Assembly (NCBI GenBank): GCA_017417465.1
Contig: JAFPZD010000033.1
Coordinates: forward strand, 1 to 58,697
From: Prevotella sp.
Lineage (GTDB): Bacteria > Bacteroidota > Bacteroidia > Bacteroidales > Bacteroidaceae
DNA: 58,697 bases
Reading direction: 5' to 3'
The notes under the pieces are model-generated. The model worked only from the letters and a program-made list of their open reading frames with translations, did not search any database and had not been told where the DNA came from. The position numbers and the translations under genes were made by a program. Shown piece after piece: positions 1 through 58,697 of this stretch. Every line of letters starts with the position of its first letter. Position 1 is the first letter of the stretch.

Positions 1-641
<641 letters not shown>

Positions 642-795
642 TGTGATTTACAATTTGACGATTTACAATTTACAAATGATTTCTCAATTTCGTTGATTTC
701 TCAATTTCGTGTACGCGGGGTGAATTTTAAAATTACCAAATCGTCAAATAAATTGTAAATCGTAAATCGATAAATGGTAAATTAAATCTAACAGG
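642..795. repeat. AT-rich inverted repeat between atpD and atpC
   Basis: The gap holds GATTTACAATTTGACGATTT and near copies on the left and the reverse-complement series AAATTGTAAATCGTAAATC on the right (about 742-775), so the transcript could fold into a long imperfect hairpin within the operon. The centre has a duplicated ATTTCTCAATTTCGT (about 678-710). No gene is visible. Confidence 0.55.
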
Positions 796-1029
796 ATGTT
801 AAAGTTAAAGATAGTATCGCCCGAAAGGGTGGAGTTTGAAGGCGAGGTGGAGAGCGTGAAGGTGCCTGGCGCAATGGGCAACTTCGAGATTCTGCAGAAC
901 CACGCGCCCATCATCTCTTCACTGCAGAAAGGTGTCGTGGAGTACGACGGCAAGCAGCTGGCCGTGACAGGTGGCTTCGTTGCCGTGCAGAAAAACGAGG
1001 TGTCGGTTTGTGTAGAAGTGGAAAGTTGA
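796..1029 (+). CDS. atpC: ATP synthase F1 subunit epsilon, short form
   Basis: The product is 77 residues: the N-terminal beta-sandwich of subunit epsilon (MLKLKIVSPERVEFEGEVES, then VPGAMGNFEILQNHAPIISSL and the TGGFVAV strand). It stops where the C-terminal helical hairpin would begin, so it is little more than half the length of the E. coli protein. In E. coli that hairpin inhibits ATP hydrolysis; its absence implies another means of restraining the enzyme here. Short epsilon subunits are, to my knowledge, common in Bacteroidetes, so this is unlikely to be a truncation artefact. The stop TGA lies in a TTGAAGATTGAAAA repeat. Confidence 0.93.
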   Translation: MLKLKIVSPERVEFEGEVESVKVPGAMGNFEILQNHAPIISSLQKGVVEYDGKQLAVTGGFVAVQKNEVSVCVEVES

Positions 1030-1052
1030 AGATTGAAAATCGATATTGAAGG

Positions 1053-1322
1053 TTGGAAATCGAAATCTTTTCCCTCGCTCTGCTGATGACGTTGCTGGGT
1101 GCAGCCTATGTGAAGGGTTACGACCTCGTCAAGAAGAAGTCGCCTGAGCATCTGCCCCACTTCTACCTCATCATGGCAACCATACGCATGCTGCTCGTCC
1201 TCACGGTCGTAGGCATCTATGCGCTGTTCTCCCACAGCAGGGCAGACACCATCCATTTCGCCCTGATAGGCATAGGCATGTACGTGGTGATGATGGTGAT
1301 AACACTCTCGCTAAGACATTGA
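1053..1322 (+). CDS. Small membrane protein of the atp operon, AtpI-like
   Basis: This 89-residue protein lies between atpC and atpB, where many atp operons carry an AtpI or AtpZ assembly factor. Hydrophobic stretches lie at about residues 5-22, 37-58 and 66-86, with a charged loop (KKKSPEHLPH) after the first, so it is a small polytopic inner-membrane protein. A role in assembling the c-ring is inferred from position; sequence similarity to AtpI is weak by eye. The frame opens with TTG at 1053 just after an in-frame stop; the next ATG is at 1086 and would remove half of the first hydrophobic stretch, so I keep the longer form. Confidence 0.72.
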   Translation: MEIEIFSLALLMTLLGAAYVKGYDLVKKKSPEHLPHFYLIMATIRMLLVLTVVGIYALFSHSRADTIHFALIGIGMYVVMMVITLSLRH

Positions 1323-1386
1323 AGGTCGGTGTGAAAACACCAAGATTGAAAACTGGCTGCGCTATGCGCGCTATGAACTTTGAATT

Positions 1387-2439
1387 ATGAATTTTGAACT
1401 GAAAAAACTGCTCTTTATGGCGATGGTGCTGCTGGCACTGACACCAGGAGCGTGGGCAGCGGATTTCTCGGCCAAGGAGGTGGTGCTCGAGCACATCAAG
1501 GACTCGCACGAGTGGCACGTCTGGGGCGAGGGCGAGAACAGCATCGTCATTCACCTGCCTGTCATCGTCAACAGCTCGTCGGGCTGGCACGTGTTCTGCT
1601 CCTCGCAGTTCGAGCACCATGCCGATGTCAGCGGCTTGCGTCAGGGCCCTTATGGCCTTGCCATCGCCACTGAGGGCGACCATGCTGGTAAGATTGTGGA
1701 GAACGGCGAGCCCGTGCTCGACCTCTCGATCACGAAAACCGTGGCCGTGATGTTCATCAACGTGGCCATCCTGCTCTGCTGCATCCTGTTCAGCGCCCGC
1801 TGGTACAAGAAGCGCACGGCTCAGGATCAGGCTCCTGGCGGCTTTGTCGGCTTCATCGAGATGATGGTGATGTACGTGGTCGACGAGATTATCAAGCCAG
1901 GCGTTGGCAAGGGCTACGAGAAGTACGTGCCCTACCTGCTCACCTGCTTCTTCTTCATTTTTACGTGCAACGTGATGGGACTCATCCCGTTCCCGCCAGG
2001 CTCTGGCAACGTGACGGGCAACATCGCCGTGACGTTCTTCCTGGCCCTCTGCACGTTCATCATCGTGCAGTTCTCAGGCAACAAGCACTACTGGAAGGAC
2101 ATCTTCTGGCCCGATGTGCCTACGTGGCTGAAGGCACCCATCCCCATCATTCCCGTCATCGAGTTCGTGGGCATTTTCACAAAGCCCTTCGCACTGATGA
2201 TTCGACTCTTTGCCAACATGATGGCTGGACATGCCATTGCCGTGGCCATCACCTGCATCATCTTCCTCGTGGCAGCGCAGGCTGTTGCCGTACAGGTGTC
2301 GATGTCGGCCTTGAGCGTCATTATGAGCATCTTCATGATGTGTCTCGAGTGCCTGGTGTGCTTCATCCAGGCCATGGTGTTCACCATGCTCTCAGCAGTG
2401 TTCATCGGCCTCGCCAGGGTGGAGCCTGAACATGAGTGA
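1387..2439 (+). CDS. atpB: ATP synthase Fo subunit a
   Basis: Subunit a forms the proton half-channels against the c-ring. The 350-residue product begins with a signal-like segment (residues 1-25, ending GAWAAD), followed by a periplasmic extension of about 90 residues that is absent from E. coli subunit a but usual in Bacteroidetes. The conserved core is at the C-terminus: essential arginine R273 in FALMIRLFANMMAGH, preceded by IEFVGIFTKPFAL. The start lies inside a run of ATGAACTTTGAATTATGAATT-like repeat, so the first codons (MNFEL) appear to be derived from the repeat; a second ATG lies at 1417. Confidence 0.97.
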   Translation: MNFELKKLLFMAMVLLALTPGAWAADFSAKEVVLEHIKDSHEWHVWGEGENSIVIHLPVIVNSSSGWHVFCSSQFEHHADVSGLRQGPYGLAIATEGDHAGKIVENGEPVLDLSITKTVAVMFINVAILLCCILFSARWYKKRTAQDQAPGGFVGFIEMMVMYVVDEIIKPGVGKGYEKYVPYLLTCFFFIFTCNVMGLIPFPPGSGNVTGNIAVTFFLALCTFIIVQFSGNKHYWKDIFWPDVPTWLKAPIPIIPVIEFVGIFTKPFALMIRLFANMMAGHAIAVAITCIIFLVAAQAVAVQVSMSALSVIMSIFMMCLECLVCFIQAMVFTMLSAVFIGLARVEPEHE

Positions 2440-2491
2440 GAAAAAAAGTAAAAAACGTAAGAAAGTAAAATATTAACAATTTAAACATTAA

Positions 2492-2734
<243 letters not shown>

Positions 2735-2744
2735 TTGAAGGAGT

Positions 2745-2925
2745 TGTGGAGTAAGGAGACGAGGAGGTATAGTAGAATACCTGTTCTCCCTTTCATTCCA
2801 CAGTTAATGAGTAGTAAAACATGGAGAAACAGGACAAGGATGCGGTATAGGTAACCTACTTTACCTCCTCCGCTCGGCTTTGCCGCTTCGCTCTGCGAAG
2901 AACTCCTCAACTCCTCATCTCCTAA
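2745..2925. repeat. Inverted repeat of the GGAGGTAnAGTAGAATA family
   Basis: The atpE-atpF gap carries GGAGGTATAGTAGAATACC near 2763-2782 and the near-complement GGTAACCTACTTTACCTCC near 2850-2868, followed by CTCCTCAACTCCTCATCTCC. The same left arm, right arm and CTCCTCAACTCC tail recur at 18682-18886, so this is a dispersed family and not a local accident. The transcript would form a large hairpin between c and b subunits, which must be made in different amounts. Confidence 0.6.
2868..2903 (+). repeat. 36-bp dispersed element with two mini-hairpins
   Basis: These 36 bases are found again, base for base, in reverse complement at 47930-47965. The unit contains two adjacent small hairpins with three-base loops: CGGC-TTT-GCCG and CTTCGC-TCT-GCGAAG. 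In the atp operon it forms the right flank of the larger inverted repeat just upstream of atpF. Confidence 0.7.
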
Positions 2926-2936
2926 ACATCAGCATT

Positions 2937-3434
2937 ATGGATTTATTGATTCCAAGTACTGGCCTGTTGTTCTGGATGACCATCACGTTCCTCGTGGTGC
3001 TATTCCTGCTATGGAAGTTCGGCTTTCCTGTCATCACTAACATGGTGGCAGAGCGCAAGGCTTTCATCGACGACTCACTGCGCAAGGCCCACGAGGCTAA
3101 CGAGCGCCTGGCCAATATACAGAAAGAAGGTGAATCCATCCTTCAGGAGGCACGCGAGAAGCAGGCTCAGATTCTAAAAGAGGCTGCTGAGACGCGCGAT
3201 GCCATCGTAGAGAAAGCACAGGACAAGGCCCGTCAGGAGGGCGCCCGCCTGCTCGATGATGCCAAGGCAGAGATTGAGCAGGAAAAGAAGGCCGCCATTG
3301 CCGACATCCGCAGGCAAGTAGCTACGCTGAGCGTCGAGATTGCCGAGAAGGTTCTCAAGCAGAACCTGCAGGGCGACAGGGCCCAGATGGATCTCATCAA
3401 CCGTATGCTGGATGATGCTTCGCTTAAAAAGTAA
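2937..3434 (+). CDS. atpF: ATP synthase Fo subunit b
   Basis: Subunit b is the peripheral stalk. From the ATG at 2937 the product is 165 residues: one membrane helix (about residues 8-29, LLFWMTITFLVVLFLLWKFG) and then a long charged helix rich in E, K, A and R (MVAERKAFIDDSLRKAHEAN onward) typical of the b dimer. The frame is open back to 2880, but those extra codons come from the CTCCTCAACTCC repeat, so I reject the longer start. It is 12 bases ahead of atpH. Confidence 0.95.
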   Translation: MDLLIPSTGLLFWMTITFLVVLFLLWKFGFPVITNMVAERKAFIDDSLRKAHEANERLANIQKEGESILQEAREKQAQILKEAAETRDAIVEKAQDKARQEGARLLDDAKAEIEQEKKAAIADIRRQVATLSVEIAEKVLKQNLQGDRAQMDLINRMLDDASLKK

Positions 3435-3446
3435 CCACAGGAACGT

Positions 3447-3986
3447 ATGGATATAGGAGTCATCTCTGTTCGCTATGCCAGGGCACTGCTAAAGAGTGCC
3501 ACTGACGCAAAGCTCGAGGACGGCGTGTATCGCGAGATGCAGCTCTTGGCAAAGAGCTACGTCGACGTGCCGCAGCTTCGGCAGACTGTTGACAATCCGA
3601 TGCTCTCGAAGGATAAGAAGGAGATGCTGCTGCTGACCGCTGTAGGCGGCAGTGAGGCCTCTCCGCTGACCAAGGCTTTCATCGGCCTCGTGCTGAAGGA
3701 AGATCGCGAGAACATGATTCAGTTCATGGCTAATTCCTACGTCACCCTCTACCGTAAGCAGAAGAACGTCATCCGTGGAAAACTCACCACCGCCGTGGCC
3801 GTCACTCCTGAAACGGAGCAGAAGATGCGCCAGATGGTGGAGAGCCGCACTAAAGGTACTGTGGAGTTCGAGTCCGAGGTGAACCCTGACATCATCGGTG
3901 GCTTCATCCTCGAGTATGACACCTACCGCATGGATGGCAGTGTCAAGTCGAAGCTCAACGCGATACTCACACAGCTAAAGAAGTAA
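3447..3986 (+). CDS. atpH: ATP synthase F1 subunit delta
   Basis: The 179-residue product is the OSCP/delta subunit linking the b stalk to the top of F1. It begins DIGVISVRYARALLKSATDA, the usual N-terminal helix of the family, and ends with the conserved C-terminal element (EVNPDIIGGFILEYDTYRMD, then SVKSKLNAIL). Length is normal. The gap to atpA carries an ATTATGCATTATGCATTATT tandem repeat. Confidence 0.95.
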   Translation: MDIGVISVRYARALLKSATDAKLEDGVYREMQLLAKSYVDVPQLRQTVDNPMLSKDKKEMLLLTAVGGSEASPLTKAFIGLVLKEDRENMIQFMANSYVTLYRKQKNVIRGKLTTAVAVTPETEQKMRQMVESRTKGTVEFESEVNPDIIGGFILEYDTYRMDGSVKSKLNAILTQLKK

Positions 3987-4023
3987 ATTATGCATTATGC
4001 ATTATTAATCATGAATTAAAAAT

Positions 4024-5607
4024 ATGTCAGATAAGATCAAACCAAGCGAAGTCAGTCTGGTGCTGCTCGAACAGCTGAAGGGTATCTCCGACGGCGCACA
4101 GTTCGACGAGGTGGGTACCGTCCTGCAGGTTTCCGACGGCGTGGCACGCATCTACGGCCTGCGCAATGCGGAGGCCAACGAGCTGCTGGAGTTCGAGAAC
4201 GGCACCATGGCCATCGTGATGAACCTTGAGGAGGATAACGTCGGCTGCGTGCTCCTCGGCACCACCTCGGGCATCAAGGAGGGCATGTTCGTCAAGCGCA
4301 CCCGTCGCATCGCTTCCATCCGTGTCAACGATAACATGCTGGGGCGTGTTATCAACCCGCTGGGACAGGCTATCGACGGCCGTGGCGACATCGACCTCAA
4401 GGGTGCTTTCGAGATGCCCCTCGACCGCAAGGCCCCTGGCGTCATCTATCGTCAGCCCGTGAAGGAGCCTCTGCAGACAGGCCTCAAGGCCATCGACTCG
4501 ATGATCCCCATCGGCCGTGGACAGCGTGAGCTCATCATTGGCGACCGCCAGACGGGTAAGACCGCCATTGCCGTTGACACCATCATCAACCAGAAGAGCT
4601 TCTACGAGGCTGGAAAGCCCGTCTACTGCATCTATGTGGCCATTGGCCAGAAAGCCAGCACCGTGGCCACCCTCGTGCAGACGCTGAAGGAGCATGGCGC
4701 CATGCCCTACACCATCGTTGTGGCTGCCACCGCTGCCGACCCTGCCGCCATGCAGTACTATGCTCCCTTTGCTGGAGCCGCCATTGGCGAATATTTCCGT
4801 GACCGCGGACTGCCCGCACTCGTGGTCTACGACGACTTGTCGAAGCAAGCCGTCGCCTACCGTGAGGTGTCGCTCATCCTGCGCCGCCCCTCAGGCCGTG
4901 AGGCCTATCCTGGCGACGTGTTCTACCTCCACAGCCGTCTGCTGGAGCGTGCTGCCAAGATGAACGAGCAGCAGGAGGTGGCTGAGCAGATGAACGACCT
5001 GCCTGAGTGCATGAAGGGCCATGTGCGTGGTGGTGGCTCGCTCACCGCCCTGCCCATCATCGAGACGCAGGCTGGCGACGTGTCGGCCTACATCCCCACG
5101 AACGTCATCTCAATCACAGACGGTCAGATATTCCTCGAGAGCGACCTCTTCAACCAGGGCTTCCGTCCTGCCATCAACGTGGGTATCTCAGTCTCGCGTG
5201 TAGGTGGATCGGCACAGATCAAGTCGATGAAGAAGGTGGCTGGAACACTGAAGATCGACCAGGCTCAGTATCGTGAGCTGGAGGCCTTCTCGAAGTTCTC
5301 CTCCGACATGGACGCCGTGACGGCCATGACGCTCGACCGCGGCCGTAAGAACAACCAGCTGCTCATTCAGCCACAGTACAGCCCCATGCCCGTCGGCGAG
5401 CAGGTGGCCATCCTCTACTGTGGTGTACATGGCCTGATGCGCGAGGTGCCCATCGACAAGGTGCGCCAGTGCCAGACGCAGTTCCTCGACAAGCTGCGCA
5501 GCACGGCTCCTGAGGTCATCGAAACCCTCGCAGCAGGCAAGATTGACGATGAGACCACTGGCAAGATCGAAGCCATCATGGCCGACATCGCTGGGACGTA
5601 TCGTTAA
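4024..5607 (+). CDS. atpA: ATP synthase F1 subunit alpha
   Basis: This is the non-catalytic nucleotide-binding subunit, 527 residues. The P-loop is GDRQTGKT (173-180), and the arginine finger that reaches the beta active site is R392 in SVSRVGG. Compared with E. coli there are some extra residues around 312-338 ([20 protein letters not shown]), just before [18 protein letters not shown] take this as a lineage feature. The stop TAA is followed directly by the arm of an inverted repeat (5608), so the alpha-gamma junction of the mRNA should be structured. Confidence 0.98.
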
Positions 5608-5720
5608 CCCCCAAATTCAGGGGGCTGGGGGTCTGAACAGGCGCAGGCTCCTTTAACTAAGTATCATAAATGGGTCTGATGCTCGCTTGTTCAGACCCCC
5701 CAACCCCCTGACTTAGGGGG
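5608..5720. repeat. Long inverted repeat between atpA and atpG
   Basis: The left arm 5608-5640 starts CCCCCAAATTCAGGGGG and ends GGGGGTCTGAACAG; the right arm 5687-5720 is its near-perfect reverse complement, separated by 46 bases. Each arm also contains a small internal G/C hairpin (CCCCC...GGGGG). The GGGGTCTGAACAG core is present once more at 56962-56974 in the S1 leader, so this is a dispersed element. It could terminate or stabilise the mRNA upstream of atpG. Confidence 0.75.
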
Positions 5721-5727
5721 CTTAGAT

Positions 5728-6696
5728 ATGCCAAGTTTAAAAGAGATCAAAGGCCGCATAGCCTCTGTCAACAGCACGCGCAAGATAACATCTGCCATGA
5801 AGATGGTGGCCAGCTCGAAGCTCCACCATGCGCAGGTGGCTATCCAGAACATGCTGCCCTACGAGACGATGCTCGAGCATATTCTCAAGTCGTTCCTCGC
5901 TGCAGAGGCCGAGGCGCAGACCATCTACGACCAGGAGCGCCCTGTCAAGCGCGTGGCACTGGTGGTCTTCAGCAGCAACTCGTCGCTCTGTGGCGGATTC
6001 AACGCCAACGTCATTCGAATGATGACAAATGCCGTGAAGGAGCTGTCAGAACACTTGGGACAAGAGAATGTCGAGATCTATCCTATTGGCCGCAAGGTGG
6101 CAGAGAAAGCCCGCAAACTGGGATACACCGTCTGTGGAGAGCGCAACGCACTGGTCGACCACCCGAAGGTGCAGGACTGCATCGAACTGGCCATGGAGCT
6201 GGGACGACGCTTTGCCAATGGCGAGCTCGACCGTGTGGAGCTGATCTACCACCACTTCAAGAGTGCTGGCTCGCAGATCCTCACGCACAAGACCTTCCTG
6301 CCCATCGACATCGAGAGCGAGCTCGAGCGCGACCATGAGCGCGACCTTACTTCGAACGTGGTGACCAAGAAAGCTCAGGACTACTTGAAGAAGAAGGGCC
6401 GCAAGCATGAGGTACAGCGTGACGAGGTGAAACCCCTTAACGACAACTTCATCGTTGAACCTGACATGAAGACCGTGCTCACACAGCTCATCCCAAAGAT
6501 GGGACATCTAATGCTCTACACAGCCTTGCTCGACAGTGTCGCCTCAGAGCATGCAGCACGCATGGTGGCTATGCAGACGGCAACCGACAATGCCGATGAA
6601 CTGTTGCGTCAGCTGAACCTGCAGTACAACAAGTCGCGACAGCAGGCTATCACAAGCGAGCTGCTCGACATCGTTGGCGGATCGGTCAACAACTAA
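5728..6696 (+). CDS. atpG: ATP synthase F1 subunit gamma
   Basis: The product is the central rotor shaft. The 322-residue protein opens with the conserved MPSLKEIKGRIASVNSTRKI and closes with the paired helix segment (LMLYTALLDSVASEHAARM, then NKSRQQAITSELLDIVGG), so both ends of the coiled coil are intact. It is about 30 residues longer than the E. coli subunit; the extra length is in the middle, around the basic stretch QDYLKKKGRKHEVQRDEVK. It is the last gene of the operon and is followed by an intrinsic terminator. Confidence 0.97.
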   Translation: MPSLKEIKGRIASVNSTRKITSAMKMVASSKLHHAQVAIQNMLPYETMLEHILKSFLAAEAEAQTIYDQERPVKRVALVVFSSNSSLCGGFNANVIRMMTNAVKELSEHLGQENVEIYPIGRKVAEKARKLGYTVCGERNALVDHPKVQDCIELAMELGRRFANGELDRVELIYHHFKSAGSQILTHKTFLPIDIESELERDHERDLTSNVVTKKAQDYLKKKGRKHEVQRDEVKPLNDNFIVEPDMKTVLTQLIPKMGHLMLYTALLDSVASEHAARMVAMQTATDNADELLRQLNLQYNKSRQQAITSELLDIVGGSVNN

Positions 6697-6728
6697 CTGA
6701 GAACGGCTACACGCCCAAGTCCAACCAC

Positions 6729-6764
6729 AAAGCCTCTCCCTATTTGGTTAAGGGGAGGCTTTGT
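6729..6764 (+). terminator. Intrinsic terminator after the atp operon
   Basis: CAAAGCCTCTCCC and GGGGAGGCTTTG form a stem with one bulged base and a loop of about 11 bases, 33 bases after the atpG stop. The flanking T-rich stretch is short (TTTGTCGTTTG). Confidence 0.7.
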
Positions 6765-6790
6765 CGTTTGTCTGCCTCGCTCGCACCAGG

Positions 6791-6870
6791 TCTGCAGCGG
6801 AGAAGTTAGACCTGCAACGAAAAAGTTAGCCCTGAAACGGAAGTGGTTGCCCTGCAGTGGAAGTTGTAAC
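6791..6870. repeat. Four tandem 20-bp degenerate units
   Basis: Four exact-length units begin at 6791, 6811, 6831 and 6851, with a consensus near CCTGCAACGGAAAAGTTAGC. They lie between the convergent genes atpG and the GH115 gene. The last unit runs into GTAACTTATCCCC (6866-6878), a 13-mer that forms both arms of the inverted repeat at 47285-47325. No open frame or gene is seen in 6765-6957. Confidence 0.7.
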
Positions 6871-6957
6871 TTATCCCCCTCCTACAGGCGATTTTTGTCC
6901 TTAAGCGGACAAAATCTTCAAGTTAGGGGAGGTCTCTTCTGCCATCAATAAACACAC

Positions 6958-9456
6958 CTACTGCCGCTGGCTGACGCGAATCTCACTCACCACGACACCA
7001 GGGTCGAGCAGGCTGACGCGCAGCTTCACGCTCCTTGCCTGTCCGAGGGCCTTGGCGTCATAGTCGATGGCAGCGTCGTTGTACCCCTGCAACACCGTGC
7101 TGTTCCACTTGCCTTTCGTGGCCACCGTCTTCAGCGATCTGACCGTTGGGGCTTGCGAATCCACGCCGCCAGCGCCATCGTTGATAGCCAAGGCCACGCG
7201 CAGGTCGTAGGTGGTGTTGATGGGGAAGTTCGACAGGCAGCGCACCTCGATGTGGTTCTTTCCTGCCTTGACGGGCACGTCGTACTCCACGTAGGACGCC
7301 TCGCTGATGCCCTCGCCGTTATAGGCTGTCATCTCAAGGGGCCACACCGTGAGGCTGGCGCCGCTGATGCCCAGCCCGTCGATGGCCTTCACCTTTGCAC
7401 TCTTTGCTGTGCAGGCGGTGGCAGGGATGATGGTTACGTCGTCCTTGGCGAGGGGTGCCTCCTCATCGCTGACGTCCGCCGCTGTCGCCGTCTGTGGCAT
7501 CGCCTTAAGGTGGGCGTGGTCGCGTGGGTGGTAGTTCATCATGCCCTTCCATTTGCCATCGGCTATGGCGTTGTTGTAGTGGTCGGTCAGCTGTTCTATC
7601 GTGCTGAAGGCCTTGCGTGCCTCCTCTGCATAGCTCAGTGCCTGTTCGCGATGCCCCAGCTTGGCCAGCTCGATGCTCTGTGCAGCACGGAAGATTTTCA
7701 CGTTCTGGCAGTAGGCACCCTTCACAGGATACTCGATGAGCTGGAAGAAGGCGTCCTGCAGCTCAGCGGGAATGTGGGCCTTCACTTTGTCCACCTGCTG
7801 AACGATGGCTGCATAGGCGTTGATGCGGCTGTCCTTGTCGGCGTTGGTGTACTTAATCATGTGGACGTGTTCAGGCTTGCCGCCAGCTGCCAGCTGGTAG
7901 TAGTCGCGCTTGATGGCGGCAATCTCGTCGGCGTAGGCCTCGCCAAACGTTTTGGCTGCCCAGTGACGGTTGTAGTCGATGGCGCGCTCAGGCGTCCACG
8001 CGTCGATGTCCCATGCCAGGTCCATGCAGAACTCCAACTCCATCTCAGCGGGCTTGATGTCGCCAACGTTGATGACCCACAACGTGCGGATGCCCTGATC
8101 GTAGGCACGCGACAGCTCATAGCTTATCAGTGTGGGCGAGTGGGAGGCTATCCAGAGGTAGTCGGCAGGCGTGCCCCAGTACGACACGTGGTAGTAGATG
8201 CCGTTGCCGCCAGAACGGGCTTGCTCAGCAGGCTTGGGCAGCTGGCGTATGTAGCCGTGGTTGTCGTCCACCCAGCAGAGCGTCACGTCCTCAGGCACCT
8301 GCAGCCCAGCGTTGTAGGCATCGAGCACCTCCTTGTAGGGGATGAAGAGCTGTGGCACCTTCGTCACGTCGTCGAAATACTTGGCGAGCAGGTTGCGCTG
8401 GAAAGTGATGATATCGGTCAGTCCGCGTACCTTGTCCTCAGTCGACGGATAGCCTGAGATGCCCCAGTCGTGAACGCCACGCATGCCAAGCGTGTACATG
8501 CCGTCGTAGCCCACGCTCTCCGCCACGCGCTCTTCCCAGTAGCGCTGTATCTTCTCCGTATTCGTCACGTAGTTCCAGTCCTCGTTGGTACCGTTCCATG
8601 GTTCGCGCCGCCATTCCCACTCGTTGTCGCGCAGCATCTGCTCGCAGTGGCTCGAGCCCAGCATGATGTCGTATTTGCGGGCCACGGGCAGGTTGGCCTT
8701 GTTGGCCCAGAAAGCCTCCGAGCAGGGGTGCATGGCAGGCCAGAGGATGTTGGCCTTGAGGCGCAGCAGCAGCTCCATGACGTGGGCGTAGGCGTTGGGG
8801 CCGATGTTGTTGTACTGCTTGTCGATGCCTTTGGCCGCCCAGGGCTGGAGGCCCCAGTCCTCGTCGTTGATAAAGATGCCGCGGTACTTCACCGATGGCT
8901 CGCCAACCGTCAGCCGGTCGCCAGTGGCATAGAGTGCCTCCTGATGGGCGGGAGCGACATCGGCCCACCATATCCAGGGCGACACGCCTGCCAGTCGCGA
9001 CAGTTCAAACAGCCCATAGGCCGTGCCACGTGGTGTGCCGCCAATGACGACAAGTGCGCGACGGATGCCCTTCTTGGGTTTATCGACCATCTGCAGCGAG
9101 TAGGCCTCCCACTTGCCGCTGACCTGCGAGGCGTCCACCTTGCCCTTGGCTATCAGGGCGTCCACCATGGGCGACTGTCCCACCGTGCCAGCAATGATGA
9201 CGGGCGTGCCGCCCTTCAGCTCGTGGCTGGTCGCCAGTGGCTTTCCAGTGACGGCCTTTATGTCCTGTGCAACGCAGTCGGCAGCAGTAGCTACCACTGG
9301 TGCGTCGGCGGCATCGGTTACTATGACGGCTACCTCGTTGGCGGTCACGATGGGCAGCGCGTCTTTGCTGTTGGTGTCGGTAAGCAGGATCTGAGCCTGT
9401 GCTGCCATGGTGATCATGGTGACAATCAGGGCGCTAAGGAGTCTTCTCTTCTTCAT
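6958..9456 (-). CDS. GH115 family alpha-glucuronidase, secreted
   Basis: GH115 enzymes remove (4-O-methyl-)glucuronic acid side chains from xylan. The 832-residue product has a signal peptide (MKKRRLLSALIVTMITMAAQ, cleavage near AQAQ), then the N-terminal domain, the long catalytic TIM barrel with landmark segments VKYRGIFINDEDWGLQPW, LKANILWPAMHP and DIMLGSSHCEQMLRDNEWEW, and a C-terminal beta domain (VEYDVPVKAGKNHIEVRCLS) that in this family shapes the active site. I chose the ATG at 9456 because it gives a clean signal peptide; upstream codons lie across the promoter. No SusC/D pair is adjacent. With the CE6-type esterase next door it suggests growth on substituted xylan. Confidence 0.93.
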   Translation of the reverse strand: MKKRRLLSALIVTMITMAAQAQILLTDTNSKDALPIVTANEVAVIVTDAADAPVVATAADCVAQDIKAVTGKPLATSHELKGGTPVIIAGTVGQSPMVDALIAKGKVDASQVSGKWEAYSLQMVDKPKKGIRRALVVIGGTPRGTAYGLFELSRLAGVSPWIWWADVAPAHQEALYATGDRLTVGEPSVKYRGIFINDEDWGLQPWAAKGIDKQYNNIGPNAYAHVMELLLRLKANILWPAMHPCSEAFWANKANLPVARKYDIMLGSSHCEQMLRDNEWEWRREPWNGTNEDWNYVTNTEKIQRYWEERVAESVGYDGMYTLGMRGVHDWGISGYPSTEDKVRGLTDIITFQRNLLAKYFDDVTKVPQLFIPYKEVLDAYNAGLQVPEDVTLCWVDDNHGYIRQLPKPAEQARSGGNGIYYHVSYWGTPADYLWIASHSPTLISYELSRAYDQGIRTLWVINVGDIKPAEMELEFCMDLAWDIDAWTPERAIDYNRHWAAKTFGEAYADEIAAIKRDYYQLAAGGKPEHVHMIKYTNADKDSRINAYAAIVQQVDKVKAHIPAELQDAFFQLIEYPVKGAYCQNVKIFRAAQSIELAKLGHREQALSYAEEARKAFSTIEQLTDHYNNAIADGKWKGMMNYHPRDHAHLKAMPQTATAADVSDEEAPLAKDDVTIIPATACTAKSAKVKAIDGLGISGASLTVWPLEMTAYNGEGISEASYVEYDVPVKAGKNHIEVRCLSNFPINTTYDLRVALAINDGAGGVDSQAPTVRSLKTVATKGKWNSTVLQGYNDAAIDYDAKALGQARSVKLRVSLLDPGVVVSEIRVSQRQ

Positions 9457-9486
9457 GTTTTGGCGATTGTTAGTGTTTGTTGGCTG

Positions 9487-9494
9487 CAAAGTTA
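9487..9494 (-). promoter_or_regulatory. Bacteroidetes -7 box for the GH115 gene
   Basis: TAACTTTG on the minus strand, about 30 bases before the start codon at 9456. I find no good TTTG at the expected -33 position. Confidence 0.5.
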
Positions 9495-9534
9495 CGATTT
9501 TTTTTCCAATTATCAGCATTGTGTGCCCAAAAAA

Positions 9535-9940
9535 CTAATCTTTGATTTGAGGTTTGAGGTAATCTTTGATTTGAGATTTGAGATTTGAGTTTTGAGATTT
9601 AGGTTTGGTTTTTGAGGTTTGAGGTTTAGTTTTTGAAGTTTGAGGTGTGTTTTCACTCAACTTTCACAAGCTAAGTAAGGATGTTTTTCGCATGCGAAGC
9701 GGCCGCTAATTGTTGGCCGTTAATATTGGCTCAGAGGACACGGAGGCTCCGCTGATATGGGCTCGGATTTTAGCGACAACGTGGCGAATGTATTCTCACA
9801 CAGAGGCACAGAGGACACGGAGGCTCCGCAGAGATGGGCCGATAATGTTGGCCGATAATGTTGGCCGCCAATGTTGGCTGCCAATGTAGGGGCAGGCCCA
9901 TTCCCGAGCTGCGCTCGCCTACCCGTAGCCTTTGTTCCAG
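9535..9940. repeat. Cluster of four repeat types in the GH115-CE6 gap
   Basis: The gene-less gap 9457-10340 is mostly repeat. 9535-9655 is a TTTGAGRTTTGAG heptamer series. 9732-9752 and 9809-9829 are a 21-bp direct repeat starting CAGAGGACACGGAGGC. 9838-9890 is a 13-bp tandem repeat (CCGATAATGTTGG, four units). 9883-9935 is a 53-bp element with a second copy at 28905-28957 in reverse orientation. Open frames across this region have no protein-like character. From 9941 to about 10195 I see nothing I can name. Confidence 0.65.
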
Positions 9941-10196
9941 CCCGTTGGCCCGTTAGGGCCAGTGTTCGCGGCAATGCCTTTCGCGAATGACGGCGCAGCA
10001 TTGTTTTTGGGCGTTTTACCAGACATTACTATAATATAAGGTGTAAAACAGGCACGCTAAAAACTCCGTGTTCTCAGTATCCCCGTGTGAGTAGTTTCGA
10101 GCCACGTTGTGGACTTTTTGATGGAGTGTAACTAATTGGTACACTGCGATTTGTGTAATTTGTCAACATGTATTAACAATGATTTCGCATAAAATA

Positions 10197-10228
10197 TTTG
10201 GATAGTAAGGAAAATTTTTGTACCTTTG
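10197..10228 (+). promoter_or_regulatory. Promoter of the CE6-type esterase gene
   Basis: TTTG at 10197-10200 and TACCTTTG at 10221-10228, separated by 20 bases: a full Bacteroidetes consensus. The 5' untranslated region of about 105 bases then contains a GAGGAGTTAGGAGTGAGGAG repeat (about 10240-10288). Confidence 0.8.
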
Positions 10229-10328
10229 CATGTGGTTTGAGATGAGGAGAGTGAGGAGTTAGGAGTGAGGAGTGAGGAGTTAGGAGTACGTTAACGATGC
10301 GCTTTTGAGGCGCAGAGGCTTAGCGTGA

Positions 10329-11588
<1,260 letters not shown>

Positions 11589-11635
11589 CCGTCATGATGA
11601 GACGACGGGTGTCCATGCTGATGATTCTGCTGGCT

Positions 11636-11962
11636 TTATTTCTTGCTGGCCTTTTTCTCCCCTTTTTCAGCGGGCACTTCTTTCTTGACCTCGGTGGCTT
11701 TGTAGCCGAACTTGTCGAAGCTCTTGATGATGGCGTCCGTGTTGGTCTTGTCAGCATCGTAGGTGATGGTGACGCGCTGCTTATCGATGTTACACTCGAT
11801 CTGTTTCACACCCTTCTCGAAACGCAGGTTGCCTTTGATTTTCTTCTCGCAGTTCTCACAGTGCATCTGCGGCTGGGTGGTTACGACCACGGTCTTAATG
11901 TCTTTGGCCATGCTGACCATTGCCGTCAGCATCATGGCGCTTAATACTAATCCTTTCTTCAT
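11636..11962 (-). CDS. Periplasmic HMA-domain metal-binding protein
   Basis: The 108-residue product has a signal peptide (MKKGLVLSAMMLTAMVSMAK) and one heavy-metal-associated domain with the metal site MHCENC (C35, C38), like the copper chaperone CopZ or the MerP family. The tail is lysine-rich (EVKKEVPAEKGEKKASKK). It starts 23 bases after a TonB-dependent receptor on the same strand, so the pair probably handles a metal ion, most likely copper, in the periplasm. Some arms of the family lack a proven substrate, so the metal is inference. The ATG at 11962 is chosen for the signal peptide; the longer open frame has none. Confidence 0.85.
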   Translation of the reverse strand: MKKGLVLSAMMLTAMVSMAKDIKTVVVTTQPQMHCENCEKKIKGNLRFEKGVKQIECNIDKQRVTITYDADKTNTDAIIKSFDKFGYKATEVKKEVPAEKGEKKASKK

Positions 11963-11985
11963 AATTGCTCTTTTGATATTTTTTT

Positions 11986-13962
11986 TTACAGTCTTCCGAA
12001 ATTGATGCGCACACCAGCATAGAACATCGTTCCGTGAACGGGACCCCACACCATGGTGGGATCGAAGCCGGCACTCCAGGGGTCTTCGGCATTGATGATG
12101 GTCTGCTTCTGGCGAAATCCCGTCAGGTTCTCAGCGCCGATATAGACGGAGAAATGACGAAACCAACGGGTGATCTGTGCTGAGAGCTGCTCGTAGGCAT
12201 GGAAGCGCTCATCCCACAGTCCATCGACAGGTGTTGGCATGCGCCCACCACCGTTCAGCTGCAGCGTGGCATCCACCTGCCAGAGTCCGAGGGGCGTCTT
12301 GTAGCTGGCAGTGAAGAGTCCCTTGTAACGACTGGTCAGCGGTTTCTCCATCAGCTGTCCGCCGTAGGTACACTTCACGTCGTTCCAGCGCCAGGCAGCT
12401 GTCAGCTCCAAGCCCTGCACGATGGGGTAGGTGGCGTCTATTTGTACCGTGTTCGAATACGACTTGCCGTCAAGGTTGGTGATACGAATCTCAGTGGAAC
12501 GGCTGTCGTAGTCTGTGACCGCCTGCTGGCTGAAGCGCGTGTGATAATACTCTGCATTCAGCTTGAGCGTCTTGCCACACAGCACCACGTAGAACGAACT
12601 GCTGATGCCGTAGTTCCAGGCACGCTCTTGCTCTAAGTCGTCAATCACCAACTGCCGCCCACTGGCCAGCAGATAGTTGTTCTCTGCCAGTGCATGAACC
12701 GTGCGATAGCCCTTGCCTGCTGAGAGACGGAGGCTGACAGTCTCGCTGGGTGTCAGCTTCAGGTGGAAACGAGGTGTGACGAAGGTGCCATAAAGGCTGC
12801 TATGGTCAGCGCGCACACCCGCCATCGCCACCACCTTGTCGTTCAGGTTGTAGGTGTACTGGGCATAGGCACCTGTGGTAGTTTCCTTTGGGCGTGTAGA
12901 TGTCGTCTTTTCGCTGAGATAGTCGTAGTTCAGCGAGAGGCCTGTCGAGAGGTTGTGCTGCTCAGTGAAGTTTGTTTCAAACAGCAGTTGAGCGTAGGCA
13001 TTCTTCTGGTTCACGCCGTAGTGCTTGTCGCCATAGTTGGCATCTGTCAAGTGCATCGAGGCATTGCCCATCAGGGCAATATTCGTGCCGTGTTCAGGGT
13101 CGAGGATGAAGGCATGCTTCATATAGCCCTCGTAGCGTTCGGTCTCGACACCTATCTTATATAAATGATGGGCGTTTGGAGCCGTGTGATGCGTCTGTCC
13201 GCCATCACGTTGCTCCCTCACCATGCCGATGCCGCCGTGGAACAGGTATTTGTCGCCCTTCCACTTCCAACGGTTCTGCAGGTTCCACTGACGAACGTTG
13301 GGCTGGTCGAGGAAGCCGTCGTGGTTCATGTCGTGGTGTCCCACATCGTCCTGATAGTGGGCCAGTATCTCAGTACTCAGCTTGCTGTCGAGATGAACGT
13401 TGGCATCGGCATTAGCCTCCAGGCGCCCTAAGCTGCCGCCGTAGAGGTTCACCGTTACACCCTCGTCGTTGTCGGGCTTCAGGTACTCCACGTCAATCTG
13501 TCCTGTGATGCTCTCATAGCCATTGCGCACTGACGATGCCCCTTTCGACACCTGGATGCTGTTCATCCAAGGACCAGGCACGTAGTCCAGTGAATAGGGT
13601 GCTGCCGCCCCACGGAAGTTGGGCAGGTTTTCAGTGAGCATCTGAACGTAGGTGCCACTCAGTCCCAATAGCTTGATTTGCTTGGCACCTGTAGCGGCGT
13701 CGCTGTAGTTGACATCGACAGAGGGGTTCGTAGTGAAGCTCTCACCCAGGTTGCAGCAGGCAGCCTTGAACAGCTCCTCGCGGCCTATCCGCACACCATT
13801 CACTGCTCCGCCCACACGCTGTGTGCCAGCACGGCGCGATGTAATCGTCACGTCCTGGAGGTTCTGCGTCTTTAGCGTGTCAGGCGGTAATGCGCCAACA
13901 CCCTGTCCGATGGCGGACAGGGTGTGTAACATGGCGCTGATGGTCAAAAGGGAAATCTTCAT
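11986..13962 (-). CDS. TonB-dependent outer-membrane receptor (probable metal uptake or export partner)
   Basis: The 658-residue product has a signal peptide, then a TonB-box/plug region (LQDVTITSRRAGTQRVGGAV, then NPSVDVNYSDAATGAKQIKL and KGASSVRNGYESITGQIDVE) and a 22-strand-type barrel ending in an aromatic residue region (GVRINFGRL). It lacks the N-terminal carboxypeptidase-like domain of SusC proteins, so it is a classical receptor and not a glycan importer. Histidine-rich loops (DDVGHHDMNHDG, QTHHTAPNAHH) and the adjacent HMA protein point to a metal or metal chelate. Its ATG overlaps the stop of the upstream gene as TGATG, which implies coupled translation. Confidence 0.9.
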   Translation of the reverse strand: MKISLLTISAMLHTLSAIGQGVGALPPDTLKTQNLQDVTITSRRAGTQRVGGAVNGVRIGREELFKAACCNLGESFTTNPSVDVNYSDAATGAKQIKLLGLSGTYVQMLTENLPNFRGAAAPYSLDYVPGPWMNSIQVSKGASSVRNGYESITGQIDVEYLKPDNDEGVTVNLYGGSLGRLEANADANVHLDSKLSTEILAHYQDDVGHHDMNHDGFLDQPNVRQWNLQNRWKWKGDKYLFHGGIGMVREQRDGGQTHHTAPNAHHLYKIGVETERYEGYMKHAFILDPEHGTNIALMGNASMHLTDANYGDKHYGVNQKNAYAQLLFETNFTEQHNLSTGLSLNYDYLSEKTTSTRPKETTTGAYAQYTYNLNDKVVAMAGVRADHSSLYGTFVTPRFHLKLTPSETVSLRLSAGKGYRTVHALAENNYLLASGRQLVIDDLEQERAWNYGISSSFYVVLCGKTLKLNAEYYHTRFSQQAVTDYDSRSTEIRITNLDGKSYSNTVQIDATYPIVQGLELTAAWRWNDVKCTYGGQLMEKPLTSRYKGLFTASYKTPLGLWQVDATLQLNGGGRMPTPVDGLWDERFHAYEQLSAQITRWFRHFSVYIGAENLTGFRQKQTIINAEDPWSAGFDPTMVWGPVHGTMFYAGVRINFGRL

Positions 13963-14411
13963 CAGAACTGCTTCCACCAAGGCTTCTTTTTTTGGGGGTG
14001 CATGTCTTCGTAGGACGATAGCTGTGAACTGTGTAGCTCCTCGTCGATGATGTCGTGCCAGGAGCGGTGTTGGGTGACCATGCGGTAGATGGTGCCCCAG
14101 TCGGGCAGTCCACCCACGTTGCGGTCGTCTATCCAGATGTCGATGGAGTTCAGCTTGCGCGTGGAGTGGGGGTTGTTCTCAGGTTTCTCCTCAGGGTAGT
14201 CGCGATTGATGGCGTAGAACTCTACGCCACGCTGGCGGCACCACTCTACAGCCTCGTCGAGGAGCTTGCCCTCGCGGACCGTCCACAAGATGAGCTTGTG
14301 GCGGTCCTTGATGAGCATTTTCAGCGTGTCAGTGGCGAATGGGCGCTCCTGACCGATTTTGGGATATTCGTGCTCGACGATGGTTCCGTCGAAATCGACT
14401 GCAATGGTCAT
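13962..14411 (-). CDS. HAD-like small phosphatase
   Basis: The product is 149 residues with the HAD motif I DFDGT (residues 6-10; nucleophile D6, acid D8) and a late acidic pair in DIWIDDRNVGG that fits motif IV. There is no large cap domain. It resembles the minimal cap-less HAD phosphatases of Bacteroides; the substrate cannot be told from sequence. It begins 9 bases after the tyrosine kinase gene and overlaps the TonB receptor start by one base. Confidence 0.82.
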   Translation of the reverse strand: MTIAVDFDGTIVEHEYPKIGQERPFATDTLKMLIKDRHKLILWTVREGKLLDEAVEWCRQRGVEFYAINRDYPEEKPENNPHSTRKLNSIDIWIDDRNVGGLPDWGTIYRMVTQHRSWHDIIDEELHSSQLSSYEDMHPQKKKPWWKQF

Positions 14412-14420
14412 TACTGTCGT

Positions 14421-16964
14421 TTAGTGTTTGATGGAGTTGTCAGCCTCGTTGCTATAGTGGCTTTCAGAATACTTGCTGTAGTTGCCGTAGTGGCCATAGC
14501 CACCGCGTGCGCCGTAGATATACTGTCCGTAGCGTCCATACTTGCCGTAGCCGTAGTAGTAGCCGTACTTCTTCTTCGACATGTCGACGCCGTTGAGGAC
14601 GATGCAAATCTTTGGCAGCTTCTTCTCGCGAGCCATCTCGTTGACGAGTCCGAAGCTTGACTTCGGCGTGTAGTCGGCACGGCAGACGTAGGCTGTGACA
14701 TCGGCATACTTGCCCACCTGGAGGGTGTCGCTGACGAGTCCGATAGGTGCAGTGTCGAGAATGATGTAGTCGTACTCCTGACGCAGCAGGCCGATGATAT
14801 CGCCCAGGTTCTTGCGTGCCAGCAGCTCAGTGGGGTTGGGTGGGGTAGGACCAGCCATAATGAGGTCAAGGTTCTTGTTGACGCCCGACGGTGTGATCTG
14901 CTGTTTCAGGTCTTGCATGGTGACGGCGTCCTTGACGAGCAGGTTGGTGACGCCGCTCAGGCGGTCCTTGATGTCGAAGAGGCGTCCGAGTGCCGGCTTA
15001 CGGATGTCGAGACCCATAAGGACGACCTTCTTACCCAGCAGTGCGAAGCTGACGGCGAGGTTGGCGGCATTGAACGTCTTACCCTCGCCCGACGTTGTCG
15101 AAGTGAAGAGGATGACCTTCTGGTTGCCTTCGAGCATGAACTGGATATTGGCACGCATGGAGCGGAATATCTCGTCGGTGAGGTTGTTCTGGTTCTCGTG
15201 GACAACGATGCCAGCAGCTGTCTTGGCGCTCTCGCTGGCGACGGCGACGTCGGCAACGATGGGCAGCTTGGTGAGCTTCTGAACGTCCTCGCGGCCCTCA
15301 ATCTTGTAGCGCAGCAGCTGCAGCAGGTAGGCGAAGAGCAGCGGCAGGGCAAAGCCGAGGATGAGTGCTGCAAGCATGATGATGGAGCTCTTCGGGCTGA
15401 CCTTGCCATTGAATTGGGGCTCGTCGATGAGCTTACCCTTGTCGGCAGTGGCTGCCAGCGAGATGGAGTTCTCCTCACGCTTCTGCAAAAGCATCAGGTA
15501 GAGGCCCGACTTCACTTCCTGCTGACGTCCGATCTGTGTCAGCACACGCTCTTGCTCAGGCGTGTTTGCCACACGCGACTGGTAGACCTGGTACTGCTGT
15601 TGGATGCCCTGGCGCTTGATGTCAGCCGAGCGGCGTGCCTGTGCCAGTGCCTCGCGGATGGACACCTGCAGGTTGTCGAGCGTGTTGGTGAGCTGCATCA
15701 CCTGTGGCGAGTTCTCTGAGGCCGATGCCAGCATGCGGTTACGCTCCTGCACGGCGGTGTTGAACTGCTGGATGAGTGAGCTCGAAACGGGGTCGATCAG
15801 TCCTACGTTCGAGGGGATGATCTGGTACTTGTTACGGCTCGACTCAACATATTCGCGCAGGTAGTCGAGCAGCTGAATCTGCGTGGTGGCATCGGCCAGC
15901 TGAGCTGAGAACTGGTTAGCCTGGGCCATGGTCTGCGTGGCATCGAGGCGCAGCTGCGTCAGGTTGTTGTTACGCTTGTATTCCTCGAGCTCGCTCTCAG
16001 TAGAGCCCAGCTCGGAGTTGATTTTCTCAAGACGTGAGTTGATGAACTCCTCGGTCTTGTAGGCAATCTCGTTCTTGTCGGCATTGGCCTGCTCGTTGTA
16101 GACGACGGCCAGCTGCTTCAGGTAGTCGAAACCGCGCTCAGGGCTGTGGTCGTTGATGGTGAGCTGGGCAATGGAGGTCAGCTTCGACGTGGGAGCCACT
16201 GACAGGGCGTTGGCATAGCGCGAGGCAACGGCCTGTGGCGACTTGATGCTGACGAGCAGCGTCCACTTCAGGTCCGTGGTCTTGTCGACGTCCTCTTCAC
16301 CTTCCTCTTCGCTGGGAGCGTAAAGGGGTGAGAGCAGGTTCTTGGTGAACGTCAGTATGCCGTAGGGGGTCTTCAGGCTGGCAGGCATGGTGTTGAACGT
16401 GCCCTCAAAGGGGTAGTTCTTATCAGTGCCCTTGACGGTGTAGGTGTCGCCATCCTTCACCACTTTCATGCTGATGGTGTTGAAGCGCGACTTGTCGAGC
16501 ATGTTGAGGTGCTCTTCGTCGAGGTCCACGCAGATGGGCTGGTATTTGTAGATGAGACCCTTGCGGATGCGTCCGTCCCTGCGATACTCAGTGTAGAGCT
16601 TCAGGTTCTTGACAGCCTCAAGTGCAAGGATGCGCGACTTCAGGATTTCCACCTCGTTGTCGATACCTGCCGAGTTGGAGATGAATCCCAGGTCCTGCAT
16701 GTTGGCCAGCATCTGACCGCTGGGACGGCGGTTGTTCTGTTCCTCCTTGATGAGCATCTTTGCCGACAGCTGGTAGACAGCCTGTGAGTAGCGCAGGTAG
16801 ATGAGTGCGCCACAGATGAAGATGAACATCGACAACAGGAACCACTTCCAGTTGAGAATGATCAGGGTAAAGATAGTCTTGATGTCGAACGACGACTCTT
16901 CCTCCTGTTGTGGGACGAGGTCAAGACTCTCTTCAGATGAAGCATTTTTCTTTAATTCTTCCAT
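14421..16964 (-). CDS. Wzc-type polysaccharide co-polymerase and BY-kinase
   Basis: The protein controls chain length and export of capsule or exopolysaccharide. The 847 residues contain a first membrane helix (about 38-58), a Wzz domain with a long periplasmic coiled coil, a second helix (about 525-548), and a cytoplasmic tyrosine kinase: Walker A TSGEGKT with K629, Walker A' LMGLDIRKP, and Walker B YIILDTAP. The tail is a tyrosine cluster (KKKYGYYYGYGKYGRYGQY and further YG repeats) that is the usual autophosphorylation site. One-piece kinases like this are the proteobacterial and Bacteroidetes type. No glycosyltransferase or wzx/wzy genes are in the window; rfbA lies 46 bases upstream. Confidence 0.94.
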   Translation of the reverse strand: MEELKKNASSEESLDLVPQQEEESSFDIKTIFTLIILNWKWFLLSMFIFICGALIYLRYSQAVYQLSAKMLIKEEQNNRRPSGQMLANMQDLGFISNSAGIDNEVEILKSRILALEAVKNLKLYTEYRRDGRIRKGLIYKYQPICVDLDEEHLNMLDKSRFNTISMKVVKDGDTYTVKGTDKNYPFEGTFNTMPASLKTPYGILTFTKNLLSPLYAPSEEEGEEDVDKTTDLKWTLLVSIKSPQAVASRYANALSVAPTSKLTSIAQLTINDHSPERGFDYLKQLAVVYNEQANADKNEIAYKTEEFINSRLEKINSELGSTESELEEYKRNNNLTQLRLDATQTMAQANQFSAQLADATTQIQLLDYLREYVESSRNKYQIIPSNVGLIDPVSSSLIQQFNTAVQERNRMLASASENSPQVMQLTNTLDNLQVSIREALAQARRSADIKRQGIQQQYQVYQSRVANTPEQERVLTQIGRQQEVKSGLYLMLLQKREENSISLAATADKGKLIDEPQFNGKVSPKSSIIMLAALILGFALPLLFAYLLQLLRYKIEGREDVQKLTKLPIVADVAVASESAKTAAGIVVHENQNNLTDEIFRSMRANIQFMLEGNQKVILFTSTTSGEGKTFNAANLAVSFALLGKKVVLMGLDIRKPALGRLFDIKDRLSGVTNLLVKDAVTMQDLKQQITPSGVNKNLDLIMAGPTPPNPTELLARKNLGDIIGLLRQEYDYIILDTAPIGLVSDTLQVGKYADVTAYVCRADYTPKSSFGLVNEMAREKKLPKICIVLNGVDMSKKKYGYYYGYGKYGRYGQYIYGARGGYGHYGNYSKYSESHYSNEADNSIKH

Positions 16965-17010
16965 TTTTTATTAGTCGTTTGTGATTGTTTCTTACACCTT
17001 ATTATATATA

Positions 17011-17877
17011 TTATAGCTGCAGCAGATACTGGCCGTAGCCGTTTTTGGCCATTGGCTGGGCAATGCTGTGCAGCTGCTCGCGGCTGATCCAGCCTTTCTT
17101 GTAGGCTATCTCCTCCAGGCAGGCCACCTTCAGCCCCTGACGCTTCTCGATGACCTCGATGAACGTCGATGCCTCGGCCAGTGAGTCGTGGGTGCCAGTG
17201 TCGAGCCATGCGAAGCCGCGCTGCAGGGTCATCACCTTGAGCTTCTGGCGGCGAAGGTACTCCTGATTCACGGTCGTAATCTCGAGCTCGCCACGGGCGC
17301 TGGGCTTAATGTGCTTGGCAATGTCGACGACGCTATTGGGGTAGAAGTAGAGTCCCACAACGGCGTAGTTCGACTTTGGCTCCTTCGGCTTCTCCTCAAT
17401 GCTGAGGCAGTTGCCATTGGCATCGAACTCAGCCACGCCGTAGCGCTCAGGATCGTTGACGTAGTAGCCGAAGACGGTGGCCAGTCCATGCTTCTCAGCA
17501 TTCTCGACACTCTGGCGCAGCAGGCCTGTGAACCCAGAGCCGTAGAAGATGTTGTCGCCAAGTACCAGGCAGGCACAGTCGTCGCCGATGAACTCTTCGC
17601 CGATGATGAAGGCTTGTGCCAGACCGTCGGGCGAGGGCTGCTCGGCATACGCAAAGCGCACACCCAGCTCGCTGCCATCGCCAAGCAGACGTCGGAAGGC
17701 TGGCAGGTCGTAGGGGGTGGATATGATGAGAATATCGCGAATACCAGCGAGCATCAGGGCCGAGATGGGATAGTAGATCATCGGCTTGTCGAAGATGGGT
17801 ATCAGCTGCTTGCTGATGCCCTTCGTAATCGGGTAGAGGCGTGTGCCACTACCACCGGCTAAAACGATACCTTTCAT
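17011..17877 (-). CDS. rfbA: Glucose-1-phosphate thymidylyltransferase
   Basis: It makes dTDP-glucose from dTTP and glucose-1-phosphate, the first step to dTDP-rhamnose. The 288-residue product starts with the nucleotide-binding signature [11 protein letters not shown] (8-18), followed by [20 protein letters not shown], and has the conserved [11 protein letters not shown] and [10 protein letters not shown] segments. Upstream in-frame codons cross the promoter, so ATG 17877 is used. rfbB, rfbC and rfbD are not nearby. It heads a minus-strand run rfbA, wzc, HAD, TonB receptor, HMA with gaps of 46, 9, -1 and 23 bases. Confidence 0.96.
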
Positions 17878-17900
17878 ATCTTGATATGCTTTGTGGGGTG

Positions 17901-17908
17901 CAAAGTTA
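17901..17908 (-). promoter_or_regulatory. -7 box for rfbA
   Basis: TAACTTTG on the minus strand, 23 bases before the rfbA start. It is divergent from the box at 17973. Confidence 0.55.
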
Positions 17909-17972
17909 CACATTTTTTTTCGCATAGAACGCTTTTTTTGTCGAAAAATATTCAAATCTCAATAAAAAAGTG

Positions 17973-17980
17973 TAACTTTG
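17973..17980 (+). promoter_or_regulatory. -7 box for the gene at 18001
   Basis: TAACTTTG, 20 bases before the ATG at 18001. The -33 region is T/A-rich without a clear TTTG. Confidence 0.55.
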
Positions 17981-18000
17981 CACCCAATTTCAATGATATT

Positions 18001-18633
18001 ATGGGATTATTAGCTAAAATCTTCGGTCGTAAAGAGGCCGATACGCAAACAAGAATTGGCGGCATGGAGGATTTCATGACGCTCATCAGAGTCTATTTCG
18101 AAGCAGTGATGGCTGCCGACCTTGGTATAACAAACCTGAATGCCCTGCCTGACCTGCGTGTGTTCAAAACCACACTCCGTGTGCCCACTCAGGGTGGCAG
18201 GCTCGGTATCGGCGAGAAGGCCCGTTGCAGGAAGATGCTCAATGAGATTTACGACATGGACGACACATTCTGCAAGGAGATCGACCAGAGTGTGCGACGC
18301 CGTTGTCGCAAGATTCAGGACGTGCAGCCCTACATGCTGCAGTTCCAGGCCTACATTCAGGACATGATGATGCTGACGGGCAACCTTATGAAGTTCAAAC
18401 TGCGCCTGCCTGGCTTCTTCAAGGGGGCGCTGCGCACCATGACTGAGAATACCGTCCACGACATCTTCACCAAGAACGACTATAAGGACGTGTCTGTGCT
18501 GAAGACCGTCGTCAACGTACGAGAGCTTAACAAGAAGCTGGGCTTCACTGAGAAGTGGACCACTGACTTTGTCTATCGCGTCGTGATGCTGGCAAAAAAG
18601 GAGAAACAGCCTGCTACGGAGCAGAAGAGTTAG
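18001..18633 (+). CDS. Conserved-looking protein of unknown function
   Basis: I do not recognise this 210-residue protein. It has no signal peptide or membrane helix. It is mostly helical and charged, with a basic, cysteine-containing middle (EKARCRKMLNEIYDMDDTFC, then RRRCRKIQDV) and a basic C-terminal part, which would suit a cytosolic or nucleic-acid-associated protein; that is a guess. The ATG at 18001 follows a good -7 box. Its stop codon TAG is the first copy of the GTTAGGA repeat that fills the gap downstream. Confidence 0.75.
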   Translation: MGLLAKIFGRKEADTQTRIGGMEDFMTLIRVYFEAVMAADLGITNLNALPDLRVFKTTLRVPTQGGRLGIGEKARCRKMLNEIYDMDDTFCKEIDQSVRRRCRKIQDVQPYMLQFQAYIQDMMMLTGNLMKFKLRLPGFFKGALRTMTENTVHDIFTKNDYKDVSVLKTVVNVRELNKKLGFTEKWTTDFVYRVVMLAKKEKQPATEQKS

Positions 18634-18890
18634 GAGTTAGGAATTAGGAGTTAGGAGTTTGGAATTAGGAGTTAGGAGTTAGGAGTTGAGGAGTTGAGGA
18701 GGTAAAGTAGAATACCTTTAAACTCTAAAATCCGTTGGAAGGAGCCCATCCGTTGGAAGGAACGCATAAGTGCGAGGCAGGTCTATTCTACTTTACCTCC
18801 TCTACTCCTCAACTCCTCAACTCCTTCAAGCGAGGCAGGTCTATTCTACTTTACCTCCTCAACTCCTCATCTCCTCAACTCCTTAAAGCT
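18631..18890. repeat. GGAGTTA tandem repeat, then a large inverted repeat with a 58-bp duplication
   Basis: The gap 18634-18989 has no gene. 18631-18690 is (GGAGTTA)n, starting at the stop codon of the upstream gene. 18682-18716 is GAGGAGTTGAGGAGGTAAAG and onward, whose reverse complement (TCTACTTTACCTCCTC...) occurs twice, as a tandem duplication with a 58-bp period starting at 18772 and 18830. The loop holds a direct repeat of ATCCGTTGGAAGGA. The same family is seen at 2745-2925. Confidence 0.7.
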
Positions 18891-18963
18891 GAGCGCAAGC
18901 GAAGCTTCCGTTAAATAACATTAAATAAACGGTAGGAAAAGAGACGGTTACGTTTTTTTTGCC

Positions 18964-18971
18964 TACCTTTG
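18964..18971 (+). promoter_or_regulatory. -7 box for the zapB-like/zapA/rny genes
   Basis: TACCTTTG, 18 bases before the ATG at 18990. The following genes are spaced 18 and 45 bases apart and probably share it. Confidence 0.6.
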
Positions 18972-18989
18972 TAAGTCAAAACAATAGTC

Positions 18990-19286
18990 ATGGCTCAAAG
19001 TGAGAAAGTCTTAGCGAACTTCCAGACCCGCGTACGGCAGCTCATTCTCCGCTTTCAGGAACTGAAAAAGGAGAACGCAGAGCTATACGCCATGGTTGAG
19101 GAGGGCGAGCAGCGCATCAAGCAGCTGGAAGAGACATTGGCGCAGAAAGAGCGTGACTATGAGTCGTTGAAGATGGCGCGCATGATGCAGATTACCGATG
19201 GCGACCTCGATGGTGCCAAGGAGCGTTTAGCGCGGCTGATTCGCGACGTCAACAAGTGCATTGCTGTCCTGAGTGACGAGAAGTAA
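18990..19286 (+). CDS. ZapB-like coiled-coil protein
   Basis: This 98-residue protein is a predicted coiled coil over about residues 10-65 (QLILRFQELKKENAELYAMV, heptad-spaced leucines and alternating E/K/R), with a short C-terminal tail. ZapB, a small coiled-coil cell-division protein, partners ZapA at the FtsZ ring. Here the gene lies directly in front of zapA, which supports that role, but coiled coils are easily over-read and I rely mainly on position. Confidence 0.72.
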   Translation: MAQSEKVLANFQTRVRQLILRFQELKKENAELYAMVEEGEQRIKQLEETLAQKERDYESLKMARMMQITDGDLDGAKERLARLIRDVNKCIAVLSDEK

Positions 19287-19304
19287 ACAAGCAAGGAAGA
19301 AGTG

Positions 19305-19607
19305 ATGGCAGAAGAAAACAAGGAGAAACTCAATATACGGATTCACGTTTACGACGAAGACATCCACGCCACCATTGAGCGTGCCGATGAGGCGTACTAT
19401 CGTGCAGCCGCAAAGCTCGTCTCTGAACGCTACGGCGCCTACTCACAGGTGTTCGCTGGGCGTAAGAGTGACCACACCATAGCGCTGATGACGCTGGTGG
19501 AGATTGCACTCCGCTATCAGAAGGAGCTCGATCGTAACGACACGTCTCCTTACGATAATATTCTCTCTACCCTTACTTCCGAAATTGAAGATGTCCTCAA
19601 AAGCTGA
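19305..19607 (+). CDS. zapA: Cell division protein ZapA
   Basis: ZapA binds FtsZ and bundles its filaments at mid-cell. The 100-residue product fits the family: the N-terminal beta-alpha-beta head (KLNIRIHVYDEDIHATIERA), the Tyr-rich helix (EAYYRAAAKLVSERYGAYSQ) and the C-terminal coiled coil (ALMTLVEIALRYQKELDRND). I use the ATG at 19305; a GTG at 19302 is in frame directly before it. AAGGAAGAA just upstream is one of the better ribosome-binding sites in the window. Confidence 0.88.
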   Translation: MAEENKEKLNIRIHVYDEDIHATIERADEAYYRAAAKLVSERYGAYSQVFAGRKSDHTIALMTLVEIALRYQKELDRNDTSPYDNILSTLTSEIEDVLKS

Positions 19608-19652
19608 GGCACAAGTTGCTGAAAGAGAGAATATTAAATTTAAATATAAATT

Positions 19653-21197
19653 ATGATTAGTACCATTTTAGCGATTATTATTGCCGTCGCAGCTTTGGCT
19701 ATTGGCGCTGTCGGCGGATATTTCCTGTTCCTGAAAGTAGTGAAAGGAAAGTACAACGAGATGATTGAAGCTGCCAACAAGGAGGCCGACGTCATCAAGG
19801 AAAAGAAACTCCTCGAGGTAAAAGAGAAATTCCTCAACAAGAAGAGCGAGCTGGAGAAAGAAGTGCAGCAGCGCAACCAGCATTTCCAGCAGAACGAGAA
19901 CCGGCTGAAGCAGCGCGAACTGTCGCTGAACCAGCGCCAGGAAGAGCTCGGACGCCGCAAGAACGAGCTCGACGGACAGCAGCAGCGCATCGATAACGAG
20001 AAGAAGTCGCTGGCACTGAAGCAGGAGGAGCTGGGCAAGATGCAGCAGAAGGAGCGCGAGAAGCTGGAAGAGCTGAGTGGCCTGAGTGCTGAGGAGGCTC
20101 GCAACCGCCTTGTGGAGTCGCTTAAGGACGAGGCTCGTACGCAGGCTGCCAGCTACGTCAACGAGATTATGGACGAGGCTAAGCTGAACGCCAATGCGCA
20201 GGCTAAGAAGATCGTCATCCAGACCATCCAGCGCGTAGCCACTGAGACGGCTGTCGAGAACAGCGTTTCCGTGTTCCACATCGACAACGACGATGTGAAG
20301 GGCCGTGTTATCGGCCGTGAGGGTCGTAATATCCGTGCCCTGGAGGCTGCCTGCGGCGTTGAACTCGTTGTCGACGACACCCCAGAGGCCATTGTCATTT
20401 CAGGCTTCGACCCCGTTCGTCGTGAGACTTGCCGTCTGGCCCTGCATCAGTTGGTGGCCGACGGTCGTATTCATCCTGCCCGCATCGAGGAGGTGGTTGC
20501 TAAGGTGAAGAAGCAGCTCGACAATGAGATTATTGAGACGGGTAAGCGCACTGCCATCGACCTGGGTATCCACGGCTTGCACCCTGAGCTGATTCGTATC
20601 ATCGGTAAGATGAAGTACCGTTCGAGCTACGGACAGAATCTTTTGCAGCATGCCCGTGAGACCGCTAACCTCTGCGCCGTCATGGCTGCTGAGCTGGGCC
20701 TGAACCCAAAGAAAGCAAAGCGTGCTGGACTGCTCCACGACATCGGCAAGGTGCCTGATGAGGAGAGCGAGATGCCCCACGCACTCTATGGTGCCAAGAT
20801 TGCTGAGATGTTTAAGGAGAAGCCTGACATCTGCAATGCCATCGGCGCCCACCACGACGAGATGGAGATGCAGACGCTCCTCGCACCCATCGTGCAGGTG
20901 TGCGATGCTATCAGTGGTGCCCGTCCAGGTGCTCGTCGTGAGATCGTCGAGGCTTACATCAAGCGTCTGAACGACCTTGAGGCTATCGCCATGAGCTATC
21001 CTGGCGTCACCAAGACCTACGCCATCCAGGCTGGTCGCGAGCTCCGCGTCATCGTCGGTGCCGACAAGATGGACGATGCCGAGACCGAGGCCCTCAGCGG
21101 TGAGATTGCAGCCAAGATCCAGAACGAGATGACTTATCCCGGACAGGTGAAGATTACCGTCATCCGCGAGACCCGTTCTGTGGCCTACGCCAAGTAG
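19653..21197 (+). CDS. rny: Ribonuclease Y
   Basis: RNase Y is a membrane-anchored endoribonuclease that starts mRNA decay. The 514 residues show the full architecture: a membrane helix (about 3-26), a long charged coiled coil (about 30-190, [20 protein letters not shown] and onward), a KH RNA-binding domain (about 205-270, [20 protein letters not shown]) and an HD domain with the metal pair H362-D363 in LLHDIGKV. A strong terminator follows. The decay enzyme matters here because the genome is full of 3'-end hairpins that could protect mRNA. Confidence 0.96.
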
Positions 21198-21221
21198 TCC
21201 GTTGCCTCTCGTCTGGCCCTG

Positions 21222-21270
21222 AAACAAAACAAAACCACAAGTCTTTGGTGGTTTTGTTTTGTTTTTTTTG
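21222..21270 (+). terminator. Intrinsic terminator of rny
   Basis: AAACAAAACAAAACCAC and its reverse complement GTGGTTTTGTTTTGTTT form a stem of about 17 base pairs around a short loop, followed by a T-run. Confidence 0.85.
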
Positions 21271-21471
21271 TTTTTGTAAGTATGCGAACCATATCAAAAT
21301 ACGTTATTCTAAAGACACGAAGTGTATCCTGGTACTCTATTCTTTGTGTGTTTTCTATTATTCTTTAACCTTCACTTACAATGTAAGATATTGATATACA
21401 ATGCTTTATGGTGAATGTTTTAATTCAATAAAGCTCATTCACCTACCTTCACCTCCTGTCCACCAAGCGGT

Positions 21472-21711
21472 TAGTATCTCCGGGTGTACTCCGAGTAACG
21501 CCGCGCGTAGTCCGAGTAACGCCGCGCGTACTGTTAGTAACTCCGGCGAAACTATTCGTTATCTCGGTAAAAGTATCGGTTTCCTCAGTAGGAAACCGAT
21601 GGTTTCTTACGTAGGAAACCGATGGTTTCTTACGTAGGAAACCGATGGTTTCTTCCGAGGAAACCGATGGCTTCTTCCGAGGAAACCAGCGGCTTTTTCC
21701 GAGGAAGCCAT
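21472..21711. repeat. Eleven-unit hairpin array, 21-23 bp period
   Basis: Units start at 21473, 21494, 21515, 21536, 21558, 21579, 21602, 21625, 21648, 21670 and 21692. The early units are AGTAACGCCGCGCGTACT-like (stem AGTA-CGC/GCG-TACT with one bulged A and a three-base loop); the later ones are GGAAACCGATGGTTTC-like (stem GAAACC/GGTTTC around GAT). The array therefore changes stem sequence along its length while keeping the hairpin. It lies between convergent rny and the small gene at 21852. The rest of the 650-bp gap has a hairpin GGTGAATG/CATTCACC (21410-21443) and nothing else I can name. Confidence 0.8.
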
Positions 21712-21851
21712 GTGTGTACTTGACCTTATGTGAATTAAGTGTAATTCGTGAAAGAAATAAGGTTCAATTAGTGAAATTCGTTTTTCAAATAATCTAAAGA
21801 CCGATTTGGGTTAAACCTTCACCGTAACACCTTGTTCTACAGGTAACTATC

Positions 21852-22130
21852 TCAATTGTGAAGCTTTTCCGGCTGTTCAGGCATGTCCTTACCTTCAAAA
21901 CGGGCTTGTAGCTCAGCGTCAGAAGGAGAATTAGCGTATCTCCTTATGACTTTAGCCACCCTTCTTTGCGACGTAGGTTCTTCCGTAATGTTTTCGTCCT
22001 CTAATACCGCCGTTGTGAGTAGCGCCACAAGCTTGAGCTTTGCTTTCGTGCTAAGTGGCCGAAGTTTCTCCCAATAGGCATCCACAATGTTTGCCTCATT
22101 GTATTTCATTGTTAATTCCATCTTTTCCAT
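21852..22130 (-). CDS. Small protein, antitoxin-like, unrecognised
   Basis: The product is 92 residues, with an N-terminal helical part (MKYNEANIVDAYWEKLRPLS, then KAKLKLVALLTTAVLE) and a charged tail (ELQARFEGKDMPEQPE). The overall look, a small acidic-basic protein with a WEKLRPLS-type start, reminds me of short Bacteroidetes proteins found beside PIN or RelE toxins, but no toxin gene is adjacent, so this is only a suggestion. ATGs lie at 22130, 22121 and 22109; the last gives the best match to the helical start. It could also be a plain housekeeping hypothetical. Confidence 0.55.
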   Translation of the reverse strand: MEKMELTMKYNEANIVDAYWEKLRPLSTKAKLKLVALLTTAVLEDENITEEPTSQRRVAKVIRRYANSPSDAELQARFEGKDMPEQPEKLHN

Positions 22131-22278
22131 CGTTAAGTATCACACCATTATTATATAAGTGGTCCCTTTCGCTGATGAATTACCATGAAGAATCATTAGT
22201 GTCAACAGTTAGGACGGGGCAAAGATACGAAAAATAGTTGAATGTAACAAGCTTTTTGGGTAAAAAGTGGTTTTTTGC

Positions 22279-22309
22279 TTTGCCATGTCGTAGTTTTGTT
22301 GTAATTTTG
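22279..22309 (+). promoter_or_regulatory. Promoter of kdsA, nearly leaderless
   Basis: TTTG at 22279-22282 and TAATTTTG at 22302-22309, 19 bases apart. The kdsA ATG is only 9 bases after the -7 box, so transcription should start within a few bases of the start codon. Confidence 0.75.
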
Positions 22310-22318
22310 CAGCGCGAA

Positions 22319-23113
22319 ATGGAAACAAGACGAGAACCGATACTGATAGCAGGGCCGTGCGTCATCGAGTCGGCGGAGCTGCTCGACACGGTGGCCCAGA
22401 CGCTGGTTGACATCAACGGCAGGCTGGGCACCGACATCATTTTCAAGGCGTCGTTCGACAAGGCTAACCGCACGTCGCTGCACTCGTTCCGTGGGCCTGG
22501 CATCGACCGTGGCCTGCAGATGCTCAGCGATATTAAGTCCAGGTATGGCCTGCGTGTGCTCACCGATATACATGAGGCTTGGCAGGCAGCACCCGTTGCT
22601 GAGGTTTGCGATGTGCTGCAGATTCCTGCGTTCCTCTGTCGGCAGACTGACCTGCTGGTGGCTGCAGCGCGTACAGGGCGCACAGTGAACATCAAGAAGG
22701 CGCAGTTCCTCAGTGGGCGCGACATGCGCTACCCTGTTGAGAAGGCCCGTGAGTCGGGTGCCCATGAGGTGTGGCTTACTGAGCGTGGCAACATGATGGG
22801 CTATGGCAACCTGGTGGTTGACTTCCGTAATATCAGCGACATGCTCGACATTGTGCCAACGGTCATCATGGACTGTACGCACAGCGTGCAACGCCCTGAT
22901 GCCCAGGGCGGCAAGACGGGGGGCGATCGCCGCTTCGTGCCGTCGATGGCATTGGCAGCAAAGGCGTTTGGCGCCACAGGCTACTTCTTCGAGGTACACC
23001 CTGACCCTGACCACGGTCTCAGCGATGCAGCCAATATGCTTGAGCTTGACAAGCTGGAAGAAGTCGTGAGAAGATTGATGATTAAAGATGTAGCAAGTCT
23101 ATCGTCCCTTTAA
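22319..23113 (+). CDS. kdsA: 3-deoxy-8-phosphooctulonate (KDO-8-P) synthase
   Basis: It joins phosphoenolpyruvate and arabinose-5-phosphate to make KDO-8-phosphate for lipid A core synthesis. The 264-residue protein has IFKASFDKANRTSLHSFRGP, DIHEAWQA, PAFLCRQTDLL, NIKKAQFLS and FEVHPDPD, all landmarks of the KdsA/DAHP synthase barrel. The ATG at 22319 is the only plausible start, because residue 10 is already in the first barrel strand (ILIAGPCVIES). Its stop TAA is the first triplet of a TAACTCC repeat; the next gene makes the arabinose-5-phosphate it consumes. Confidence 0.96.
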   Translation: METRREPILIAGPCVIESAELLDTVAQTLVDINGRLGTDIIFKASFDKANRTSLHSFRGPGIDRGLQMLSDIKSRYGLRVLTDIHEAWQAAPVAEVCDVLQIPAFLCRQTDLLVAAARTGRTVNIKKAQFLSGRDMRYPVEKARESGAHEVWLTERGNMMGYGNLVVDFRNISDMLDIVPTVIMDCTHSVQRPDAQGGKTGGDRRFVPSMALAAKAFGATGYFFEVHPDPDHGLSDAANMLELDKLEEVVRRLMIKDVASLSSL

Positions 23114-23176
23114 CTCCTCCTAACTCCCCTTAACTCCCCAAAAGACTCCCCCTAACTCCCCTTAACTCCCCTTAAA
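23111..23176. repeat. TTAACTCCCC tandem repeat between kdsA and kdsD
   Basis: Repeats of TAACTCCCCT and near variants fill the whole gap, from the stop codon of kdsA to two bases before the kdsD start. Confidence 0.7.
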
Positions 23177-23177
23177 A

Positions 23178-24128
23178 ATGAATAGTAGAGACTACGGCAT
23201 ACAAGCTATTAAGGACGAGGCGCAGGCGCTGCTCGACCTGATACCTAAGATGGATGAGGCGTTCGACCGCGCCGTGGAGCTGATGTACCGCTGCCATGGG
23301 AAGGTCATCGTGACGGGTGTGGGCAAGAGTGGCCATGTGGGTGCCAAGATTGCAGCCACACTGGCATCTACAGGCACGCCTTCGTTCTTCATCAACCCCC
23401 TCGACGTGTTCCATGGTGACCTTGGCGTGATGACACGCGACGACGTGGTACTGGCCATCTCGAACAGCGGCAGCACTGACGAGCTGTTGCGCTTCATACC
23501 GATGGTGCTGCACCAGCAGATTCCCATCATCGGGATGACGGGCAACACGGCATCGCTGCTGGCAAAGTACAGCACCATTTGCCTGAACGTTGGCGTAGCG
23601 AAAGAGGCCTGTCCGCTGAACCTCGCGCCCACCAGTTCGACCACGGCACAGATTGCCATGGGCGATGCGCTGGCCATCGCGCTGATGCAGAAGCGGCACT
23701 TCCAGCCGCAGGACTTTGCCCACTTCCACCCTGGTGGTGAATTAGGCAAGCGCCTGCTGACGACAGCACAGGACGTGATGCGCAGCACCGATCTGCCCGT
23801 GTTCTCGCCTGACACCCGTCTGGGCGACGCCATCATCCTGGTGAGTGAGGGTAAGCTGGGTCTTGGTGTTGCTACGGATGACGACGAGACGATAGCTGGT
23901 CTTATCACCGATGGCGATATCCGCCGCGCCATTGAGCGCTGGCATGCCGACTTCTTCAGCCATACCGTTGCCGACATCATGACGCGCCGTCCAAAGACGG
24001 TCAGCCTCGACACCAAGATTTCCGATATCCAACGCACAATGCAGCAGTACAAGATTCACTCCGTGCTCGTGGTCAGCCCTGATAATCACCTGCTGGGCGT
24101 GGTCGATCATTACTCATGCATGGTGTGA
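23178..24128 (+). CDS. kdsD: Arabinose-5-phosphate isomerase
   Basis: It converts ribulose-5-phosphate to arabinose-5-phosphate, the sugar substrate of KdsA. The 316 residues comprise a SIS domain (about 25-175; VTGVGKSGHVGAKIAATLAS, then SNSGSTDELL and NLAPTSSTTAQIAMGDALAI) and two CBS repeats (about 205-316; DVMRSTDLPVFSPDTRLGDA and DIMTRRPKTVSLDTKISDIQ). Length and order match KdsD/KpsF. The two KDO genes form an operon with a repeat-only spacer. Confidence 0.95.
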   Translation: MNSRDYGIQAIKDEAQALLDLIPKMDEAFDRAVELMYRCHGKVIVTGVGKSGHVGAKIAATLASTGTPSFFINPLDVFHGDLGVMTRDDVVLAISNSGSTDELLRFIPMVLHQQIPIIGMTGNTASLLAKYSTICLNVGVAKEACPLNLAPTSSTTAQIAMGDALAIALMQKRHFQPQDFAHFHPGGELGKRLLTTAQDVMRSTDLPVFSPDTRLGDAIILVSEGKLGLGVATDDDETIAGLITDGDIRRAIERWHADFFSHTVADIMTRRPKTVSLDTKISDIQRTMQQYKIHSVLVVSPDNHLLGVVDHYSCMV

Positions 24129-24165
24129 GGAGAGAAGATGAAAGATTAAAAATGAAAGATGAAAT

Positions 24166-27100
24166 ATGAAAAAGGTTAGATTCATAGTGCTAATCATGGC
24201 AGCTGTGCTGTCACAGACTTTGATGGGACAAGTCGTGTTCAATCAACAGGAGGAATACGAGAAACTGTATGGGACACTTCAACCATACGAGCTTGGCTCC
24301 GATCTTGTGAGGAGTATGGTCGTCATTAACGACCAGTCAGCCGACCAGTTTTACTGTGTATGGAATGATACTGACGTGCCAGAAATCGATCAGGGCATCT
24401 TCAAGCCTGATATGAGAAAGGTTGACTTAATGTGGAATATCCTGTTCGGTGGTATTATCCGATGCAACTATTTTCTTGAGAATGCCACTGCTACTGACGA
24501 TGCCACACAGCAGCAATGCGCAGAGGCCCGCTTCCTGCGTGCTTATTTCTATAGCGTCGCGCTCGACCTTTGGGGAGGCGTTCCTATCAACACTTCATCT
24601 GACAAATGGCAGACGTTGCCTCGCAGCACCAGCACAGAGGTCTTCAATTTCGTCGTGGCTGAACTGTCTGAATGTCTGATGTTACTGCCCGATCCTGCTG
24701 CTACCACTTATGGAAAGGCCAGTAAGGGAGCTGCACGCCTGCTGTTGGCCCGCCTGTATCTGAATGCGCAGGTCTATACTGGAAGGGCTCGTTGGGATGA
24801 AGCCAAGTCGCAGGCACAGGCACTGATTGACGCTGACTGGTTTTCGCTTTGCGATGACTATGCTTGCCTGTTCATGGGCGATAACGACACCAATGGTGCT
24901 GAACGCGAGACGGTGTTGCCTATCGTCATCGACGGCATCAATGGGGCCAACTTCTACGGCACCACTTACCTGATAGCTGCTACACGCGATGGTTCAATGC
25001 CGTCGAACGGAATGGGTCAGAAATGGGCGGGCCATGTTGTGCGCCGCAGCCTTCTTCAGAAATTCTTCCCGTATGACGACTGTCCTTCCGCCACCACTGA
25101 AAAGATACAAGCAACAGCCCAAGACGACCGCTGCCTGTTCTATGGTGAGGGGCGTCCTTATGGCAGTGCCCCATTCCAGTCCTTCAATGACGGTTTCAGC
25201 TGTGTGAAGTTCACAAACCTCTGTGCCGACGACTCTGTCATCACGGGCGATACCCATGCTGATACCGACTTCCCCCTGCTCCGCTTTGCTGAGGCATACC
25301 TGATACTTGCCGAGGCCGATGCTCGCCTGAATGGCGGCGTTTGCAGCAATGTCGCTATGGAAGCCCTGAACGCGCTACGGCAGCGAGCCCACGCCAACAG
25401 ACTTGGGACTGCCTCACTCGACGATATTGTCGACGAGTGGGCACGAGAATTCTACTATGAGGGCCGTCGTCGCAGCGACCTGGTGCGTTTCGGCTTGTAT
25501 AGTGGCAACCAGTACATCTGGGACGGCAAGGGCGCAAAAGTCCGCAATTTGCTGCCCATACCTGCCGCTGAGTTGGCTCGAAACCCTGGATATACGCAAA
25601 ATCCTGGCTATGAGGATATTAATAAGAAGCCGGAGAATCTATACATGAATAGACCTGTCTTTGGTAGCACCACCGTTGACCTTTACAAGGTGAAGGGACT
25701 GTGGTTCAGTTGGCAGCGTCCGACAATCTTCGACGTGGATGAGGACGTAACCTACACGCTGCAGCTGTCGGCCAGTGCCGACTTTACAGCTAGCAGTGTG
25801 AGCGTCATTGTTGAGAATACTGAAGAGTTGCTCTACGATGCTGCTACGCTATATTCGGATATGGGGCGACTTGGCATTGCCGATGGCGACGTGGCCGAGC
25901 TTTTTGCACGTGTCGTATGCCATGACACTGCTTCCGAGTCAGTCGTATTCTCTGTCCGTCGGAGCAATGTCACCCTTCCCCCTCATACCTGGTACATACT
26001 CGGCGGCAACATCGGCAATGGCGGGTGGGACAACCGCGTCTTCGGCCTTGGGACGTCGTCTGTGCCACTGGGCGTGGTCGACGATAACACCTTCCGCTTC
26101 TCAGGCCATTTCGGGACTGGTGAATTCAAGATGGTGCGCACTCTGGGCAGTTGGTACGAGCAGGTAGGCTCTTATACCGGCAGTGTCAATGACTATGTGT
26201 TCAATGAGGCTTCTTACAACCTCCAGTTTGAGGAGCCCGGCAACTACGCCATTACCCTGTACTACGATAGCAAATATCTCAGTTTTGAGCGGCTGGAGGA
26301 AGGCCTGCCTGTCTATACTTCCGTCAGCCTGATTGGTGGCTTTACCGACTGGTATCGCGACATAGAAATGACACGCGTCGACCAGGTGGAACATTCGTGG
26401 TACACCTCGCTGACGTTCGATAACGATACGGAACTGAAATTCCGTGCCAATGGCTCTTGGGACGTCAACTGGGGTGCCGATGTCTTCCCCTATGGACAAG
26501 GCGTGCATGACGGAATGAACATCAAGGTGCGGGCCGGCACCTACACTGTGTTCTTCAACGATATCACGGGCGACTACCTCTTCCTCGATGCCACTACGGG
26601 CGAGCTTCCTTCTGCTAACGGCATTGAGCTGGTTGACGGCATGTATCTGAATACCGCCTTTGCCACCATCAGTGTTGCTGACACGATAGCATTCTATGTC
26701 GGCGACACTGATGCCTCTGTTCAGGTGTTCAATCCGTTGTCACAGCAAACGGAGCAACTGGTCCTTATCCTCGGAAACCAGCGCCTTGAGGTCGATGCCC
26801 AGGGAATGGTCAGCAAGGAACAGCTGTCGCATGCCATCAGCCAGATGACTGATTGTCAGGTTACGATAGACGCAGCTAACCACAAGCGTATCACGACCGT
26901 TCAGGCCATCGTTCGAGGCTATTGCGACAAGGATGACGTTCGCGTTTATACAGAGTCCGTGCCTTTTACCATCATTATGGAAGAAGACTTCCACTTGGAG
27001 ACAGCCGATGCGTACTATTATTTGGGCGGGCTTAGCAACTGGGACCTTGAGAATCGTTCTATGCCCTTTGCCAAAGACAGTGAGGGCGTGTTCAGACTCA

Positions 27101-27531
27101 ATTTCACCGTGCCTGCGGGTGTTGACGAGTGGTTCAAGGTCTGTCCTTCCACGACGACCGACTGGAATGGTGACTTCGTTGCTCCTTATGATTCTGGTTC
27201 TGGCCTTGGTACTGGGTTGTTCAATGCTAAGGACAAGCAAGGATTTGCGTGGCATATTGATGCCTGCGATACAGACAAGGACTATACACTCATCCTCGAC
27301 TTCGTTACGACGACTTATACCCTTGGCGAGGGGCGCTTTACGGCCATCAAGGGCGACGTTAACGGCGATGCTCAGGTGGGTATTGGCGACATCGTGGCCA
27401 TCACCAATGTCATGGCCGGCATTGCAAACAACACCAGCGACAAGACCCGTGCCGACGTTAATGGCGACGGTGAGGTAGGCATCGGTGACATCGTTGCCAT
27501 TACGAACATCATGGCCGGTGGGCGTGAATGA
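24166..27531 (+). CDS. SusD-SusE/F-dockerin fusion protein, exported
   Basis: I have not met this combination before. The 1121 residues read as: a signal peptide without lipobox cysteine (1-22, VLSQTLMGQ); a SusD-like TPR domain (about 22-482; DLMWNILFGGIIRCNYFLEN, EARFLRAYFYSVALDLWGGV, REFYYEGRRRSDLVRFGLYS, NLLPIPAAELARNPGYTQNP); a SusE-type immunoglobulin-like domain (about 485-600); beta domains resembling SusE/SusF starch-binding modules (about 605-705, 715-805 and 940-1050; WYILGGNIGNGGWDNRVFGL, YYYLGGLSNWDLENRSMPFA); and a type I dockerin-like pair at 1061-1121 with the calcium loops DVNGDAQVGIGD and DVNGDGEVGIGD. Normally SusD is a lipoprotein next to SusC; here there is no SusC, no anchor cysteine and the accessory domains are fused on. 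Probably a surface or secreted glycan binder. It begins 37 bases after kdsD. Confidence 0.82.
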   Translation: MKKVRFIVLIMAAVLSQTLMGQVVFNQQEEYEKLYGTLQPYELGSDLVRSMVVINDQSADQFYCVWNDTDVPEIDQGIFKPDMRKVDLMWNILFGGIIRCNYFLENATATDDATQQQCAEARFLRAYFYSVALDLWGGVPINTSSDKWQTLPRSTSTEVFNFVVAELSECLMLLPDPAATTYGKASKGAARLLLARLYLNAQVYTGRARWDEAKSQAQALIDADWFSLCDDYACLFMGDNDTNGAERETVLPIVIDGINGANFYGTTYLIAATRDGSMPSNGMGQKWAGHVVRRSLLQKFFPYDDCPSATTEKIQATAQDDRCLFYGEGRPYGSAPFQSFNDGFSCVKFTNLCADDSVITGDTHADTDFPLLRFAEAYLILAEADARLNGGVCSNVAMEALNALRQRAHANRLGTASLDDIVDEWAREFYYEGRRRSDLVRFGLYSGNQYIWDGKGAKVRNLLPIPAAELARNPGYTQNPGYEDINKKPENLYMNRPVFGSTTVDLYKVKGLWFSWQRPTIFDVDEDVTYTLQLSASADFTASSVSVIVENTEELLYDAATLYSDMGRLGIADGDVAELFARVVCHDTASESVVFSVRRSNVTLPPHTWYILGGNIGNGGWDNRVFGLGTSSVPLGVVDDNTFRFSGHFGTGEFKMVRTLGSWYEQVGSYTGSVNDYVFNEASYNLQFEEPGNYAITLYYDSKYLSFERLEEGLPVYTSVSLIGGFTDWYRDIEMTRVDQVEHSWYTSLTFDNDTELKFRANGSWDVNWGADVFPYGQGVHDGMNIKVRAGTYTVFFNDITGDYLFLDATTGELPSANGIELVDGMYLNTAFATISVADTIAFYVGDTDASVQVFNPLSQQTEQLVLILGNQRLEVDAQGMVSKEQLSHAISQMTDCQVTIDAANHKRITTVQAIVRGYCDKDDVRVYTESVPFTIIMEEDFHLETADAYYYLGGLSNWDLENRSMPFAKDSEGVFRLNFTVPAGVDEWFKVCPSTTTDWNGDFVAPYDSGSGLGTGLFNAKDKQGFAWHIDACDTDKDYTLILDFVTTTYTLGEGRFTAIKGDVNGDAQVGIGDIVAITNVMAGIANNTSDKTRADVNGDGEVGIGDIVAITNIMAGGRE

Positions 27532-27562
27532 GCTGGTCAGCCGATAATCCGAAACAAACAGT

Positions 27563-28831
27563 ATGAAACGAATCTATATCATCTTTGCATTACTGCAGAG
27601 CTTCACTTTCTCAGGGGCACAGACGGTGACCTCCGACTCGCTGATCAAGTTCTACATGGAGGACATGGGCGTTGTGTTTACGCACAACAACCGCGTGTCG
27701 CTGCTGATGTCAGGACAGGAGAAGTTCGACGACATGTTCCGAGCCATCCGTCAGGCACGCCAGTCCGTACACCTGGAGTACTTTAATTTTCGTAACGACA
27801 GCATTGCATCGCTGCTCTTCGACCTGCTGAAGCAGAAGCGCAGTGAGGGCGTCGAGGTGCGAGCCCTGTTCGACGGCTTTGGTAACGACTCCAACAACCA
27901 GCCGCTGAAGAAGTACCATATTGAGGACCTGCGCGCAGCGGGCATCGACATCCATGAGTTCGACCCCATCCGCTTCCCTTGGGTGAACCATATCTGGCCC
28001 CGCGACCATCGTAAGATAGTGGTTGTCGACGGCAGTGTGGCCTATACGGGTGGCATGAATGTGGCCGACTATTATATTAATGGCACAGAGCAGGTGGGCC
28101 ACTGGCGCGACATGCACTGCCGCATCGAGGGTGGTGCTGTGAACCAGTTGCAGTTGATCTTCACCAACATCTGGAAGAAGACGACGAAGGAGGATCTTCG
28201 CCTGCATCCCGACTACTTCCACGCCTACGAGCCGTTGCCTTTCGAGGGACTGAAGCCTGACGTGTCGCCGACGGCAGGGCATAAGCAGGTGGGCATCGTC
28301 AATCGCGAGCCTCATATTAGCAATGAAGTGATGCGCCGTTTCTATGTCGGCGCCATCGACTTTGCGCAGGACTCCATCCGCATCATCAACCCATACTTCA
28401 CGCTGACACCCTCAGTGACGAAGGCCCTGAAGCGTGCCCTTAAGCGCGGTGTCAAGGTCGAACTGATGATTTCGGCGACGAGCGACATTCCGCTGACGCC
28501 CGACTGTGCCTACTACAACATGAACCGCATGATGAAGCGTGGTGCCCATGTGTGGCTCTATCAGCCGGGCTTTCACCATTCAAAGATCATGATGGTCGAT
28601 GGGCGCTTCTGCACGGTGGGAAGCACGAATCTCGATTCCCGCTCACTGCGTTACGACTATGAGGAGAATGCCCTCATACTCGACGCTCCCACCACAAAGG
28701 AGCTCGACCAGATGTTCGACGATGACAAGCGCGTCAGCGTCTACATGACACCTGACATCTGGAAAGGCTTCCGCACACCGTGGCAGCGCTTCCGCGGGTG
28801 GGCCGCCCATCTGTTACAGCCGTTCCTCTGA
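27563..28831 (+). CDS. Phospholipase D/cardiolipin synthase-like protein, exported
   Basis: The 422-residue protein has a signal peptide (1-19, ending FSGAQ) and two HKD catalytic motifs: HRKIVVVD (H149, K151, D156) with GGMN after it, and HSKIMMVD (H339, K341, D346) followed by GSTNLDSRS. This is the arrangement of bacterial cardiolipin synthases, but those normally start with membrane helices, whereas this one has only a signal peptide and so should act in the periplasm. Phospholipid or a nucleic-acid backbone are possible substrates. It starts 31 bases after the SusD fusion and may share its transcript. Confidence 0.85.
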   Translation: MKRIYIIFALLQSFTFSGAQTVTSDSLIKFYMEDMGVVFTHNNRVSLLMSGQEKFDDMFRAIRQARQSVHLEYFNFRNDSIASLLFDLLKQKRSEGVEVRALFDGFGNDSNNQPLKKYHIEDLRAAGIDIHEFDPIRFPWVNHIWPRDHRKIVVVDGSVAYTGGMNVADYYINGTEQVGHWRDMHCRIEGGAVNQLQLIFTNIWKKTTKEDLRLHPDYFHAYEPLPFEGLKPDVSPTAGHKQVGIVNREPHISNEVMRRFYVGAIDFAQDSIRIINPYFTLTPSVTKALKRALKRGVKVELMISATSDIPLTPDCAYYNMNRMMKRGAHVWLYQPGFHHSKIMMVDGRFCTVGSTNLDSRSLRYDYEENALILDAPTTKELDQMFDDDKRVSVYMTPDIWKGFRTPWQRFRGWAAHLLQPFL

Positions 28832-28904
28832 AGGAAGTCGTTGTGAGAATAATTGTCGGCGAGCATTTGCGTGGAACAGTGGCCCTACGGGTCATTGAGC
28901 TGGC

Positions 28905-28957
28905 ACAAAGGCTACGGGTAGGCGACGCAACGTCGGGAATGGGCCTGCCCCTACACT
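28905..28957 (-). repeat. 53-bp dispersed element, second copy
   Basis: This is the reverse complement of 9883-9935 with few changes. Read in the orientation of that copy it has three small hairpins: GGGC-AG-GCCC, CGACG-TTG-CGTCG and CTAC-CC-GTAG. The middle stem is CGAGC-TGC-GCTCG in the other copy, so both sides of the stem have changed together. Confidence 0.75.
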
Positions 28958-28969
28958 GGCGGCATCGCC

Positions 28970-29010
28970 AACTCCTAACTCCTCCCTCCTAACTCCTAAC
29001 TCCTCCCTCC
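28970..29010. repeat. AACTCCT tandem repeat overlapping the 3' end of the TPR gene
   Basis: AACTCCTAACTCCTCCCTCC is repeated. The last codons of the minus-strand gene (EGGVRS and TAG) are translated from this repeat, so the repeat supplies its stop. Confidence 0.65.
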
Positions 29011-31193
29011 ACCGCTTCGCACATGAGGCGGAAGTCGATATCTCCGATGCCGTGCTGCGACAGTCGGTCGCGCTCCTCGGAAAGCTTTTCCTGCAGGGCT
29101 GTAGCATCGACATTGAAAAGCTCACGGAAACGCAGGAAGGTGTCGACTGCCTCGTTGATGCGGCCTCCAATCCAGAGGCAGAAGGCAGTGTTCAGGTAGT
29201 CTTCAGCCCCTGCCGGCGTCTCTTGCAGCAGGCGGTTGTAGATCTTCATGGCTTGCTCGAACTGATGGTCTTCAGTGAGTGTCCAGGCCAGTACGCTGTT
29301 GACGGTGTGGTTGTCGGGCTGCTCGTAGTTCAGCCTGTAGAGCACTTTCAAGGCGTCGGCACACTGCCCCATGTTAGCTTGGCAGGCAGCCTTGCCCAAC
29401 AGCAGTGCGGCGTTGTCGGCGTCGGCAGCGAGCAGCTCGTCGTAAGCCTTGGCAGCAACGTCAAAACTCCTCATTTCAAAACTCTCACGGGCAAAGCCGC
29501 GCAGCGCCTTCTTGTCGTGGGGCTGCAGTTCCAGTGCCATCCGGTAGCAGTCGATGGGTTTGATGCTGGCGTGATCCGCATACTTGGCAGTGCGGGCGTA
29601 GAGTATGTAGAACTGGTAGTCGCGGCTCTCCTCACTGGTGTTGTTAAGCACATCGAGGGCAACGTCGTTGAAGCCGCGCTTCAACATGAAAGCTACAACC
29701 TCGCTGAACCGCTGTTCCAGTGCCGACCCTTTAAAGAGGGAACTGGTGAAGAATGCCAGTGCGCGTTCATCTTCGAATACGTTTCGAAACACGCTCCTGA
29801 ACGTGAACAGCCGTGCGAAACGAAACATGTTCTGTAGATAGAGCCGCCTTTTGAAGGCAGCCGACAGCTGCTCCTCTTTGGGCACTATTCCGCCCAAAGG
29901 CGATGCCGCCGCTTGGCCACGTTCTAGCATTTCGAGGATAGATTGAGGCAGGACATCGACTATCTGGTCGAAGCCCAGTGCAAACGAGTACTTGTCGCTG
30001 TCGCAGAAAGCGGCCGTCTTCGTGATAGTCTTCAGAAAAATGTTGTACTTGTTCTGTTTCCAGATGCCACTGATGCTGGGGTGCTGTGGAAAGAATGGCA
30101 CGAACCAGTTGCTGAGCGTCTGGAAGAAGGGGAAGCGCTTCATCAGCTTGAACCCGTGAAAGTAGATGTCGGAGCCTTGCTTCTGCATGTCGGCCATCTG
30201 TTGCATGCGGCGCTCCATCTGTTCCATGTACTGTTCGGTCTTTTCCGGATGCAGCACCGACTCCAGCTGGTCCTCCTCGGCCTCTTCCAGTCCGTTGCGC
30301 GTCAGCTTCAGATTGCTTCCCTTCATGATGTCGGGCATGATCTCCTTTTCAATGGTGCGTCCGTCGGCATCCGTTTTCAGCGAGTAGATCAGCTGCATCT
30401 GCAGTTCGGTGAGCTCGTTGCGACAGTGCTCGTCTTCGCATAGCTCATGTATCAGAGCCGCCTGCTCAGGATAAAGCGTCTGGTAACGTTTGTCCTGACA
30501 GAGCACCCATCCCACCAGTGCCCGCTGCCGCAATCCCTCATCGGTAGCATGCTGGTAGACCCGCATGAGGACGCGCAGCTTTTCAAAGTCGAAGCTGTTC
30601 ATGCCGCTGAGCATGATGGCGCTGACGATGAGCTGCTGGTCGCGCACATCGACGGTTGGCGCGCTGAGCAGTTCGATGAAAGCGTCGGCGATGGACTCGC
30701 TCCACTGTGACGACATGACGATGTAGTCGAACAGGTCGCTGATCCACAGCTGGTGGCTCTCGTAGAGCTCTTTCTCCTTGGCAGCACCTACGTGTTCGGG
30801 CTCTAGCTCCAGCAGGGCCACGTTGCTGACGAAGTCTTCCAACTGCTTGCGAATCATTGCCATCGACCAGTTGCGTGCCGCCTGTCGTGGGCGTTTGTAG
30901 AGGTTCATTAGGTAAGGGCTGCCCTGCAGCCTCACCCGCTGTTCCATGTTGGCCGTAAGCACGTAGAGGCGCTGCAGCATTTGGTTGTAAAGCGCAGCGC
31001 GCTGATTGTCGCTGTAGCCACGGCGCCAGTAGTCGGTGAGCAGTGTATACTCGTTCTTGATGGCCGACAGCGTCTCCTGGTTGCCTTGCAGCTGTCCGCT
31101 CAGGAGGGCGTTCTCAGCCTCGCTGATGGCCTGTCCCAGTTTGCCGTCGACAATCTTGTCTTTTATTTGCTTGATGATGGGGTTCTCTGTCAT
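28989..31193 (-). CDS. Large helical TPR-containing protein of unknown function
   Basis: The 734-residue protein has no signal peptide or membrane segment. The N-terminal two thirds is helical without a family I can name (motifs RPRQAARNWSMAMIRKQLED, KLMKRFPFFQTLSNWFVPFF). The C-terminal third has TPR-like repeats (about 520-700; AYDELLAADADNAALLLGKA, MKIYNRLLQETPAGAEDYLN, VDTFLRFRELF). It is probably a cytosolic scaffold. It sits 22 bases after the substrate-binding lipoprotein gene in the same direction, although the functions look unrelated. The C-terminus is encoded by an AACTCC repeat. Confidence 0.8.
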   Translation of the reverse strand: MTENPIIKQIKDKIVDGKLGQAISEAENALLSGQLQGNQETLSAIKNEYTLLTDYWRRGYSDNQRAALYNQMLQRLYVLTANMEQRVRLQGSPYLMNLYKRPRQAARNWSMAMIRKQLEDFVSNVALLELEPEHVGAAKEKELYESHQLWISDLFDYIVMSSQWSESIADAFIELLSAPTVDVRDQQLIVSAIMLSGMNSFDFEKLRVLMRVYQHATDEGLRQRALVGWVLCQDKRYQTLYPEQAALIHELCEDEHCRNELTELQMQLIYSLKTDADGRTIEKEIMPDIMKGSNLKLTRNGLEEAEEDQLESVLHPEKTEQYMEQMERRMQQMADMQKQGSDIYFHGFKLMKRFPFFQTLSNWFVPFFPQHPSISGIWKQNKYNIFLKTITKTAAFCDSDKYSFALGFDQIVDVLPQSILEMLERGQAAASPLGGIVPKEEQLSAAFKRRLYLQNMFRFARLFTFRSVFRNVFEDERALAFFTSSLFKGSALEQRFSEVVAFMLKRGFNDVALDVLNNTSEESRDYQFYILYARTAKYADHASIKPIDCYRMALELQPHDKKALRGFARESFEMRSFDVAAKAYDELLAADADNAALLLGKAACQANMGQCADALKVLYRLNYEQPDNHTVNSVLAWTLTEDHQFEQAMKIYNRLLQETPAGAEDYLNTAFCLWIGGRINEAVDTFLRFRELFNVDATALQEKLSEERDRLSQHGIGDIDFRLMCEAVEGGVRS

Positions 31194-31215
31194 CCTTTTC
31201 GCGAATTCTTAAGCC

Positions 31216-32133
31216 TCATTTGTACTTCAACCACGCCTTGGCCCTGTCGATATCGACCTGTCGCGGAGGCGTGGCATGATTGTAGCGAAGGTCAGCGGGC
31301 AGCGAGTCAACAGTCTCTGCCGAGACGCCGCAGTGTTTAACGATGAGTGGACTGAAGGCACCAAAGCCCTGCTCGTTGATGGAGTCGCAGGCCATGTCGT
31401 AAACCTTTAAGAAAGTAGACATTTGCTGTTGACGTTCAGCACTTTTCAGCACTTTCTCGCTGAAGGCAATCACGCCGTAGCGGCAATCCATCTGGCGGGT
31501 GTCCATCAGTACGGCACTGTTCAGCCGACGGGCCTGCGTGGCTTGTGGCTCAGGCAGCAGCAGGGCGTCGAGGATGCCATTCTCGAGCATGTTCAACCGC
31601 ACACCCACGTCGTTGACTTGAATCTTGAACACCCGCTCAGCCTTCAGCTTGGCGCTGTCGACAGCATGGTCGGCGAGCAGTGCCGTGGCTGAGTAGCGTG
31701 TCATGGCAATCATCTTGTCGTCGAGTTGTTCCAGACGCTTCAGACGAGCGCTGGGGTTAGTCACCAACTGCCATGAGAGGTTGGTCTGTGTGGCATAGCG
31801 CAATGCCGTGCCTTTTCGTTGCATGCGTTCGGCGCGTACCAGGTCGGTGACCATGGCTTCCACGCGGCCTCTCAGCATGGCGGTGTCGGCATCCATCTGT
31901 GCCTGGTAGGGACGCAGCCGAACGTCCAATCCCTCCTGGCCGAACAAGCCGAGGCTGTCGGCCACGAAGAGGGGCAGACAGTCGAGTGTGGGCATGACGG
32001 CTATTTTCAGCGCTGCCGAGTCGGCTTGCAGCTCCACTCTCCTTGTAGCTTCGCGTTGCTGGCGCTTCTGCTCTTCGGACGTGCCGCATGCAATGGTGGC
32101 CAGCGTGATTAAAACAATGTAAAATCGTCTCAT
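31216..32133 (-). CDS. ABC-type substrate-binding lipoprotein (SsuA/ThiY-like)
   Basis: The 305-residue product has a lipoprotein signal (MRRFYIVLITLATIAC, lipid cysteine C16) and a two-lobed binding-protein fold of the NMT1/SsuA type: LKIAVMPTLDCLPLFVADSL, then GLFGQEGLDVRLRPYQAQMD. Such proteins deliver sulfonates, nitrate, or thiamine precursors to ABC transporters, but no permease or ATPase gene is adjacent, so the ligand is open. The ATG is only 7 bases after a -7 box (see 32141), so the mRNA is probably leaderless or nearly so. Confidence 0.82.
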   Translation of the reverse strand: MRRFYIVLITLATIACGTSEEQKRQQREATRRVELQADSAALKIAVMPTLDCLPLFVADSLGLFGQEGLDVRLRPYQAQMDADTAMLRGRVEAMVTDLVRAERMQRKGTALRYATQTNLSWQLVTNPSARLKRLEQLDDKMIAMTRYSATALLADHAVDSAKLKAERVFKIQVNDVGVRLNMLENGILDALLLPEPQATQARRLNSAVLMDTRQMDCRYGVIAFSEKVLKSAERQQQMSTFLKVYDMACDSINEQGFGAFSPLIVKHCGVSAETVDSLPADLRYNHATPPRQVDIDRAKAWLKYK

Positions 32134-32140
32134 TGGGATG

Positions 32141-32148
32141 CAAAAGTA
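32141..32148 (-). promoter_or_regulatory. -7 box for the substrate-binding lipoprotein gene
   Basis: TACTTTTG on the minus strand, 7 bases before the ATG at 32133, which suggests a leaderless message. Confidence 0.55.
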
Positions 32149-32157
32149 CGAAAAAGT

Positions 32158-32188
32158 TTTGTAACAACGAAAAAAATGCGTAACTTTG
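32158..32188 (+). promoter_or_regulatory. Promoter of radA
   Basis: TTTG at 32158-32161 and TAACTTTG at 32181-32188, 19 bases apart, 20 bases before the radA ATG. Confidence 0.8.
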
Positions 32189-32208
32189 TGCCTGAAAACT
32201 GAAAAATC

Positions 32209-33627
32209 ATGGCAAAGGACAAGATTGCATACGTCTGTTCGAACTGCGGACAGGAGTCACCGAAGTGGATTGGCAAGTGCCCTTCGTGTGGACAGTGGAA
32301 CACATTTAAGGAGTTTAAGGTGGCAGCCGACACGGGGCGCCAGGCCGCTGCTTCGGCTGCTGCCCAGGCCGGGCATGCCCTGCGTAAGAGCCGTGCCCTG
32401 CGTCTCAGCGACATCAGTGGTCGTGACGAGCGGCGCATCGACATGCGCGACGCCGAGCTCAACCGCGTGCTTGGTGGCGGACTGGTGCCAGGCAGCATCG
32501 TCCTCCTTGGCGGTGAGCCGGGCATTGGCAAGTCGACACTCTCGCTGCAGACCATGCTCAACCTGAGTCTTCCCTCCCAGCAGGGAGGAGACAGTGGGGG
32601 GCTGCGCATCCTCTACGTCAGCGGTGAGGAGAGCGCCTACCAGCTGAAGATGAGGGCGGAAAGAATAAAACCTGAAGGCGGCGGGCCCGACTTCCTCATT
32701 CTCTGTGAAAATTCGCTGGAGGCCATTTTCGAACATATTAAAGAGGAGAAGCCCGAGCTGGTGGTCATCGACTCTATCCAGACCATTGCCACCGAGGACG
32801 TCGAGTCGAGTGCTGGCAGTATTGCTCAGGTGCGAGAGTGTGCCTCGAGCCTGTTGCACTTTGCCAAGACCAGTGGCGTGCCCGTCATCCTCATTGGACA
32901 CATCACGAAGGAGGGCACGCTGGCAGGCCCCAAAATCTTAGAGCACATCGTCGATACCGTCATCCAGTTTGAGGGCGATCAGCACTACATGTACCGCATT
33001 CTGCGAAGCATGAAGAATCGATTCGGAAGTACTTCGGAATTAGGTATTTATGAGATGCAGCAAAGTGGACTTCGACAGGTCTCGAACCCCTCTGAACTGC
33101 TCCTTAGCGAGAACCGCGATGGCCTGTCGGGCGTGGCCATCAGCTCGGCCATCGAGGGCGTGCGCCCCTTCCTCTTGGAGACGCAGGCACTGGTGTCGAC
33201 GGCAGCCTACGGCACGCCTCAGCGTTCGGCGACGGGCTTCGACCAGCGACGCCTGAACATGCTGCTGGCCGTCCTCGAAAAGCGAGTGGGCTTCAAACTG
33301 ATGCAGAAGGACGTGTTCATCAATATTGCCGGTGGACTGCGTGTCACCGACATGGCCATGGACCTTTCGGTCATCGCTGCCGTGCTGTCGAGCAACGTCG
33401 ACACGCCGATAGAGCAGGGGTGGTGCATGTGCGGCGAGGTGGGGCTTAGCGGTGAGGTGCGTCCTGTCAACCGCATCGACCAGCGTATTGCCGAGGCTGA
33501 GAAGTTGGGCTTCCAGCACATCATCGTTCCGCAGTACAACCTGCAGGGCCTCGACCGCCGGAAGTTCCACATCGAGCTGCACCCCGTGCGGAAGGTGGAA
33601 GGTGCGTTGCGGGAGTTGTTCGGATAG
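32209..33627 (+). CDS. radA: DNA repair protein RadA
   Basis: RadA is a RecA-like helicase that helps branch migration during recombination repair. The 472 residues show the zinc finger (C10, C13, C24, C27), Walker A GGEPGIGKST with K108, the RadA-specific KNRFG motif (269-273) and a C-terminal Lon-protease-like domain (GVRPFLLETQALVSTA, MDLSVIAAVLSS). There is an oddity at about residues 121-131 (LPSQQGGDSGG), between Walker A and the LYVSGEES strand: it is encoded by CCTCCCAGCAGGGAGG, a small hairpin of the terminator-like repeat type. It keeps the frame, so the protein is probably intact. Confidence 0.95.
   Translation: MAKDKIAYVCSNCGQESPKWIGKCPSCGQWNTFKEFKVAADTGRQAAASAAAQAGHALRKSRALRLSDISGRDERRIDMRDAELNRVLGGGLVPGSIVLLGGEPGIGKSTLSLQTMLNLSLPSQQGGDSGGLRILYVSGEESAYQLKMRAERIKPEGGGPDFLILCENSLEAIFEHIKEEKPELVVIDSIQTIATEDVESSAGSIAQVRECASSLLHFAKTSGVPVILIGHITKEGTLAGPKILEHIVDTVIQFEGDQHYMYRILRSMKNRFGSTSELGIYEMQQSGLRQVSNPSELLLSENRDGLSGVAISSAIEGVRPFLLETQALVSTAAYGTPQRSATGFDQRRLNMLLAVLEKRVGFKLMQKDVFINIAGGLRVTDMAMDLSVIAAVLSSNVDTPIEQGWCMCGEVGLSGEVRPVNRIDQRIAEAEKLGFQHIIVPQYNLQGLDRRKFHIELHPVRKVEGALRELFG
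32571..32601 (+). repeat. Hairpin repeat inside radA
   Basis: CCTCCC-AGCA-GGGAGG (32573-32588) followed by a G-run, in frame within the radA coding region. Confidence 0.45.
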
Positions 33628-33673
33628 TGGAGTCGTGAAATGTGGAGTTAAAGTACTTAAAGGACAATAGATT

Positions 33674-35011
33674 ATGAAGAAACTTTTAATTTGTATCGTT
33701 TTAATGGCCGTCCAGCTGACGTGCGTCATGGCTCAGCCGCAGGACCTGGATGCCAAGTATGCTACCGAGCTGTTGAAACCTGGCACTGAAGCCCCCGACT
33801 TCAAGTTGAAGACGTTGGAGGGCAAGTCGTTCAAACTGTCTTCGTTGAGGGGACGCTATGTCGTGCTCGACTGCTGGGCATCGTGGTGCCCCGACTGTCG
33901 GAAGGACATCCCCAACGTGCTGCGTATGTATGAGAAGTTCCACCAGCAAGGTGTGGAGTTCGTCGGCCTGTCGTTCGATACCGACCGCGAGAAATGGCAG
34001 CAGGCCGTTGAGCAGTATGGCCTATGCTATACGCAGGTGAGCGAGCTGCTGCGTATGAAGGACTCACCGCTGGCTCAGGCTTACGGCGTACGCTGGATTC
34101 CATCGATGTACCTTATTGCCCCCGACGGCAAGGTCGTGCTTGGCACGGTGCTGTCCGACAAGCTGGAAAAGACACTCTACGAACGCTGCGCCAAGCCTTT
34201 CACATCCAACGTCGAGCAGCTGACCATCGATGGCAGCAAGGGTCGCCTGGCTGCCGTCATCCAGAAACCGGAGCTGCCGGCGGGTGGGCAATGTCCCATG
34301 GTGGTGCTCAGCCACGGCTTCACGGGCAACAAGGAGGCCCAGTTGCTCACTCTGGTCGCCGACTCGTTGCAGGCGCATGGCATCGCTTCCATCCGCTTCG
34401 ATTTCAACGGACATGGAAAGAGCGAGGGCGACTTTCAGGAGATGACCGTCCCCAACGAGGTGGAAGATGCGAAATGCGTGATAGAGTATGTCCGCGACTT
34501 GCGCTATGTGTCAAAAGTTGCCATTGCCGGGCACTCGCAGGGTGGAGTGGTGGCAGCGATGACTGCCGGTGAGCTAACGGCAAACGACATCAGCGCCGTG
34601 GTGCTCTTTGCGCCTGCCGGCGTCATCCGCGACGATGCCATCCGTGGCTTAAAGCCCGACTTGTCGTTTGCTCGCGAGCTGAATCCCCTCGATCCACCTG
34701 AGTACATCGAGATCTGGGGAGGGCTGAAGCTGGGGCGCGACTATATCCGTTCGGCGCAGACGCTGCCTATCTATGCCACTGCCCAGCACTATCAGGGACC
34801 TGCACTCATTATCCACGGCACTGCCGACCGTACCGTTCCCTATACCTACGGCGAGCGGTTCCACGACATCTGGCCTTCCAGCGAGCTCGTCATTCTTGAT
34901 GCCTTCGACCATGGTTTCTCGCAGTGCGTCTATCGTGTAGCTGATCTTGCCACCGACTATCTCGTCAAGACACTCTTGCCATCTGCTTCGAGGCAGACGG
35001 CAGGCGAGTAA
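33674..35011 (+). CDS. Thioredoxin (TlpA-like) and alpha/beta-hydrolase fusion, exported
   Basis: The 445-residue protein has a signal peptide (1-20, ending CVMAQ), a TlpA/AhpC-like thioredoxin domain (about 30-175) with active site C72-P-D-C75 in ASWCPDC, and an alpha/beta-hydrolase domain (about 185-435). The hydrolase triad can be read as S288 in GHSQGG, D385 in GTADRTV and H413 in FDHGF; VLSHGFTGNKEA is its oxyanion region. The hydrolase resembles small esterases (acyl or feruloyl type). A periplasmic thiol-disulfide domain joined to an esterase is unusual; the thioredoxin part may keep a disulfide in the esterase or act on its own. Confidence 0.85.
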   Translation: MKKLLICIVLMAVQLTCVMAQPQDLDAKYATELLKPGTEAPDFKLKTLEGKSFKLSSLRGRYVVLDCWASWCPDCRKDIPNVLRMYEKFHQQGVEFVGLSFDTDREKWQQAVEQYGLCYTQVSELLRMKDSPLAQAYGVRWIPSMYLIAPDGKVVLGTVLSDKLEKTLYERCAKPFTSNVEQLTIDGSKGRLAAVIQKPELPAGGQCPMVVLSHGFTGNKEAQLLTLVADSLQAHGIASIRFDFNGHGKSEGDFQEMTVPNEVEDAKCVIEYVRDLRYVSKVAIAGHSQGGVVAAMTAGELTANDISAVVLFAPAGVIRDDAIRGLKPDLSFARELNPLDPPEYIEIWGGLKLGRDYIRSAQTLPIYATAQHYQGPALIIHGTADRTVPYTYGERFHDIWPSSELVILDAFDHGFSQCVYRVADLATDYLVKTLLPSASRQTAGE

Positions 35012-35150
35012 GCATGAAAACGCTATCATAATAATAAGGTGAAGCACTCAAGGATGAGGAGAATTTGAAAAAAACACCTCCGACACGCCGTTTTTACTCA
35101 TTTCGGCACGGAATTTGCTGCTTGGCTTATAAAGAAAGGAGACAAGCGAT

Positions 35151-35819
35151 ATGGCATTTATAGACTATTACAAGATTTTAGGCGTCCAGAAGGACATTCC
35201 CCAGAAGGACGTGAAGAAGGCATACCTGAAGCGTGCCAAGCAGTTCCATCCCGACCTGCACCCCGAAGACCCTAAGGCCAAGGCAAAGTTCCAGGCACTT
35301 AACGAGGCTTACGACGTCATCGGCGACCCTGAGAAGCGTCGTAAGTACGACCAGTATGGCGAGCAGTGGAAGGACGCCGAGGCTTTCGGCGGCTTCTCGA
35401 AAGGGCAGGGTGGGGGTGGCTCCCCCTTTGAGGGCTTCGACTTCAGCAATTTCCAGTCGGGCGGTGGCTTCAGCTCATTCTTCGAGAACCTCTTTGGTGG
35501 AGGCGGTGGTAAGGGCGGCTTCAGCTTTAACATGGGTGGCGATGGTGGTGGCTTTGCCCGTCAGACACCCCAAGAGTCGCACGCCTCTATCACTATCGAC
35601 ATGTACACGGCGCTGCTCGGCGGCGAGGTGATGGTGGGCCTGAGTGATGGCCAGAAGCTGCGCCTGAAGGTGAAGCCCGGCACGCAGCCTGGTACGAAGG
35701 TGCGACTGCGTGGCAAGGGGCAAGGTGGCACAGACCTCATCCTTACATACAACGTCACGCTGCCCACCTCGCTGAGCGACCACCAGCGTGAGCTGCTCAT
35801 GCAGATGCGCGTTTCGTAA
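35151..35819 (+). CDS. DnaJ-like co-chaperone (CbpA type), short
   Basis: The 222-residue product has a J domain (about 4-70) with the catalytic HPD motif at 33-35, a glycine/phenylalanine linker (about 80-135, GGGG and FGGGGG runs) and only one C-terminal beta domain (LSDGQKLRLKVKPGTQPGTK). CbpA proteins usually have two such domains and about 300 residues, so this is a shortened form that stops after LLMQMRVS. AAAGGAGA lies a dozen bases before the ATG, one of the few strong Shine-Dalgarno sequences here. No dnaK or chaperone-modulator gene is adjacent. Confidence 0.9.
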   Translation: MAFIDYYKILGVQKDIPQKDVKKAYLKRAKQFHPDLHPEDPKAKAKFQALNEAYDVIGDPEKRRKYDQYGEQWKDAEAFGGFSKGQGGGGSPFEGFDFSNFQSGGGFSSFFENLFGGGGGKGGFSFNMGGDGGGFARQTPQESHASITIDMYTALLGGEVMVGLSDGQKLRLKVKPGTQPGTKVRLRGKGQGGTDLILTYNVTLPTSLSDHQRELLMQMRVS

Positions 35820-35865
35820 GGCCGCTCATACAATAAAAGATGGAAAAGTCCGTTAAATCAGTAAT

Positions 35866-37215
35866 ATGATGAAACGGACTTTTCTATTTCTCGCTATAGT
35901 GCTTGGGCTGGTAGCCTGTTCAGACGACGACTCGTTCACCACCAACCCGACGGCGACACTATCGTTCTCGACCGACTCGGTGCTGATGGACACGGTCTTC
36001 TCAACCGTGGGCTCACGCACCTACGACTTCTGGGTCTATAACCGCTCGCGTGAAGGCGTCAGGCTGGCCAGCGTGCGTCTGCGCCAAGGCAATCAGACGG
36101 GGTTCCGTGTGAATGTCGATGGTTCGTATCTTGACAACAGCCTTGGCTCGGTGGTTACCGACTTGGAGGTGCGCAAGGGCGACAGCATCCGCGTCTTCGT
36201 GGAGCTGACGGCACCTGAGAATGGACTGCCGGAAGCGAAGCTCATCGAGGACGACCTGCTGTTCCGTCTGGAGAGCGGCGTCGAGCAGAAAGTGTGTTTG
36301 CGTGGCTATGCGTGGGATGCCCTTCAGCTGCGTGACTTTGTGGTATCGAAAGACTCGCTGGTGGAGAGCACCAAGCCGGTGGTCATCTACGGTGGGTTGC
36401 GTGTCGACAGTGCGGTGACGCTTACCATCCGCAACACGACGCTCTACTTCCACGACAAGGCAGGCATCGATGTCTTTGGCACACTGAAAACCGAGAATGT
36501 CGTGCTGCGTGGCGACCGCCTTGACCACCTCTTCGACTACTTGCCTTACGACCGTGTCGATGGGCAGTGGCGAGGCGTAACCTTTCATTCATCATCGTTT
36601 AACAACCAACTGATAAATACTGAGATACGAAATACGGAGACGGGCGTCACCTGCGACTCGACAACCTTCTTCGGACCTGACGTGCAACGCCTCTATATGG
36701 AGCGCAGCATCGTCCATAACAGCAAGGGCAACGGCCTGCTGGCGTTCAACAGCTACATCGGTCTGCTGCGCTGTCAGTTCACTAACACGCTGGGCGACTG
36801 TGTGGCCGTCTATGGCGGTGCTGCCGTCATCGACCACTGCACGCTGGCACAGTTCTATCCGCTCTCAGCCGACCGTGGTGCTGCCCTGCGCTTCGCCAAC
36901 TACTATGGCGACTATGCCTATCCGTTGGAGGCTATGCAGATGACGGGCTCCATCGTCACCGGTTATGCCGACGACGTGGTGATGGGCGCAAGCCGTCCCG
37001 ACGATTCGCTTACTGTCTTCAACTACTTTTTCGAGAATAGCCTGTTGCGCACCCCTGTCGTCGACGATTCCATTAAGTTCGTGAACGTACGCTGGGAGAC
37101 GCCCGACGACTCCATTCAGGGCAAGCAGCACTTTGTGCTCATCGACGAGGAGAACCTCATCTACGATTTCCATCTCGACTCGCTCAGCACGGCCCAGGGC
37201 CTGGGCTGCTATTAA
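35866..37215 (+). CDS. Lipoprotein with a right-handed beta-helix
   Basis: The 449-residue protein has a lipobox LVAC (C18). The first part (about 25-150) looks like an Ig-type beta domain; the second (about 165-400) has the short, repeating beta-strand turns of a parallel beta-helix (LTIRNTTLYFHDKAGIDVFG, NQLINTEIRNTETGV, CQFTNTLGDCVAVYGGAAV). Such proteins bind or cut polysaccharide or sit on the surface; I cannot assign an activity and see no catalytic set. The stop TAA is followed one base later by a terminator-like repeat. Confidence 0.8.
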   Translation: MMKRTFLFLAIVLGLVACSDDDSFTTNPTATLSFSTDSVLMDTVFSTVGSRTYDFWVYNRSREGVRLASVRLRQGNQTGFRVNVDGSYLDNSLGSVVTDLEVRKGDSIRVFVELTAPENGLPEAKLIEDDLLFRLESGVEQKVCLRGYAWDALQLRDFVVSKDSLVESTKPVVIYGGLRVDSAVTLTIRNTTLYFHDKAGIDVFGTLKTENVVLRGDRLDHLFDYLPYDRVDGQWRGVTFHSSSFNNQLINTEIRNTETGVTCDSTTFFGPDVQRLYMERSIVHNSKGNGLLAFNSYIGLLRCQFTNTLGDCVAVYGGAAVIDHCTLAQFYPLSADRGAALRFANYYGDYAYPLEAMQMTGSIVTGYADDVVMGASRPDDSLTVFNYFFENSLLRTPVVDDSIKFVNVRWETPDDSIQGKQHFVLIDEENLIYDFHLDSLSTAQGLGCY

Positions 37216-37216
37216 A

Positions 37217-37247
37217 TCCCTCCCGGCCTCCCCGAAGGGGAGGAGAT
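37217..37247 (+). terminator. Terminator-like repeat after the beta-helix lipoprotein gene
   Basis: TCCCTCCCGGCCTCCCC is followed by GAAGGGGAGGAG. The same element, in reverse, lies in the coding region at 50049-50080, and a relative after GH51 at 45055. The stem is CTCCCC/GGGGAG with a short loop. Confidence 0.65.
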
Positions 37248-37304
37248 AATTAGCCACGGTTGAACACGGTTGGACACGGAAAAACGTGAGAATTGAAAAA
37301 ATAG

Positions 37305-37339
37305 AAACCCCTGCTATGCTGGTTGCATGGCAGGGGTTT
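37305..37339. terminator. Strong hairpin AAACCCCTGCYATGC
   Basis: AAACCCCTGCTATGC and GCATGGCAGGGGTTT pair over 15 bases with one G-T pair around a 5-base loop. It could serve as a terminator in either direction. Confidence 0.7.
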
Positions 37340-37379
37340 GTGATTGAACTTTCCCACGCTTTTCTCTTTAACAACGAAT

Positions 37380-37530
37380 TGAAACTAATCTCACGAATCG
37401 TACGAATTGTAATTGATTTCACAAATTTCCGCCGCAGCGGCGATTACTTGTGCGTAGCAAATTTGTGTAATTCGTGAAACTTGTTTCTATTTGTGTAATT
37501 CGTTTGATTCGTCTAAATTCGTTGTTTTAA
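37380..37530. repeat. AATTTGTGTAATTCGTG-type repeats with an inverted pair
   Basis: GTAATTCGT and AATTTGTGTAATTCGTGAAA occur in direct copies at about 37465-37505, with reverse copies (CACAAATTT, ACGAATTGTAATTGA) upstream at about 37400-37425, around the palindrome CGCCGCAGCGGCG. Confidence 0.55.
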
Positions 37531-37553
37531 AAGGTCTCAGGGATGGAAAATTT

Positions 37554-37773
37554 GAGTCTGCTCGGCGCGGACTGTGAGTCTGCTCGGCGCGGACTGGAAG
37601 CCTGCTCGGCGCAGACCGGGAGACTTCTCGGCGCAGACCGGGAGACTTCTCGGAGAAGACTGTGAGACTTCTCGGAGAAGACTGTGAGACTTCTCGGAGA
37701 GGACCGTGAGACTTCTATGAGAAGACTGTGAGACTTCTCGGAGCAGACTGGGAGACTTCTCGGAGAGATATTT
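37554..37773. repeat. Ten-unit hairpin array, exact 22-bp period
   Basis: Units start at 37554 and every 22 bases to 37752; all are exactly 22 long and the last is degraded. Early units are AGTCTGC-TCGGC-GCGGACT (7-bp stem with one T-G pair); later units are GACTTCT-CGG-AGAAGACT (stem CTTCT/AGAAG). Both sides of the stem change together, so base pairing rather than sequence is kept. The array lies between the convergent genes at 35866 and 37800. Confidence 0.85.
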
Positions 37774-37799
37774 TAAAGATGTAGCGAACGAGCGTCCGT

Positions 37800-38243
37800 T
37801 TACTGAGCAACGGGAATCTTGTCGATGCGGCGCTGATGGCGTCCGCCTTCGAAGTCAGTGGCGAAGAACTCGTCCATGATCAGGCGGGCCATCTGTTCGT
37901 CGATGAAGCGGCCAGGCATGACGAGCACGTTGGCATCGTTGTGCTGGCGAATAAGGTGAGCAATCTCCGGTTGCCAGCAGAGCCCGGCACGGATGGACTG
38001 GTGCTTGTTCAGCGTCATGTTGATGCCCTCGCCACTGCCGCAGATGGCGATGCCGGGATAGACCTCGCCCGCCTCGATGCCACGAGCCAACGCATGTCCG
38101 AAGTCGCTGTAGTCACAGCTCTCCTCATTCAGCGTGCCATAGTCTTTATACGCTAATCCTTTCTCGTCGAGATACTTCTTTACGAATTGTTTCAGGGCAA
38201 AGCCGGCGTGGTCGCTGGCTAAGCCAATAAGCTTTGTTTCCAT
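37800..38243 (-). CDS. rpiB: Ribose-5-phosphate isomerase B
   Basis: It interconverts ribose-5-phosphate and ribulose-5-phosphate in the pentose phosphate pathway. The 147-residue product shows IGLASDHAGFALKQFVKKYL (His and Asp of the sugar site), GIAICGSGEGINMTLNKHQS (the CGSG anion hole region) and VLVMPGRFIDEQ. Length is normal for RpiB. The open frame extends upstream across the promoter; ATG 38243 is the family start. Transketolase, which shares the pathway, lies 7 kb away at 45194. Confidence 0.95.
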   Translation of the reverse strand: METKLIGLASDHAGFALKQFVKKYLDEKGLAYKDYGTLNEESCDYSDFGHALARGIEAGEVYPGIAICGSGEGINMTLNKHQSIRAGLCWQPEIAHLIRQHNDANVLVMPGRFIDEQMARLIMDEFFATDFEGGRHQRRIDKIPVAQ

Positions 38244-38269
38244 ATCAGTTGTGTTTATCAATTCGCCTG

Positions 38270-38301
38270 CAAAGATACAACCTTTTGGGCAAACCGCCAA
38301 A
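38270..38301 (-). promoter_or_regulatory. Promoter of rpiB
   Basis: Minus strand: TTTG at 38298-38301 and TATCTTTG at 38270-38277, 20 bases apart, about 26 bases before the ATG. Confidence 0.8.
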
Positions 38302-38351
38302 TCTTTCGTAAAAAACATGCCACTCATGCACGTTGTTTGAAAAAAAAGTCG

Positions 38352-38359
38352 TAACTTTG
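38352..38359 (+). promoter_or_regulatory. -7 box for the aminotransferase gene
   Basis: TAACTTTG on the plus strand. A TTTG lies at 38336 but at too short a distance. The transcript would begin just ahead of the 10-bp repeat at 38381. Confidence 0.5.
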
Positions 38360-38380
38360 CACCCAAATTTCTCAAGTTGA

Positions 38381-38430
38381 GTAGTAAGAAGTAGTAAGAA
38401 GTAGAAAGAAGTAGTGAGAAGTAGTTAAAA
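38381..38430 (+). repeat. Five 10-bp units (GTAGTAAGAA) in the 5' leader
   Basis: Exactly five 10-base units, GTAGTAAGAA with changes in units 3 to 5, between the promoter and the aminotransferase start. Copy-number change could alter leader length. ATGCGAAACTTGAATT after it (about 38458-38473) recurs at about 47969-47984. Confidence 0.7.
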
Positions 38431-38497
38431 GTCGATGGACTTGACGCTACGATACAATGCGAAACTTGAATTAATAATTAAATCGAAAATATCACAG

Positions 38498-39697
38498 ATG
38501 CCGGAAATATCAGTACGCGGCATGGAGATGCCCGAATCGCCCATTCGTAAGCTTGCCCCCTTGGCCGCTGCAGCCAAGCAGCGGGGCACGCGGGTGTATC
38601 ATCTGAACATCGGACAACCTGACCTGCCAACACCACGCGAAGGACTTGACGCCCTGAAGCACATCGACCGCCAGATACTGGAGTATTCACCCTCGCAGGG
38701 CTATCAGAGCTACCGCGAGAAGTTGGTGGGCTACTACGCGAAGTACAACATTCAAGTCACTGCCGATGACATCATCATCACCAGCGGTGGCTCCGAGGCG
38801 GTGCTCTTCGCCTTCCTTAGCTGCCTGAACCCCGGCGACGAGATTATCGTGCCGGAGCCTGCCTATGCCAACTATATGGCTTTTGCCATCTCGGCGGGCG
38901 CCCGCATCCGTACCATCGCTACCACCATTGAGGAAGGTTTCTCGCTGCCTAAAGTCGAGAAGTTCGAAGAACTTATTAATGAACGCACGCGCGCTATAAT
39001 GATATGTAACCCCAACAACCCCACGGGCTACCTCTACACGCGGCGTGAGATGAACCAGATTCGCGACCTGGTGAAGAAGTATGACCTCTACCTATTCAGC
39101 GACGAGGTTTACCGTGAGTACATCTATACTGGCTCGCCCTATATTTCGGCCTGCCATCTGGAGGGCATCGAGCAGAACGTCATCCTCATCGACTCCGTCA
39201 GTAAGCGTTACTCAGAGTGTGGCATCCGTATCGGTGCACTCATCACGAAGAACCGTGAGGTGCGCGCTGCCGTCATGAAGTTCTGTCAGGCACGCCTGTC
39301 GCCACCACTCATCGGACAGATTGTGGCCGAGGCGTCGCTCGACGTGTCGGAGGAGTACATGCGCGATGTCTACGACGAGTATGTCGAGCGCCGCAAGTGC
39401 CTCATCGACGGTCTGAACCGTATTCCTGGCGTCTACTCACCCATTCCCATGGGCGCCTTCTACACTGTGGCACGCCTGCCGGTCGACGATGCCGAGAAGT
39501 TCTGCCGCTGGTGTCTCGCAGAGTTCAACTATGAGGGAGAAACGGTGATGATGGCCCCCGCTGCGGGCTTCTACACCACGCCGGGTGCAGGCCGTGACCA
39601 GGTGCGCATTGCCTACGTGCTGAAGAAGGAAGACCTGGAGCGTGCCCTAGTGGTGCTGCAGAAAGCCCTCGAGGCCTATCCGAACCGGAGAGATTGA
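38498..39697 (+). CDS. Class I/II aminotransferase (aspartate aminotransferase type)
   Basis: The 399-residue protein is a fold type I PLP enzyme: NIGQPDLPTP at the substrate site, SGGSEAVLFAF for cofactor phosphate, NPNNPTGY, and the PLP lysine K236 in DSVSKRYSECGIR. It is close to the aspartate aminotransferase I-gamma type, but the exact substrate pair is uncertain. The longer open frame from 38435 uses repeat-derived codons, so I take ATG 38498. It begins a plus-strand run with the permease gene 30 bases downstream. Confidence 0.92.
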   Translation: MPEISVRGMEMPESPIRKLAPLAAAAKQRGTRVYHLNIGQPDLPTPREGLDALKHIDRQILEYSPSQGYQSYREKLVGYYAKYNIQVTADDIIITSGGSEAVLFAFLSCLNPGDEIIVPEPAYANYMAFAISAGARIRTIATTIEEGFSLPKVEKFEELINERTRAIMICNPNNPTGYLYTRREMNQIRDLVKKYDLYLFSDEVYREYIYTGSPYISACHLEGIEQNVILIDSVSKRYSECGIRIGALITKNREVRAAVMKFCQARLSPPLIGQIVAEASLDVSEEYMRDVYDEYVERRKCLIDGLNRIPGVYSPIPMGAFYTVARLPVDDAEKFCRWCLAEFNYEGETVMMAPAAGFYTTPGAGRDQVRIAYVLKKEDLERALVVLQKALEAYPNRRD

Positions 39698-39727
39698 GAG
39701 ACTGAATAATCGGGAATTGGTGAAATC

Positions 39728-40981
39728 GTGAAATACATCAGCTTTCCACTTTATATTGCCCAGCGTATCAATGGCGACAACGACGACAAGCAGGTCAGTC
39801 GCCCTGCCATTCGCATCGCTACCATCGGCGTGGCCATCGGCCTGGCAGTGATGATTGTCACCGTCAGCGTCGTCATGGGCTTCAAGCACACCATCCGCGA
39901 CAAGGTGGTGGGCTTCGGTAGTCATATCCAGGTGCAGAACCTGTTTACGTATACCTCGTCGAATACCTATCCTATCTGTATGGGCGACAGCATGCTGGAA
40001 GTGCTTGGCGGCATCGATGGCGTGCGACACGCTGCACGTTACACGATGGCACAGGGCATCCTGAAGACCGACGATGACTTCCTGGGGGTGGTGTTCAAGG
40101 GCGTGGGCCCTGAGTACGACACGACCTTTCTCAGCGAATGCATTGTTGACGGCGAGCTGCCACAGTTCTCGGATACTGCCACCACCTACCCGCTGCTCAT
40201 CTCGAAGACAATGGCCGACAAGCTGTTGCTGAAGACGGGCGAGCGTGTCTTTGCCTACTTCATTGGCGATGACGATGTGCGCGCACGCCGCTTCACCATC
40301 ACGGGCATCTATCAGACCAATATGAAGCGCTTCGACGACCTGTTCTGCCTTACTGACATCTATGCTGCCCGAAAGATTAACGGCTGGGACACCGATATGT
40401 GCTCAGGCGCTGAGTTGCTTGTCGACGACTTCGACCGCTTAGAGGAGACCAGTCTTAATGTGGTGGCACAGGTGAATCGCACAAGCGACGGGCAGGGCAA
40501 CAGCTATGCGACGCAGAACATCCGTGAGGCTTACCCGCAGGTGTTCTCATGGCTGGAGCTGCTCGACATCAATGTCTGGATCATCCTAGCGCTGATGGTT
40601 GCCGTGGCGGGGTTCACCATGATTAGCGGACTGCTGATCATCATTCTTGAGCGTACGCAGATGATTGGCGTGCTAAAAGCCCTTGGTGCTCGCAACAAGA
40701 CCATCCGCCACACGTTCCTCTGGTTTGCCGTCTTCATCATCGGGCGCGGACTGCTGTGGGGCAACATCGTGGGCATCGGCATTGTCGTGCTGCAACAGCT
40801 GACGGGCTTCGTGCGCCTCGACGCGCAGACCTACTACGTCAGCGAGGCGCCCATGGAACTGTCAGTGCCTATCATCGTGCTGCTCAATGTGGCTACGCTC
40901 ATCATCAGCGTGCTGGCTCTCATAGCTCCCAGTTTCCTTGTCAGCCACATCCATCCCGCACGTTCCATGCGGTACGAATAA
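39728..40981 (+). CDS. LolC/LolE-type lipoprotein-releasing ABC permease
   Basis: The 417-residue protein has the FtsX-type layout: one membrane helix near the N-terminus (about 26-50, RIATIGVAIGLAVMIVTVSV), a periplasmic domain of about 220 residues, and three helices in the C-terminal half (about 277-300, 325-350, 370-395). N-terminal SFPLYIAQRI and C-terminal VSHIHPARSMRYE match LolC/E proteins that extract lipoproteins from the inner membrane. The start is GTG, which is unusual here. No lolD ATPase is adjacent, so it must be encoded elsewhere. It is not the antimicrobial-export MacB type, as it lacks an ATPase domain. Confidence 0.87.
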   Translation: MKYISFPLYIAQRINGDNDDKQVSRPAIRIATIGVAIGLAVMIVTVSVVMGFKHTIRDKVVGFGSHIQVQNLFTYTSSNTYPICMGDSMLEVLGGIDGVRHAARYTMAQGILKTDDDFLGVVFKGVGPEYDTTFLSECIVDGELPQFSDTATTYPLLISKTMADKLLLKTGERVFAYFIGDDDVRARRFTITGIYQTNMKRFDDLFCLTDIYAARKINGWDTDMCSGAELLVDDFDRLEETSLNVVAQVNRTSDGQGNSYATQNIREAYPQVFSWLELLDINVWIILALMVAVAGFTMISGLLIIILERTQMIGVLKALGARNKTIRHTFLWFAVFIIGRGLLWGNIVGIGIVVLQQLTGFVRLDAQTYYVSEAPMELSVPIIVLLNVATLIISVLALIAPSFLVSHIHPARSMRYE

Positions 40982-41028
40982 GCTATTTCCGCCTTTTCCT
41001 TTAAAATAACTAAAAATTGCACGAAAAG

Positions 41029-41060
41029 TTTGGGAATGTGCAAGAAACATTGTACCTTTG
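41029..41060 (+). promoter_or_regulatory. Promoter of the acyl-CoA ligase gene
   Basis: TTTG at 41029-41032 and TACCTTTG at 41053-41060, 20 bases apart. The leader is about 85 bases long. Confidence 0.8.
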
Positions 41061-41148
41061 CACAAAAATTCTAAAACCGTGCAAAAAGTGACGTGCCGAC
41101 ACACCTCTGCGAAGGGGTGAGTACGCACTCGAAGCTATTTTACAAGCA

Positions 41149-42810
41149 ATGGAAAAAGTACCTAGTTTTAACGAACTAATCGAGAAAAGCATCATCGATC
41201 ATTGGGACATGAACGCGCTCACCGACTACCGGGGGCAGACACTGCAGTACCACGACGTGGCTCGCAAGATTGAGAAGGTGCATATTCTTTTTGAGAATTC
41301 CGGTGTCACAAAGGGCGACAAGATTGCCATTTGCGGGCGAAACAGCAGCCAGTGGGCTGTCGCATTCCTGGCCACACTGACCTATGGCGCCATCGCCGTG
41401 CCCATTCTTCATGAGTTCATGCCCGAACAGATTCATAACATTGTGAACCACAGCGATGCCAAGCTGCTCTTTGCGGGCGACCATGTGGCCGGCACCATCG
41501 ACCCAGAGCAGATGCCAGGCCTCGAGGGCGTGATACGCAACACCGACTACTCACTGCTCATCGCACGCACCGACAAGTTGACCTACGCCCGCGAGCACCT
41601 CAACGAGCTCTTCGGCAAGAAGTTCCCAAAGAACTTCCGAAAGGATCACATCAGCTACTACCGTGAGGCCGACGGCGAGGAATTGGCTATGATCAACTAC
41701 ACCAGCGGCACCACGGGCTTCTCGAAGGGTGTCATGCTTCCTTATCGTGCACTGTGGTCGAACTACGACTTTGCCTGCAAAGTGATGGGGCAGCAAGTGA
41801 AGGCTGGGTCAAGCGTTATCTCCATTCTGCCCATGGCCCACATGTATGGCATGGCTTTCGAGTTCCTCTTTGAGTTCCTGCGTGGCTGCCACGTTTTCTA
41901 CCTCAACCGCACCCCATCGCCGGCTATCATCGCCCAGGCTTTCGCCGAGGTGAAGCCCGCCATCATCATCGCCGTGCCGTTGGTCATCGAGAAGATCATA
42001 CGCAAGCGGGTGTTCCCCAAGATTCAGAACAACCGCATGCGCCTGCTGCTCCAGATGCCATTCATCAACCTGCGGGTTCGTGAGATGATCTGTAACGAGG
42101 TGAAAAAAGCCTTCGGTGGCGAGTTCTTCGAGGTCATCATAGGTGGAGCGGCATTCAACCGAGAGGTGGAGCAATTCCTGCAGCAGATACAGTTCCCGTT
42201 CACGGTGGGCTATGGCGCCACGGAGTGCGCACCCATCATCTGCTATGCCGACTGGGGAGAGTTTGTGCCCGGCAGCTGCGGGCGCGCTGTCACCCACATG
42301 GAGGTGCGTATCGACTCTCCCAATCCGCGCAGCATTCCTGGCGAGATTCTGGCACGCGGCATGAATGTCATGCTCGGCTACTACAAGAACGAGGAGGCTA
42401 CACGCGAGACCATCGACCGCGACGGCTGGTATCACACTGGCGACCTCGGCACGATGGATGCCGACGGCAACGTCTACATCAATGGTCGTTCGAAGAACAT
42501 GCTCCTCGGCTCGAATGGTCAGAACATCTACCCCGAGGAGATTGAGGACAAGCTCAACTCTATGGCCATGGTCGTCGAGAGCATCGTTGTGCAGCGTGAC
42601 ACGAAGCTCGTCGCACTTGTTCATCCCGATATGGACGAGGCCAAGAGCATGAGTCTTACTCGCGAAGACCTGCAGAATATCATGAACCAGAATCTGGCCG
42701 GTCTGAACCAGCAACTGCCTGCATACGAGAAGATTAGCGAGATAGAAATCCACGATCAGGAGTTTGCCAAGACGCCCAAAAAGAGCATCAAGCGCTACCT
42801 CTACAAATGA
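41149..42810 (+). CDS. AMP-forming long-chain acyl-CoA synthetase
   Basis: Fatty acids are activated through an acyl-adenylate and joined to CoA. The 553 residues show motif YTSGTTGFSKG (about 184-194, phosphate loop), YGATECAP, DGWYHTGDLG (adenosine-binding aspartate), and the C-terminal KTPKKSIKRYL with the catalytic lysine. Substrate length cannot be seen. The stop codon TGA is the first three bases of TGAACCTATGTTCGT, the unit of the terminator array that follows. The gene has its own promoter. Confidence 0.93.
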   Translation: MEKVPSFNELIEKSIIDHWDMNALTDYRGQTLQYHDVARKIEKVHILFENSGVTKGDKIAICGRNSSQWAVAFLATLTYGAIAVPILHEFMPEQIHNIVNHSDAKLLFAGDHVAGTIDPEQMPGLEGVIRNTDYSLLIARTDKLTYAREHLNELFGKKFPKNFRKDHISYYREADGEELAMINYTSGTTGFSKGVMLPYRALWSNYDFACKVMGQQVKAGSSVISILPMAHMYGMAFEFLFEFLRGCHVFYLNRTPSPAIIAQAFAEVKPAIIIAVPLVIEKIIRKRVFPKIQNNRMRLLLQMPFINLRVREMICNEVKKAFGGEFFEVIIGGAAFNREVEQFLQQIQFPFTVGYGATECAPIICYADWGEFVPGSCGRAVTHMEVRIDSPNPRSIPGEILARGMNVMLGYYKNEEATRETIDRDGWYHTGDLGTMDADGNVYINGRSKNMLLGSNGQNIYPEEIEDKLNSMAMVVESIVVQRDTKLVALVHPDMDEAKSMSLTREDLQNIMNQNLAGLNQQLPAYEKISEIEIHDQEFAKTPKKSIKRYLYK

Positions 42811-42888
42811 ACCTATGTTCGTAGGCCAACTAACCTATGTTCATACCCCCCATGAACCTATGTTCGTAGCGCCACGAACATAGGTTCA
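42808..42888. terminator. Bidirectional terminator made of TGAACCTATGTTCGT units that include both stop codons
   Basis: Three direct copies of (TG)AACCTATGTTC, about 23 bases apart, are followed by one inverted copy. The last two form a perfect 15-bp stem (TGAACCTATGTTCGT / ACGAACATAGGTTCA) with a 6-base loop and a run of six T. The ligase gene ends with the TGA of the first copy; the convergent Fur-family gene ends with the TGA of the inverted copy. Positions in the second half may be off by one. Confidence 0.85.
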
Positions 42889-43308
42889 TTTTTTCTGGCA
42901 GGCAGCACATACTCCCTTCACAACATATTCCGTCTCGTCAGGCACGAAACCGGCGGGCAGCGCGACGGTCGGAATCTCAACGTTGGTAAGGCAGAACGTG
43001 CGGTGGCAACGGCGACAGGTCAGGTGTACATGTCCGTGACAATGACGCGTGTCGTCAATATGGCAGACGCAGTACTTCTGTGCCCCCGACCCGTCGTCGA
43101 TGTCGTGCAGCAGATGGGCTTCCGTCAGGAGCGTCAGCGTACGGAAGAGTGTTGAGCGGTCTACCGTTGGCAGTGCCGCCTCCAGGTCGGCCAGGCTGAA
43201 GGCATCCTTGAACCCATGTCGCACTTGTCGCCAGATCATCAGTCGTACGGCCGTAATCCTCAGTCCTGCATTCAGCAGCGCCTGCTCGTCAGTTATTTCT
43301 ATGTGCAT
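42886..43308 (-). CDS. Fur-family metalloregulator
   Basis: The 140-residue protein is a winged-helix repressor with a metal site: DNA-binding domain (about 5-75; LRITAVRLMIWRQVRHGFKD, LPTVDRSTLFRTLTLL) and dimer domain with CHIDDTRHCHGHVHLTCRRC, and a second cysteine pair CAAC at the end. Two CxxC pairs (structural zinc) and the His-rich loop fit Fur, Zur or PerR; which metal it senses is not evident. I take ATG 43308. It is shorter than E. coli Fur at the N-terminus. Confidence 0.88.
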   Translation of the reverse strand: MHIEITDEQALLNAGLRITAVRLMIWRQVRHGFKDAFSLADLEAALPTVDRSTLFRTLTLLTEAHLLHDIDDGSGAQKYCVCHIDDTRHCHGHVHLTCRRCHRTFCLTNVEIPTVALPAGFVPDETEYVVKGVCAACQKK

Positions 43309-43334
43309 TCTTTCTTTGAGTAGTTGTTCGGCTG

Positions 43335-43365
43335 CAAAGTTACGAATAATAGTCTGAACAGCCAA
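43335..43365 (-). promoter_or_regulatory. Promoter of the Fur-family gene
   Basis: Minus strand TAACTTTG at 43335-43342 and CTTG-like element at 43362-43365, about 20 bases apart. Confidence 0.6.
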
Positions 43366-43393
43366 GGCAATTCTGTAAAAAACGAACGAATTG

Positions 43394-43425
43394 TTTGCTT
43401 ATCTCACGAAAAAGTAGTATCTTTG
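43394..43425 (+). promoter_or_regulatory. Promoter of the GH51 gene
   Basis: TTTG at 43394-43397 and TATCTTTG at 43418-43425, 20 bases apart, 25 bases before the ATG. Confidence 0.8.
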
Positions 43426-43450
43426 CACCTGATTACTAACTAACAACAAC

Positions 43451-45037
43451 ATGAAACGATTTTTAGCGACGGCCATCGTGGCCATCGGCCTGTCAGCAAC
43501 AGCGACAGCCGCCGAACCAGTCAGCGTCACTGTACATACGAAGCAGGGCGTGCAGACCATTCACAAAGAGATTTACGGACAGTTTGCCGAGCACCTCGGC
43601 ACTTGCATCTATGGCGGACTATGGGTAGGCCCCGACAGCCCCATTCCCAACATTGACGGTTACCGCAAAGACGTGTTCGAGGCCTTGAAAGCGCTGCAGA
43701 TTCCCGTGCTGCGCTGGCCTGGCGGTTGCTTTGCCGACGAATATCACTGGCGTGACGGCATTGGCCCGCGCTCTAAGCGCCCATCGATGAAGAACAACAA
43801 CTGGGGTGGCACCATCGAGGACAACTCCTTTGGCACCCACGAGTTCCTGAACCTCTGCGAGATGCTTGGCTGTGAACCCTATATCAGCGGCAACGTAGGC
43901 AGTGGCACTGTCGAGGAACTTGCCAAGTGGGTGGAGTACATGACCAGCGAGGAGGGCACGCCGATGGCAAACCTCCGTAAACAGAATGGTCGCGAGAAAC
44001 CGTGGCACGTGAAGTTCCTCGGCGTGGGCAATGAGTCGTGGGGCTGCGGTGGCAGCATGCGCCCCGAATACTATAGTGACCTCTACCGCCGCTACAGCAC
44101 CTACTGCCGCAACTACGACGGCAATCATCTCTACAAAATCGCCAGCGGTGCCTCCGATTACGACTATGACTGGACACGCGTGCTGATGGACCGGGTGGGC
44201 AACCGCATGCAGGGCCTCTCGCTGCACTACTACACTGTCAGTGGCTGGAACGGGTCGAAGGGCTCCGCTACACAGTTCGATGACCAGCAGTACTACTGGA
44301 CACTGGGCAAGTGCCTGGAGATTGAGGGCGTCATCAAGAAGCACAAGGCCATCATGGACGAGAAAGACCCGCAGCGGCGCATCGGCCTGCTGGTCGACGA
44401 GTGGGGTACTTGGTGGGACGAGGAGCCTGGTACCGTCCGCGGACATCTTTATCAGCAGAACGCCCTGCGCGACGCTTTTGTGGCTGCACTCTCGTTGAAC
44501 GTCTTCCATCGCCACACCGACCGTGTGCGCATGGCCAACATCGCACAGATTGTCAATGTCTTGCAGTCGATGATTCTCACCGACCAGAAGGATGGCGGGC
44601 ACATGGTGCTCACGCCTACCTATCACGTCTTCCAGATGTACACACCCTTCCAGGAGGCTACCTTCCTGCCTCTCGACATCGACAGCCCCCAGATGCGGGT
44701 GCGCCATGAGATGAATCGTGACATGAGCGACGACAGCTTCCGCACGCTGCCCCTCGTCTCGGCCTCTGCCGCTAAGACGAAGGAGGGCGCACTGGTGCTC
44801 TCGCTGACCAACGTTAGCCTCGACCAGCCACAGGAGCTCAGCATTACCCTTGAGGATTTTACGGCCAAGGAGGTTGCCGGGCGTATGCTCACTGCTAAGA
44901 ATGTCGCCGACTACAACGACTTCGAACATCCTGACCGCGTGGCTCCCATCGACTTCAAGGATGCCAAACTAAGCAAGAAGGGGTTGCTGACGGTGAAACT
45001 GCCAGCAAAGTCGCTGGTGGTGCTCACCCTGAAGTAG
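43451..45037 (+). CDS. GH51 alpha-L-arabinofuranosidase, secreted
   Basis: It removes arabinofuranose side chains from arabinoxylan or arabinan. The 528 residues include a signal peptide (1-21, ATATAAE), a TIM barrel with IYGQFAEHLGTCIYGGLWVG, RWPGGCFADEYHW, acid/base E195 in VGNESWG and the nucleophile E317 in DEWGTWW, and a C-terminal beta domain (ALVLSLTNVSLDQPQELSIT). Length and motif order match GH51. Together with the GH115 and CE6-type genes it completes a small xylan side-chain set, although the three genes are not contiguous. Confidence 0.95.
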   Translation: MKRFLATAIVAIGLSATATAAEPVSVTVHTKQGVQTIHKEIYGQFAEHLGTCIYGGLWVGPDSPIPNIDGYRKDVFEALKALQIPVLRWPGGCFADEYHWRDGIGPRSKRPSMKNNNWGGTIEDNSFGTHEFLNLCEMLGCEPYISGNVGSGTVEELAKWVEYMTSEEGTPMANLRKQNGREKPWHVKFLGVGNESWGCGGSMRPEYYSDLYRRYSTYCRNYDGNHLYKIASGASDYDYDWTRVLMDRVGNRMQGLSLHYYTVSGWNGSKGSATQFDDQQYYWTLGKCLEIEGVIKKHKAIMDEKDPQRRIGLLVDEWGTWWDEEPGTVRGHLYQQNALRDAFVAALSLNVFHRHTDRVRMANIAQIVNVLQSMILTDQKDGGHMVLTPTYHVFQMYTPFQEATFLPLDIDSPQMRVRHEMNRDMSDDSFRTLPLVSASAAKTKEGALVLSLTNVSLDQPQELSITLEDFTAKEVAGRMLTAKNVADYNDFEHPDRVAPIDFKDAKLSKKGLLTVKLPAKSLVVLTLK

Positions 45038-45054
45038 TCTTTCCGTCTTTTATC

Positions 45055-45092
45055 CTTCCCTCCTCCCTTTGAGGGAGGCAGGAAGGGCTTTT
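45055..45092 (+). terminator. Terminator after GH51
   Basis: CCTCCCT-TTG-AGGGAGG (45062-45078) is nested in CCTTCC/GGAAGG, followed by CTTTTC. It is a relative of the repeats at 37217 and 50049. Confidence 0.75.
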
Positions 45093-45124
45093 CATCTTTA
45101 TTCTTTCATTTTTCATCTTCTCTT

Positions 45125-45156
45125 TTTGGCTGTTTGAATATTTTTTCGTAACTTTG
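45125..45156 (+). promoter_or_regulatory. Promoter of tkt
   Basis: TTTG at 45125-45128 and TAACTTTG at 45149-45156, 20 bases apart; the leader is about 35 bases. Confidence 0.8.
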
Positions 45157-45193
45157 CCGACAATTTACACATATCTTCTAAAACAAAGTATTT

Positions 45194-47206
45194 ATGAACG
45201 ACAACAAGGTAATGAATCGCGCAGCGGACAACATCCGTATTCTGGCCGCTGCAATGGTAGAAAAAGCAAAGAGTGGGCATCCCGGAGGTGCCATGGGTGG
45301 TGCAGATTTCATCAACACGCTGTATAGTGAGTTCCTCGTCTACGACCCGGAGAACCCTGAGTGGGAGGGACGCGACCGCTTCTTCCTCGACCCCGGCCAC
45401 ATGGCCCCCATGCTCTACTCACAGCTGACGCTTATCGGTAAGTACACACTGGCCGACCTGCAGCAGCTGCGCCAGTGGGGGAGCGTCACGCCTGGCCATC
45501 CCGAGCGTGAGCTGGCACGTGGCATCGAGAATACCAGCGGCCCCTTAGGCCAGGGGCACACTTTCGCCGTGGGTGCCGCCATCGCTGCCAAGTTCCTGAA
45601 GGCCCGCTTGGGCAACGTCATGAACCAGACCATCTACGCATACATCTCTGACGGTGGCGTGCAAGAGGAAATCTCGCAGGGCGCAGGCCGTATTGCCGGT
45701 AACCTGGGGCTTGACAACCTCATCATGTTCTACGACGCCAACGACATCCAGCTCTCTACGCGCACCGAGGTAGTGACCTCTGAGGACACGGCCCGCAAGT
45801 ATGAGGCATGGGGCTGGTACGTGCAGAAGATCGATGGAAACGACGTCGACCAGATTCGCGAAGCTATCCGTAATGCACAGGCTGAGGCTGAGCGTCCGAG
45901 CCTTATCATCGGTCATTGTGTCATGGGCAAGGGTGCCCGCAAGGCCGACGGCTCCAGCTACGAGAGCAACTGTGCCACCCACGGTGCACCCCTCGGTGGT
46001 GACAACTTCGTGCAGACGATGAAGAACCTGGGTGCCGATCCCGAGAACCCATTCCAGATATTCCCCGAGGTACAGGAGATGTACGACCGTCGGCGTGAGG
46101 AGCTGAAGCAGATTTGTGCCCAGCGCTATGCCGAGAAGGAAGAGTGGGCCAAGGGCCATCCCGTACAGGCCAAACAACTGGAAGAGTGGTTCAGTGGCAA
46201 GGCTCCGCAGATCGACTGGACGAAGGTCGAGCAGAAGGCTGGTGCTGCCACGCGCGGTGCCAGTGCCACGGTGCTCAGCGCACTTGCCGAGCAGGTGCCC
46301 AACATGATCTGTGCCTCGGCCGACCTGAGCAACAGCGACAAGACCGACGGCTTCCTGAAGAAGACCCACGACCTGGTGCGTGGCGACTTCACTGGCGCCT
46401 TCTTCCAGGCTGGCGTGGCCGAGCTGACGATGGCTTGCTGCTGCATCGGCATGGCGCTGCATGGTGGCGTCATTCCTGCCTGCGGCACGTTCTTCGTATT
46501 CTCCGACTATATGAAACCCGCTGTGCGTATGGCTGCCCTGATGGAGCTGCCCGTGAAATTCATATGGACGCACGACGCCTTCCGCGTTGGTGAGGACGGT
46601 CCTACCCACGAGCCCGTGGAGCAGGAGGCTCAGATTCGCCTGATGGAGAAGCTGAAGAACCACAGCGGACGCCCCTCGATGCTTGTCGTCCGTCCTGCCG
46701 ATGCTGAGGAGACCACCGTCTGCTGGCGCATGGCAATGGAGAACACGCTGACGCCCACTGCTCTCATCTTCTCCCGTCAGAACATCGACATGCTGCCTGA
46801 GGGCAACGACTACTCGCAAGCCACACGTGGCGCCTACATCGTGGCAGGAAGCGATGCCGACTACGACGTCATTCTGCTGGCTAGTGGCTCAGAGGTGAGC
46901 ACCTTGCTCGCCGGTGCCAAGCTGCTCCGCGAGGACGGCGTGAAGGTGCGTGTGGTCAGCGTTCCCAGTGAGGGCCTGTTCCGTCAGCAGCCTGCTGACT
47001 ATCAGCAGAGCGTGCTGCCCGCTGGCAAGAAGAAGTTCGGCATGACCGCCGGTCTGCCTGTCACCCTCGAGGGGCTTGTCGGTGGCGACGGCTGTGTATG
47101 GGGCATGCAGAGCTTCGGTTTCAGCGCTCCTTACAAAGTGCTCGACGAGAAGCTTGGCTATACTGGCCAGAACGTCTACGAGCAGGTGAAGAAGCTGCTG
47201 GCATAG
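45194..47206 (+). CDS. tkt: Transketolase
   Basis: It moves two-carbon units between sugar phosphates in the pentose phosphate pathway using thiamine diphosphate. The 670 residues show the pyrophosphate domain (MVEKAKSGHPGGAMGGADFI; GPLGQGHTFAVGAAIAAKFL), the cofactor segment ISDGGVQEEISQGAGRIAGN (a variant of the usual GDG...N motif), the pyrimidine domain (THDAFRVGEDGPTHEPVEQE) and a C-terminal domain. Full length. With rpiB and kdsD nearby, the window is rich in pentose-phosphate steps but there is no shared operon. Confidence 0.96.
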   Translation: MNDNKVMNRAADNIRILAAAMVEKAKSGHPGGAMGGADFINTLYSEFLVYDPENPEWEGRDRFFLDPGHMAPMLYSQLTLIGKYTLADLQQLRQWGSVTPGHPERELARGIENTSGPLGQGHTFAVGAAIAAKFLKARLGNVMNQTIYAYISDGGVQEEISQGAGRIAGNLGLDNLIMFYDANDIQLSTRTEVVTSEDTARKYEAWGWYVQKIDGNDVDQIREAIRNAQAEAERPSLIIGHCVMGKGARKADGSSYESNCATHGAPLGGDNFVQTMKNLGADPENPFQIFPEVQEMYDRRREELKQICAQRYAEKEEWAKGHPVQAKQLEEWFSGKAPQIDWTKVEQKAGAATRGASATVLSALAEQVPNMICASADLSNSDKTDGFLKKTHDLVRGDFTGAFFQAGVAELTMACCCIGMALHGGVIPACGTFFVFSDYMKPAVRMAALMELPVKFIWTHDAFRVGEDGPTHEPVEQEAQIRLMEKLKNHSGRPSMLVVRPADAEETTVCWRMAMENTLTPTALIFSRQNIDMLPEGNDYSQATRGAYIVAGSDADYDVILLASGSEVSTLLAGAKLLREDGVKVRVVSVPSEGLFRQQPADYQQSVLPAGKKKFGMTAGLPVTLEGLVGGDGCVWGMQSFGFSAPYKVLDEKLGYTGQNVYEQVKKLLA

Positions 47207-47217
47207 CATGAACCTTT

Positions 47218-47248
47218 AGTCTCCCTAAGTGCATTCATGGGGGAGACT
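47218..47248 (+). terminator. Terminator-like hairpin after tkt
   Basis: AGTCTCCC and GGGAGACT with a loop of about 15 bases, 12 bases after the tkt stop. There is no long T-run. Confidence 0.55.
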
Positions 47249-47284
47249 TCTATTGGGAGACCTCTCTGAGGCCTCCTGTACGAG

Positions 47285-47325
47285 GGGGATAAGTTACCTT
47301 TTCCGTGGAGAAGTAACTTATCCCC
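47285..47325. repeat. Inverted repeat GGGGATAAGTTAC/GTAACTTATCCCC
   Basis: Two perfect 13-base arms separated by 15 bases. The same 13-mer is present once at 6866-6878 at the end of the 20-bp array. Confidence 0.7.
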
Positions 47326-47472
47326 TTCTTCATACCCCATAGTGACAAGATTTTCAGTACGATGCAAACGATGTTGACAAGCAATTCAGTTTAACCCGGT
47401 GAAAACTGTCAAGTGAAATCATGAAAAGTCAAGGAAAAGGCACATAGGAATAGATTCTCTACGTGCGAATGT

Positions 47473-47585
47473 TGGTTCCTGCGCAGGAAACCGATGGTTT
47501 CCTCCATAGGAAACCGATGGTTTCCACGGTAGGAAACCGATGGTTTCCTGTAAGGCTCCCATTAGGAAACCGATGGTTTCTTTCA
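47473..47585. repeat. Hairpin array of AGGAAACC-GAT-GGTTTCCT units
   Basis: Units begin at 47485, 47508, 47531 and 47564, after a half unit at 47474. The perfect form has an 8-bp stem and a three-base loop. The unit is the same as in the later half of the array at 21472-21711, 26 kb away. It lies within the 1,052-bp gap 47207-48258 between tkt and the sigma-factor gene. Confidence 0.85.
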
Positions 47586-47734
47586 TTCTTGTTCTGGCGG
47601 TTGGGAAAGACACACGTCACATTTCGCCCCCTGTAGAGACGTCACAGTGTGGCATTTCTACTGTAGCGTTTCTACCGCCCGCAGTACACGTTTTCGGTGA
47701 TTTTACACCTAATATTTGTTAAATTCCGAAATTT

Positions 47735-47816
47735 AATATCACAATATCACCATTAATATCACACTTTAACCTATTGTGTAACATAGACATACGCCGTGTG
47801 TGATATTAGTGATATT
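47735..47816. promoter_or_regulatory. Five copies of AATATCAC (3 direct, 2 inverted), operator-like
   Basis: Direct copies start at 47735, 47743 and 47755; inverted copies (GTGATATT) start at 47800 and 47809. The arrangement resembles a binding-site cluster for a dimeric protein or a long hairpin, about 440 bases before the sigma-factor gene. Confidence 0.4.
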
Positions 47817-47929
47817 ACTTTTTGAAAAAACTAATGATGTATAGCAGAGCTGGCTATACAAGTTGGCGCAAGAGGCTTCCATTCATCGTCTTGTTCCAAC
47901 AGCTCTTCTAACGACCTCTTACTACATAA

Positions 47930-47965
47930 GTTCTTCGCAGAGCGAAGCGGCAAAGCCGAGCGGAG
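47930..47965 (-). repeat. 36-bp dispersed element, second copy
   Basis: Exact reverse complement of 2868-2903, followed here by CAAATGCGAAACTTGAATT, a sequence also seen in part at 38458. Confidence 0.7.
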
Positions 47966-48030
47966 CAAATGCGAAACTTGAATTCATCTTTTTTAAGACG
48001 GCAAGTGGTCTGCAATTGCTGAATAAGTTG

Positions 48031-48038
48031 TATCTTTG
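48031..48038 (+). promoter_or_regulatory. Possible -7 box upstream of the ECF sigma operon
   Basis: TATCTTTG, about 220 bases before the sigma gene. No good -33 element. Confidence 0.35.
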
Positions 48039-48056
48039 TATTGCAAAGTTTGTAAT

Positions 48057-48152
48057 ATGGTAGCCAATATGGAAAAAATAATTCATAAACGACATAAAGA
48101 AGCGACCTTGCATTTGCAAGTGACCTATGGCCGGGCGGACTTAAGATGCTGA
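48057..48152 (+). CDS. Possible 31-residue leader peptide
   Basis: An ATG 19 bases after the TATCTTTG box opens a 31-codon frame (MVANMEKIIHKRHKEATLHL and 11 more residues) that contains the palindrome CTTGCATTTGCAAG (48107-48120). It is basic, with no recognised relatives. It could be a leader peptide for the sigma-factor operon or simply a chance frame. Confidence 0.2.
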   Translation: MVANMEKIIHKRHKEATLHLQVTYGRADLRC

Positions 48153-48258
48153 AAGCTTCTTATGCCAACAGCTACATCGTAACCAAAAAATGAGTTTGAA
48201 TTGAAAAATAGCGCATTTCCACTTTACATTTTCTCTGTCTGAACTGTATTATAAGTGT

Positions 48259-48762
48259 ATGACACGAAAAGAAGTTGAAAATCTGTTCAAGACGCACTAC
48301 ACGCAGATGTATCATCTGGCACTCACACTGCTCTTCGACGAAGCCGAGAGCAAGGATGTGGTGAGCGAGGTGTTCGCCAACCTGCTCAGTGGCAAGACGA
48401 TGATGCGAGCAGACAATGCACGAGCGTTTCTGTTGGCGAGTGTGCATCATCGCTGTCTGAATGTGTTGCGGCACAAACAGGTGCAAGAACGCTTTGCACG
48501 TCTACTCACAGAGAACAGCGATAAACTTGTCAACGGCGATACGGCGGAAGATAAAATGCAGATGGAAGAACTGATGCGCTATGTGCGGAACAACCTGTCA
48601 CCGATGGAGCAGAATACCTTCCGAATGCGCTACCTAAAGGAGATGACCTGCCAGGAGGTGGCTGAAGCGCTGAACGTAAGCCGCCAGACCGTTCACACCT
48701 ACCTGAAGCAGGCTGTGGAGAAAATCAGAAAGTATTTCAATTCAAACTCAAAAGCAATATGA
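48259..48762 (+). CDS. ECF-type RNA polymerase sigma factor
   Basis: The 167-residue protein has region 2 (about 8-75; FKTHYTQMYHLALTLLFDEA, DVVSEVFANLL) and region 4 (about 105-158; LSPMEQNTFRMRYLKEMTCQ, VAEALNVSRQTVHTYLKQAV), and no region 3, as in ECF factors. In Bacteroidetes such factors sit beside a FecR-like anti-sigma and an outer-membrane receptor, exactly as here. The stop overlaps the next start as ATGA. Confidence 0.93.
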   Translation: MTRKEVENLFKTHYTQMYHLALTLLFDEAESKDVVSEVFANLLSGKTMMRADNARAFLLASVHHRCLNVLRHKQVQERFARLLTENSDKLVNGDTAEDKMQMEELMRYVRNNLSPMEQNTFRMRYLKEMTCQEVAEALNVSRQTVHTYLKQAVEKIRKYFNSNSKAI

Positions 48763-49523
48763 TGACCGATGAAAAGCGTATAGAGTGGCTCCTGGAATTA
48801 CAAAACCACCCTGAGCAACTGACCGACGAACAGTTGCAGCAGATACTCGCCGATGACGAGATGCACCGGCTTGTAGAGCAACTTGGCTTCGCTAAGCGTG
48901 CCTTTAAGCACAATGAACTGACGAACGAGCGAGAGCAGAGTGATGCTTGCATCGACTCTGCCGAGCGAGGAGGAAGAAGGCGAAGCCAACTTATAAACGA
49001 CACGCCTGATGTGGATGCCGAATGGGAGAAATTTGCAACTTGTCATGCCGAGCAACTGGATGCCCTTGACGAAGAAAAGCCCAAGTGGCATTCTTTATTC
49101 TTTACTCTTCATTCTTCATTTCAAAAGATTGCGGCATTCTTCATAGGTGTGCTCTTGGCTTCGGGCATTGCCTATGCTGCCATTCAAATTGTGCGCAATA
49201 TCAACACTTCTAAACCTCAACCGCCTACTACGGAGCAAACGACCGACATCGAGCCAGTCACTTCCTTGCCCGCAGATACGATTAAGGCAGACACCATCAC
49301 GTCTGAGTCTTACGTTTTCAACAATGTGCCACTCGACTCCATGCTCGCGGCCATTGCTGCTGCCCACGGGGTCGACGTTGAATTTGAGAATGAAGCTGCT
49401 CGCGGGCTTCGTTTCCATTTCGTATGGAAGCGTGAAGACAGCCTCGCTCGCGTCGTAGAGAAGTTGAACACTTTCGAAGCCGTGAACATCGGTATGGAAG
49501 ACAAAAAGCTGTTGGTAAGATGA
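48759..49523 (+). CDS. FecR-like anti-sigma factor with a repeat-derived insert
   Basis: The 254-residue membrane protein has a cytosolic N-terminal part (MTDEKRIEWLLELQNHPEQL, sigma-binding region), one membrane helix (about 122-144; IAAFFIGVLLASGIAYAAIQ) and a C-terminal domain (about 185-254; NNVPLDSMLAAIAAAHGVDV) like the end domain of Bacteroidetes FecR proteins. The usual FecR beta domain between them is missing, so the protein is short. Residues about 53-77 (NEREQSDACIDSAERGGRRR) are encoded by a palindromic repeat shared with the next gene, and residues about 111-121 (SLFFTLHSSFQ) by a TTCTTTA-type low-complexity repeat. Both gene ends overlap their neighbours by 4 bases. Confidence 0.83.
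   Translation: MMTDEKRIEWLLELQNHPEQLTDEQLQQILADDEMHRLVEQLGFAKRAFKHNELTNEREQSDACIDSAERGGRRRSQLINDTPDVDAEWEKFATCHAEQLDALDEEKPKWHSLFFTLHSSFQKIAAFFIGVLLASGIAYAAIQIVRNINTSKPQPPTTEQTTDIEPVTSLPADTIKADTITSESYVFNNVPLDSMLAAIAAAHGVDVEFENEAARGLRFHFVWKREDSLARVVEKLNTFEAVNIGMEDKKLLVR
48918..48988 (+). repeat. In-frame palindromic element, copy A
   Basis: About 71 bases, shared with 49664-49735 at about three quarters identity. The core 48935-48961 is GCAGAGTGATGC-TT-GCATCGACTCTGC, a 12-bp stem with one bulged base. The reading frame gives QSDACIDSAERGG. Confidence 0.75.
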
Positions 49524-52144
49524 GACACACGTTATATACTTTAACACTCATGGCCTGCATCCTCTGCATGCCACTTGACACCTTCGCACAGCGTGTCAGC
49601 CACATATATAATAATGTGTCGCTCAGCGAAGCCCTGCTTCAGCTGAACAACGAGCAGAAGGAAATGACAAACGAGCAAGCGCAGAGTGATGCTCGCGTCA
49701 ACTCTGCCGAGCGAGGAGGAGTTCGACGTAGTCAATACGTCATCAACTTTCTCTACAATGAGTTGGAGGACTTCCGCATCACCACCACCGTCAGCCGCAA
49801 GTCGCTACCCGATGCCATCCAACAGATGATAGGCTTCTATCCCGTCCGTATGACCGTGAAGCCCGACGACCACGAGATCTATGTGGAGTGTACCAATAAG
49901 ACTGACCGCCGTCTGACGGGTACCATTATCGACGAACAGAGCCAGCCCGTTGCGTATGCCAACGTCGCCATCCTCAATCCCACTGACTCCACGCTGCTTA
50001 GTGGCGGAGTATCGAATGAAAGCGGGTATTTCGCCATTCCCTACGAAACTCCTCCCTCAATCGGGGGAGGCCGGGAGGGAGCCGTCCTCGCCCGCATCTC
50101 CTACGTCGGCTATAAGACCATCTATCGGCTTTGTAACCAGTCTGAACTTGGTACAATACGGATGCAGCCAGAAACACAAACATTGAAAGGCGTAACCGTG
50201 AAAGGTGAGCGAATCGTCTCGACAACGGAAAACGGGCACCTTGTTTACAACATGCCGATGTTGCTGCAGGTCTATCCTGCCGACGATGCCTACGAGGCCC
50301 TGACACGCATCCCCGGCGTCATTGACATGAACGGCAGCCTCTTGTTCTGCGGTCAGCAGGTGACGCTTATCATCAATGGCAAGGCGACAACGCTCGATGC
50401 CGGCAAGGTGGTAGAACGGCTGAAGGCTATGCCTGCCGACATGCTGGCCAAGGCCGAGGTGATGCCGTCGGCTCCTGCCAAATACCATGTGCGAGGCATG
50501 GCCATCAACATCGTGACAAAGGACTTTACGGGCACCAACCAGCTCTCAGGGCAAAACAAGTGGGTATGGCGGCAGAGCAGATACGGCACGGGGTACTGGG
50601 CACCCAGCATCATCTTTAACCAGGGCAAGCTGAGCATGGATTTGTCGTATGGCTTCACCAAAGGCAGTGGCTACGGGCAGGTGGAGCACGAGGCTAACCA
50701 TCCGCTGGGCGACCAGCGCAAGGCCTACAGCGACGAGACCCACAACCGCAGCGACGGCTTCGACCACGAATACCGCATCGGCATGGACTATACCTTCAGC
50801 GACGACCACCGCCTTAGTCTGGCTTATACTGGCCAGTGGAGCAGCACACGCTCCACCAACACCACCACGGGCACCGCACTATCCACGCAGCACTCCCACG
50901 AGCACGACTATCTGCACAACATCGACGCCAGCTACGACACGCCTTTCGGCTTAGAACTCAGCGCCTCCTACACCAACTATCAGAATCCACGTACGCAAAA
51001 CCTCGACGGCGAGATGTTCAACACCCGGCGCGACCTCTTCGTAGACAGCCGCCAGAAGGTCAGCAAGTGGCTCTTCACCGCCGACCAGACACACGCGCTG
51101 AGGAATGGCTGGGAGCTGAACTATGGTAGCAAGGCACAGTTCACGAACAATAACAGCTATCAGACTACGCTTGACACGGAAGGAAGGGCGATTCCCGACG
51201 CTTCGACTCACGTCGACTACGACGAGCGCATCGTCAACGCCTACGCAGGTTTCAGCAAGCAGATGGGCGAAGCGCTGAGCTTCGACGCCTCGCTGACCAT
51301 GGAGCAGTATCACGCCACGAAGTGGGACGAGTGGCGCGTCTACCCTCAGTTCAACGCCATGTGGAACGTCAACGCGAAGAACATGCTCAACCTCTCGTTC
51401 AGTAGCGAGGCCGTCTATCCCAGTTACTGGAGCACCATGAGCAGCATCTACTACGCCTCGGCCTACAGCGAGATATGGGGCAATCCTGACCTCAAGCCCA
51501 TGTCGAAATACGACATTAACCTGATGTGGCAACTCAATCGCAAGTATACTTTCACGGCCTTTGCACAATTTGAGCCCGACTATTTTGTGCAAATGGCTTA
51601 TCAGCCCTCCGACCGCATGGCAGTTGTCATGAAGGAAACCAATTTCGACTACTCCAACTACTTCGGCCTGCAAGCTTCTGCGCAGTTCAGCGTTGGCAGT
51701 TGGCTTAACGGCAATGTCATGGCCACCGCCCTTTACCGCCACGACAAGACCAATTTCTTCGACCTGCCCATCGACCGCACCTGCCTCTCTGGCATACTGG
51801 GTGGCATGGCCGTAGCCAAGTTGTCGCAGAAGCACAACATCCAGTTCATCCTCAATCCGTTCTTCCAGTCAAAGGCCATCCAAGGTCTTTACGACATTGA
51901 CCCCTTCCTGCGGCTCAATGCCACGCTCCGCTACACCTCCAAAGCTGGCAAGTGGAGCCTTGTGGCCAAAGGCGAGAATATTCTGAATACCCATATTGAC
52001 ACCCACTCCACGATAGCCAATCAGAACTACAGCATGTGCGTTTGGATTCCCTATGCGAACTATTCGCTCACCGCCATCTACCGCATCGGTAACTTCAAGG
52101 AGAAGCAGAAGAAGGCTGTGGATACCTCGCGCATGGGGTATTGA
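49520..52144 (+). CDS. Outer-membrane beta-barrel receptor with repeat-derived inserts
   Basis: The 874-residue protein has a signal peptide (1-23, DTFAQR), an N-terminal STN-like part (HIYNNVSLSEALLQLNNEQK, then INFLYNELEDFRITTTVSRK), a carboxypeptidase-like domain (TGTIIDEQSQPVAYANVAIL), a plug (VKGERIVSTTENGHLVYNMP, AEVMPSAPAKYHVRGMAINI) and an outer-membrane barrel of the OMP_b-brl_3 type. It should be under control of the sigma and anti-sigma genes it overlaps. Residues about 49-72 (NEQAQSDARVNSAERGGVRR) are encoded by palindrome copy B and split the STN-like part. Residues about 177-187 (PPSIGGGREGA) come from a GGGGGAGGCCGGGAGGGA-type terminator element. The frame is intact throughout. 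Confidence 0.88.
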   Translation: MRHTLYTLTLMACILCMPLDTFAQRVSHIYNNVSLSEALLQLNNEQKEMTNEQAQSDARVNSAERGGVRRSQYVINFLYNELEDFRITTTVSRKSLPDAIQQMIGFYPVRMTVKPDDHEIYVECTNKTDRRLTGTIIDEQSQPVAYANVAILNPTDSTLLSGGVSNESGYFAIPYETPPSIGGGREGAVLARISYVGYKTIYRLCNQSELGTIRMQPETQTLKGVTVKGERIVSTTENGHLVYNMPMLLQVYPADDAYEALTRIPGVIDMNGSLLFCGQQVTLIINGKATTLDAGKVVERLKAMPADMLAKAEVMPSAPAKYHVRGMAINIVTKDFTGTNQLSGQNKWVWRQSRYGTGYWAPSIIFNQGKLSMDLSYGFTKGSGYGQVEHEANHPLGDQRKAYSDETHNRSDGFDHEYRIGMDYTFSDDHRLSLAYTGQWSSTRSTNTTTGTALSTQHSHEHDYLHNIDASYDTPFGLELSASYTNYQNPRTQNLDGEMFNTRRDLFVDSRQKVSKWLFTADQTHALRNGWELNYGSKAQFTNNNSYQTTLDTEGRAIPDASTHVDYDERIVNAYAGFSKQMGEALSFDASLTMEQYHATKWDEWRVYPQFNAMWNVNAKNMLNLSFSSEAVYPSYWSTMSSIYYASAYSEIWGNPDLKPMSKYDINLMWQLNRKYTFTAFAQFEPDYFVQMAYQPSDRMAVVMKETNFDYSNYFGLQASAQFSVGSWLNGNVMATALYRHDKTNFFDLPIDRTCLSGILGGMAVAKLSQKHNIQFILNPFFQSKAIQGLYDIDPFLRLNATLRYTSKAGKWSLVAKGENILNTHIDTHSTIANQNYSMCVWIPYANYSLTAIYRIGNFKEKQKKAVDTSRMGY
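49664..49735 (+). repeat. In-frame palindromic element, copy B
   Basis: The core 49681-49707 is GCAGAGTGATGC-TC-GCGTCAACTCTGC; the stem is kept with one G-T pair where copy A has A-T. It is read in the same frame as copy A and gives QSDARVNSAERGG. Confidence 0.75.
50049..50080 (-). repeat. Terminator-like element inside the receptor gene
   Basis: In reverse complement it reads TCCCTCCCGGCCTCCCCC, then GATTGAGGGAGGAG, which matches the intergenic copy at 37217-37247. It is translated in frame as PPSIGGGREGA. Confidence 0.7.
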
Positions 52145-52296
52145 ACCGACTATAATTGAAGCTCATATTGATGAGATAAGCAATCACGCCTCTACCATAG
52201 AAAAGAGGTTGTACGACACAGGCTATATAGCAGCAGCCTATCTCGCCAAGGTGCTTGCCAGCCAAACGAACCAGATTGTCATCTGTTTCAAAACAC

Positions 52297-52332
52297 AAAA
52301 AAGCGACGAGCTTCACAGCTGGTCGCTTTTTC
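52297..52332. terminator. Bidirectional terminator after the receptor gene
   Basis: AAAAAGCGACGAGCT and AGCTGGTCGCTTTTT pair over 15 positions with one mismatch and a four-base loop; T-runs lie on both sides. The gap 52145-52296 upstream has an open frame of unclear origin and no clear gene. Confidence 0.85.
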
Positions 52333-52386
52333 TTACTTCAAATAGGTATTAGTTCTTTTAAGGTAAAAAGATTGTTTTCAGGATAA
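52297..52386 (-). ncRNA. Possible small RNA of about 90 bases
   Basis: A consensus promoter on the minus strand (52392-52423) would start transcription near 52386, and the strong terminator at 52297-52332 would end it. No believable open frame lies between them. It may be a small RNA, or the truncated leader of a lost gene. Confidence 0.35.
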
Positions 52387-52391
52387 CGATG

Positions 52392-52423
52392 CAAAGATAA
52401 TGCTTTTTCGTGAACCCTGCAAA
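52392..52423 (-). promoter_or_regulatory. Orphan consensus promoter
   Basis: Minus strand: TTTG at 52420-52423 and TATCTTTG at 52392-52399, exactly 20 bases apart. It does not face any gene on that strand. Confidence 0.65.
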
Positions 52424-52532
52424 CTTTTTCGCCTTTTTTTTTCAAAAAAGTTTATGTGTGCCCACACAGCGCGGTTGATTTGTGTCAAGAGTGCACAAAA
52501 GTGTATTTTTTCGGTCATTTTGAGGTGACATG

Positions 52533-54884
52533 TCAGTTGTCATCGCCACCGTCAACAAGTTCCTCCATTTCCTCAATGTTGAGCAACTCGTCATCATCGT
52601 TGCCGACATACATGGCGCCACAGGGGTCAAAGTCCTCAGGAATGTCGAACTGATCGTCCTGGGTGTAGCCAAGCGACGGGTCGGCATAGACCTTGTTGAT
52701 GTAATTGGCAAAGATGGGCAGTGCCAGCGCGGCACCTTGGCCTTGGGTCATATTGTCGAAGTGGATGTCGCGATCGTCGCCGCCAACCCAGCAACCCGTG
52801 ACGAGTTTTGGCGCCACGCCCATGAACCAGGCGTCGCTGTTGTCGTTGGTAGTACCTGTTTTGCCACCGAGCGGAGCGGTGATGTTGTGGCGGTAGCGCA
52901 GTCGTCCGGCAGTGCCTCCGTCGACGACGGCGCGCAGCATGTAGAGCATCTTGTACGAGCTCTCGGCGCTGATGACCTCGTTCATGCGTGGAGTGAAGCG
53001 TGCCAGCTCGTTACCTTCGTTGTCGACGATGTGTGTGACGTAGAGTGGGGCGGTGCGTATGCCGTGGTTGACGAATGCCGTATAGGCACTGACCATCTCA
53101 GCGACGGTGATTTCGCAGGGGCCGAGGCATAGTGCTGGCGAGGGGTGTATCTCAGGGTTGTTGATGCCGTAGTTGCGCAGCAGGGTGACGAAACCTTCGG
53201 GTGTGAGGTAGTTCATCATGAGGTGAGCCGATATCCAGTTGTTCGACTGCTGCAGACCCCATTTCAGGGTGACCATCTCGCCATAGCGTGCACGACTGCC
53301 GTTGCGCGGTGTCCAGGGCTTGCCTGCTACGTAGTAGGTCTCCTGAACATTGGGCACCTGGTCGCAGGGGGTCATACCGTCCTGCATGGCTTGTGAGTAG
53401 AGCAGGGGCTTGATGGTGGAGCCCACTTGGCGCCGTCCCTCCGTAGCCATGTCGTAAGCGAAGTGCTGGAAGTCGAGTCCGCCGACGTAGGCTTTCACCT
53501 GTCCGTCCTGCGGTGACATGCTGAAGAAGCCAGTGCGCAGGAACGACTTGTAGTAGCGGATAGAGTCCATGGGCGTCATGGTGGTGTCTACCTCGCCGCG
53601 GTCGTAGGTGAAGACGGTCATCTTCACAGGCGTATTGAAGGCCTTGCGGATGTCGGTTTCTGAGGCGCCTGCAGCCAGCATCGTGTTGTAGCGCTCACAT
53701 TGGCGCACGTTGCGCTGCAGTATTTTATCGACGTCGGCTTTCGACAGCTTGTTGGAGTAGGGTGGGTTGGCTTTCTGCCTGTTGGCCTTGCTGAATTCGG
53801 GCTGCATCTTTGCGACGACGTGCTCGTAACAGGCTTCCTCGGCATACTTCTGCATGCGTGAGTCAATGGTGGTGTAGATCTTGAGGCCGTCGGTATAGAT
53901 GTTGTAGTAGGAGCCGTTGTGCTTCTTGTTCTTGTTACACCACCCGTAGAGCGGGTCGTGGACCCAGTTGAGCGAGTCGATGTGGTATTTGACGCGGTTC
54001 CACTGCGGGTAGTTCTTACGCTCGGGCTTACGAGCCATCATGTAGCGGCGCAGGAAGTCGCGGAAGTAGGTGGCCATGCCGGCGTTGTGGTCGGCAACGT
54101 GGAACTGCAGCGTGAGTGGCTCGCGGCAGAGGCTGTCGAACTGCTCGCTGGTGATATAGCCAGCCTTCCGCATCTGGTCGAGCACGACGTTGCGGCGACT
54201 CTGGCTACGGTCGTGGAAGCGGCGCGGGTTGAAGTAGGACGGGTTCTTACACATACCGACGAGCGTGGCGCACTCGGTCGTGCTGAGGTCTTTAGGCTCC
54301 TTTGAGAAGTAGGTGGCGGCAGCGGTCTTGATGCCCACGGCATTGTTGAGGAAGTCGAAGTAGTTCAGGTACATGGCGATGATCTCCTCCTTCGTATAGT
54401 TGCGCTCCAGCTGAACGGCGATGACCCATTCGATGGGTTTCTGCAGCATGCGCTCCATCGACGAGTGGGCCGCATCGCTGAACAGCTGCTTGGCCAACTG
54501 CTGGGTGATGGTGGAGCCACCGCCGGCGTTCTTCTGCTGAAGGATGCCGCGCTTGAGGATGGCACGTCCGAGGGCATAGAAGTCGACGCCCGAATGGTCG
54601 TAGAAACGCGCATCCTCAGTGGCCACGAGCGCATGAACAAGGTCGATGGGCAAGTCTTTGTAGTCCACCATTACGCGGTTCTCGCGACTGACGCTCCACG
54701 TGCCCATGAGCTTGCCGTCGGCAGAGTAGACCTGTGAGGCATAGCGGTTGATGGGGTTCTGAAGGTCCTCGATGGGCGGCATGTAGCCAATCATCCCTTT
54801 GCTGATGGCCCAGAAGATGCCGATGGCGGCCAGCACTCCCACGATGAGCACCGTCCACAGTATTCTAATAAACCATTTCTTCAT
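52533..54884 (-). CDS. Class A penicillin-binding protein (PBP1a type)
   Basis: The bifunctional enzyme builds and cross-links peptidoglycan. The 783 residues have a membrane anchor (about 7-28), a GT51 transglycosylase domain (EDARFYDHSG, catalytic E90; GGSTITQQLAKQL) and a transpeptidase domain with the three motifs S489-T-I-K492, S547-N-N and K675-T-G. An acidic C-terminal tail follows (NDDDELLNIEEMEELVDGGD). Start ATG 54884 gives the normal anchor; the open frame continues further upstream. It is 244 bases after rpsA in the same direction. Confidence 0.95.
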   Translation of the reverse strand: MKKWFIRILWTVLIVGVLAAIGIFWAISKGMIGYMPPIEDLQNPINRYASQVYSADGKLMGTWSVSRENRVMVDYKDLPIDLVHALVATEDARFYDHSGVDFYALGRAILKRGILQQKNAGGGSTITQQLAKQLFSDAAHSSMERMLQKPIEWVIAVQLERNYTKEEIIAMYLNYFDFLNNAVGIKTAAATYFSKEPKDLSTTECATLVGMCKNPSYFNPRRFHDRSQSRRNVVLDQMRKAGYITSEQFDSLCREPLTLQFHVADHNAGMATYFRDFLRRYMMARKPERKNYPQWNRVKYHIDSLNWVHDPLYGWCNKNKKHNGSYYNIYTDGLKIYTTIDSRMQKYAEEACYEHVVAKMQPEFSKANRQKANPPYSNKLSKADVDKILQRNVRQCERYNTMLAAGASETDIRKAFNTPVKMTVFTYDRGEVDTTMTPMDSIRYYKSFLRTGFFSMSPQDGQVKAYVGGLDFQHFAYDMATEGRRQVGSTIKPLLYSQAMQDGMTPCDQVPNVQETYYVAGKPWTPRNGSRARYGEMVTLKWGLQQSNNWISAHLMMNYLTPEGFVTLLRNYGINNPEIHPSPALCLGPCEITVAEMVSAYTAFVNHGIRTAPLYVTHIVDNEGNELARFTPRMNEVISAESSYKMLYMLRAVVDGGTAGRLRYRHNITAPLGGKTGTTNDNSDAWFMGVAPKLVTGCWVGGDDRDIHFDNMTQGQGAALALPIFANYINKVYADPSLGYTQDDQFDIPEDFDPCGAMYVGNDDDELLNIEEMEELVDGGDDN

Positions 54885-55026
54885 TGTGCATTCTTTTTCT
54901 TTAAGCAAACTTGTGACCGAAGCCATTACCTGGCCATTTGGCAGACAAAAGTACGGATAAAAAATGATATATGCAAATTTTAGCACCTAAAAAGCGTTTT
55001 GCAGCCTTATTTTATGCCCAAAACAA

Positions 55027-55059
55027 CTCCGCCCGTCCACATTCAGTGAACAGGCGGAG
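55027..55059. terminator. Hairpin downstream of rpsA
   Basis: CTCCGCCCGTCCAC and GTGAACAGGCGGAG pair in 12 of 14 positions with a 5-base loop, about 70 bases after the rpsA stop. Confidence 0.65.
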
Positions 55060-55067
55060 CCTCATTA

Positions 55068-55128
55068 AATTATTAATCTTTAATTTTAATCTTTAATTTT
55101 AATCTTTCATCTTTCATCTTTCATCTAC
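55068..55128. repeat. TTAATCTTTAATTT and TCTTTCA tandem repeats at the rpsA 3' end
   Basis: Repeats of TTAATCTTTAATTT and then CATCTTT copies fill the gap right up to the rpsA stop codon. Confidence 0.65.
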
Positions 55129-56925
55129 TTACTCGCCCTTCTCCATCTGAGCCTTCAGCTGAGCAAGCACGTCGATGTCACCGAGAGTGGTGCTGGCGGC
55201 AACGTTCTCGATCTTCGGCGTCTCGTCCTTCTTGGCGGCACGGGGAGCCTGGGTGGCAGCAGCCTTGCGGGCAGCACGCTTCTCGTCACGCTGCACATCC
55301 TCGAAGGTGCGGCTGTGCGAGAGGATGATGCGCTTGGAGTCCTTGTTGAACTCGATGACCTTGAAGGGCAGCACTTCGCCCTGCTGGGCCTGTGAGCCAT
55401 CCTCCTTGACAAGGTGCTTGGGCGTGGCAAAGCCTTCGACGTTCTCGTCGAGCTGTACGACGGCGCCCTTCTCGAGCATCTCGGTGATCTTGCCTTCGTG
55501 GACTGAACCAACGGTGTACTGCTCCTCGAAAGCGTCCCAAGGATTGTCTTCAAGCTGCTTGTGGCCGAGGCTGAGACGACGGTTCTCCTTGTCGATGTCG
55601 AGCACGACAACGTCGATGGGCTCGCCAACCTTGGTGAACTCTGAGGGGTGCTTCACCTTCTTTGTCCAGCTCAGGTCGCTGATGTGGATCAGACCGTCGA
55701 CACCCTCCTCCAGCTCGACGAACACGCCGAAGTTGGTGAAGTTGCGAACCTTGGCATTGTGCTTCGAGCCGACGGGGTACTTCACCTCGATAGCCTCCCA
55801 TGGGTCTTCCTTCAGCTGCTTGATGCCCAGTGACATCTTGCGCTCGTCGCGGTCGAGGGTCAGGATGACAGCCTCCACCTCGTCGCCAACCTTCAGGAAC
55901 TCCTGGGCGCTGCGCAGGTGCTGGCTCCACGACATCTCGCTGACGTGAATCAGACCCTCAACGCCGGGCTGTACCTCGACGAATGCACCGTAGTCGGCAA
56001 TGACGACAACCTTACCGGTGACGTGGTCGCCAACCTTAAGGTTAGCATCCAGAGCATCCCAAGGATGCGGGGTGAGCTGCTTCAGACCAAGGGCGATGCG
56101 CTTCTTCTCCTCATCGAAGTCGAGGATGACAACATTGATCTTCTGGTCGAGCTCGACAACCTTCTTCGGATCGTCGACGCGGCCCCAGCTGAGGTCGGTG
56201 ATATGGATGAGTCCGTCCACACCGCCGAGGTCTACGAACACGCCGTAGCTCGTGATGTTCTTCACGGTACCCTCCAGAATCTGACCCTTCTCCAGACGCG
56301 AGATGATCTCCTGCTTCTGGGCCTCGAGCTCCTGCTCGATGAGGGCCTTGTGCGAGACGACGACGTTGCGGAACTCCTGGTTGATCTTCACAACCTTGAA
56401 CTCCATCGTCTTACCCACGAACTGGTCGTAGTCGCGTATGGGATGAACGTCGATTTGCGAGCCGGGGAGGAAGGCCTCGATGCCGAACACGTCGACAATC
56501 ATACCGCCCTTTGTGCGGCACTTGATGAAGCCCTGGATCACCTGCTGCTCGTCGAGAGCCTGGTTCACACGGTCCCAAGCCTTCGACAGGCGGGCCTTCT
56601 TGTGTGACAGGATGAGCTTACCGCTGCGGTCCTCAACGCTCTCAACGTAGACTTCCACGATGTCGTCCTTCTTCAGGTCGGGGTTGTAGCGGAACTCGGT
56701 GGCGGGGATGATACCGTCGCTCTTGTAGCCGATGTTCACAACCACTTCCTTCTTGTCAACCGACACCACTTTGCCGTCGACCACCTGATGGTCGGCAACC
56801 TTGTTGAGCGTGTTGTCGTAAGCCTTGTCAAGATCTTCCTTAGCGACATTGGCTACGGTACCGTTTTCAAACTCGTCCCAGTTAAAGTCCTCGAGCGGCT
56901 GAACGTTCTTTGTTAATTCTGACAT
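55129..56925 (-). CDS. rpsA: 30S ribosomal protein S1
   Basis: S1 brings mRNA to the 30S subunit, which matters in a lineage with few Shine-Dalgarno sites. The 598-residue protein has six S1 RNA-binding repeats (for example GQILEGTVKNITSYGVFVDL, GDHVTGKVVVIADYGAFVEV, VHEGKITEMLEKGAVVQL) after a short acidic start, and a lysine-rich, alanine-rich tail (KRAARKAAATQAPRAAKKDE). Length is slightly above E. coli S1. It has a leader of about 135 bases, see next entry. Confidence 0.96.
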   Translation of the reverse strand: MSELTKNVQPLEDFNWDEFENGTVANVAKEDLDKAYDNTLNKVADHQVVDGKVVSVDKKEVVVNIGYKSDGIIPATEFRYNPDLKKDDIVEVYVESVEDRSGKLILSHKKARLSKAWDRVNQALDEQQVIQGFIKCRTKGGMIVDVFGIEAFLPGSQIDVHPIRDYDQFVGKTMEFKVVKINQEFRNVVVSHKALIEQELEAQKQEIISRLEKGQILEGTVKNITSYGVFVDLGGVDGLIHITDLSWGRVDDPKKVVELDQKINVVILDFDEEKKRIALGLKQLTPHPWDALDANLKVGDHVTGKVVVIADYGAFVEVQPGVEGLIHVSEMSWSQHLRSAQEFLKVGDEVEAVILTLDRDERKMSLGIKQLKEDPWEAIEVKYPVGSKHNAKVRNFTNFGVFVELEEGVDGLIHISDLSWTKKVKHPSEFTKVGEPIDVVVLDIDKENRRLSLGHKQLEDNPWDAFEEQYTVGSVHEGKITEMLEKGAVVQLDENVEGFATPKHLVKEDGSQAQQGEVLPFKVIEFNKDSKRIILSHSRTFEDVQRDEKRAARKAAATQAPRAAKKDETPKIENVAASTTLGDIDVLAQLKAQMEKGE

Positions 56926-57061
56926 GTTGTTAATTTGTTTGCCCCTTTTTTCATGGGGGCAGGGGTCTGAACAGACGTTTACCAGACCATCTTTTTAAGG
57001 GTTAATATTCGGTAGGTGGCAGCGCCTGTCCAGCCACCCAGCTCACCCTGCATGGGCAAAG
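56926..57061 (-). promoter_or_regulatory. Long structured leader of rpsA
   Basis: In the minus-strand transcript, hairpins are GGTGGC/GCCACC around 12 bases, GTCTG/CAGAC, and TGCCCC/GGGGCA about 20 bases before the start codon. The middle one contains the GGGGTCTGAACAG core of the atpA-atpG repeat. S1 autoregulates in other bacteria through its leader; that this one does so is inference. The rest of the gap to 57231 shows only the promoter box at 57068. Confidence 0.45.
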
Positions 57062-57067
57062 CGGGCG

Positions 57068-57075
57068 CAAAGGTA
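57068..57075 (-). promoter_or_regulatory. -7 box for rpsA
   Basis: TACCTTTG on the minus strand, about 140 bases before the rpsA start; no clear -33 element. Confidence 0.5.
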
Positions 57076-57231
57076 CTAAAAATAATTGATATTAAGCCCC
57101 TTACGTCCTTATTTTCTCTATTAATTTAAGAATCTTTAAAGGTTTGGGGCATGGCGTTGATAAATAACATGTGTGCGCTACACCGACATTGCGGGTAGCG
57201 CACACTCCGATAGGTAGGGTTTGTGCCCTGC

Positions 57232-57660
57232 TTACTCTATGACCACGAGGGCGTCGTCTTCCATGACGCTCTCACCAACCTTCACGCAGATGGCGGTGAC
57301 CTTGCCGGCCTTCTCGGCCTGGAGGGCGTTGGCCATCTTCATGGCTTCGAGGACGATGACGGTGTCGCCAGCCTGTACCTCGTCGCCGACGGCAACGCTG
57401 ATCTCGGTGATGACGCCGGGCAGCGGGGCCTTGATGGCATTGTTCTTGTTGACGGCGGCCTTGTCGGCAGCGGGTGCCTCGTCGGCAGCGGGTGCGGCAG
57501 CTTTGCCAAGCACGGGTTTCTTCTTCTCAGGCTCGGGTTCGGCTTCCATTTCCACCTTGTACTCCTCGCCGTTAACGGTTACGGTTACGACATTTTCCTC
57601 AATGTCGCCAACGGCGACTTCATATTTTGTGCCGTTGATGGTATACTTGTATTCTGTCAT
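57232..57660 (-). CDS. Biotin carboxyl carrier subunit of an acyl-CoA carboxylase/decarboxylase
   Basis: The 142-residue protein has an N-terminal beta segment, an alanine/proline-rich hinge (about 50-75; KAAAPAADEAPAADKAAV) and a biotinyl domain with the biotin lysine K108 in EAMKM. This is the swinging arm that carries CO2 between subunits. Its partners are the small OadG-like gene and the carboxyltransferase directly upstream. The likely complex is methylmalonyl-CoA decarboxylase or propionyl-CoA carboxylase, which in Bacteroidales makes propionate from succinate. The start ATG 57660 is 11 bases after the previous stop. Confidence 0.92.
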   Translation of the reverse strand: MTEYKYTINGTKYEVAVGDIEENVVTVTVNGEEYKVEMEAEPEPEKKKPVLGKAAAPAADEAPAADKAAVNKNNAIKAPLPGVITEISVAVGDEVQAGDTVIVLEAMKMANALQAEKAGKVTAICVKVGESVMEDDALVVIE

Positions 57661-57671
57661 TGCTTTAAGAT

Positions 57672-57824
57672 TTAAGGGTGTGCTGTCATTGAGAGTGCAT
57701 AACCGTTCCACTGCGTGGGATGCTCCTGGATGGTGATGAATCCGGGCTCCACGTCGTGAACGTTGTTTCCAAGGTGCTCGTGCAGAGCGATGGCGATGGC
57801 AGCAAATACTTCGTTTTGTTTCAT
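57672..57824 (-). CDS. Small OadG-like soluble protein
   Basis: The 50-residue product (NEVFAAIAIALHEHL, then VHDVEPGFITI) looks like the conserved soluble end of gamma-type subunits of sodium-pump decarboxylases, without the membrane helix that such subunits normally carry. It sits between the carboxyltransferase and the biotin carrier, so it should be a structural part of the complex. It is too short to be sure. Confidence 0.65.
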   Translation of the reverse strand: MKQNEVFAAIAIALHEHLGNNVHDVEPGFITIQEHPTQWNGYALSMTAHP

Positions 57825-57868
57825 AATTGTCAATTGTTGATGATCAATTCTCAATTCTCAATTATCAA
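57825..57868. repeat. TCAATTC repeat filling an operon gap
   Basis: CAATTGTTGATGATCAATTC, then TCAATTCTCAATTATCAATT: the spacer between two genes of the operon is only repeat, from stop codon to start codon. Confidence 0.65.
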
Positions 57869-58697
57869 TTACATCGGTATGTTACCATGCTTCTTGGCGG
57901 GCAGTGCGTCGCGCTTGGTGGCGAGCTGTGCCAGTCCGCGGCAGATGCGGAAACGGGTGTTACGCGGCTCGATGACATCGTCGATGTAGCCGTACTTGGC
58001 AGCCTGATAGGGGTTGGCGAAGAGTTCGTTGTACTCGTCCTCCTTCTCGGCGATGAAGGCCTTCACGTCCTCGCCGGCCTCCTTCTTGGCCTTGGCTTCC
58101 TTGGCGTAGAGCACGGCGGCAGCACCCGAGGCACCCATGACGGCAATCTCAGCTGAGGGCCATGCGTAGTTCAGGTCGGTGCGCAGCTGCTTGCAGCCCA
58201 TCACGATGTGTGAGCCACCGTACGACTTGCGCAGTGTGACAGTGATCTTGGGAACGGTGGCCTCACCGTAGGCGTAGAGCAGCTGTGCGCCGTGCAGAAT
58301 GACGGCGTTGTACTCCTGACCGGTACCTGGCAGGAATCCAGGTACGTCGACAAGCGAGACGATGGGGATGTTGAAGGCGTCGCAGAAGCGTACGAAACGT
58401 GAGCCCTTACGCGAGGCATTGACGTCGAGCACACCGGCATAGCACATGGGCTGGTTGGCGACGATACCGACGCTCTGGCCGTTGAAGCGTGCGAAGCCGA
58501 CGATGATGTTCTTGGCAAACTTGGGCTGCACCTCGAAGAACTCACCATTGTCGACGACGGCACCGATGACCTTGTACATGTCGTAGGCCTCGTTGGGATT
58601 CTCGGGGATGATGGCGTTGAGGGAGTCCTCCATGCGGTTGATGGGGTCGTCGCACTTGTGGCGCGGGGCTACCTCCATGTTGTTCGAGGGGATATAG
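57869..58697 (-). CDS. Acyl-CoA carboxylase carboxyltransferase subunit, C-terminal part (5' end outside window)
   Basis: It transfers CO2 between biotin and propionyl- or methylmalonyl-CoA. About 276 codons are present; the frame is open through the window edge, so the N-terminal half is missing. Seen are the glycine-rich acyl-CoA sites NQPMCYAGVLDVNASRKG and VDVPGFLPGTGQEYNAVILH, then VTLRKSYGGSHIVMGCKQL and the C-terminal YGYIDDVIEPRNTRFRICRG. This is the PccB/MmdA type. The stop runs straight into the TCAATTC repeat. Confidence 0.93.
   Translation of the reverse strand, partial: YIPSNNMEVAPRHKCDDPINRMEDSLNAIIPENPNEAYDMYKVIGAVVDNGEFFEVQPKFAKNIIVGFARFNGQSVGIVANQPMCYAGVLDVNASRKGSRFVRFCDAFNIPIVSLVDVPGFLPGTGQEYNAVILHGAQLLYAYGEATVPKITVTLRKSYGGSHIVMGCKQLRTDLNYAWPSAEIAVMGASGAAAVLYAKEAKAKKEAGEDVKAFIAEKEDEYNELFANPYQAAKYGYIDDVIEPRNTRFRICRGLAQLATKRDALPAKKHGNIPM

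Follow-up and report, generated by a model that had tools for sequence, protein, structure and literature searches.

Palindromic repeats that behave as selfish DNA and insert in frame into protein genes have already been described in Rickettsia, in Wolbachia and in the archaeon M. jannaschii (PMC2996958). Rickettsia palindromic elements (RPEs) are reported both between genes and in frame within unrelated protein genes, and at least one RPE-containing protein is known to remain active (PMC2229807; PMC10969869). According to reviews, RPEs measure 105–146 bp and have long stem-loops and terminal inverted repeats. Those of R. conorii reportedly end in CGTC, and REPs carrying a CGTC tag are described as having no dedicated transposase (PMC3733652). 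Our literature searches yielded no paper on the element described below in Prevotella or Bacteroidota.

The locus considered here lies in a window of 58,697 nucleotides from a Prevotella sp. contig, the whole stretch of DNA that was analysed. With a probability of roughly 0.87, two of its segments are copies of a short mobile palindrome that occurs in Prevotella and other Bacteroidales and most often measures 75 or 72 bp. They lie on the forward strand in an operon whose first listed gene encodes a sigma factor (48259..48762), judged by eye to be of the ECF type, followed by an anti-sigma factor gene (48759..49523), with a C-terminal Pfam match to FecR_C, and an outer-membrane receptor-like gene (49520..52144), in which a CarboxypepD_reg-like region matches below Pfam's cut-off. 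Copy 1 (48918..48989, translated LTNEREQSDACIDSAERGGRRRSQ) is in the anti-sigma gene and copy 2 (49664..49735, translated MTNEQAQSDARVNSAERGGVRRSQ) in the receptor-like gene, each with a GAA target on its left side (48915..48917 and 49661..49663). The original prediction placed segments of 71 and 72 bases, about 75% identical, at 48918 and 49664; both begin there, but comparison with empty orthologues gives 72 nt for each, and the measured identity is 81% (58/72 bases), with divergence in the 3' parts. As predicted, the reading frame of both copies is QSDA[C/R][I/V][D/N]SAERGG, and both contain a stem at the proposed position (hairpin 1, 48935..48961 and 49681..49707). This stem has 11 pairs with a single bulged base, and a further C-G pair closes the loop of two bases; one pair in copy 2 is a T-G wobble. 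Hairpin 2 reads GGC-GAA-GCC in copy 1 (48979..48987) and GAC-GTA-GTC in copy 2 (49725..49733). A 38-base pattern spanning both window stems has 0.00 expected matches, as estimated from 100 shuffles. As placed by eye, the insert in the anti-sigma protein separates the N-terminal part from the likely membrane helix, in agreement with the earlier proposal. The receptor insert immediately precedes YVINFLYNELEDF, also as proposed, but the label "STN-like" for the region that it splits is unproven, because Pfam gave no STN match in the receptor at E≤0.001. AlphaFold models (mean pLDDT of 60 for the anti-sigma protein and 44 for the receptor fragment) were too weak to locate the inserts and were therefore left unused.

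Alignment of orthologues, which had been proposed as a check, yielded empty sites in both the anti-sigma and receptor genes, most aligned orthologues of which have no insert. Across orthologous operons, five sites have both filled and empty versions: the sigma start, the sigma interior, two positions in the anti-sigma gene and one in the receptor gene. Two that are empty in the window are the sigma-start site (48273/48274), at which the same element is present in four other genomes (G184, G346, G079 and G009), and anti-sigma site B (48806..48807, following codon 16), at which G350 and G285 have a copy. The inserts are clean; the bases in common are AA, extended at some sites by one or two more, and every site has its own pattern of presence and absence among relatives. 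Two degenerate copies are found in the same operon, in frames +1 (L083) and +2 (L078 and L082, the latter with no covariance-model match at E≤0.5), which weighs against the mobile, frame-compatible reading. If translated, in-gene inserts would give EQSDACIDSAER-like junction peptides.

The original prediction also offered gene conversion between neighbours; as a rival we considered conversion or local duplication involving two adjacent genes, without general mobility. The two window copies do adjoin and are 81% alike, and the copies at anti-sigma sites A and B have a common GGCGAAGCC tail, making short-range copying inside the operon conceivable. The tail of the receptor copy is different, however, and among the compared genomes this copy is present only in that of the window; copies are also carried by unrelated genes and genomes. 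Gene conversion as the sole cause is rejected by the copies in unrelated genes, to which the site-specific presence and absence adds, and we consider it very improbable.

A search of Prevotella genomes with the core had been proposed; a covariance model detected the repeat in 168 of the 200 Prevotella species sampled, and in 30 of 247 genomes sampled across the order (mostly draft genomes). The copies analysed comprise pattern matches and better-scoring matches to this model, which was first built on window-like copies. One genome has near-identical copies at nine places. Copies were also found, as had been suggested, in unrelated proteins: 9 of the 10 host proteins scanned belong to different Pfam families, and hosts include glutamate synthase, an aldo-keto reductase, an ABC transporter ATPase, and sigma and anti-sigma factors. 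At least 59 of 183 copies lie between genes, since no ORF of 100 aa crosses them in any frame. A coding score is found on the left flank only for 30 copies and on the right flank only for 20, a class that includes some true in-gene copies. If the segment were a protein motif or linker domain conserved for its peptide rather than moving as DNA, the overwhelming predominance of one frame among genic copies would be accounted for. This reading fits poorly with the insert-free orthologues, with stem pairing in the DNA that persists through peptide-altering changes and with the intergenic copies; the last of these, together with covariation, led to its rejection, and it is scarcely credible. The pattern named in advance as speaking against mobility, a domain in all orthologues and no copies elsewhere, was looked for and is not what was seen.

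The element is built from the following features: a [G/C]AA^ target, an outer helix of 6 bp (absent from the 72-nt subfamily of the window), a bulged hairpin with a stem of 11–12 bp (hairpin 1), a mini-hairpin with mostly a GNA triloop (hairpin 2) and an AA^ end; there is also a conserved internal loop. The consensus feet of the hairpin are AGCGAGA / CGAGCGTGA. In the 142 copies that have AA on either end and in which hairpin 2 is recognisable, AA-to-AA lengths range from 69 to 79, with 75 in 88 copies and 72 in 17. Eight of the 12 pairs of hairpin 1 are altered on both sides, a degree of covariation reached in 0/500 shuffles. Pairing in the outer helix is 69.5%, versus 48.2% in shuffled data, and hairpin 2 has at least four pairs in 118 of 182 copies, versus 36–49 in shuffles. 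The stem was predicted to be kept despite base differences, and the compensatory changes bear this out. Covariation of three helices would be expected of a structured regulatory RNA (a terminator, attenuator or mRNA stabiliser) that had spread, and some copies do adjoin genes, as the one-flank counts indicate. Rfam, however, gave no match over the element at seven loci (E≤1), in-frame copies lie deep within ORFs, and the loops are GNA triloops and C-TT-G, which are stable in DNA; a regulatory RNA is therefore improbable. A mobile, frame-compatible palindrome, as originally proposed, agrees with the filled and empty sites, the intergenic copies and those in unrelated genes, and the compensatory stem changes.

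Like the RPEs and their relatives in Wolbachia, this element is found in frame in unrelated genes and also between genes. It differs from RPEs, compared by description, in its usual length of 72–75 bp, well short of the 105–146 bp unit with a long stem-loop, in its small helices and [G/C]AA target, and in its occurrence in Bacteroidales. By analogy, it is like the RPEs in behaviour, but smaller and differently built. Copies of the 72-nt subfamily, such as window copy 1, start at their outer end with TGACG (CGTCA on the other strand), recalling the CGTC-tagged REPs, whereas the ends of the main 75-nt subfamily have no CGTC. MITEs are likewise small and non-autonomous, with in-frame fusions at times (PMC10969869), but terminal inverted repeats paired with a target duplication are not clearly seen in the element, whose two ends share AA only. 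PARCEL is also described as a palindromic coding unit of 75 nt (25 residues), but one forming tandem amphipathic repeats within its own ORFs, unlike the single inserts in housekeeping genes seen here (PMC2996958). The words "prevotella" and "bacteroid" are each absent from the main text of that paper.

Of the 46 copies flanked on both sides by sequence coding in one frame, 42 share a single forward frame; this test is strict, and window copy 1, site B and the sigma-start copies are among the genic copies that it misses. For collapsed sites of the main subfamily, the figure is 29 of 32, versus 15.3 expected when target phase is taken into account (P about 1e-7). Entry is at differing codon phases in the 72-nt and 75-nt subfamilies, yet the peptide frame is identical. 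Lengths divisible by three are found in 32/35 genic copies, versus 65/96 copies in which one or both flanks are not coding (P 0.006). Genic insertions may survive chiefly if their length is 3n and a hydrophilic KREQSDARIDSAEREQARPKVK-like frame is read, in which case the host protein would gain a tolerated loop of 24–25 residues.

No mobilising enzyme was found in searches for Y1/RAYT and IS91-type Y2 proteins. We know of no mechanism by which in-frame selfish palindromes move. The element might be a REP moved by a RAYT via single-stranded DNA, as in IS200/IS605. REPs have a bulged hairpin of comparable size, many copies and variable stems, and the element has short subterminal structures, with no clear target duplication beyond AA. 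Hairpins and a [G/C]AA target are seen, as might be expected of the IS200/IS605 type; the AA at both ends might be a 2-bp duplication. RAYT-like proteins with YIHQNP motifs occur in Prevotella and resemble subclass 2.6, the flanking structures of which are termed atypical (PMC6006769). The element, however, has neither GTAG nor CGTC at its hairpin end or foot, is often in frame within genes and, judged by the loci searched, is not adjacent to RAYT genes. Of 17 RAYT loci examined, 5 have inverted repeats of their own (GGGGACAG) on both sides, and the covariance model matched in only 1 of 20 Y1 loci (two of which are not of the RAYT type), with no convincing match in eight others (best E 0.98). 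Y1_Tnp matches are not associated with copy number, occurring in 15 of 26 genomes with at least 20 model matches and in 12 of the 20 listed from 32 zero-match genomes (Fisher test). Three genomes that are 99% complete and have 24–30 copies (G063, G094 and G178) have no match to Y1_Tnp, and a search with one RAYT protein (E≤0.001) found none either. Among 11 high-copy genomes without Y1_Tnp, the search with that protein (positive control, G083) gave no match in eight, and in the remaining three (G032, G157 and G181) the matches were partial. RAYT was rejected as the driver on the basis of the locus and copy-number results, and this route is unlikely, although a RAYT may have been used in the past and then lost. 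Y2_Tnp (IS91-type) matched in 0/27 genomes, but the control was equally silent (0/14); for an IS91-like GAAC/CAAG target, the table of flanking bases gave no clear pairing. A bias in orientation relative to the replication strand (24 of 36 copies, P 0.065) is only suggestive, as measured in five single-contig genomes with the origin at dnaA, the terminus assumed to be opposite and three lengths rounded.

The mobile element would be moved by a trans-acting DNA enzyme recognising a folded single strand, and may travel as single-stranded DNA. Head-to-tail arrays may form by insertion beside a resident copy, whose right end, ...TCAA, offers a further [G/C]AA target. Tentatively, the element could be a coding-competent micro-transposon of 75 nt, moved as folded single-stranded DNA by a not yet recognised enzyme and targeting [G/C]AA. 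Genes would be among its normal habitats, which would explain why its stop-free, hydrophilic 3n frame has long been kept, and Bacteroidales proteins would be gaining 25-residue loops at a steady pace; we regard this as possible, at rather less than even odds.

The element brings in-frame palindrome behaviour of the Rickettsia type to Prevotella, a major gut and rumen genus. Hundreds of species of this genus have been sequenced, and gain, loss, target choice, folding and frame selection can therefore be measured by comparison; some Prevotella hosts are also culturable. The inserts of this element show how short foreign peptides can repeatedly find their way into conserved proteins.

Both repeat segments of the window lie where the original prediction placed them, one (48918–48989) in the gene for an anti-sigma factor bearing a FecR_C domain and the other (49664–49735) in the gene for a receptor-like protein, and they are read in a common frame (QSDA[C/R][I/V][D/N]SAERGG), as had been proposed. 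They are identical at 58 of 72 bases, and a 38-base pattern spanning both never matched by chance when the window was shuffled 100 times. Their stem has 11 base pairs and a bulge of one base, and a further C-G pair closes a loop of two bases. A search of other Prevotella genomes bore out the idea of a dispersed element: of 398 genomes in the genus, 49 contain a 32-base pattern (up to three mismatches), and the reversed control gave none in the genomes listed. A covariance model (R1) trained on 64 distinct cores, the E-values of which are rough, matched the window's own genome 13 times at E ≤ 0.001, and also had matches in 168 of 200 genomes of the genus and 30 of 247 drawn from the order (including the window's own). 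Copy numbers in the 200-genome scan are lower bounds, because at most 30 candidates were scored per genome. When GTDB contigs were scanned for an exact pattern, 26 stretches came up, in records entitled Prevotella, Prevotellaceae or Bacteroidales. The genomes are mostly drafts, other than G350 and G117 (a single contig each) and G184 (two contigs). Head-to-tail arrays of the element, some within ORFs, are present at G000:C252:15661-15858 and at loci L046, L034, L188, L196 and L284; the period is 75 in G000:C252, L046 and L034, 80 in G055:C19 and 73 in G032:C41. Many copies in G037, G055 and G105 (L177–L195) are embedded in tandem repeats of short units (AAGTGAA, TGGTCAA or TTGAACA, for example), and every such unit includes the [G/C]AA target.

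The first hairpin is paired in 97.3% of cells across the 64 cores (the selecting pattern fixed part of this stem), and 8 of 12 pairs have changed on either side, a level reached by none of 500 shuffles. The outer arms (X6/X6') pair at 69.5% of positions, in 82 distinct combinations, versus 48.2% (maximum 53.3%) in shuffles; this outer helix is absent, in that register, from the window's own subfamily. A small second hairpin with at least four pairs was found in 118 of 182 copies (shuffles, 36–49; downstream control, 55). GNA triloops occur in 107 of the 172 copies with any second-hairpin stem of three, a stem that also arises in 103–116 shuffled sequences. In DNA, GNA triloops, like loops of the C-TT-G type, are expected to be stable. 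On the left, an A occupies position -9 in 176 and position -10 in 147 of 182 copies, and in 138 the base before them is G or C. Measured from AA to AA in the 142 copies that have AA at each end as well as a second hairpin, the element is 75 nt long in 88 and 72 nt in 17.

Given this structure, the fixed target and the clean insertion, it is reasonable to infer that the element is recognized as a folded single strand. A RAYT (REP-associated tyrosine transposase) would be the natural candidate for moving it, and such transposases do occur in Prevotella, but 5 of the 17 RAYT loci examined have their own inverted GGGGACAG repeats on both sides, only one of 20 Y1 loci has an R1 match, and Y1 is not associated with element copy number. 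Two separate searches found no RAYT in G063, G094 and G178, which are nearly complete, high-copy genomes, and the element did not show the REP/RAYT features tested for. Copies oriented against fork movement are in weak, non-significant excess (24/36, P 0.065). The inverted GGGGACAG repeats at these five Prevotella RAYT-like genes (L207, L210, L214, L219 and L220) fit the GGGGWSAS motif reported for TIR-flanked tyrosine transposases (PMC3733652).

Unrelated proteins also carry the element: nine of ten hosts scanned match Pfam families, all different (a receptor, below Pfam's cut-off, an anti-sigma factor, an ABC ATPase, a FAD oxidase, an AAA-ATPase-like protein, an Eco57I methylase, an aldo-keto reductase, a glutamate synthase and a RecG-like protein). 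A position matrix with a cut-off of 18, above which no reversed sequence came (none scored >8), yielded 196 distinct copies from 284 loci, a non-random sample made up of the original pattern hits, those hits of the model that scored better, and loci retrieved for different purposes. Host genes were assigned from codon scores of the flanks rather than gene calls; both flanks were coding in one frame for 46 of the 196 copies, by a strict test that misses known genic copies, including that at 48918–48989. These 46 are read in +0 (42), in +1 (3) or on the reverse strand (1), with 11.8 expected in +0 if all stop-free frames were equal; two of the 42 have stop codons within or next to the element and resemble the ends of genes or copies in decay. 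A preference for some phases is already present in the target, as [G/C]AA in coding DNA is distributed 4021:1972:848 by phase. After correction for target phase and collapsing of similar left flanks, 29 of 32 sites of the main, 75-nt subfamily are in +0 versus 15.3 expected (P ~1e-7). The bias cannot be put down to target phase alone, because the 72-nt and 75-nt subfamilies enter in different codon phases and share the same peptide frame. Among the exceptions are the two degenerate operon copies, read in +1 and +2. Length is a multiple of three in 32 of 35 genic copies versus 65 of 96 in which one flank or both did not score as coding (P 0.006; 11 copies in between were set apart). Of the 183 copies for which enough flank was available, at least 59 are intergenic, since no ORF of 100 aa crosses the element in any of the six frames.

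Other small inserts and repeats were observed. The receptor has a second insert that is short, palindromic and in frame (50049–50080; PPSIGGGREG, CCTCCC...GGGAGG) and is missing from the six orthologues aligned. The anti-sigma stretch HSLFFTLHSSF (49087–49122) is encoded by a simple repeat of the TTCATTCTTCATTT type that has similar copies at other places in the window; L083 contains a similar stretch. An 11-residue in-frame mini-insert (RLRVGDGTSG / LRVGEQGSGM) occupies varying places in L074 and L079 (anti-sigma), L077 (receptor) and L268, once apparently within a copy of the main element. The anti-sigma genes of L071, L029 and L083 carry, past the likely membrane helix, an in-frame pair of segments (TPNPSPKGEG ... 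PLSTGRGAGGE) resembling the arms of another inverted repeat. A perfectly inverted 37-nt pair (2868–2904 and 47929–47965; GCAGAG...GCCGAGCG) may be related to the element, with a different stem. Tandem repeats of 22 and 23 nt lie at 37531–37788, 21558–21696 and 47453–47602, the 23-nt GGAAACCGATGGTTTC unit occurring at two distant places.

By description, Rickettsia palindromic elements are alike in their tolerated in-frame insertion but differ in size and build. Our literature search did not find the element described in Bacteroidota; one of the palindromic candidate RNAs reported from Bacteroidetes in PMC8040213 could be the element seen as RNA.

Alignment of orthologues, which the original prediction had proposed as a check, revealed sites in the sigma/anti-sigma/receptor operon that are filled in some relatives and empty in others. 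The sigma-start site is filled in G184, G346, G079 and G009 and empty in the window, among others; in the anti-sigma gene, site A is filled in the window's genome and G127, and site B in G350 and G285; the receptor site is filled, among the genomes compared, in the window's genome only; and a site within the sigma gene holds a 75-nt copy in L155 and is empty in the ten relatives shown. The anti-sigma gene has two more, degenerate copies, with weak R1 matches (L083, E 0.0017; L078, 0.011; L079, 0.012), which brings the insertion sites of this operon, over all relatives, to five clear and two probable ones. G037 holds near-identical copies at nine places, which suggests recent spread. Presence and absence at orthologous sites establish that the element moves, and it is tolerated within genes.
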